Below are positions 1 through 35,931 of a stretch of DNA of 35,931 nt, piece after piece. The first letter of the stretch is position 1; the number at the start of each line of letters is the position of its first letter. Under the pieces are notes generated by a model. That model did not search any database, had not been told where the DNA came from, and saw only the letters and a list, made by a program, of their open reading frames with translations. Both the position numbers and the translations under genes were made by a program. Source of the DNA: Sphingopyxis sp. KK2 (GTDB lineage: Bacteria; Pseudomonadota; Alphaproteobacteria; Sphingomonadales; Sphingomonadaceae); NCBI RefSeq assembly GCF_001990265.1, contig NZ_LYVN01000026.1, positions 1-35,931 on the forward strand. The letters are read 5' to 3'.

Positions 1-677
1 AGGTCAGCCACGTCGGCGCTGCCGATCACGACATCGTCACCGCCGCGGTTGCCGCAGCCGAGGCGCATACGAGCGGCGAGATCGTCACCGTCATCGCGGC
101 GCAGTCGAACGATTATGACGATGTCGCGCTCGTCTGGGCCAGCGTCATCGCCTTTATCGCGATGTCGGTGATCGCGCTCTTCCCCGATTTCTATCGCGGC
201 CTGTACGACCGGCTGACCGGCGGCTGGGGCTATGACCTCACCGCGAACGAATGGCTCGGTACGGTGATCGCGATCGGCGTGCTCAAATGGATCGGCATGT
301 GGCTGATCCTGCTGTGGCGACCGCTGCGCCTGTGGCTCACGCCGCGCGCGATATTGGCGGGCCGCGTCCGTGCGCGCGCCGTCGACCTGTTCAAGGTCGG
401 GACCGAGGCCAAGACGCTCGGCCGCACCGGCATATTGCTCTACGTCAGCCTGAAGGAGCATCGCGCCGACATCGTCGCCGACGAGGCGATCGCGGCGAAG
501 GTCTCGCCCGACGTCTGGGGTGACGCCATGGCGGCACTGATCGACCATGTCCGCGCGGGCCGCCCCGGCGAAGGCATGGCCGAGGCGGTGCGCCAGATGG
601 GCATCGTCCTCGCCGAACATTTCCCCAAGGGCGACGACAATGCCAATGAACTGCCCGACCGCCTGATCGAGATTTAA
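1..677 (+). CDS. TPM-domain membrane protein, 5' end cut by window
   Basis: The reading frame is open from base 3 to the stop at 675-677, so the true start lies upstream and the visible part is 224 residues. The first visible third contains the phrase GEIVTVIAAQSNDYDD, typical of the TPM (Psb32/MOLO-1, formerly DUF477) domain, which usually begins near the N-terminus. Two hydrophobic stretches follow (around AIVWASVIAFIAMSVIALF-like residues 43-60 and a second near 90-108), then a charged cytoplasmic-looking C-terminal tail with an amphipathic helix. In this family such short TPM proteins sit in the inner membrane next to longer TPM partners of the LemA group; that partner would lie upstream and is not visible. 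Molecular function is unknown. An internal ATG at 162 exists, but beginning there would discard the conserved domain. Confidence 0.8.
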   Translation, partial: VSHVGAADHDIVTAAVAAAEAHTSGEIVTVIAAQSNDYDDVALVWASVIAFIAMSVIALFPDFYRGLYDRLTGGWGYDLTANEWLGTVIAIGVLKWIGMWLILLWRPLRLWLTPRAILAGRVRARAVDLFKVGTEAKTLGRTGILLYVSLKEHRADIVADEAIAAKVSPDVWGDAMAALIDHVRAGRPGEGMAEAVRQMGIVLAEHFPKGDDNANELPDRLIEI

Positions 678-713
678 GACCGCCATACGCCCGCAAACGC
701 GGGCCAATTGACC

Positions 714-854
714 TCGCACAAAGCCACGAAGCCACAAAGCGGCGCTGCTCGTTGCCGAAGGCTCCTTACCCATAGCCTTGCAATTTCGGCCGCATTTCAT
801 GCGTAGCCTCAGGTTGCGCCCGATCCCCCTTTGTGGCTTCGTGGCTTTGTGCGA
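714..854. repeat. Perfect 26-bp inverted repeat with 89-nt spacer
   Basis: Bases 714-739 and 829-854 are exact reverse complements (26 of 26), built on the words AAGCCACGAAGCCACAAAG and its complement. They flank an 89-nt spacer with no gene. The element fills most of the 678-900 gap between the TPM protein and the Nudix gene, whose Shine-Dalgarno lies outside it. A degenerate relative appears at 21082-21132. No transposase is present, so it could be a small non-autonomous element or a REP-type palindrome; it could also fold in RNA as a long stem. Confidence 0.75.
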
Positions 855-900
855 AACAATATCGCGACGCCCGAAATCGAAAACCGCCCAAGGAGATGAT

Positions 901-1449
901 ATGTCCCGTCCTGCCCCCGACACCCCTGTCGAGACCAAATGGGAAGGCCGCTTCGTCACCGTCAAGCAACAGGGGACATGGGAATATGTCTCGCGCTCGC
1001 GCGGCATCCATGCCGCGGTGATCCTGGCGATCGACGATGCCCCCGACGGCCGCCATGTCATCCTGGTCGAGCAATATCGTGTGCCGATGGGCAAGAACTG
1101 CCTCGAACTGCCCGCCGGGCTGGTCGGTGACGACACCGCAGGCGAAGCTGCCGAAATCGCCGCTGCGCGCGAACTCGACGAGGAAACGGGCTATGCCGCC
1201 GCGCACTGGCGCAATGTCGGCGAATATTATTCCTCGCCCGGCATGGTCAGCGAAAGCTTCACCCTGCTCGTCGCGACGGGGCTGACCAAGGTCGGCGAAG
1301 GCGGCGGGGTCGACAGCGAGGATATCATCGTCCACCGCGTCCCGCTGGCGGGAATCGAAGATTTCGTCGCGGCGAAGCGCGCGGAGGGCTGCGGCATCGA
1401 CGTGCGCGTCGCGATGCTGCTGGTGGGCGGGCTGCTAGGAGCCGCCTAA
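901..1449 (+). CDS. Nudix hydrolase, ADP-ribose pyrophosphatase type
   Basis: A 182-residue protein with a perfect Nudix box (G-x5-E-x7-R-E-L-D-E-E-T-G-Y) starting at the GDDTAGE segment near residues 77-99. This motif binds the divalent metal and positions the pyrophosphate for hydrolysis of nucleoside diphosphates linked to another moiety. The preceding EQYR and LELPAG words are typical of the ADP-sugar pyrophosphatase branch, so ADP-ribose is the likeliest substrate, though specificity is inferred. The start at 901 is chosen because AAGGAGATGAT sits directly upstream (890-900); the frame continues open to 778 but that extension lies inside the inverted repeat and lacks conserved sequence. 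The gene ends convergently with the rhomboid gene, overlapping by four bases. Confidence 0.9.
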   Translation: MSRPAPDTPVETKWEGRFVTVKQQGTWEYVSRSRGIHAAVILAIDDAPDGRHVILVEQYRVPMGKNCLELPAGLVGDDTAGEAAEIAAARELDEETGYAAAHWRNVGEYYSSPGMVSESFTLLVATGLTKVGEGGGVDSEDIIVHRVPLAGIEDFVAAKRAEGCGIDVRVAMLLVGGLLGAA

Positions 1450-2081
1450 CGCCCCTTGAAGCGCCAGCGCAGCAGCGGGCGCGCGAGCAAAAGGCCGGCG
1501 AGGAAGCCGCCGACATGCGCCCAGATCGCGACATTGCCGAACCCGGCGCCGCCCGCGATCCCGATCAGCAATTGCAGCCCGATCCATGCCGCGGCGAGCC
1601 ACAGCGCGCGCACCCAATGGCCCGGAATCGGCCCGATCGCCGCAGTGCGCGTGCGGCTGAAAATCAGTGCATAGACCGCGACCAGCGCCGATATCGCCCC
1701 GCTCGCGCCGATCACGATCGTCAGCGACGCGGGATCGGCGATCCATTGCGCAAGCGCGCCGGCATAGGCCCCAGCAACGAGCAGGAAAGCGGTCGCCGAA
1801 GACCCCAAGGGCGCTTCGAGCTGGCGGCCGATGAACAACAGCATGATCATGTTGAAGACGAGGTGCAGCACCCCGGCGTGCAGGAAGGCCGACGACAGCG
1901 GCGTCAGCACGAAGGGCAGCATCGTGCCCGGCGGCGCGATCAGCTCGCTGCCGAAGCGTCCGGGGATGAAACCGGCGCCGATGAAGGCCTGATGCTCATA
2001 ACCCGTGATCGCCAGAAATATGAAGATGACGACGCACGCCATCGCATAACCGTTGATCACGGGGGTATGGCCGGCGTTCAT
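1446..2081 (-). CDS. Rhomboid-family intramembrane serine protease
   Basis: A 211-residue polytopic membrane protein with the rhomboid signature: HLVFN (His73, Asn77), the GxSG nucleophile motif GASG with Ser127, and the catalytic His189 in AHVGGFLAG. About six membrane segments can be drawn, the basic bacterial rhomboid core, with no extra cytoplasmic domain. Rhomboids cleave transmembrane substrates inside the bilayer; the substrate here is unknown. It is the last gene of the minus-strand carA-to-greA run, 14 bases after the greA stop, so it is probably cotranscribed. All catalytic residues are present, so it should be an active protease rather than a pseudoprotease. Confidence 0.9.
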   Translation of the reverse strand: MNAGHTPVINGYAMACVVIFIFLAITGYEHQAFIGAGFIPGRFGSELIAPPGTMLPFVLTPLSSAFLHAGVLHLVFNMIMLLFIGRQLEAPLGSSATAFLLVAGAYAGALAQWIADPASLTIVIGASGAISALVAVYALIFSRTRTAAIGPIPGHWVRALWLAAAWIGLQLLIGIAGGAGFGNVAIWAHVGGFLAGLLLARPLLRWRFKGR

Positions 2082-2095
2082 CGACGCGGCGCCGG

Positions 2096-2572
2096 TCAGA
2101 CGAATTCGATCTTCGTCACCACATAATATTTGTCGCCGGCGGGCACGGTGACTTCGATCTCGTCGTCGACGCGGCGACCGATCAGCGCACGGCCGAGCGG
2201 GCTGTTATAGCTGATCTTGCCGTCCTTGGCGTCCGCCTCGGCCTGGCCGACGATCTGGTATTTGAGCGGCTTGTCGTCTTCGTCGGCGAGCGTGACGGTC
2301 GCGCCGAACACGATGCGGTCGCCCGACAGCGTCGTCGGATCGATCACCTGCGCGCGCGAAAGCTTGTCCTCGAGGTCGCCGATCGTCGCTTCGACCTGGC
2401 CCTGGCGTTCCTTGGCGGCGTGATATTCGGCATTTTCGCTAAGGTCGCCATGCGCGCGCGCTTCCTCGATCGCGTCGACGATCAGCGGTCGCTCGGCCTT
2501 GAGCGCGGTGAGCTGCGAGCTCAGCTTCTCATAGCCTTCTGCCAGCATCGGCACCTTTTCAACGCTTGCCAT
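2096..2572 (-). CDS. greA: Transcription elongation factor GreA
   Basis: A 158-residue protein, the usual GreA length. The N-terminal half is the coiled coil with the acidic-tip motif [15 protein letters not shown], which enters the RNA polymerase secondary channel and stimulates cleavage of backtracked RNA; the C-terminal half is the FKBP-like domain containing [19 protein letters not shown]. The ATG at 2572 gives MASVEKVPM, the normal GreA start, with GAAGGA ten bases upstream. A TTG seven codons further upstream is in frame but would add a non-conserved extension. It follows carB by about 96 bases on the same strand, an order I recall as common in sphingomonads. Confidence 0.96.
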
Positions 2573-2668
2573 TATCCTGTTGTCCTTCGTCAATAATTCC
2601 GCCTCGGCGGGAGAGCGCCGGGCGGCAGAGCCGCTGTAGCCTTCGATGTCGGGGGGTGAAGCGGTCCC

Positions 2669-5989
<3,321 letters not shown>

Positions 5990-5992
5990 GGT

Positions 5993-6826
5993 TCAGTTTT
6001 TCTTGGCGCCAAATAGTTTGTTGAGGAAGGAAGGCGGCTTGGCTGGTGGTTCGCGACGAGGGCTGTTGTTGCCGGGTGTGGCCGCGAAAGTTTCCCAACC
6101 ATCATACTCGACGCCACTCTCCTGAGCTAAGTCGAGTAATTGAGGGGTAAGCTCGTAAAATGCGGCGATCTGAATTGCCATCAAACGGTTCAAGACCACC
6201 CCACTAGGATCGTTTAGCCAATGATCGACCTCAAAACCCAGTTTTGCGAGCTTCGCAACCAACAGCTGAAGTTTGAGCCGGTCGCCGTAAAACCAAAAAT
6301 CAACCTTTCTAGGTACGTCCGGCTGATCGCCATTCTCTTCCAGAGCGCTGACAACCTGTCGGTCCCCGTCTAGCTGCGTATCCAGTGGTGTGGGGGTGAT
6401 GAACTCACGGTAGGTTGAAAGAGCAAAATCCGAAGTGACTTCGATGCCGACAATGTCCGTATCGATATCGTCGATCAGCTCGGAGATTGGCGCCCCTCGC
6501 CCATGCGCAAAGTACAGAACACGTCGCCCGTCCCCTGTTACGCTGGCCGTGTGAAAGCAACGACCTTGGAGAGAAGAGAGCGACGAAATCAGCAGGTCTT
6601 CAAGGTTTTGCAGGCCTGTCAGGGCAGGAGACGTTGGCATGCCATTGTCTTGGATCTGGTCGGGGTTCAAATCGCAAATCACCGCCGACACAGCATTGGT
6701 CGTCTCAAAGTCGATGATGAAGTCGTTGTTGACTCGCGCACGCACGATCAGCGGGTAACCGTCGGCCGATTCCCGGCTCATGAGCATCCAGCGATCGGTG
6801 TCACCCCCAATGGTCAAGTCGCTCAC
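5993..6826 (-). CDS. DUF695 / RraB-domain protein inserted between carA and carB
   Basis: A 277-residue protein. The N-terminal half (about residues 8-130) resembles DUF695, and the later segment PRKVDFWFYGDRLKLQ... (about 165-245) resembles the RraB domain, whose E. coli namesake binds RNase E and alters its activity. The tail is low complexity, rich in proline and lysine. The start is a GTG (6824-6826) overlapping the upstream stop in a GTGA junction; the open frame extends further upstream only through an arginine-rich antisense-like stretch. Base composition is clearly different: bases 6121-6180 contain 29 G+C in 60, while 5101-5160 within carB contain 43 in 60. This suggests later acquisition. 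Whether it acts on RNase E is inference from the domain; many DUF695/RraB fusions are uncharacterised. Confidence 0.8.
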   Translation of the reverse strand: MSDLTIGGDTDRWMLMSRESADGYPLIVRARVNNDFIIDFETTNAVSAVICDLNPDQIQDNGMPTSPALTGLQNLEDLLISSLSSLQGRCFHTASVTGDGRRVLYFAHGRGAPISELIDDIDTDIVGIEVTSDFALSTYREFITPTPLDTQLDGDRQVVSALEENGDQPDVPRKVDFWFYGDRLKLQLLVAKLAKLGFEVDHWLNDPSGVVLNRLMAIQIAAFYELTPQLLDLAQESGVEYDGWETFAATPGNNSPRREPPAKPPSFLNKLFGAKKN

Positions 6827-7140
6827 TGCACATTCCGATCGACGCCGATCTGCGGGTCGGTCCCGCCGACCTCGGCGATGAAGTCGAGCACTGGGCGCGC
6901 GGTCGCTGCGACCCATACCGCGTCGGGCACGACATCCTCATATTCGAAGATCAGATGATGCCGCCCGACCCCGCGCGCTTCGGCAAAGCCGCGCGCGCCG
7001 GCAAGTTGCACCGCCTCATAGGGCAGCCGCCGCGCGCAGGTGATGTTGAGCCGCACGCCGTTGCCCCAGCGCTCGGGATGCGCCGCGGCATCGGCGGCCA
7101 GCGCGTCGAGCTGGTCGGTAACAGGCGCACCGCCTAACAT
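6823..7140 (-). CDS. Hypothetical protein, 105 aa
   Basis: A small cytoplasmic-looking protein with no signal peptide or membrane segment. I do not recognise the family. It has an alpha-rich N-terminus (LDALAADAAAHPERWG) followed by alternating beta-like stretches (GVRLNITCARRL, RHHLIFEYEDVVPDAVWVAA). Its ATG overlaps the stop of the upstream secreted-protein gene by seven bases and its own stop overlaps the GTG of the DUF695/RraB gene by four, so translation through the three accessory genes looks coupled. Base composition is high-GC like carA, unlike the next gene downstream. Confidence 0.65.
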   Translation of the reverse strand: MLGGAPVTDQLDALAADAAAHPERWGNGVRLNITCARRLPYEAVQLAGARGFAEARGVGRHHLIFEYEDVVPDAVWVAATARPVLDFIAEVGGTDPQIGVDRNVQ

Positions 7141-7589
7141 GTCTCGCCGCCCAGCTCGACGATGGATTCCGGCGGCGAGTCGTCCATCGCATCCTGCTGC
7201 TCATCGATCGTCGAGTAGCGATCTTCCAGCGGGATATATCCGATCCGCATGCCGTTCGTATTTTTGAGCTGCTTGATCGACCGCAGCAGACCCGACATGT
7301 CGCGCACATCGACCGCGCGGATGTAGAAGGCATTGGTGTCGCCATCGCCGTTCATCAGCGCGCCGGGAAGGCCATAGGTCGCCGCGGCCGCCCTGCCCGC
7401 CTGCAAGACGTCCGGGTCGCTGTAACCCCGGAACCAGATGATGGTCAGATATTTCTGCTTGCAGTCGAACGACGTGGTCACGGTCGTGGCGCTGTCGGGA
7501 ACGAAGCTCTTGAGCTTGTCCTGCGCAGCGGCCGGGGCAGCCAAGGCGATCGCCGGCGCCAGCAATGCGAGCGCGACCTTGCGCATCAT
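7134..7589 (-). CDS. Small exported hypothetical protein
   Basis: A 151-residue protein with a clear Sec signal peptide: MMRKVALALLAPAIALAAPAAAQ, with a likely cleavage after AAA/AQ near residue 22. The mature part contains two cysteines, one near residue 43 (SFDCKQK) and one as the last residue, which might pair in the periplasm. No family is recognised. The ATG at 7589 overlaps the carA stop in an ATGA junction, so it is translationally coupled to carA; a second ATG immediately follows. Its role beside carbamoyl-phosphate synthesis is not evident. Confidence 0.7.
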   Translation of the reverse strand: MMRKVALALLAPAIALAAPAAAQDKLKSFVPDSATTVTTSFDCKQKYLTIIWFRGYSDPDVLQAGRAAAATYGLPGALMNGDGDTNAFYIRAVDVRDMSGLLRSIKQLKNTNGMRIGYIPLEDRYSTIDEQQDAMDDSPPESIVELGGETC

Positions 7590-8809
7590 GCGCCTTCCCC
7601 CCGCGAGATACCGCCCACGAACTTCTCGAACAGATAAAAGCTGTCCTGCGGCCCCGGGCTCGCCTCGGGGTGATATTGCACGCTGAAGGCGTTCTTGCCG
7701 GTGATCGCGATGCCGCAGTTCGATCCGTCGAACAGGCTGCGGTGCGTCTCGACCACGCCCTTGGGCAGCGACGCGGTGTCGACCGCGAAGCCGTGGTTCA
7801 TGCTCGTGATCTCGACCACGCCGTCGTCGAAGTCACCGCCGACGCGCTGCACCGGATGGTTCGCGCCGCGATGGCCCTGATGCATCTTCACCGTCTTCGC
7901 GCCCGCCGCGATCCCGAGCAACTGGTGGCCGAGGCAGATGCCGAAGATCGGGACCTTGCGTTCGAGCAACCCCTTGATCACCGGCACGGCATATTCGCCC
8001 GTCGCCGCGGGGTCGCCCGGGCCGTTCGACAGGAAGACACCCGCGGGGCGCAGCGCCATGATGTCGTCGAGGCTGGTCTTCGCAGGCACCACCGTCACGC
8101 GCGCCCCGGCCTTCACCAGGTTGCGGAAGATATTATCCTTCGCGCCATAATCGACCGCGACGACATGCGGCGCCGGATCGCCCTCGCGCTTGTGCGCCGA
8201 CGCCTCATAACCCGAGCCCAGGTGCCACACGCCCGCGTCCCAGCTGCCCTGCCGTTCGCGCGTCACCGTCTTGGCGAGGTCCATGCCCTCGAGCCCCGGC
8301 CAGCCCTGCGCCAGCAGCAGCAGCCGGTCGATGTCGAACTGGCCGTCGGGGGCATGCGCGACGACCCCGGTCGGCGCGCCCGCGTCGCGGATGCGGCGGG
8401 TCAGCGCGCGCGTGTCGATCCCTGCGAGCCCGATCAGCCCCTGCGCCTTCATCCAGTCGGGCAGCGTCTGCACGCTGCGGAAACTGCTTGGGCTCGTCGG
8501 CAGTTCGCGCGTGATGCAGCCGATCGCGGCGCGCTTCTCGCGCTCCATATCCTCGGGGTTCGCACCGACATTGCCGATGTGCGGGAAGGTGAAGGTGATG
8601 ATCTGCCCGGCATAGCTGGGGTCGGTCAGGATTTCCTGATAGCCGGTCATCGCGGTGTTGAAACAAATCTCGCCCACACCCGCACCCGCGGCGCCATAGC
8701 CCAGCCCCCACAGGATCGTCCCGTCGGCAAGGACGAGGACGCCGGTGGCGCCGGCAGGAGGCGTTTTGGACGCGACTTTAGGCGCCTCTGGGGGGGTGGC
8801 TGGTGCCAT
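7586..8809 (-). CDS. carA: Carbamoyl-phosphate synthase small subunit (glutaminase)
   Basis: A 407-residue glutamine amidotransferase subunit that hydrolyses glutamine and channels ammonia to CarB. The N-terminal CarA-specific domain (GEICFNTAMTGYQEILTDPSYAGQI, residues 46-70) is followed by the class I GATase domain with nucleophile Cys292 in GICLGHQ and His380/Glu382 in YHPE. The start at 8809 leaves a proline-rich extension of about 20 residues before the conserved core, with GGAG eight bases upstream. It heads the minus-strand run that also includes carB, greA and the rhomboid gene. A plausible promoter lies at 8845-8873. Confidence 0.97.
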   Translation of the reverse strand: MAPATPPEAPKVASKTPPAGATGVLVLADGTILWGLGYGAAGAGVGEICFNTAMTGYQEILTDPSYAGQIITFTFPHIGNVGANPEDMEREKRAAIGCITRELPTSPSSFRSVQTLPDWMKAQGLIGLAGIDTRALTRRIRDAGAPTGVVAHAPDGQFDIDRLLLLAQGWPGLEGMDLAKTVTRERQGSWDAGVWHLGSGYEASAHKREGDPAPHVVAVDYGAKDNIFRNLVKAGARVTVVPAKTSLDDIMALRPAGVFLSNGPGDPAATGEYAVPVIKGLLERKVPIFGICLGHQLLGIAAGAKTVKMHQGHRGANHPVQRVGGDFDDGVVEITSMNHGFAVDTASLPKGVVETHRSLFDGSNCGIAITGKNAFSVQYHPEASPGPQDSFYLFEKFVGGISRGEGA

Positions 8810-8844
8810 TCAACATGCTCCGGACGGGGGGCTAAACGGCCGAC

Positions 8845-8873
8845 CAAGTAGGAGGCAAAAAAGTGATTCACAA
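8845..8873 (-). promoter_or_regulatory. Candidate sigma-70 promoter for carA
   Basis: On the minus strand TTGTGA (8873-8868) is followed by 17 bases and TACTTG (8850-8845). This would start transcription near 8838, about 29 bases before the carA ATG and upstream of its GGAG ribosome site. It lies in the 131-base divergent gap shared with yqeY. Both hexamers deviate from consensus, so this is a plausible rather than firm call. Confidence 0.35.
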
Positions 8874-8940
8874 GCTATCGGATTCGGAAACTTGCCGCTA
8901 GAGAGGGCCTTTCCGAAATTTGCAGCGCATGGGGACACGC

Positions 8941-9393
8941 ATGATTCGTGACGACATCAAGGCTGCGCAGGTCGCCGCGATGAAAGCCGGCGACAAGGCG
9001 CGGCTCGGCACCATCCGGCTGATGCTGGCCAAGATCAAGGACAAGGACATTGAACTGCGCACCGGCACCGCGCCGGCCGACGACAATGTGCTGGTCACCG
9101 ACGTGCTGCAGAAGATGGTCAAGCAGCGCCGCGAGTCGATCGCCATGTACGAACAGGGCGGCCGCCAGGAACTCGCCGACATCGAGGCGGCCGAGGTCGT
9201 GGTGATCGAGGATTTCCTGCCCGCGCAGCTTTCGGACGACGAAGCGCAGGCGGCGATCAAGGCGATCGCGGCCGAACTCGGCGCGTCGAGCCTGAAGGAT
9301 ATGGGCAAGGTCATGGCCGCAGTGAAGGACCGCCACGGATCGGAACTCGACATGAGCAAGGCGAGCGGCTGGGTTAAGGCGGCCTTGAGCTAA
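8941..9393 (+). CDS. yqeY: GatB/YqeY-domain protein
   Basis: A 150-residue helical protein beginning MIRDDIKAAQVAAMKAGDK, the standard start of YqeY proteins, and carrying the family word RLGTIRLMLAKIKDKDIELR. The domain is shared with the C-terminal tail of the GatB amidotransferase subunit, which contacts tRNA; stand-alone YqeY has no settled biochemical function. The ATG at 8941 is preferred for conservation and a GGGGAC eight bases upstream; an ATG at 8929 and a TTG at 8920 are in frame. It lies directly before dnaG, the order seen in many alphaproteobacteria, and divergent from carA. Confidence 0.9.
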   Translation: MIRDDIKAAQVAAMKAGDKARLGTIRLMLAKIKDKDIELRTGTAPADDNVLVTDVLQKMVKQRRESIAMYEQGGRQELADIEAAEVVVIEDFLPAQLSDDEAQAAIKAIAAELGASSLKDMGKVMAAVKDRHGSELDMSKASGWVKAALS

Positions 9394-9405
9394 ATCCCGT
9401 CGCCT

Positions 9406-9421
9406 CGCCCGCTTGCGGGCG
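9406..9421 (+). other. GC-rich stem-loop between yqeY and dnaG
   Basis: CGCCCG and CGGGCG pair around a CTTG tetraloop. There is no following T run, so it is not a convincing terminator. It may attenuate or stabilise the message between the two genes. Confidence 0.35.
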
Positions 9422-9447
9422 GGCGCAGGGGTAGGCATATCCGGACT

Positions 9448-12279
9448 ATGGCGCTTACCCCGCAATGGCTGGACGAACTGCGCGCGCGCATCACGCTGTC
9501 GACCCTGATCGGTCGCACGGTGAAGGTGACGCGTGCCGGCCGCGAATATAAGGCGTGCTGCCCCTTCCATAACGAAAAGACGCCCAGCTTCACGATCAAC
9601 GACGAAAAGGGCTTTTACCACTGCTTGGCAGCGGACACCTTGGTCATGACCGAAAATGGCCGGTTACCCATCGCGAAGCTCGTCGACAGAACCGTTCGCG
9701 TCCTGTCGCGCGGTGGAGAATGGATTGCCGCTCCTTTTAGATCCTATGGCGAACAGCAGCTTTGGAAAATCGAACTCTCGCGTAACGGCGTTCGCAAAGA
9801 AGTTTACGCCACGTCGGGCCACCGCTGGTTCGTTAACAGCCGGACCCGTTCCTATACGACCGAGGAACTACGCGCCGGATACGCGCTTGAATCGGCCCTT
9901 CCAGAAAAACGGTCTGATTGGACACTCGATCCGGAAGGGGTGCGGCACGGAATAGTTTTCGGCGATGGCACCATGGACAGGGGCGTTTACGGCACCTTGA
10001 ACCTTCATGGCGAGAAGGATGCCCAATTACGCCGCTGGTTTCCCGGCCAGGAACACCATGTTCGCCAGCGCAAGGGTGGCGCGCTTTACCTGCGCATCTA
10101 TGGCGGGCGCGCGTTTTCCCACATGAAAATGCTCCCCGGCGCCGACCGATCGCCGGCCTATCTCCTAGGCTTTCTGGCGGGGTATCTGGCTGCGGATGGA
10201 CATGTGGCGAAAGACGGCACGGTCATCCTCAATTCGTCATCTGCCGGCCATCTAGAGGCCGTCCGCGATATCGCGACGGCGCTCGGCATAACCACCTATG
10301 GTCGCACGACCCTTATGCGCAAAGGCTATGGATCCGCGCCAAGCCCGCTACACCGCATCCATTTCGTTACCTCGACCTTGTCGGACGAGCTGTTCCTGCT
10401 CGATACTGCACGGCAGAGGTTTACGGCCCGCACGAAGAAGTTTGACCGCCTGCGTTGGGTCGTGCGCTCAGTCGAGCCCACCGATCGCATCGAAACGGTA
10501 TATTGCGCCGAGGTGCCACGCCATCATGCCTTCGCGCTCGACGACAATATTCTGACCGGCAATTGCTTCGGCTGCAGCGCGCATGGCGATGCGATCCGCT
10601 GGATGACCGACCAGCGCGGCCTGTCGTTCATGGATGCGGTGAAGGAGCTCGCCGGCGAAGCGGGCATGGAGGTTCCCGCCGCCGACCCGCGCGCCGCGAA
10701 AAAGGCCGAGGAGCAGGCGAGCCTGCGCGACGTGACGCAGGCGGCCGCCGACTGGTTCACCCAGCAACTCGGCAGCAGCAACGGCGCCCCCGCGCGCGCC
10801 TATCTGGAAAAGCGCGGCATCTCCGAAGCGACGCGCAAGGCCTTCGGTTTCGGCCTCGCCCCCGAAAGCCGAAGCGCGCTGAAGGAAGCGCTCAAGAAAT
10901 TCCCGACCGCGATGCTCGTCGAATCGGGCATGCTCATCGCGGTCGACGACAAGGAACCCTACGACCGCTTTCGTGGACGCCTGATGATCCCGATCCGCGA
11001 CGCGCGCGGTCGGGTGATCGCGTTCGGCGGCCGCATCCTCGGCGACGGCGAGCCCAAATATCTGAACTCGCCCGACACCCCGCTCTTCGACAAGGGGCGC
11101 ACGCTCTACAATCTCGACAAGGCGTCGCCCGCCTCGCGCCAGACGAACCGGATCATCGTCGTCGAGGGCTATATGGACGTCATCGCGCTCGCCGAGGCGG
11201 GAATCGCCGACGCGGTTGCGCCGCTCGGCACCGCACTGACCGAGAACCAGCTCGGCATGATCTGGCGCATGGTCTCCGTTCCCGTCCTCTGCTTCGACGG
11301 CGACGCCGCAGGGCAGAAGGCCGCGATGCGCGCCGCGAGCCGCGCGCTACCCCTGCTCCGCCCCGGCTTCAGCCTCGCCTTCGCGACGCTGCCTGCGGGT
11401 CAGGACCCCGACGATCTGGTTCGCGCGCGCGGCGCTGCGGGCTTCGTCGAAGTCCTCGAAGCGGCCGAGCCGCTCGTCGAACGCCTGTGGGCGCATGAGG
11501 TCGCCGCCGGCCCGCTCGCCACGCCCGAGGAGCGCGCCGCGCTCAAGACGCGGCTGCTCGCCCACGCCGATGCGATCGAGGATGCCGACGTCCGCCACCA
11601 TTATCGCGAAGCGTTTCGCGAGCGGCTCGACGGCCTGTTCGCGCGCAAACAGCCCGAGCGCGGGCCGCGCGTTCCCTGGGCGCCGCAGGGCCCGCGCGGC
11701 GCGGGCCGCCGCTTCGCGCCCGACCCGCGGCTGCAACCGCCCGTCGACGAAGCGCGCAGCATTGGCCAGATCGGCATCGGTGGGCATTTTGCCGGCGCGC
11801 TGATCGGCGGACTGCTACGTTATCCCGTCGCGCTCCGCCGTCACGAGGAGGCGCTGTGCCGGCTCGCGGTCGCCGATCCGGGCGACGCCGAACTGCTCGG
11901 CGTAATGCTTGACACGGCAATGCGGCAAGAAGGGCTTGATACTGAGGGCTTGCTTGCCATATTGGAGCCAATGAAAGTGTATAATAGGGCGACGACATTG
12001 CTCAGAGCCGATGGAATGCACTTCTCGTTCAATCGCAGGCTGGACAGCAAGGATGGGGCCGATGCGGCGCGGGAAACCGCGCTTCGCGACCTTGATGAAT
12101 ATATCGGCGTGCTCGTGACGCAGCCCGAAATCCGCGCCCGGCTTGCCGAGGCGACTGCGGATTTCCAGCGCACGATGGACGACGAAGGTCTGGCACGGCA
12201 GCAGAAACTGCGTGCGATGGACGAGGATTTGACCCGCCGCCTGGCCGCGCTGTCCGAAGACAGCCCCAGGTTCGAATGA
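9448..12279 (+). CDS. dnaG: DNA primase DnaG with in-frame intein
   Basis: A 943-residue precursor; removing the 314-residue intein (residues 59-372) leaves a 629-residue primase, a normal length. DnaG lays down RNA primers at the replication fork. The zinc-binding domain has CPFH (Cys38, His41), then after splicing CFGC (Cys373, Cys376), giving the CHC2 ligand set. The core follows: RFRGRLMIPI near 507-516, the TOPRIM EGYMDV with Glu573 and DGD at 617-619. The C-terminal region is divergent, as expected for the helicase-interacting domain, and includes an A+T-richer patch around 11941-12000 (28 G+C in 60). The reading frame is intact through both splice junctions. rpoD follows after 26 bases. 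Primase function depends on splicing, since the intein separates the zinc ligands. Confidence 0.97.
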   Translation: MALTPQWLDELRARITLSTLIGRTVKVTRAGREYKACCPFHNEKTPSFTINDEKGFYHCLAADTLVMTENGRLPIAKLVDRTVRVLSRGGEWIAAPFRSYGEQQLWKIELSRNGVRKEVYATSGHRWFVNSRTRSYTTEELRAGYALESALPEKRSDWTLDPEGVRHGIVFGDGTMDRGVYGTLNLHGEKDAQLRRWFPGQEHHVRQRKGGALYLRIYGGRAFSHMKMLPGADRSPAYLLGFLAGYLAADGHVAKDGTVILNSSSAGHLEAVRDIATALGITTYGRTTLMRKGYGSAPSPLHRIHFVTSTLSDELFLLDTARQRFTARTKKFDRLRWVVRSVEPTDRIETVYCAEVPRHHAFALDDNILTGNCFGCSAHGDAIRWMTDQRGLSFMDAVKELAGEAGMEVPAADPRAAKKAEEQASLRDVTQAAADWFTQQLGSSNGAPARAYLEKRGISEATRKAFGFGLAPESRSALKEALKKFPTAMLVESGMLIAVDDKEPYDRFRGRLMIPIRDARGRVIAFGGRILGDGEPKYLNSPDTPLFDKGRTLYNLDKASPASRQTNRIIVVEGYMDVIALAEAGIADAVAPLGTALTENQLGMIWRMVSVPVLCFDGDAAGQKAAMRAASRALPLLRPGFSLAFATLPAGQDPDDLVRARGAAGFVEVLEAAEPLVERLWAHEVAAGPLATPEERAALKTRLLAHADAIEDADVRHHYREAFRERLDGLFARKQPERGPRVPWAPQGPRGAGRRFAPDPRLQPPVDEARSIGQIGIGGHFAGALIGGLLRYPVALRRHEEALCRLAVADPGDAELLGVMLDTAMRQEGLDTEGLLAILEPMKVYNRATTLLRADGMHFSFNRRLDSKDGADAARETALRDLDEYIGVLVTQPEIRARLAEATADFQRTMDDEGLARQQKLRAMDEDLTRRLAALSEDSPRFE
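9622..10563 (+). mobile_element. LAGLIDADG homing-endonuclease intein in DnaG
   Basis: The element is 314 codons. It begins with Cys59 (block A, CLAADT), has the block B TxxH motif (Thr122-Ser-Gly-His125), a block F-like VYCAEVPRHHAFAL near 351-364 and ends ILTGN at Asn372, followed by Cys373 as the +1 nucleophile. The residue before the terminal Asn is Gly rather than the canonical His. Two LAGLIDADG-type motifs lie between: HGIVFGDGT (Asp173) and LLGFLAGYLAADG (239-251, Asp250), so the homing endonuclease looks intact. Bases 9721-9780 contain 29 G+C in 60, against 40 in 60 at 11041-11100 in the primase core, supporting separate origin. The boundaries follow from restoring the GFYHCFGCSAHGD primase motif. 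Confidence 0.95.
11954..11985 (+). promoter_or_regulatory. Possible internal promoter for rpoD inside dnaG
   Basis: A perfect TATAAT at 11980-11985 lies within the A+T-richer 3' part of dnaG, about 320 bases before rpoD, with TTGCCA 20 bases upstream, a longer spacing than ideal. CTTG at 11935-11938 and CATATT at 11958-11963 also loosely resemble an alphaproteobacterial heat-shock promoter. E. coli has a heat-shock rpoD promoter inside dnaG, which makes the location suggestive, but chance within coding sequence is a real alternative. Confidence 0.22.
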
Positions 12280-12305
12280 TTTAGACGCCCTAGGCAGGAA
12301 CCCAA

Positions 12306-14323
<2,018 letters not shown>

Positions 14324-14327
<4 letters not shown>

Positions 14328-14758
14328 GGCAGATCGCGACCGGCATCGTCGGCCTGTCGTTGCTGGCTTCGCCCGCAGCGACATCGGCCTTCGATGTCGA
14401 AAGCGAAGCCCGCGCGGAGATCGTGCGGCTCGGCCTGATCGTGATGAAAGCCGATGAGCCGACCGAGGATTTTATCCTCTCCCGCGACGTGGCGCGGCGC
14501 GCAGTCGAGCGCGGCGTGCTGAGCGGGATGCTCGAAGGCTGTAACGCCGAGTGGGAGAATGGCAGCTACCTGCACTTCATGGCCGGCGTTCGCCGAAGCA
14601 AGAGATTCGATCAGGACCAACTGGCCGCGATCGGATTTTTCCATGGTTTTTCCATGCAGCGATCGCAGGACGAACTTGGCGCGGGCAAGAGCATATGGTG
14701 CTCGCCCGAACGGCTCGAGACCCTGCAGTCGATGGCGCTCCGGCAAGACCCCTGGTGA
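14324..14758 (+). CDS. Small exported hypothetical protein coupled to rpoD
   Basis: A 144-residue protein starting at a GTG whose bases overlap the rpoD TGA stop (GTGA). The N-terminus ([19 protein letters not shown], reading GTG as Met) is a typical Sec signal peptide with cleavage expected after ATSA. The mature protein is helical and has two cysteines (GCNAEW and IWCSPE) that could pair in the periplasm. No family is recognised. The open frame runs much further upstream, but that part is only the +2 frame of rpoD. The signal peptide beginning exactly at the overlap is the reason to choose this start. Confidence 0.7.
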
Positions 14759-14865
14759 GCGCGGCATAGCGGCGCCACCGACGCCAAGGTCGGCCCGTAG
14801 TTGCGCACATTCGCGCCAGGCCGCGACAAAGTCTTTGTGCGGCGCCCACGGATTTGCCATTGCCA

Positions 14866-15723
14866 ATGACGATGCCCTCCGCGCCGACCTTTGCCGAAAC
14901 CGCCGCCGAAGCCTGGGCGCCCCTCACCGGCTGGCGTGCCAGAGCGCGCAGCGCCGCGCGCGCGGCGCGGATTCGCCTGGCGGCGATGCAGCAGGGACCG
15001 CAAACCGCCCCCTTCGTCCGCTGCCTCTACTCTCACGCGGTCTTTTCCGACACGGTGCCGACCTTCCGTGCCTTTCTGAAGGCCGCAAAGCAGGAGGGCG
15101 AGTTCGTCGACACCCCGACGCTCCGCGCAATCATCGCCGACGGCAAAGCCTCCGACGGGCGCTTCTTTCACCTGAGCTTCGACGACGGCTTCGCCAGCGT
15201 TTATGAGGATGGCGGCCCGGTGATGGAGGAGGAGCGCGTCCCCTACACCATGTTCGTCGCGACCGACCTGATCGACGCCGATCCCGAGACGCTGAACAGC
15301 TATTTCGCGCATATGCCCGCCTATCGCGCGCGGGTTCGCACGCTCGACTGGCCGCAGGCGAAGGCCGCCGCCGCCGGCATCGGCGAAATCGGCTGCCACA
15401 CGCGCACCCACGCGCGCCTCTCGAAAATCTCGGGCGATCCCGTGCGCCTCGCCGACGAAGTCGCGGGTGCCAGGGCGATCATCGAGCGCCACGTCGGCCA
15501 GCCCTGCGACAGCTTCGCCTGGCCCTATGGCACCGCGACCGACATCGACGATGCCGGCCGCGCCGCGATTGCCGACGCGGGCTTCACCAGCAATTTCAGC
15601 GCGGTGCGCGGCGCCGTCCGCCCCGGTGCGACCGACGTGATGGACATCCCGCGCCACCAGCTCGAATTCCACTGGCCGCTCCACGAACTGATGGTGTGGG
15701 CGCGGGGGTTCCGCGAGGCATGA
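14866..15723 (+). CDS. Polysaccharide deacetylase (CE4/NodB-type)
   Basis: A 285-residue protein with the main CE4 motifs: LSFDDGF (Asp106, Asp107), the metal-binding HTRTH (His178, His182) and FAWPYG further on. CE4 enzymes remove acetyl groups from N-acetylated sugars in glycans or peptidoglycan using a divalent metal. No signal peptide is evident, so the enzyme is probably cytoplasmic and may act on a lipid- or nucleotide-linked sugar rather than a finished wall polymer; that is inference. Starts at 14854 (TTG) and 14872 are also possible. The stop overlaps the ATG of the following formyltransferase gene in an ATGA junction, implying that the two act together. Confidence 0.88.
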   Translation: MTMPSAPTFAETAAEAWAPLTGWRARARSAARAARIRLAAMQQGPQTAPFVRCLYSHAVFSDTVPTFRAFLKAAKQEGEFVDTPTLRAIIADGKASDGRFFHLSFDDGFASVYEDGGPVMEEERVPYTMFVATDLIDADPETLNSYFAHMPAYRARVRTLDWPQAKAAAAGIGEIGCHTRTHARLSKISGDPVRLADEVAGARAIIERHVGQPCDSFAWPYGTATDIDDAGRAAIADAGFTSNFSAVRGAVRPGATDVMDIPRHQLEFHWPLHELMVWARGFREA

Positions 15724-16499
15724 CCTTGCGCGTCGCCCTGATGACCAGCGGCCCGGTCGGCGGCGCGGGCGTGGTGCTCGACCGACTGACCCGCGTGCCG
15801 CAGGTCGAGATCGCCTGCCTGATCGTCTCCGAGAGCGTAGTCGCCAAACGCAGCCGCAAGAAGATGCTGCAGAAGATCTGGAAAATCGGCCTGCTCGGCG
15901 CGCTCAACGGTATCCGGATGCGCAAATGGTTCGGCCATGACATGCGCACCGACGCGCGCGAGGTCGCCAAGGCGCATGACATCCCGATCGTCACCGTGCC
16001 GCGCGTCAATTGCGACGAAACCGTCGCGGCGCTCCAGCACTACGCCCCCGACATCGGCATCTCGACGGGCAACAGCTATATCGCCTCGCGCGTTTTCACG
16101 GTGCCGAAACAGGGCTTCATCAATTTTCATGGCGAGCTGCTGCCCGAATATCCGGGCGCGCAGAGCGTGATCTGGCCGATCTATTTCGGCCGCAAGCAGA
16201 CCGGCTATACGATCCACCGCATCGACAAGGGCATCGACACCGGCGCCGTCCTTTACAAGCGCGCGGTCGACATCGACTTCCAGCCCAAACTCGCCGACAC
16301 GATCCGCCGCACCAACGACAGGGTGCGCGAAGAATTGCCCGAGGCCTTTGCGGCGCTGCTCGCCGACTGGGACGCGCATGCCGCCGCCGCGACGGCGCAG
16401 AGGGCCGAGCGCCATTTCACCACCCCGACCTTTTGGGAATATCTGCGCATCGAGCGCAACCACAAGCGGTTGTGGCGCGAAAGCCTGCGCAAAGCCTGA
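15720..16499 (+). CDS. Formyltransferase-fold protein
   Basis: A 259-residue protein of the formyl_trans_N fold, as in methionyl-tRNA formyltransferase, GART and sugar N-formyltransferases. The catalytic triad is visible: Asn135 and His137 in INFHGELLPEYPG and Asp173 in KGIDTGAVLYK. There is no Fmt C-terminal tRNA-binding domain, so it is not the initiator-tRNA enzyme. It is coupled by ATGA to a CE4 deacetylase; a deacetylated amino sugar would be a natural acceptor for a formyl group from 10-formyl-tetrahydrofolate, so an amino-sugar N-formyltransferase is the best guess. The N-terminal methionine at 15720 is chosen for the overlap and the MTLRVALMTSG beta-strand start. Confidence 0.82.
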   Translation: MTLRVALMTSGPVGGAGVVLDRLTRVPQVEIACLIVSESVVAKRSRKKMLQKIWKIGLLGALNGIRMRKWFGHDMRTDAREVAKAHDIPIVTVPRVNCDETVAALQHYAPDIGISTGNSYIASRVFTVPKQGFINFHGELLPEYPGAQSVIWPIYFGRKQTGYTIHRIDKGIDTGAVLYKRAVDIDFQPKLADTIRRTNDRVREELPEAFAALLADWDAHAAAATAQRAERHFTTPTFWEYLRIERNHKRLWRESLRKA

Positions 16500-16624
16500 T
16501 TGCTGCGCTGCACAATTATTTTCGCCATCCTCTTAAAATCTTCATCTTCTGCCGCCAGATAGCGTCCGCACGGCAGGCAGCGGCCTTCAGCCGCCGTTCA
16601 GCCGGATACCGTCAAATGGCGGAT

Positions 16625-16643
16625 ATTCCCAACTGATGGGAAT
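16625..16643 (+). promoter_or_regulatory. Inverted repeat, candidate enhancer-binding site
   Basis: ATTCCCA and TGGGAAT are perfect 7-bp arms separated by ACTGA. The centre (16634) lies about 110 bases upstream of the transcription start predicted from the sigma-54 promoter at 16717-16733, the distance at which activators such as PspF bind. No activator gene is in the window. Confidence 0.5.
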
Positions 16644-16716
16644 GGATTCGAACGAACATGGTGAGGACATCGGGCACCCTATCCCGAAACCCAAGCAAAA
16701 CAAGCAAAGACAGGAA

Positions 16717-16733
16717 TTGGCACGCCCGTTGCT
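16717..16733 (+). promoter_or_regulatory. Sigma-54 promoter upstream of the PspC-like gene
   Basis: TTGGCACGCCCGTTGCT matches the -24/-12 consensus (TGGCAC, then TTGC) with the GG and GC doublets separated by exactly ten bases. Transcription would start near 16744, about 47 bases before the ATG, leaving room for the AGGAAA ribosome site. The rest of the 16500-16790 gap holds only the inverted repeat at 16625-16643. Confidence 0.75.
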
Positions 16734-16790
16734 AAGCAATGGACATGAACGCGGAACGGACCCCGCGGACCACCAGGAAAGACGCAGAAA

Positions 16791-17090
16791 ATGGACAGTG
16801 AAACCACCAATCTCTTCCGCCGCCGCGACACCATGTTCGGGATTTGCGAGGCCGTGGGTCAGGATTTCGGGATCAACCCGACGTGGCTGCGTATCGCCTT
16901 CATCGCCCCGCTCTTCTTCTTCCCCTTCCAGACCTTTGCGGTCTACTTCGGTCTCGGCGCGGTCGTGTTCGCCTCGCGCCTGATCTTCCCCGCGAAGAAG
17001 GCCGCTGCCCAGCCTGCCGCGATCGCCCCCGCCGTCGCGACCGCCCAGCCGGCAAAGGAAGAAAGCAAGGAATTCGCGCTCGCCGCTTGA
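16791..17090 (+). CDS. PspC-domain envelope-stress protein
   Basis: A 99-residue protein. Residues 8-67 form a PspC domain: an amphipathic start (NLFRRRDTMFGICEAVGQDFGINPTWLR split around residue 20), then a hydrophobic membrane segment (IAFIAPLFFFPFQTFAVYFGL region). An alanine- and proline-rich tail ends at 99. In phage-shock systems PspC is an inner-membrane protein that senses envelope damage and influences PspA. Here no pspA, pspB or pspF is adjacent, so it is a single-gene unit with its own sigma-54 promoter and strong terminator. AGGAAA nine bases before the ATG supports the start. Confidence 0.85.
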   Translation: MDSETTNLFRRRDTMFGICEAVGQDFGINPTWLRIAFIAPLFFFPFQTFAVYFGLGAVVFASRLIFPAKKAAAQPAAIAPAVATAQPAKEESKEFALAA

Positions 17091-17183
17091 TCGGCGCCAG
17101 GGCGGACACTCCCTCTCCCCCGCGCCCGCCCGCGCATCGATCCGCACGGCCCCGGCCCCACGGGCCGACCGTGCCGCAACAGG

Positions 17184-17219
17184 GACCGGCAAGCATCCCC
17201 CGCTTGCCGGTCTCTTTTT
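17184..17219 (+). terminator. Strong intrinsic terminator after the PspC-like gene
   Basis: An 11-bp perfect stem (GACCGGCAAGC with GCTTGCCGGTC) around a 7-base loop is followed by TCTTTTT. It isolates the PspC-like transcript from the downstream gene. Confidence 0.9.
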
Positions 17220-17319
17220 GTCGCTGCCTGCCACTTTTGTCCCTGCCTGAGACAGGCTGCGATCACTTGGTCGTCCGCTTATAAACGGGGTGTTTACGAC
17301 GTTGCGCTATGACTCGCGG

Positions 17320-18033
17320 ATGAGCTTCGGCAGCCCCTTGTTGCCGGCCCGCAAGGATGCAGCGTTGAGCCAATCGCCCCAGTTCCAGACGCAGACGCGC
17401 AGCGTCGCCGAGATGCTCGACGCGCTGGTCGCCAGCGACGGCACCGGCGCGCATCGCCATGTGCGCAGCGGCGGGCTGTCGAACGGCCCCGACGCGATGC
17501 GCAACCTCGCCGACGCGGTCCACTTCCTCTGCCTGCTCCACGGCCGCCACCCGGGCGTGATCGACCTTGCCGCGCGCAAGGCCGTCGATCCCGTGTCGCG
17601 CGGCTGGATGGAAGAAGCCGCCGAGGCCTTCGTCGAGGAACGCGCCTTCCTGTCGAAGGTCGCCGCCGCGGTCGGCCCGGTGCCGAGCACCCAGGGCCAG
17701 GACCAGTGCGAGGCCGCCGTCGCCGCGCAGCGCAAGGCGCTCGACATGCTCGCCGAATCGGACCGCCACGGCTGCGCCGTCGGCGCCGCCATCGCACTGA
17801 CGCTCGACTGGCGCACGATCCGCGTGCTGCTCGACATCAGCGCGCAGCGGCTCGACATGACGCCGCCGCGCTGCACCCTGCCCGACCTGCGCGAAACCGC
17901 CCGCCTTGCCGGCGCCGTCGCCGACACGCCCGCCGCCGAACGCGCGCTCGTGTTCGGCGCGCAGCAGCTCATCGCGCAGCACAGCGGCCTCTGGGACCTG
18001 CTCGAAGCCCGCGCGGCCAGCCGCGCCATTTAA
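17320..18033 (+). CDS. Hypothetical protein, about 237 aa
   Basis: A mainly helical, soluble-looking protein without signal peptide or membrane segment. I recall a similar sphingomonad family of unknown function (possibly DUF6975), but this is not certain. The C-terminal part has a conserved-looking helix pair ending in LWDLLEARAASRAI. The start is uncertain: ATG at 17320 (MSFGSPLLPARKD), GTG at 17290, or TTG at 17365, the last having AAGGA eight bases upstream. The gene is 86 bases before moxR, separated by a palindromic operator, so it may be transcribed separately from moxR. Confidence 0.65.
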   Translation: MSFGSPLLPARKDAALSQSPQFQTQTRSVAEMLDALVASDGTGAHRHVRSGGLSNGPDAMRNLADAVHFLCLLHGRHPGVIDLAARKAVDPVSRGWMEEAAEAFVEERAFLSKVAAAVGPVPSTQGQDQCEAAVAAQRKALDMLAESDRHGCAVGAAIALTLDWRTIRVLLDISAQRLDMTPPRCTLPDLRETARLAGAVADTPAAERALVFGAQQLIAQHSGLWDLLEARAASRAI

Positions 18034-18085
18034 CTGACGCCTCGTCAGGCGCGCTTGCGCCCTCCCCCTGCCCTCGCTATGCCCG

Positions 18086-18103
18086 CTTGACGTTCACGTT
18101 AAG
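18086..18103 (+). promoter_or_regulatory. ACGT-type palindromic operator before moxR
   Basis: CTTGACGTTCACGTTAAG fits the pattern CTT-N-ACGT-NN-ACGT-N-AAG at all fixed positions and ends 16 bases before the moxR ATG. A second copy of the pattern, with one mismatch, lies at 21218-21235 before the VWA gene. The half-site form resembles MerR-family operators such as those of LiuR, from memory. The TTGACG inside it could also overlap a -35 element. Confidence 0.5.
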
Positions 18104-18119
18104 GGAAAGGCGAGCCGCC

Positions 18120-18965
18120 ATGCGCTTCGAAGGAACCAGCGCCTATATCGCAACCGACGACCTCAAGGTCGCGGTCAACGCCGCGACGCTGCTGCGGCGT
18201 CCGCTGCTCGTGAAGGGCGAACCCGGCACCGGCAAGACCGTGCTCGCCGAACAGATCGCCCAGGCCTTCGACGCGCCGCTGATCACCTGGAACATCAAGT
18301 CGACCACCAAGGCGCAGCAGGGCCTTTATGAATATGACGCGGTCGCGCGCCTGCGCGACGGCCAGCTCGGCGAAGAGCGCGTCCACGACATCCGCAATTA
18401 CATCCGCAAGGGCAAATTGTGGGAGGCCTTCACCTCGCCCAAGCTGCCCGTGCTGCTGATCGACGAGATCGACAAGGCCGACATCGAATTTCCGAACGAC
18501 CTGCTCCAGGAACTCGATCGCATGGCGTTCCATGTGTACGAGACCGACGAGACGATCACCGCGAAGGAGCGCCCGATCGTCGTCATCACCTCGAACAATG
18601 AAAAGGAACTGCCCGACGCCTTCCTGCGCCGCTGTTTCTTCCACTATATCAAATTCCCCGACCGCGACACCATGGCGTCGATCGTCGAGGTCCACTTCCC
18701 CGGCATCCAGAAGACGCTGGTCAGCCGCGCGATGGATATCTTCTATGAAGTCCGCGACGTGCCGGGGCTCAAGAAAAAGCCCTCGACCAGCGAGCTGATC
18801 GACTGGCTCAAGCTGCTGCTCGCCGAAGACATGCCGCTCGAAGTGCTGCAGAACCGCGACGTCGGCAAGGCGATCCCGCCGCTCCACGGCGCGCTGCTCA
18901 AGAATGAGCAGGACGTGATGCTGTTCGAAAAGCTGGCGTTTATGGCGCGGCGTCAGGGCAGCTGA
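18120..18965 (+). CDS. MoxR-family AAA+ ATPase
   Basis: A 281-residue AAA+ ATPase: Walker A GEPGTGKT at residues 33-40, Walker B VLLIDEID with Asp115/Glu116, a sensor-1 VVITSNN and an arginine-finger region AFLRRCFFHYIKFPD. MoxR ATPases are chaperone-like and usually work with a VWA-domain protein to mature a metalloenzyme or complex, as with CoxD/CoxE. The natural partner here is the VWA gene at 21274, about 2.3 kb away across a minus-strand gene. The start is the ATG at 18120; the open frame upstream is the shifted frame of the previous gene. Confidence 0.93.
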   Translation: MRFEGTSAYIATDDLKVAVNAATLLRRPLLVKGEPGTGKTVLAEQIAQAFDAPLITWNIKSTTKAQQGLYEYDAVARLRDGQLGEERVHDIRNYIRKGKLWEAFTSPKLPVLLIDEIDKADIEFPNDLLQELDRMAFHVYETDETITAKERPIVVITSNNEKELPDAFLRRCFFHYIKFPDRDTMASIVEVHFPGIQKTLVSRAMDIFYEVRDVPGLKKKPSTSELIDWLKLLLAEDMPLEVLQNRDVGKAIPPLHGALLKNEQDVMLFEKLAFMARRQGS

Positions 18966-18972
18966 GTCAAAA

Positions 18973-19112
18973 GATCCTCCCTGTGGCGAAGCCATGGGGA
19001 GGAGGACCGCTCGCGAAGCGAGTGGTGGAGGGGCCGCGACGGTAGCTCCATCGCCCCTCCGTCAGCGGCTCCGCCGCTGCCACCTCCCCATCGCTTCGCG
19101 ACAAGGAGGATC
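18973..19112. repeat. REP-like palindrome between convergent genes
   Basis: Outer arms 18973-19002 and 19083-19112 begin and end with GATCCTCC/GGAGGATC and match at 21 of 24 positions in the part compared (18979-19002 with 19083-19106). Inside are two smaller perfect hairpins, CTCGC-GAA-GCGAG (19010-19022) and a CAGCGG/CCGCTG stem. The ACCTCCCC words are typical of sphingomonad dispersed repeats as I remember them. Lying between the converging moxR and chemoreceptor genes, it may act as a bidirectional terminator. Confidence 0.7.
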
Positions 19113-19116
19113 AAAA

Positions 19117-20514
19117 TCAGAGCTGGTACGCGACCTCGACGTCGCCCCAGCGGCGACCGTTGATCACCACCGGCATATAGACGTTGCGCACCGTGACATA
19201 ATTGGTGCCGTCGCCTTCCTGGCGATAAACCGCCATGAAGAAGGGCGCCTTGCTCTTCTTCGCCGCCTTGTCGGTGTCGTCGAACAGGATGCGACCGTTG
19301 CGGCAATGCGCGGTGTCATGGACGACATCGCCCGTCGGCGCGCGCGAGCAGTCGGTGATATGCGTCGGCAAAAAGCCGTTCATGTCGCCCGCCGAGGACA
19401 TTTTTACCTCGGGATGGTTGCTCACGATATGGTCGAACAGCGGCCGCCAATTCCTGTCGGCCCAGTCGCACAGGCTGGTGCGGAAGCGTTCGGGGTTCGA
19501 CCTCGGAACACGCACATAATCGGTGTCGAACAATTGCTCCATCGACAGCTCGCCCTTGGCGACCGCCAGCTCGGCGATCGCGACAAACTGGTCGCGCACG
19601 CGCGACGCGAGTTCGACCACGGCCGAATCCTTCGGCGACACGCCGGCAGAGATCACCGCGTTGAACATGCGGTTCGACACATTTTCCATCTTCAGGATCG
19701 AATCGCGCGTGCCGTCCAACGTCGCGCTATTGTCGCGGACCGAGGCGACGACGCGGTCGACCGCGTCGCGAACCTTGGCGCCATTGGCATGGACCATCGC
19801 GCTCGACTGCGCGATGCGGTCGCTCTGGTCGTCGAGCAGCGCGACAAGATGCGTCGCGTCATGCAGCGCATCGGTGATCGTCTCGAACTGCGCCTCGGCG
19901 CGGCTCGACTGTTCGACCCCCGACTGGATTTCGGTGACCAGCCCGCCCGCCTCGGCGGCGAGGCTGCCGATGCTGCGGCGGATTTCGTCGGTGGCGCTGC
20001 GCGTGTTCTGCGCCAGCTTCTTCACCTCGGCGGCGACGACGGCAAAGGTGCGCCCGGCATCGCCGGCGCGTTCGGCCTCGATCGCGGCGTTGAGCGCCAG
20101 CATGTTGGTGGTCTTGGCGATCTGTTCGATCGACTGGCTGACCTGCTGCACCTGCGCCATTACCGCGGCGAAATTGGTGACATGCGTGCCCAGCCGCGCG
20201 ACGAGGTCGATGACCGAGCGGAATTCGGTGACCGCCGCATTGACGCGCTCGGCGCCGCTGTCGAGCTGTTCGCACGCACGCGCCGACAGGATTTTCGCTT
20301 CGTCGGTCGAATCGGCGATCTGGCGCTGGTCGGCCTCGAGGCTGACGACGAACTCCTCGAGCCGTCCGAGTTCGGCGATCTGCCGGTCCATCTGGTCGGT
20401 CGAGCGCTTGATCCGCCCCGCGGCCTCGCTGCACCCGACGGCAAGCTCGCCGCAGTCCCCCGCGACCGATTGGTCGAGGATCGGAGCCGCCGGATTTATG
20501 GACTCGAATTTCAT
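19117..20514 (-). CDS. Soluble methyl-accepting chemotaxis-type protein
   Basis: A 465-residue protein with no membrane segment or signal peptide. The central region holds the chemoreceptor signalling hairpin ([21 protein letters not shown] around residue 140, then [19 protein letters not shown]), which docks CheA/CheW. Coiled coils flank it on both sides. The C-terminal 130 or so residues form a separate, probably sensory, domain with conserved-looking [18 protein letters not shown] and [22 protein letters not shown]. So the input domain follows the signalling domain, the reverse of classical receptors. A GTG four codons upstream (20526) is an alternative start. No che or flagellar genes are nearby. 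Confidence 0.88.
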
Positions 20515-20619
20515 TGCGCCACCCACGTTCGGAATAATCCGCAGGTGATGACCGATAATGGTTAACGCGGGGTCAATGGGAAGCGGGGAGAAGGTCGGCT
20601 TTGGGGTGGAAAGCGGACG

Positions 20620-20844
20620 TCAGTTCTTGGGTGTAGCTCGATCGTTCATTAGCCGCGTTACCTCCGTCACCCGTCCTTCGAGGCCATCGAGAAACGGCTG
20701 GCCGTGCTGCTCCATCCGGTCTGGAGGGTAGTTGCGGATTGCGACGCGATACCGCTCCACTTGGTCCTTCAATTCCGACAGCAGTCTCTCCAATTGAGCG
20801 TCCGAAAGGCTTTCACGTCGATTGTATGCTTTCAACCAGAACAT
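20620..20844 (-). CDS. Possible small protein, 74 aa
   Basis: An open frame beginning MFWLKAYNRRESLSD with a heptad-like helical middle (LLSELKDQVERYRVAIRNYPPDRM). No family is recognised and there is no clear ribosome site, but the amino-acid composition is protein-like, not the arginine/alanine-rich look of spurious frames here, and it sits alone in an otherwise empty 760-base gap. Bases 20845-21030 further along hold nothing I can identify. Confidence 0.4.
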   Translation of the reverse strand: MFWLKAYNRRESLSDAQLERLLSELKDQVERYRVAIRNYPPDRMEQHGQPFLDGLEGRVTEVTRLMNDRATPKN

Positions 20845-21030
20845 GCTTCACAGTCGCCGAAGTCTGCAGTGCGGTCAATGTCCGCTACTCGGTCGTTAGC
20901 GGCCATTTGCGCCAACCCCCATAAAAAACCGCTTTCCTAATAAATCCCGCCATGATCTACCCTGTCGAATGACCCGGCCTCGCAACCCGCCTCCCATTTC
21001 CCAAACCTCCCGACACCCCCGCCTTAACGC

Positions 21031-21132
21031 GACAAAGGAGACATTCCGAACTCGCACGTCCGTATCCTTTGTCTCCTTAGGGCCACAAAGGCCTCACTTT
21101 CGGCGCGTTCATGCGGGGCTTTTGTGGCTTTA
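21031..21132. repeat. Intergenic palindromes, degenerate relative of 714-854
   Basis: Two nested signals are present. AAGGAGACA (21035-21043) pairs with TGTCTCCTT (21070-21078), with an alternative GACAAAGG/CCTTTGTC pairing. Then GCCACAAAGGC (21082-21092) pairs with GCTTTTGTGGC (21118-21128) with one mismatch. The second unit shares the ordered words GCCACAAAG, TTTCGGC, TTCATGCG and TTTGTGGCTT with the repeat at 714-854. Confidence 0.5.
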
Positions 21133-21217
21133 TGCCAGCGACCAATCCGTCGCGCTGACGCCATTCGAGAGTGAAGTTGCGCAGTTTTCCGCCATTTCCC
21201 TTTCCCGACGCCGCACG

Positions 21218-21235
21218 CTTTCCGTTTACGTAAAG
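21218..21235 (+). promoter_or_regulatory. ACGT-type palindromic operator before the VWA gene
   Basis: CTTTCCGTTTACGTAAAG matches the pattern CTT-N-ACGT-NN-ACGT-N-AAG with a single mismatch (C for the A of the first ACGT). It ends 38 bases before the VWA-protein ATG and is the counterpart of the site at 18086-18103. Confidence 0.45.
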
Positions 21236-21273
21236 CAGTTGCGCCCGCCTTCACGACGCGATAGGCCATAGCC

Positions 21274-22452
21274 ATGCTGTTCGGCTTCCTCGAAGAACTC
21301 CGCTCGGCGGGCATCCCCGTGAGCATGAAAGAGCATCTGCTCCTCCTGGAGGCGCTCGACCGCGAGGCGATCGATCGCAGCCCCGAGCAATTCTATTATC
21401 TGTCTCGCGCGATTTACGTGAAGGACGAAGGCCTGCTCGACCGTTTCGACCAGGTGTTCAACAAGGTCTTCAAGGGCCTGCTCACCGACTATGGCCAGAA
21501 CCCGGTCGACGTCCCCGCCGACTGGCTGCGCGCGGTCGCCGAAAAATTCCTGACCCCCGAGGAAATGGCCGCGATCGAATCGCTCGGCGACTGGGACAAG
21601 ATCATGGAGACTCTGAAAGAGCGGCTCGAGGAACAGCAGAAGCGCCACGAGGGCGGCAACAAGTGGATCGGCACCGGCGGCACCTCGCCCTTCGGCAATT
21701 CGGGCTATAATCCCGAGGGCGTGCGGATCGGCGGCGAAAGCAAGCACAAGCGCGCGCTGAAGGTCTGGGAAAAGCGCGAGTTCGCCAATCTCGACAACAC
21801 CAAGGAACTCGGCACCCGCAACATCAAGATCGCGCTGCGCCGCCTCAGGAAATTCGCGCGCGAGGGTGCGGCCGACGAACTCGATATCCCCGGCACGATC
21901 GACGGCACCGCACGCCAGGGTTGGCTCGACATCCAGATGCGTCCCGAGCGGCGCAACGCGGTCAAATTGCTGCTGTTCCTCGACGTCGGTGGCTCGATGG
22001 ATCCGTTCATCAAGCTGTGCGAGGAACTGTTCAGCGCCGCGACGACCGAATTCAAGAATCTCGAATTTTTCTACTTCCACAATTGCCCCTATGAAGGGGT
22101 GTGGAAAGACAATAAGCGCCGCTGGTCCGAACGCCACCAGATGTGGGACATCCTCCACAAATATGGCCATGATTACAAAGTGATCTTCGTCGGCGACGCG
22201 TCGATGAGCGCCTATGAAATCACCCATCCGGGCGGCAGCGTCGAACATTTCAACGAGGAATCGGGCGCGGTCTGGCTCCAGCGCATCACCCATGTCTATC
22301 CCGCCGCGGTGTGGCTGAACCCGGTACCCGAGGCGCATTGGGGCTACACCCAGTCGGTGAAGCTGATCAAACAGCTGATGAACGACCGCATGTACCCGCT
22401 GACACTCGAAGGCCTCGACAAGGCGACGCGCGAGCTGACGCGAAAGCATTGA
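21274..22452 (+). CDS. VWA-domain protein, CoxE-like MoxR partner
   Basis: A 392-residue cytoplasmic protein. The N-terminal half is helical (LRSAGIPVSMKEHLLLLEAL is typical of the family) with a charged coiled coil near 108-126; the C-terminal half is a von Willebrand A fold with a MIDAS motif DVGGS (Asp237, Gly239, Ser241) and a later VGDASMS. Such CoxE/COG3825-type proteins pair with MoxR ATPases to insert metals or assemble complexes. The probable ATPase partner is at 18120. The gene leads a plus-strand run with the Amj and DUF817 genes. The target of the pair is unknown: no CO dehydrogenase or similar enzyme is in the window. Confidence 0.9.
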   Translation: MLFGFLEELRSAGIPVSMKEHLLLLEALDREAIDRSPEQFYYLSRAIYVKDEGLLDRFDQVFNKVFKGLLTDYGQNPVDVPADWLRAVAEKFLTPEEMAAIESLGDWDKIMETLKERLEEQQKRHEGGNKWIGTGGTSPFGNSGYNPEGVRIGGESKHKRALKVWEKREFANLDNTKELGTRNIKIALRRLRKFAREGAADELDIPGTIDGTARQGWLDIQMRPERRNAVKLLLFLDVGGSMDPFIKLCEELFSAATTEFKNLEFFYFHNCPYEGVWKDNKRRWSERHQMWDILHKYGHDYKVIFVGDASMSAYEITHPGGSVEHFNEESGAVWLQRITHVYPAAVWLNPVPEAHWGYTQSVKLIKQLMNDRMYPLTLEGLDKATRELTRKH

Positions 22453-22483
22453 CGTAGCATTTGCTTGGAATAGGGGCGCCCCC

Positions 22484-23290
22484 ATGTTCGACCTCCCCCT
22501 GCTCACGATCCTCCTGCTGACCGGCTTCATTAACCTGATCGGTGCGCTCGCCTATGCCGCGCGCATTGCCGGGGTGCGGACGCGGCGGATCGCGATGTCC
22601 TTCGCGCTGTTCAACATCCTCGTGCTTTTCTCACGCACCTCGAACAGCTTCCTCGGCCCCTTCCTCGCCAAGCGCATCGAAACGCGGATCCATGACGGCA
22701 GCGGCGCCTCGCTGTTCATCGACATGCAGTTCGTGCTCGCCGCCGCCAGCGTCGCGACCTTGGTCGGCATCCTGCTCGTCCCCACTGGCCAGCGCATGTT
22801 CGCCGCCGCGATCGGCTGGTACCAGAACAACCGCTCGACGACGAAGCTCGCGATCAAGGCGGTCAGCCCCAGCGGGCTGCGCACGCTGCGCCAATCGCTC
22901 ACCCTCCCCAGCCTGTCGCATCTCAAGGCATGGAAAATGCCCAAGGGCATCGGCTGGGGTGTACTCATCGCGAACTGCCTCGCGCAATCGCTGCTGGCGG
23001 TCGGCGTCGTCGCCTCGCTCTACGCCGGCTATCTCGCCCCGGAATTCCGCGTCACCGCGTCGCAGCTGTCGGCGCTGATCAACGGTTTCGCGACGATCCT
23101 CCTGTTTGCCTTCATCGACCCGCAGCTCTCGGTGATGACCGACGACGCGGTCGAGGGGAAGGTCGACGAGGCCGATTTCCGCCGCGCGATCACCTTCATC
23201 TCGTTGAGCCGCTTGGCCGGCACGGTGTTGGCGCAGGCATTGCTGCTCCCCGCCGCGATGCTGATCGCCTGGGTCGCGGTGCATGTCTGA
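22484..23290 (+). CDS. amj: Amj-type lipid II flippase (DUF2837)
   Basis: A 268-residue polytopic membrane protein with about six segments. The N-terminal GFINLIGALAYAARIAGVRT and the SRTSNSFLGPFLAKRIE segment are hallmarks of the Amj (YdaH) family, which in Bacillus subtilis can replace MurJ in flipping the peptidoglycan precursor lipid II. The assignment rests on these words and on length. It begins 31 bases after the VWA gene and overlaps the DUF817 gene by eight bases. In a proteobacterium a MurJ homologue elsewhere is expected, so this would be a spare or condition-specific flippase. Confidence 0.85.
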   Translation: MFDLPLLTILLLTGFINLIGALAYAARIAGVRTRRIAMSFALFNILVLFSRTSNSFLGPFLAKRIETRIHDGSGASLFIDMQFVLAAASVATLVGILLVPTGQRMFAAAIGWYQNNRSTTKLAIKAVSPSGLRTLRQSLTLPSLSHLKAWKMPKGIGWGVLIANCLAQSLLAVGVVASLYAGYLAPEFRVTASQLSALINGFATILLFAFIDPQLSVMTDDAVEGKVDEADFRRAITFISLSRLAGTVLAQALLLPAAMLIAWVAVHV

Positions 23291-24143
23291 AGGCGAAGAC
23301 GGTTTGGGGCGGGCGAACAGCCGCTTCCATACGGTCCGCGCCCGCCTCGAGGCGATGGCCGTCGAACCGGGGCCGCGTGGCTGGTTCCTCGAATTCCTCG
23401 TCTTCGGCTTCAAGCAGGGCTGGGCCTGCCTGTTCGGCGGACTGATGCTCGCATTGCTGCTCGGAACGCATCTTTTCTGGCCCGATGGCGCACCGCTCCA
23501 CCGCTATGACGCGATCACCATCGGCGCGGTACTGATCCAGCTCGGCATGCTCGCCTTCCGGCTCGAAACGCCAAGGGAAGCGCTGGTCATCCTGATCTTC
23601 CACATCGTCGGCACGGTGATGGAATTGTTCAAGACCGCCGCCGGATCGTGGCAATATCCCGAGGCGAGCCTGCTCCATATCGGTGCGGTACCGCTCTTCT
23701 CGGGCTTCATGTACGCCGCGGTCGGCAGCTATATCGCCCGCGTCTGGCGCATCTTCGACTTCCGCTATACGGGCTACCCGCCAATCTGGGCGACCTATGC
23801 GCTCGCCGCTGCGATCTACGTCAATTTCTTCGCGCACCACTGGCTGTACGACATCCGCTGGTTCCTGTTCGCGGCGACGGCCCTGCTCTTCTGGCGCTGC
23901 CAGGTGTGGTTCCGCCCGCTGCACGTCCACCGCCGCATGCCGCTGCTGCTCGGCTGGGCCCTCGTCGCGCTGTTCATCTGGTTCGCCGAGAATATCGGCA
24001 CCTTCGCGCGGGCCTGGACCTATCCCAGCCAGGATGACGGCTGGCACATGGTCGGCCTCGAGAAACTCGGCAGCTGGTATCTGCTGATGATCATTTCGTT
24101 CGTGCTCGTCAGCCTGGTGCAGCGGCCGAAGGCGCCCGACTAG
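23283..24143 (+). CDS. DUF817 integral membrane protein
   Basis: A 286-residue protein with about seven or eight membrane segments. The words FKQGWACLFGGLML and MELFKTAAGSWQYPE identify the DUF817 family, whose function is unknown. Conserved charged and aromatic residues sit within or next to membrane segments (HHWLYDIRWF, WFAENIGTFARAWTYP), suggestive of an enzyme or transporter working in the membrane. It starts eight bases inside the end of the Amj gene, so the two are translationally linked, and ends convergently with the M24 peptidase gene with a four-base overlap. Confidence 0.85.
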   Translation: MSEGEDGLGRANSRFHTVRARLEAMAVEPGPRGWFLEFLVFGFKQGWACLFGGLMLALLLGTHLFWPDGAPLHRYDAITIGAVLIQLGMLAFRLETPREALVILIFHIVGTVMELFKTAAGSWQYPEASLLHIGAVPLFSGFMYAAVGSYIARVWRIFDFRYTGYPPIWATYALAAAIYVNFFAHHWLYDIRWFLFAATALLFWRCQVWFRPLHVHRRMPLLLGWALVALFIWFAENIGTFARAWTYPSQDDGWHMVGLEKLGSWYLLMIISFVLVSLVQRPKAPD

Positions 24144-25384
24144 TCGAACGGCCGGTCGATCGACGGCGGCGGTTCGCTGAACCATTTGGGACCGGTGTCG
24201 GTCATGTAAAAACAATCCTCGAGCCGAATCCCGAACTCGCCCGGAATATAGATGCCCGGCTCGTTCGAGAAACACATGCCGGGTGCCAGCTTCGTCGTCT
24301 CGCCGCGCACCAGATTGACCGGCTCGTGCCCGTCAAGCCCGATGCCATGCCCGGTGCGGTGCGATGTGCCCGGCAACTTGTAATCGGGGCCCCAGCCGAG
24401 GCCGGCGTAGTAGGCGCGCACCGCATCGTCGACCGCCCCCGCCGGCGTGCCGAGCTTCGCCGCGGCGAAAGCGACGTCCTGCCCCTTGCGCATCTGGTCC
24501 CACACCTGCCGCTGCCGCACGCTCGCCTTGCCGTAAACGAAGCTGCGCGAAATGTCGGACTGATAGCCGTGGACGGTCGCGCCGCAGTCCATCAGCACGA
24601 CTTCGCCCTCGCGCACCGCCTGCGGCTTGCCCGACCCGTGCGGATAGGCGCTCGCTTCGCCGAGCAGGATCAGTTCGAATTCGCTCCGCCCACCCAGCGC
24701 GACCGTCGCGGCGCGCATGATCGCGCCGATGTCGGCGGGGGCCATCCCGGCCTCGATGCGCGGCGCGGTGTGGCGATAGGCAGCGACGGTGATGTCGTTG
24801 GCGATCTGCATCAGCGCGATTTCGGCAGCTGACTTGTGCATCCGGCACCCGCGCACGACGGGTGCACCATTGACGATCTGCGCCCCGGGCATCGCCTGTT
24901 TAAGGCCGTCGACCGCGAAATAGCGCACCGTCTCCTCGACCGCGATCCGCCCCTTGGCGAATTGCCGCTTCGTCAACCAGGCCGCAACGGCAGCGAGGGG
25001 ATTCTCGTCCTCGTTCCAGGTCAGGATTTCGGCGTCGACCGACAGGCTCTCGCGCACCGACGGTTCCTCGAAGAAGGGCGTAACGACCGCGATCTCGCCG
25101 TCCCGCGTCAGCACCGCGGCAGTCAGCCGCTCGCTGCGCCACCACTCGACCCCGGTGAAATACACGAGGCTCGATCCCGGTTCGATCAGCAGTGCCCGGA
25201 TATTCTGCGCGCGCATCAGCTCGGCCGCCTTGGCGATCCGCGCCTTGCGCTCGTTCTTGCTGATCGGCACCGCCTTCGCCGCCAGATCGGGGAGCTTGGC
25301 CGTGTCCGCTGCGAACGCCGTCAGCGGCAAGCCCGCCGCCAGCCCGCCGAGCACCGCCGTTCCCAGAAAATGCCGCCGCTGCAT
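24140..25384 (-). CDS. Tat-exported M24 (Xaa-Pro type) metallopeptidase
   Basis: A 414-residue protein. The N-terminus MQRRHFLGTAVLGG...AFAA is a twin-arginine signal, so it is exported folded. The C-terminal pita-bread domain has all five metal ligands of the M24 family: Asp266 (LMDCGA), Asp277 (SDISRS), His346 (TGHGIG), Glu375 (NEPG) and Glu389 (RLED). The N-terminal creatinase-like domain spans about residues 45-180. It should act as a periplasmic aminopeptidase for Xaa-Pro or related substrates. The ATG at 25384 is preferred because GAGGGGGA precedes it; an ATG at 25399 would overlap the namZ stop. Folded export fits metal loading in the cytoplasm. Confidence 0.92.
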   Translation of the reverse strand: MQRRHFLGTAVLGGLAAGLPLTAFAADTAKLPDLAAKAVPISKNERKARIAKAAELMRAQNIRALLIEPGSSLVYFTGVEWWRSERLTAAVLTRDGEIAVVTPFFEEPSVRESLSVDAEILTWNEDENPLAAVAAWLTKRQFAKGRIAVEETVRYFAVDGLKQAMPGAQIVNGAPVVRGCRMHKSAAEIALMQIANDITVAAYRHTAPRIEAGMAPADIGAIMRAATVALGGRSEFELILLGEASAYPHGSGKPQAVREGEVVLMDCGATVHGYQSDISRSFVYGKASVRQRQVWDQMRKGQDVAFAAAKLGTPAGAVDDAVRAYYAGLGWGPDYKLPGTSHRTGHGIGLDGHEPVNLVRGETTKLAPGMCFSNEPGIYIPGEFGIRLEDCFYMTDTGPKWFSEPPPSIDRPFD

Positions 25385-25395
25385 CGTCGTCCCCC

Positions 25396-26604
25396 TCATC
25401 GATAGATCAGCAGGTCGGCGATCCCGTCGCGCCACGCCGCCTCGTCGGGTCCGGCAAGCGCATCGAGATCGCCCGCTGCGGCGCCCGCATCGTCGACCCA
25501 TTCGCGCAAGCCAGTGCCGCCGTTGATCACGTCGATCGCGAGCACATCGTCGGTGTACTCGTACTTGAAATCCGTACCGCGCCAGATCGGATAATCGGGA
25601 TACAGCGAACGGATAGCCTTGAACCCCAGCGCCTGCACGCGCCACGGCCGGAACACCGAATGGTCGTACCAGCCGCCCTCGGCATGGATGAACACGCCGT
25701 TGTTGAGCGTCTTCATATGCTTGTGAAATGTCGGCTCGAACCAGATGTCGCGCAGCTTGCATCCTGCCAGCCATTCGGGCGCGAGCCGCTGCATTTCGGC
25801 GATCACCGCCTTGGCGTCGATGTCGGGCGCGCCGAAGAGTTCGAGCGGCCGGGTCGTACCGCGCCCCTCGCTCAAGGTCGCGCCCTCGACCATCACCGTC
25901 CCCGCATAAGCCCGCGCCATGTTGAGGTTCGCGGCATTGGGGCTGGGGTTGATCCAGACGCGCTCGCCGGGCCAGCCGAAGCCGGGGCCGTCGGGTTGCC
26001 AGCCGTCCATTTCGATCACGCGGTAATTGACGTCGAGGTTGAAGTGGCGGATGAACCAGCGCCCCATCTCGCCCATCGTCAGCCCGTGGCGCATCACCAT
26101 CGGGCCCGCACCGACGAAGCTTTCCCATCCCGCTTGCAGCAAGGTCCCCTCGACCGGACGTCCTGCGGGATTGGGCCGGTCGAGCACCCAAACCGCCTTG
26201 CCATGTTCGGCGGCGGCTTCGAGGATGTAGAGCAGGGTCGTCACATAGGTGTAGATGCGGCAACCGAGGTCCTGAAGGTCGACCAGCATCACGTCGAAGG
26301 TGTGCATCGACTGGCCGCTCGGCCGCCGCACCTCGCCATAGAGGCTGAACACCGGCATGCCGTAGGTCGGATCGGTGAAGTCGGGTGACTCCATCATATT
26401 GTCCTGCAAGTCGCCGCGCACGCCATGCTGTGGCCCGAACACCGCAGTGACATTGATCCCGGCGGCGACCAGCGCGTCGAGGCTGTGGTCGAGGTCGGCG
26501 GTCACCGAGGCGGGGTGCGCGAGCAGCGCAACGCGCTGGCCCTCGAGCGGTTTGCGAAGCGCGGGGTCGGCGAGCAGGCGGTCGATGCCGAAGTGGACTG
26601 TCAT
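25396..26604 (-). CDS. namZ: NamZ-type exo-beta-N-acetylmuramidase (DUF1343)
   Basis: A 402-residue protein of the DUF1343 family, renamed NamZ (GH171) after the Bacillus enzyme that removes terminal N-acetylmuramic acid from peptidoglycan fragments. Recognisable words include FGPQHGVRGDLQDNM, DLQDLGCRIYTYV, WVLDRPNPAGRPVEG and ERVWINPSPNAANLNMARAYAG (given in part). There is no signal peptide, so it is probably cytoplasmic and would act on recycled muropeptide sugars rather than intact wall; that is inference. The ATG at 26604 overlaps the stop of the DOMON-like gene (ATGA); the open frame upstream of it is non-conserved. Confidence 0.9.
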   Translation of the reverse strand: MTVHFGIDRLLADPALRKPLEGQRVALLAHPASVTADLDHSLDALVAAGINVTAVFGPQHGVRGDLQDNMMESPDFTDPTYGMPVFSLYGEVRRPSGQSMHTFDVMLVDLQDLGCRIYTYVTTLLYILEAAAEHGKAVWVLDRPNPAGRPVEGTLLQAGWESFVGAGPMVMRHGLTMGEMGRWFIRHFNLDVNYRVIEMDGWQPDGPGFGWPGERVWINPSPNAANLNMARAYAGTVMVEGATLSEGRGTTRPLELFGAPDIDAKAVIAEMQRLAPEWLAGCKLRDIWFEPTFHKHMKTLNNGVFIHAEGGWYDHSVFRPWRVQALGFKAIRSLYPDYPIWRGTDFKYEYTDDVLAIDVINGGTGLREWVDDAGAAAGDLDALAGPDEAAWRDGIADLLIYR

Positions 26605-27131
26605 GCCGCGGGGGGTGCCCCAAGCGTCAGCGCAAAGCAATCGGGATGATGGAAGTCGGGCTTGCCGGGCGGGTGGGTGAGCGCCCAATAGGATTTGGTA
26701 CCGTTGGTTTCCTCGATCACGACCGACAGGCCAAGCTGCCAGTCGGCCTCCTGCAGGTCGGGCTCGCCCGAAAAGTCGAACAGCGCCTGAACGATACCGC
26801 CGACACGATCGAAATTGGGCACAACATCCGCCACGCGCATCCCGGTGCGATAATCGTCGAAATGATACGACGCCCAGGCAGTCGAGGGCGACAGGTTGAA
26901 TTCCAGATAGTCGGGGCGCCCCGCTGGCTTAAGGAAAGCCTCGCAGCAGGTCGTCTGCCACAGCCCGTCGGTTCGCCCGAGCGTGCGGCGCGGCGGCGGC
27001 AGGACGATCTTGTCCATCTCGCCATCGATGATGAAGCGCAGGTACAGCGATCCCGGCTGGCTGCGGACCGCGTCGACCGAAATGAGCAAGTCAGCAGAAC
27101 AGGGCGTATCGGGGTGGCAAGTGAGCAGCAT
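26601..27131 (-). CDS. DOMON-like domain protein
   Basis: A 176-residue protein of the alphaproteobacterial DOMON-like family, shown by [13 protein letters not shown] and [24 protein letters not shown] split across about residues 56-98. DOMON folds are beta-sandwiches that bind sugars or haem, and this one lacks the haem-ligand pattern I would expect and has no signal peptide. Function is unknown. It heads a three-gene minus-strand unit with namZ and the M24 peptidase, the first two joined by ATGA. A carbohydrate-binding role would fit the NamZ neighbour, but this is only context. Confidence 0.82.
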
Positions 27132-27213
27132 TTGCTTGTTCCTACGTCAATCGCGCGAACGCGGGAATGACGGGTTTGAGGAATTTCGCGGTCATGCTAA
27201 GCGCCCGCGCGCT

Positions 27214-28437
27214 ATGACCTACAAATCCGATCTCCTGCGCGTGCTCGACGAGCGCGGCTATATCCATCAGACGACCGATGCCGAGGGACTCGACGCCCTC
27301 GCCGCGCAGCAGATCATTCCCGCCTATATCGGTTTCGACGCCACCGCGCCGAGCCTGCATGTCGGCAGCCTCGTCCAGATCATGATGCTGCGCCGCCTGC
27401 AGCAGACGGGGCACAAGCCGATCGTGCTGATGGGCGGCGGCACCACGCGCATCGGCGACCCGACCGGGCGCGACGAGAGCCGCAAGATGCTGTCGGACGA
27501 GACGATCGCGAGCAACATCGCGTCGATCTTCAGCATCTTCGAGCAGTTCCTGCACTTCGGCGACGGGCCGACCGATGCGGTGATGGTCGACAATCAGGAC
27601 TGGCTCGGCAAGCTCGGTTACATCGAGCTGCTGCAGGAAGTCGGCACCCACTTCACGATCAACCGCATGATGACCTTCGATTCGGTCAAGCTGCGGCTCG
27701 AGCGCGAGCAGCCGATGACCTTCCTCGAATTCAACTACATGATCCTGCAGGGCTATGATTTCCGCCACCTGTCGAAGCAAATGGGCGTGCGGTTGCAGAT
27801 GGGCGGATCGGACCAGTGGGGCAATATCGTCAACGGCATGGAGCTTGGTCGCCGCATGGACGGCGCCGATCTGTTCGGGCTGACGACCCCGCTGCTGACC
27901 ACCGCCGCGGGCACCAAAATGGGCAAGACCGCCGCCGGGGCGGTCTGGCTTAATCCCGCTCAACTGTCCCATTTTGATTACTGGCAGTTCTGGCGCAACA
28001 GCGACGACCGCGACGTCGGGCGGTTCCTGAAGCTGTTCACCGACCTGCCGCTCGCCGAGATCGAACGCCTCGAAAAGCTCGAAGGCGCCGAGATCAACGA
28101 AGCGAAGAAGATCCTCGCCGATGCCGCGACCGCGCTGTGCCGCGGCGAGGAAGCCGCGCGGACGGCGGCTGAAACTGCCGCACAAACCTTTGAAAAGGGC
28201 CAGATCGGTGGTGATTTGCCGCAGGTTGCGGCGCCCGCCGAAGGCCTGCGCATCCTCGACGCGCTGCGCGAACTCGGTTTCGCGGCGTCGAACAAGGAAG
28301 CGCGGCGCAAGCTCGAAGAGGGTGCGGTCAAGGTCGACGGCGCGGTGATCCGCGACCCGAACCATGTCATTTCGCCCACCGGCGAGCCCGTTCCGGTCAG
28401 CCTCGGCGCCAAGAAGCATGGGCTCGTGACCGGCTGA
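27214..28437 (+). CDS. tyrS: Tyrosyl-tRNA synthetase
   Basis: A 407-residue class I aminoacyl-tRNA synthetase. The HIGH-type motif is HVGS (49-52) within [13 protein letters not shown], the tyrosine-pocket region includes [12 protein letters not shown], and the KMSKS loop is KMGKT (235-239), the form common in TyrRS. The C-terminal S4 RNA-binding domain ([14 protein letters not shown] region) is complete. The ATG at 27214 gives [16 protein letters not shown], the standard start; the frame is open for 77 codons upstream but those lie antisense to the DOMON-like gene. No T-box or other leader is visible in the 82-base divergent gap. Confidence 0.97.
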
Positions 28438-28512
28438 CCCCTTGCCGCAGCGTTTACCTCTTCTTAGCGGAATCTGTCTGATGCTCCCGGCCTGACCAGC
28501 AAAGGCATTGCT

Positions 28513-28851
28513 ATGCGTAAGATCGACACCAACAAGGCCCATTATGTCGGGCTCGACCAGCGCCTCGCGGCGCGCAGCGACGTCTATTGCCGGCTGCCGA
28601 TCATCCTGCCCGACGGCGGCCAGGAAATGTGCACCTGCGTCAACATCAGCGCCGACGGCTTGCTGATGCGGTACGAGCGCGGGCTCGAGGTCGGCGACCT
28701 CGTTGTGTTCCGCATGCCGATCATCGGCCGCATCGCGGCGAGCGTGATCTGGTCGCTTGGCGGCAAGACCGGGGTGCAGTTCGAAAAGATGATCGCGGTC
28801 GAAGATTACCTCCCGATGATCCGTGCCATGGGTGCCAGAGGCGACGCCTAA
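28513..28851 (+). CDS. PilZ-domain protein
   Basis: A 112-residue single-domain PilZ protein. Both cyclic-di-GMP binding motifs are present: RxxxR as RLAAR (17-21) and NxSxxG as NISADG (44-49), so it should bind the second messenger. Its output partner is unknown. It lies 75 bases after tyrS and ends three bases from the converging recG stop. The window also carries an EAL phosphodiesterase at 35142, but nothing links them directly. Confidence 0.88.
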   Translation: MRKIDTNKAHYVGLDQRLAARSDVYCRLPIILPDGGQEMCTCVNISADGLLMRYERGLEVGDLVVFRMPIIGRIAASVIWSLGGKTGVQFEKMIAVEDYLPMIRAMGARGDA

Positions 28852-28854
28852 CCG

Positions 28855-30918
28855 CTAGCCGCTTCGCAGCAGCGGCACCGCCGCGTCGCGTTCGAACAGA
28901 TAGAGACACAGCCGCACCGCCTCGCCGCGTATGCCCTCGATCCCGCCGTCGCGCTCGACGAACATGCGCGCGTCGTCATGCGCGATCGGCAGCAGGCGCA
29001 CGAGCTGTTCGGGGCTGGCTACGCGATAGTCGGCGTCGCCCGACTGCTTGAGCCCGAGCAATTCGCCGCCGCCGCGCAGTTCGAGATCCTTCTCCGCGAT
29101 GACGAAGCCGTCGTTGGTGTCGCGCATCAGCGCCAGCCGCTCGCGCGCGGTCTCCGACAGCGTCTGCGAGCGCAGCAGCAGGCAAACCGATTTCGCCGCG
29201 CCGCGCCCGACGCGGCCGCGCAGCTGGTGGAGCTGCGCGAGACCGAAATTCTCGGCATGTTCGATCACCATCAGGCTCGCCGCCGGCACGTCGACCCCGA
29301 CCTCGATCACCGTGGTCGCCACCAGCACGCCGATCTCGCCCGCCTGGAAGCGCGCCATCACGGCGTCCTTGTCGGGGCCCTTCATCCGGCCATGCACCAG
29401 ACCGACGCGATCGGCACCGAGCCGCAAGCGCAGCAGTTCGGCGCGCTCCTCGGCCGCCGCCAATTCGCTCGTTTCGCTTTCGGCGACCAGCGGACAAACC
29501 CAATAGGCCTGCGCCCCGCCGGCAAGATGCCGCGCCAAGCCGTCGACGACCTCGTCGAGCCGGTCGACCGAGACGACGCGCGTATCGACCGGGGTACGGC
29601 CGGGCGGCATTTCGTCGATCCGCGACACGTCCATCTCGCCGTGATTGGCGAGCAGCAGGGTGCGCGGGATCGGCGTCGCGGTCATCACCAGCAAGTGCGG
29701 CGGGCGGTTGCCCTTATCGGTCAGCATCAGCCGCTGCGCGACACCGAAGCGATGCTGTTCGTCGACGACGACCAGCGCGAGATCGCGGTACGACACCGCC
29801 TCCTGGAAAATCGCATGGGTGCCGACGAGGATATCGATGCTGCCGTCGGCGAGCCCCATCAGCGTCGATTCGCGCACCTTGCCCTTGTCGCGTCCGGTCA
29901 GGATCGCGATGGTGACGGGCAGCCCCGCGAGCATCGCCTGCAACGTCGCATAATGCTGGCGCGCCAAAATCTCGGTCGGTGCGAGCAGCGCCGCCTGCGT
30001 CCCCGCCTCGACCGCCGCCAGCATCGCGCGCAGCGCGACGAGCGTCTTGCCCGACCCGACATCGCCCTGCAGCATGCGCAGCATCGGGGTGTCGCGGCCC
30101 ATGTCGGCCGCGATCTCGCGCCCGACGCGCTCCTGCGCGCCGGTGAGGCCAAAGGGAAGCCGCAGCGCGCCGGTCAGCCGCCCGTCGCCGGTGATCGCGC
30201 GCCCCTTGCGATTGCGCAGCCCCTGCCGGATCAGCATCAGCGCGACCTGGCTCGCGAAAATCTCGTCATAGGCGAGCCGGTCACGCGCCGGGGCGTCGTG
30301 CGGGCTGGCATGCGCGCGGGTCAGCGCCTCCTTCCACGCCGGCCATTCGCGCAGCGCCAGCAACGGTCCGTCGATCCATTCGGCGAGGTCGGGCCGTCGT
30401 TCGAGCGCGATATGGACGAGTTGATTGAGTCGCGCATTGGTCAGCCCCTCGGTGAGCGGATAGACCGCCTCGCTCGTCGCGATCTCGCCCTCGCCCGGCT
30501 CGCCGACATGGTCGGGATGGACGATCTGGCGCATGTCGCCATAGGCATCGAGCCGCCCCGACACCTGCCGCGGCTCGCCCAAGGGAAACAGCTTTTTGGC
30601 CAGCCCTGCGGTGCGCCCGAAATACACGAGGCGGACATGATCGCCCGCGCTGTCGAACGCCTCGACCCCGAAGGGCGCGCGCGGGCTGCGGCCCGAGCGG
30701 TAATCCTGCGCGGTCAGCGTCACGATGACCTGCTGCCCGACCTGCGCCTGGTCGAGGCGGTCGACCGGATAACGCTGCACCAGCCCGGTCGGCAGGTGGA
30801 ACAGCACATCGACCACGCGCTCAAGCCCGAGCCGCGTCAGCGGCTTGGCGAGCTGCGGCCCGACGCCCTTGAGGTCGGTCAGCGCGGCAAAGAGCGGGTT
30901 GAGGATATCGGGACGCAT
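28855..30918 (-). CDS. recG: ATP-dependent DNA helicase RecG
   Basis: A 687-residue RecG, which reverses stalled forks and processes branched recombination intermediates. The N-terminal wedge/OB domain (LKGVGPQLAKPLTRLGLE near 18-35) is followed by helicase domains with Walker A GDVGSGKT, Walker B VVDEQHRFG, motif III TATPIPRT, and the late motifs QLHQLRGRVGRG. Length and order are normal. It appears monocistronic, ending convergent to the PilZ gene. The upstream gap of 367 bases to sdhE holds a REP-like palindrome. Confidence 0.97.
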   Translation of the reverse strand: MRPDILNPLFAALTDLKGVGPQLAKPLTRLGLERVVDVLFHLPTGLVQRYPVDRLDQAQVGQQVIVTLTAQDYRSGRSPRAPFGVEAFDSAGDHVRLVYFGRTAGLAKKLFPLGEPRQVSGRLDAYGDMRQIVHPDHVGEPGEGEIATSEAVYPLTEGLTNARLNQLVHIALERRPDLAEWIDGPLLALREWPAWKEALTRAHASPHDAPARDRLAYDEIFASQVALMLIRQGLRNRKGRAITGDGRLTGALRLPFGLTGAQERVGREIAADMGRDTPMLRMLQGDVGSGKTLVALRAMLAAVEAGTQAALLAPTEILARQHYATLQAMLAGLPVTIAILTGRDKGKVRESTLMGLADGSIDILVGTHAIFQEAVSYRDLALVVVDEQHRFGVAQRLMLTDKGNRPPHLLVMTATPIPRTLLLANHGEMDVSRIDEMPPGRTPVDTRVVSVDRLDEVVDGLARHLAGGAQAYWVCPLVAESETSELAAAEERAELLRLRLGADRVGLVHGRMKGPDKDAVMARFQAGEIGVLVATTVIEVGVDVPAASLMVIEHAENFGLAQLHQLRGRVGRGAAKSVCLLLRSQTLSETARERLALMRDTNDGFVIAEKDLELRGGGELLGLKQSGDADYRVASPEQLVRLLPIAHDDARMFVERDGGIEGIRGEAVRLCLYLFERDAAVPLLRSG

Positions 30919-31128
30919 CGCGATTCGGTCAGGTCCGCCGCCCGAGGCGTTTTCGTCGGAAGGTCACAAAGGTCACGCCACGTCCCCCTTACCTTCGCCC
31001 TCTTCGGCGCGCGGCACGACAATGGAACGGCAGAGGGTCGGCAGGCAGAAGGTCCGCATCATCGCTCGACGCTATCGCGCCGCGATAATGTAGGACAGCG
31101 AAAAATCGGTGCGGCAAACCACGGCCCC

Positions 31129-31200
31129 GTTCCCCGGCGAAAGCCGGGGTCCAGATGGCACGGCGTCTGCCGGCGGGGACCCCGGCTTTCGCCGGGGAAC
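31129..31200. repeat. Perfect 24-bp inverted repeat, REP-like
   Basis: Bases 31129-31152 and 31177-31200 are exact reverse complements, each containing CCCCGGCGAAAGCCGGGG, with a 24-base spacer. This sequence type is a common dispersed REP palindrome in sphingomonads as I recall. It lies in the 30919-31285 divergent gap between recG and sdhE, where I see nothing else I can support. Confidence 0.8.
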
Positions 31201-31285
31201 GACGAAATGCCGGATAGGCTGAACGTTGAAAAGCGTCCATGCCCTGCCCGTTGCCAGATCGGTTGAGAGGACTAAAAGGCCCGCC

Positions 31286-31546
31286 ATGAACGACCGCCTG
31301 AAACGCCTGAAATTTCGCGCCTGGCACCGCGGCACGCGCGAGGCCGATTATATGATCGGCGGCTTTTTCGACCGCTATGCGTCCGAATGGGGCGAGGACG
31401 AGATTGCCTGGTACGAACTGGTCGTCGAGGAAGATGATGTCGACATCATGGCGTGGGCGCTCGGCACCGGGCATCCGCCCGCGCATCTCGACCGCCCCGA
31501 CATGATCGCCGCGATGCGCCGGCTGGATTATATTCCGCTGCCATGA
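31286..31546 (+). CDS. sdhE: Succinate dehydrogenase assembly factor SdhE
   Basis: An 86-residue protein with the SdhE/Sdh5 signature RGTREAD (residues 15-21), needed for covalent FAD attachment to succinate dehydrogenase, followed by the helical MIGGFFDRYA and DEIAWYELVVEEDD segments. Length matches the family. The ATG at 31286 has AAAAGG upstream; the open frame before it is non-conserved. The stop overlaps the mfd ATG (ATGA), so the two are co-translated; sdhE-mfd adjacency is frequent in alphaproteobacteria although the functions are unrelated. Confidence 0.93.
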   Translation: MNDRLKRLKFRAWHRGTREADYMIGGFFDRYASEWGEDEIAWYELVVEEDDVDIMAWALGTGHPPAHLDRPDMIAAMRRLDYIPLP

Positions 31547-34500
31547 CGCAAAGCGCCGCCGACATCTTTGCCGCCATCGGGAAAGCCGACGCGCCGCTGA
31601 CGCTGTCGCGCGCGGCCGATGGTTTCCTGCCGCTGTTGCTCGCCGACCTCGCGCGCGCCAGCGACAAAAGGCTGGTCTATGTCGCGACCGACGATGCGGC
31701 GATGCAGGCGATCGCCGATGCCGCGCCCTTTTTCGCCCCCGACCTGATCGTCCACCGTTTCCCCGCATGGGATTGCCTGCCCTATGACCGCGCCGGGCCG
31801 TCGATGCGCGTCAGCGCCGACCGGCTGGCGACGCTGTCGGCGCTGCAACTGCCCGCGAAACGCGGCGAGCTGATCCTGACCACCGTCGCGGCGATCACCC
31901 AGCGCACGCTGACCCCCTTTCGCATCCGCCAGCTCGCGACGACATTGGGCCCGGGCATGCGGATCGACCGCGACGCGCTGGCCGAACTGCTCGTCTCGAA
32001 CGGCTTCAGCCGCGTCGACACCGTCGCCGACCAAGGCGAGTTCGCGGTGCGCGGCGGCATTGTCGACCTCTTCCCCGCGGGCGAGGAGACCGGGCTGCGC
32101 GTCGATTTTTTCGGCGACGAGGTCGAAAGCATTCGCCGCTTCGACCCCGCCGACCAGCGCAGCCTGGGACCCGCCAAGGCGCTGAGCCTGCTGCCCGCGA
32201 CCGAGACATTGCTCGACCAGGACACGATCAAGCGCTTCCGTTCGGCCTATCGCGACCTGTTCGGCGCGCAGGCGACCGGCGATCCGCTGTACCAGGCGGT
32301 GAGCGAAGGCCGGCGACAGGCGGGCATGGACCATTGGCTGCCGCTGTTCGAGGAACGGCTGGCGACGCTGTTCGACCATATCGATGCCGCCACCCCGGTG
32401 CTGCGCGGTCACCGGACCGAGGCGAGCGCCGAGACGCGCTTTGCCGCGATCGCCGATTATCATGCGAACCGCGTCGCCGCCGCACAGGATTCGTCGGGCA
32501 GCTATCGCCCGCTGAAGCCCGAGACCTTGTACCTCACGACCGGCGAATGGTCGGACGCGGCGGCCGGCCGCCCGATCCACGTCATCACCCCCTTCGACGT
32601 GCCGCCCGCGGCATCGGTGATCGACCTCGAAACCTTCGCCGCGCGCGATTTCACCCCCGAACGCGCCGCCGACCTCAACGTCTATGACAAGGTCGCCGAC
32701 CATCTGTCCGACGAGCGCCGCAAGGGGCGCCGCACGATCATCGCGAGCTATTCGGGCGGCGCGCGCGACCGGCTGTCGGGGCTGCTGCGCGACCATGGCG
32801 TGACCTCGCTCGCGCCCGCCGCCAGCTGGCAAGAGGCGCTGGGCAGCGCATCGGCCGAGAGCGGCGGCACCACCGCGATGGTCGTCCTGCCGCTCGACCA
32901 TGGCTTTGCGTCGGACGCGATCAGCCTGCTTACCGAACAGGATATCCTCGGCGAAAGGCTGGTACGTCGTCAAAAGCGCCGCAAGAGCGCCGACGCCTTC
33001 CTCGCCGAACTCGCGACGCTTAGCGTCGGCGACCTTGTCGTCCACCTCGACCACGGCATCGGCCGTTACGAGGGGCTGACCTCGATCCCGGTCGGCAACA
33101 GCCCGCACGACTGCGTCGCGCTCACTTACGCTGGCGGCGACAAGCTCTATGTCCCGGTCGAGAATCTCGACGTGCTGTCGCGCTACGGCGGCGAGAGCGA
33201 CGGGGTCGGGCTCGACAAGCTGGGCGGCGAGGCCTGGCAGCGCCGCAAGGCGCGGATGAAGGAACGCATCCGCGAGATTGCGGGCGAGCTGCTGGCGACC
33301 GCGGCGCAGCGCGCGCTGCGCTCGGGCGAAATCCTCGCGCAGGATGCGGCCTATCCCGCTTTTGCCGATCGCTTCCCCTATCAGGAAACCGACGACCAGG
33401 ACCGCGCGATCGGCGATGTGCTCGCCGACCTCGGCTCGGGGCGCCCGATGGACCGGCTGGTGTGCGGCGACGTCGGTTTCGGCAAGACCGAGGTCGCGCT
33501 GCGCGCCGCCTTTGTCGCGGCGATGGCGGGGGTGCAGGTCGCGGTCGTCGTCCCGACGACGCTGCTCGCGCGCCAGCATTACACCAATTTCGTCGAGCGT
33601 TTCAAAGGCTTCCCGATCAACATCGGCCGGCTGTCGCGGCTCGTCCCCGCGAGCGAGGCGCAAAAGACGCGCGACGGCCTGTCGAACGGCCAGATCGACA
33701 TCGTCGTCGGCACGCATGCGGTGATCGCCAAGGCGGTCGAGTTCAAGAATCTCGGCCTCGTCATCGTCGACGAGGAACAGCGCTTCGGCGTCGTCCACAA
33801 GGAACGGCTGAAGCAGCTCAAGACCGACGTCCATGTGCTGACGCTGACCGCAACGCCGATCCCGCGCACGCTGCAGATGGCGATGTCGGGACTACGCGAA
33901 CTCAGCGTCATCCAGACGCCTCCCGTCGACCGTCTCGCGGTTCGCACTTACGTCGCGCCTTGGGACCCGGTGGTCATCCGCGAGGCGCTGCTGCGCGAGC
34001 ATGATCGCGGCGGGCAGAGTTTCTTCGTCACGCCGCGGATCAAGGACCTGCCCGATATCGAGGAATTCCTGCGCACCCGCGTGCCCGAGATCAAATATGT
34101 CGTCGCGCACGGCCAGATGGCACCCGGCGAGGTCGAGGAGCGGATGAGCGCCTTTTACGACCGCAAATATGATGTGCTGGTGTCGACGACGATCGTCGAA
34201 AGCGGTCTCGACATCCCGAGTGCCAATACATTGATCGTCCACCGCGCCGACCGCTTCGGCCTCGCGCAGCTCTATCAGCTGCGCGGGCGTGTCGGGCGGT
34301 CGAAGACGCGCGCCTATGCGTATCTCACCACGCTCGAGGGCGGCGCGATTACCGACACCGCCGAAAAACGGCTCAAGCTGCTCGGCGATCTCGACACGCT
34401 GGGCGCAGGCTTCCAGCTCGCGAGCCACGACCTCGACATTCGCGGCGCGGGCAACCTCGTCGGCGACGAACAATCGGGGCATATCCGCGAGGTCGGCTTC

Positions 34501-35040
34501 GAACTTTACCAGTCGATGCTCGAGGAGGCGATCCTCGTCGCCAAGGCCGAAGGCGCCGGCAAGCTGCCGCCGCGCGAGGCGCTGTCGCCGACGATCACGA
34601 TCGACGCGCCGATCCTGATCCCCGAGGATTATGTCCCCGACCTGCCGCTGCGCATGGCGCTCTATCGCCGCCTCAACGACGCGCAGGATCGCGAAGCACT
34701 CGACGCCTTCGCCGCCGAGATGATCGACCGCTTCGGCCCGTTGCCGCCCGAAACTGCGAACCTAGTCCAGCTGATGGAGATCAAGGCGAATGCGAAGCTC
34801 GCGGGCATCGCCAAGCTCGACGTCGGGACCAAGGGCGCGCTGGTCAGCTTCCACGGCGACCAGTTCGCCAATGTCCCCGGCCTGATCGCCTATGTCGAAC
34901 GGCTGAAGGGCCGCGCGCGCATCCGCCCCGACAACAAGCTGTCGATCAGCGGCGACTGGGTGAGCACCGGCGCGCGATTGAACGGCGCGCTGCAATTGTC
35001 GAAGGGTCTGGGCAAGCTGGCGAGGCAGGCTTCCGCCTGA
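31543..35040 (+). CDS. mfd: Transcription-repair coupling factor Mfd
   Basis: A 1165-residue Mfd, which removes RNA polymerase stalled at DNA lesions and recruits UvrA. The N-terminal UvrB-like module ends before the RNA-polymerase interacting domain (LSVGDLVVHLDHGIGRYEGL), then the RecG-like translocase with Walker A GDVGFGKTE, the DEEQRFG Walker B, TATPIPRTLQM and QLRGRVGRS; the C-terminal domain 7 completes the protein. The ATG at 31543 overlaps the sdhE stop. Length and motif order are as expected. Confidence 0.97.
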   Translation: MTQSAADIFAAIGKADAPLTLSRAADGFLPLLLADLARASDKRLVYVATDDAAMQAIADAAPFFAPDLIVHRFPAWDCLPYDRAGPSMRVSADRLATLSALQLPAKRGELILTTVAAITQRTLTPFRIRQLATTLGPGMRIDRDALAELLVSNGFSRVDTVADQGEFAVRGGIVDLFPAGEETGLRVDFFGDEVESIRRFDPADQRSLGPAKALSLLPATETLLDQDTIKRFRSAYRDLFGAQATGDPLYQAVSEGRRQAGMDHWLPLFEERLATLFDHIDAATPVLRGHRTEASAETRFAAIADYHANRVAAAQDSSGSYRPLKPETLYLTTGEWSDAAAGRPIHVITPFDVPPAASVIDLETFAARDFTPERAADLNVYDKVADHLSDERRKGRRTIIASYSGGARDRLSGLLRDHGVTSLAPAASWQEALGSASAESGGTTAMVVLPLDHGFASDAISLLTEQDILGERLVRRQKRRKSADAFLAELATLSVGDLVVHLDHGIGRYEGLTSIPVGNSPHDCVALTYAGGDKLYVPVENLDVLSRYGGESDGVGLDKLGGEAWQRRKARMKERIREIAGELLATAAQRALRSGEILAQDAAYPAFADRFPYQETDDQDRAIGDVLADLGSGRPMDRLVCGDVGFGKTEVALRAAFVAAMAGVQVAVVVPTTLLARQHYTNFVERFKGFPINIGRLSRLVPASEAQKTRDGLSNGQIDIVVGTHAVIAKAVEFKNLGLVIVDEEQRFGVVHKERLKQLKTDVHVLTLTATPIPRTLQMAMSGLRELSVIQTPPVDRLAVRTYVAPWDPVVIREALLREHDRGGQSFFVTPRIKDLPDIEEFLRTRVPEIKYVVAHGQMAPGEVEERMSAFYDRKYDVLVSTTIVESGLDIPSANTLIVHRADRFGLAQLYQLRGRVGRSKTRAYAYLTTLEGGAITDTAEKRLKLLGDLDTLGAGFQLASHDLDIRGAGNLVGDEQSGHIREVGFELYQSMLEEAILVAKAEGAGKLPPREALSPTITIDAPILIPEDYVPDLPLRMALYRRLNDAQDREALDAFAAEMIDRFGPLPPETANLVQLMEIKANAKLAGIAKLDVGTKGALVSFHGDQFANVPGLIAYVERLKGRARIRPDNKLSISGDWVSTGARLNGALQLSKGLGKLARQASA

Positions 35041-35049
35041 CTCAAACCT

Positions 35050-35134
35050 CGTCATTGCGAGGAGCCGAAGGCGACGCGGCAATCCAGAGTATGCGTAAAC
35101 CGCTCTGGATTGCTTCGCTTCGCTCGCAATGACG
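35050..35134. repeat. REP-like palindrome between mfd and the EAL gene
   Basis: CGTCATTGCGAG (35050-35061) and CGCAATGACG at the right end form the outer arms, and GGCAATCCAGAG pairs with CTCTGGATTGC inside. The CGTCATTGCGAG word is a very widespread bacterial dispersed palindrome. It lies between convergent genes and may terminate both. Confidence 0.75.
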
Positions 35135-35141
35135 ATGCTTG

Positions 35142-35931
35142 TTACATCAAGGCTGGAAGCTCATCGCCCGGCACCGGTCCCGATTTCAGGAAGCCCTGCC
35201 AGGTCGCGACGCCGAGGTCTGCGAGCCGCGCGAGCTGGCGCTCATTCTCGATCCCCTCGGCGACGACGAGCAGGCCGAGCGCGCGCGCGAGGTCGACGAT
35301 CGCGCGCACGACGATGCGGTCGCGGTCGCTGCCGTCGATGGTGCGGGTAAAGCCGCTGTCGATCTTGAGATAATCGATCGGCAACCGCGCGAGCAGCGAC
35401 AGGCTGGAATAGCCGGTGCCGAAATCGTCGATCGCGATCGCGCTGCCGAGCGCGCGGATCTGCGCAAGCTGTTCGGCCGCGCTCGCGGGATCGCTGAGCA
35501 TCGCCTGTTCGGTGAGTTCGAGCGTCAGCCGGTCGGGGTCGACCCCCGCCTGTTTCGCCATCGCCGCAAAACGATCGGCGAAATCGGGATCGCCGAGGTC
35601 GGCGGCGGTGATGTTGAGCGACACGCGCAGCTTCGAGAGTGCCTTCGGCCACCCGGCGATTTCGGCGAGCGCGACGCGGTGCGCCTGTTCGGTGAGCTCG
35701 CATTCGAGCCGCGCGGCGCGCGCGGCGGTGACCAGCGCCCCGGCGCCGAGCAGCCCGAGTTCGGGATGCTGCCAGCGCAGCAACGCCTCGACCCCGGTCA
35801 TCGCGCCGGTCGCGACATCATATTGCGGCTGGTAGAAGATCACGACCTCGTCGCGGTCGAGCGCCGCCTTGACCATCACGCCGTCGCGCGCCGACGCCGG
35901 GCGTGCCAACTGGTCGCTCGCGCTGCGCAAT
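35142..35931 (-). CDS. EAL-domain cyclic-di-GMP phosphodiesterase, N-terminus cut
   Basis: The frame is open to the window end, so only the C-terminal 263 or so residues are seen. They form a complete EAL domain: GVEALLRW with the metal-binding Glu, the Asn of NITAADL, ELTEQAM, IDDFGTGYSSL, the Lys of LKIDSGF, VAEGIE and a final WQGFLKSGP. All catalytic residues are present, so it should hydrolyse cyclic-di-GMP. The linker preceding it (RDGVMVKAALDRDEVVIFYQPQ region) resembles that of GGDEF-EAL tandem proteins, so a GGDEF domain probably lies outside the window. Confidence 0.92.
   Translation of the reverse strand, partial: LRSASDQLARPASARDGVMVKAALDRDEVVIFYQPQYDVATGAMTGVEALLRWQHPELGLLGAGALVTAARAARLECELTEQAHRVALAEIAGWPKALSKLRVSLNITAADLGDPDFADRFAAMAKQAGVDPDRLTLELTEQAMLSDPASAAEQLAQIRALGSAIAIDDFGTGYSSLSLLARLPIDYLKIDSGFTRTIDGSDRDRIVVRAIVDLARALGLLVVAEGIENERQLARLADLGVATWQGFLKSGPVPGDELPALM

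Follow-up and report, generated by a model that had tools for sequence, protein, structure and literature searches.

An intein with class 1 and class 3 features at a zinc-ligand codon of the primase gene dnaG in Sphingopyxis

Introduction

The chromosomal dnaG gene of a Sphingopyxis strain carries a real, rare and mobile intein of a hybrid type, located directly before the codon for a metal ligand; a regulatory role of this intein is a hypothesis. We are highly confident in the following reading: a mobile intein of a phage-associated family resides in dnaG and would splice out to give the complete CHC2 zinc domain of the primase. Among the eubacterial intein hosts in Table 1 of a 2018 review (PMC5874633), one row is for DnaG, so the existence of an intein in this protein is not in itself new; that table row holds no site, organism or sequence by which it could be matched to the present allele. 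Apart from it, no description of a DnaG/CHC2 insertion site was found in the open-licence literature searched. The new point is that the dnaG intein, as judged from its residues, is a hybrid of class 1 and class 3 features. Its location raises the question whether metal supply and replication become coupled when an essential replication enzyme has an intein at one of its metal ligands.

Results

An intein interrupts the zinc domain of DnaG

The window, the whole stretch of DNA analysed here, is 35.9 kb long and corresponds to contig 26 in a Sphingopyxis draft genome of 4.34 Mb that is 99.98% complete. Features of the dnaG locus are listed in Table 1. Pfam searches with the dnaG product detected the CHC2 zinc finger (PF01807) broken into two stretches, together with DNAG_N, Toprim and LAGLIDADG_3, and the NCBIfam model for dnaG (TIGR01391) was likewise matched in two stretches. 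Since dnaG is located beside rpoD and near carA, carB and recG (all three on the opposite strand) and mfd, which follows, the setting is chromosomal. A CHC2 search of the whole draft found no second CHC2/DnaG gene.

Table 1. Features of the interrupted primase gene and its neighbour in the window
Feature	Position	Strand	Basis
dnaG, DNA primase precursor with intein, 943 aa	9448..12279	+	open frame; Pfam and NCBIfam matches
N-extein, 58 aa, first half of CHC2 zinc domain	9448..9621	+	Pfam match; joins in intein-less genomes
Zinc ligand 1, Cys38	9559..9561	+	place observed; ligand role from CHC2 family (PF01807)
Zinc ligand 2, His41	9568..9570	+	place observed; ligand role from CHC2 family
Intein (314 aa): LAGLIDADG homing endonuclease set into a HINT splicing domain	9622..10563	+	NCBIfam, alignments, fold match
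First intein residue, Cys1 (Cys59 of the precursor), at the class 1 nucleophile position	9622..9624	+	Cys in 51/51 aligned rows
Block B His (B:10), precursor His125	9820..9822	+	51/51 rows
Trp B:12 of WCT triplet (W69 of intein)	9826..9828	+	51/51 rows; 79/79 scan loci
First LAGLIDADG-type motif GIVFGDG, Asp173	9949..9969	+	Asp in 50/51 rows
Second LAGLIDADG-type motif FLAGYLAADG, Asp250	10171..10200	+	Asp in 49/51 rows
Block F Cys (F:4), C of WCT, precursor Cys353 (C295 of intein)	10504..10506	+	51/51 rows; 79/79 scan loci
Block G Thr (G:5), T of WCT, precursor Thr370 (T312 of intein)	10555..10557	+	48/51 rows; 75/79 scan loci
Terminal Asn372, penultimate Gly371	10561..10563	+	Asn in 48/51 rows, Gln in 3/51
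C-extein: remaining CHC2 domain, catalytic core, Toprim	10564..12279	+	Pfam and NCBIfam
Zinc ligand 3, Cys373, at the +1 nucleophile position of splicing	10564..10566	+	alignment; place observed
Zinc ligand 4, Cys376	10573..10575	+	place observed
rpoD, dnaG neighbour, chromosomal context	12306..14327	+	NCBIfam

The intein comprises precursor residues 59-372, from Cys59 to Asn372, and the extein restarts at Cys373-Phe-Gly-Cys376. The insert is in frame, and blocks A, B (TxxH), F and G as well as the Cys at +1 are all present; blocks F and G align only weakly with those of a solved intein. The HINT fold was recognised, with 1dq3 as the best overall fold match. Membership of the endonuclease part is given by PF14528, which scored above its cut-off, and by two LAGLIDADG-type motifs with acidic residues. 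The model intein_Nterm (TIGR01445), run on the insert alone, reached 21.2 bits, slightly under its cut-off of 24.5. Searching the PDB by sequence, with just the intein as query, gave no hit, and the closest solved intein by sequence remains distant (best E 0.0029). Homologs align with the dnaG intein from end to end, and a stop-free frame of 314 codons is expected by chance with a probability of about 4e-5 at this base composition. The empty site is seen in all 51 intein-less genus genomes tabulated, where the two DnaG pieces meet at most 15 bases from here. The intein contains only two cysteines, Cys59 and Cys353, and its penultimate residue is Gly, not His. A domesticated mini-intein was considered and ruled out, as the endonuclease part is complete. 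The initial annotation had placed an intein of this length at these boundaries, with block A, TxxH, two LAGLIDADG motifs and a terminal Asn, and all of this was confirmed.

The insertion separates the ligands of the zinc site

The zinc-ligand role of Cys38, His41, Cys373 and Cys376 rests on CHC2 family membership. All four residues were found where the initial annotation had put them, including Cys373, the +1 residue that it had equated with the third CHC2 ligand. From this layout it follows that a complete CHC2 domain would require splicing. In unspliced DnaG, intein Cys59 occupies the chain position of the third ligand. That the precursor cannot build its zinc domain, as had also been claimed, is not proven: it retains Cys38, His41, intein Cys59 and the distal Cys373 and Cys376, and zinc could therefore still bind. 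The predicted structure of residues 1-420 is poor (mean pLDDT 57.6; residues 1-59 and 356-384 below 50). An attempt to derive the geometry of the zinc site in the precursor from it was given up, since the model is too poor for any distance.

The allele is rare and patchy in bacterial genomes

Using the precursor as query, 57 of 60 genus genomes were matched: five with the full insert, 51 with joined pieces and one with a weak partial match. The intein as query identified carriers in 6 of 80 genus genomes (78-100% identity) and in 5 of 70 when good-quality genomes were counted. A named carrier is Sphingopyxis bauzanensis DSM 22271 (L036). Two of the 298 genomes of the family sample matched, the window's own and G212, which has a 56% identical intein at the same dnaG place. 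Within the class, at least two further carriers (G456 and G596) were found among 385 genomes, 370 of which gave a CHC2 match, and their inteins are located between the same residues of the CHC2 domain as in the window. In this survey and in the one of another class, split domains were picked by a weak best E-value, by which a genome with an intact CHC2 domain in addition to its interrupted dnaG could escape; in the first, seven genomes were searched again and two of them were split. In another class of the phylum (185 genomes, 173 with a match), no split CHC2 domain was present among the matches listed, and the one genome with a weak E-value there, G1218, had a single CHC2 match. A profile of the intein family, run against 398 genomes of the phylum with at most five candidates scored per genome, gave nine matches at E <= 1e-5; the window's own was the only strong one, and the other eight were partial (E 4.9e-8 to 7.3e-6). 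A long open frame around dnaG in G774 was checked as a candidate for another dnaG intein and is not one.

With six of 80 genomes in the genus, one other of 298 in the family and at least two others of 385 in the class, the allele is rare and patchy. This agrees with the statement in the initial annotation that DnaG inteins are rare on bacterial chromosomes. The search for the same insertion site in DnaG proteins, which had been proposed there, found the allele in few of the bacterial genomes covered; the same site is also used in plasmid and phage proteins.

The same site is occupied in a plasmid and in phages

A plasmid search yielded one record, Skermanella rosea plasmid pSR-4, with a 50% identical intein. 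Its host protein, a MobF relaxase, contains a CHC2 domain, and the insertion lies between the His and the third-ligand Cys. In two IMG/VR contigs the intein is found in primases that match PF01807 (L059, the same as L076, 57% identity; L077, 50%), and four records of annotated phages showed 25-34% identity to the intein. A viral scan with the window intein alone as query confirmed no relative.

All trees were midpoint-rooted. In a tree of 59 inteins, the CHC2 inteins from dnaG, plasmid and phages form one clade (support 96/98), in which the pSR-4 intein and L077 are a pair (100/99). L078, from a phage primase (phrog_47), joins this clade; the zinc domain of its twin L079 has no PF01807 match. 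L076 groups with G456 and G596 in the 59-row tree, but not in a larger tree. L139 (a primase; PF01807 at 16.2 bits, cut-off 24.9) and L109 have CxxC sites and stand outside the CHC2 clade; therefore, more than one intein lineage entered primase zinc sites. Spread among phage, plasmid and chromosome, in either direction, would be the simplest reading. One intein allele found across chromosome, plasmid and phage makes routes of spread traceable.

Mobility and selection

In an extein tree of 31 rows, the six intein-bearing genes stand in at least four places among intein-less ones; the fork joining the window and G031 has a support of only 0.79, and some deeper forks have less. G062 has a truncated C-extein, as its locus ends there (500 aa). 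Across the 15 pairs, the endonuclease part showed dN/dS values of 0.04-0.12 in 14. In the close pair G010/G033 the value was 0.64, but dS was 0.05. For the splicing part, dN/dS was 0.06-0.16 in all 15 pairs. By these estimates, purifying selection acts with about equal strength on the homing endonuclease and on the splicing part. Intein dS exceeded extein dS in every pair (15/15), by a factor of 1.1 to 3.5, which fits separate acquisition and also a weaker codon bias of the intein combined with saturation. Next to the insertion site no signal of co-conversion was detected.

The intein is, to judge from these comparisons, a mobile element, probably self-spreading, and appears to be primarily a genetic parasite that travels. 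It would have come from a large phage-associated family and entered chromosomal dnaG at the third-ligand codon. Such a site would suit a parasite: a Cys+1 nucleophile is on offer, the conserved DNA presumably serves as the homing target, and imprecise loss of the intein would break a single-copy primase. That the dnaG intein splices, and that it homes, we infer from sequence.

CxxC sites in the intein family

The +1 Cys starts a CxxC motif in 17 of 50 precursors, compared to 36 of 417 other extein cysteines. This count left out L100, L104, L110, L134 and L135, whose ends are off the junction, and 11 duplicates that are 98.8-100% identical to a kept row. In a later scan, CxxC at +1 was present in 12 of 79 loci (from the best 80 of 105), the +4 residue being unaligned in 11. 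Because the rows are related and the search was seeded with CHC2, a preference for CxxC is suggested, not shown. Hosts with CxxC sites are CHC2 and other primases, proteins of the PAPS-reductase family (phrog_424: L066, the same as L130, L080, L081 and L097) and phage proteins with CPxCG...C, which are zinc-ribbon-like and matched no zinc family. In the tree, L097 is separated from the remaining phrog_424 inteins. L144, at a CPFCGS site, clusters with L082 and L092 (100/98) instead of joining the rest of the CPxCG inteins. Entry into such sites thus seems to have happened on more than one occasion.

These counts bear on one variant of the main reading, namely that the intein is purely selfish, with fast and complete splicing, and that its zinc-ligand place is a by-product of the need for a conserved Cys and has no effect on timing. 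We consider this somewhat more probable than improbable. It agrees with the 33 of 50 precursors in which the +1 Cys does not start a CxxC, a number that also led us to reject zinc ligands as the invariable target of the family. The over-representation of CxxC at +1 speaks against it, and is only suggestive.

The splicing residues combine two intein classes

We aligned 51 inteins, five from dnaG and 46 from viral contigs. Cys1, the Thr and His of block B, Trp B:12 and Cys F:4 are present in all 51, whereas Thr G:5 was found in 48, Asn in 48 (Gln in three), the penultimate Gly in 42 and Cys+1 in 50. One of the search patterns included the Trp; 29 of the 51 rows do not match that pattern, and all 29 have the Trp. 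The later scan used an endonuclease motif as its only pattern and gave 79 confirmed loci among the best 80 of 105, which overlap with the 61 loci of an earlier search. Trp and Cys F:4 are present in 79 of these 79, Thr in 75 and Cys1 in 76. The remaining three, L181, L190 and L209, have Pro1 together with an intact WCT triplet. They form a branch (100/99) beside the Cys1-bearing L118 and L119 (99/92), and from this nesting under the midpoint root Cys1 was presumably lost in the Pro1 branch. The near-invariance of Cys1 speaks for some function of this residue, and the Pro1 branch for its being dispensable within the family.

Trp B:12, Cys F:4 and Thr G:5 are the class 3 signature, and in class 3 inteins an N-terminal nucleophile is absent or unneeded (PMC3196547; PMC7891396; PMC5222942). 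The dnaG intein has this triplet at all three places, and position 1, which in class 3 is not Cys, Ser or Thr, is Cys1, a candidate class 1 nucleophile. With the class 1 residues Cys1 and Cys+1 at the junctions and the class 3 triplet inside, it is classed here as a hybrid. When a DnaE intein is aligned, weakly (2.6 bits), its block F Asp falls on Cys353. Some class 1 inteins, a polyphyletic set, also have Cys at F:4 (PMC3196547), and this residue alone is therefore not decisive for the mechanism.

The splicing chemistry is thus probably hybrid as well, with the first attack by Cys59 or Cys353. In the proposed course, the HINT domain would fold after translation and the intein would then excise itself: Cys59 (the class 1 way) or Cys353 (the class 3 way) would act first, Cys373 would take over the N-extein, and Asn372 would cyclise. 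Cys373 would thereby become the third zinc ligand of the complete CHC2 domain. A more far-reaching and, in our view, unlikely proposal is that the family links class 1 to class 3 as a living intermediate, with the WCT triplet in place, Cys1 still kept and one branch in which Cys1 has changed to Pro. Cys353 would start the reaction, and zinc held in the precursor by Cys38, His41, Cys59 and Cys373 would delay primase maturation, this timing being a side effect of the place chosen by the parasite.

Discussion

A regulatory intein would be the other variant of the main reading: zinc or oxidation would hold Cys59, Cys353 or Cys373 and pause splicing, and the primase would be active only at the right zinc and redox state. 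In the class 3 DnaBi1 intein of Mycobacterium smegmatis, splicing is zinc-sensitive: at 10 uM the metal, bound to the initiating Cys118, stops it almost entirely, and EDTA reverses the block (PMC7360933); a C48-C118 disulfide formed after peroxide also blocks splicing (PMC8529194). By likeness to mycobacterial DnaB, zinc or redox gating is plausible in DnaG, where the +1 nucleophile position coincides with a zinc ligand, Cys59 stands at the third-ligand position of the precursor and the genome has a single DnaG. Against it, the dnaG intein has no extra Cys like Cys48 of DnaBi1: both its cysteines are nucleophile candidates, though they could pair with each other. In addition, 74 of 80 genus genomes (65 of the 70 of good quality) have no match to the intein, its endonuclease part appears to be under purifying selection, as expected of a spreading element, and the same allele is found in a plasmid relaxase and in phage primases. 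The patchy spread, the selected endonuclease and the shared allele count against regulation as the reason for the presence of the intein, and we regard this variant as quite improbable. That splicing has decayed, so that DnaG works unspliced or another primase serves, is hardly credible. The penultimate His is missing, but Gly at this place is the family rule. An eight-row alignment that includes all six genus members shows no variation at Cys1, the Thr and His of block B, Trp, Cys F:4, Thr G:5 or Asn; the splicing part has a low dN/dS, and the search of the genome detected no further CHC2 gene. The preferred reading, a mobile intein expected to splice out of chromosomal dnaG, agrees best with these data.

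Comparison with known inteins

The WCT triplet is common to the dnaG intein and class 3 inteins such as mycobacterial DnaB-1. The dnaG intein differs from them in keeping Cys1, a residue that a class 3 survey of 1701 inteins excluded by definition (PMC7891396), and in its Cys+1, where class 3 inteins have Ser or Thr with one exception by 2016, Bvi IcmO (PMC5222942). Cys F:4 is found where many class 1 inteins have Asp (PMC7891396). With class 1 LAGLIDADG inteins such as PI-PfuI and PI-SceI it shares Cys1, Cys+1, the terminal Asn and a full-length endonuclease, and it is set apart from this group by Trp B:12, Thr G:5 and the penultimate Gly. Both PI-PfuI and PI-SceI have Cys1 and a terminal Asn. 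Mixed inteins with Ser1 and WCT likewise combine an N-terminal nucleophile with the triplet, whereas the dnaG intein has Cys1 and Cys+1 and belongs to a large family. Such Ser1 inteins, namely Catera Gp206, Nocardioides JS614 TOPRIM and T. fusca Tfu2914, were reportedly described by Tori and Perler in 2011.

Two views of the origin of class 3 have been put forward: a phage intein that lost its N-terminal nucleophile (PMC3196547), and descent from a cysteine protease, because a coincidence of the required changes seemed improbable (PMC7664689). A family with Cys1 and WCT and with one branch that has no Cys1 could be the missing step in the origin of class 3.

The CHC2 zinc domain of a MobF relaxase encoded on plasmid pSR-4 of Skermanella rosea (locus L044), placed downstream of the helicase part, is split by the same intein allele as that of dnaG. 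Inteins from separate branches of the family tree occupy identical or similar CxxC sites in phage proteins, with L144 set apart from L086, L088, L094 and L125 (CPxCG-type sites) and L097 from L080, L081 and L130 (phrog_424 proteins), which suggests from sequence that such sites were invaded repeatedly.

Three phage inteins of the family (L181, L190, L209) carry Pro instead of Cys at position 1. Their WCT triplet (class 3 signature) is kept whole, and they are nested in the tree, adjoining Cys1-bearing members. Member L067/L136, with Ser at +1, forms the longest branch; the family alignment showed its endonuclease Asp residues to be absent, and this endonuclease is perhaps decaying.

The open frame opposite carB, for which a Pfam search returned no match, is probably a shadow frame of GC-rich DNA.

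Coordinates of the features discussed
Feature	Location	Strand	Remark
MobF relaxase with CHC2 zinc domain	L044:1449-6911		plasmid pSR-4, Skermanella rosea
Open frame, 1103 aa	window 2705-6016	+	antisense to carB
carB	window 2669-5989	-
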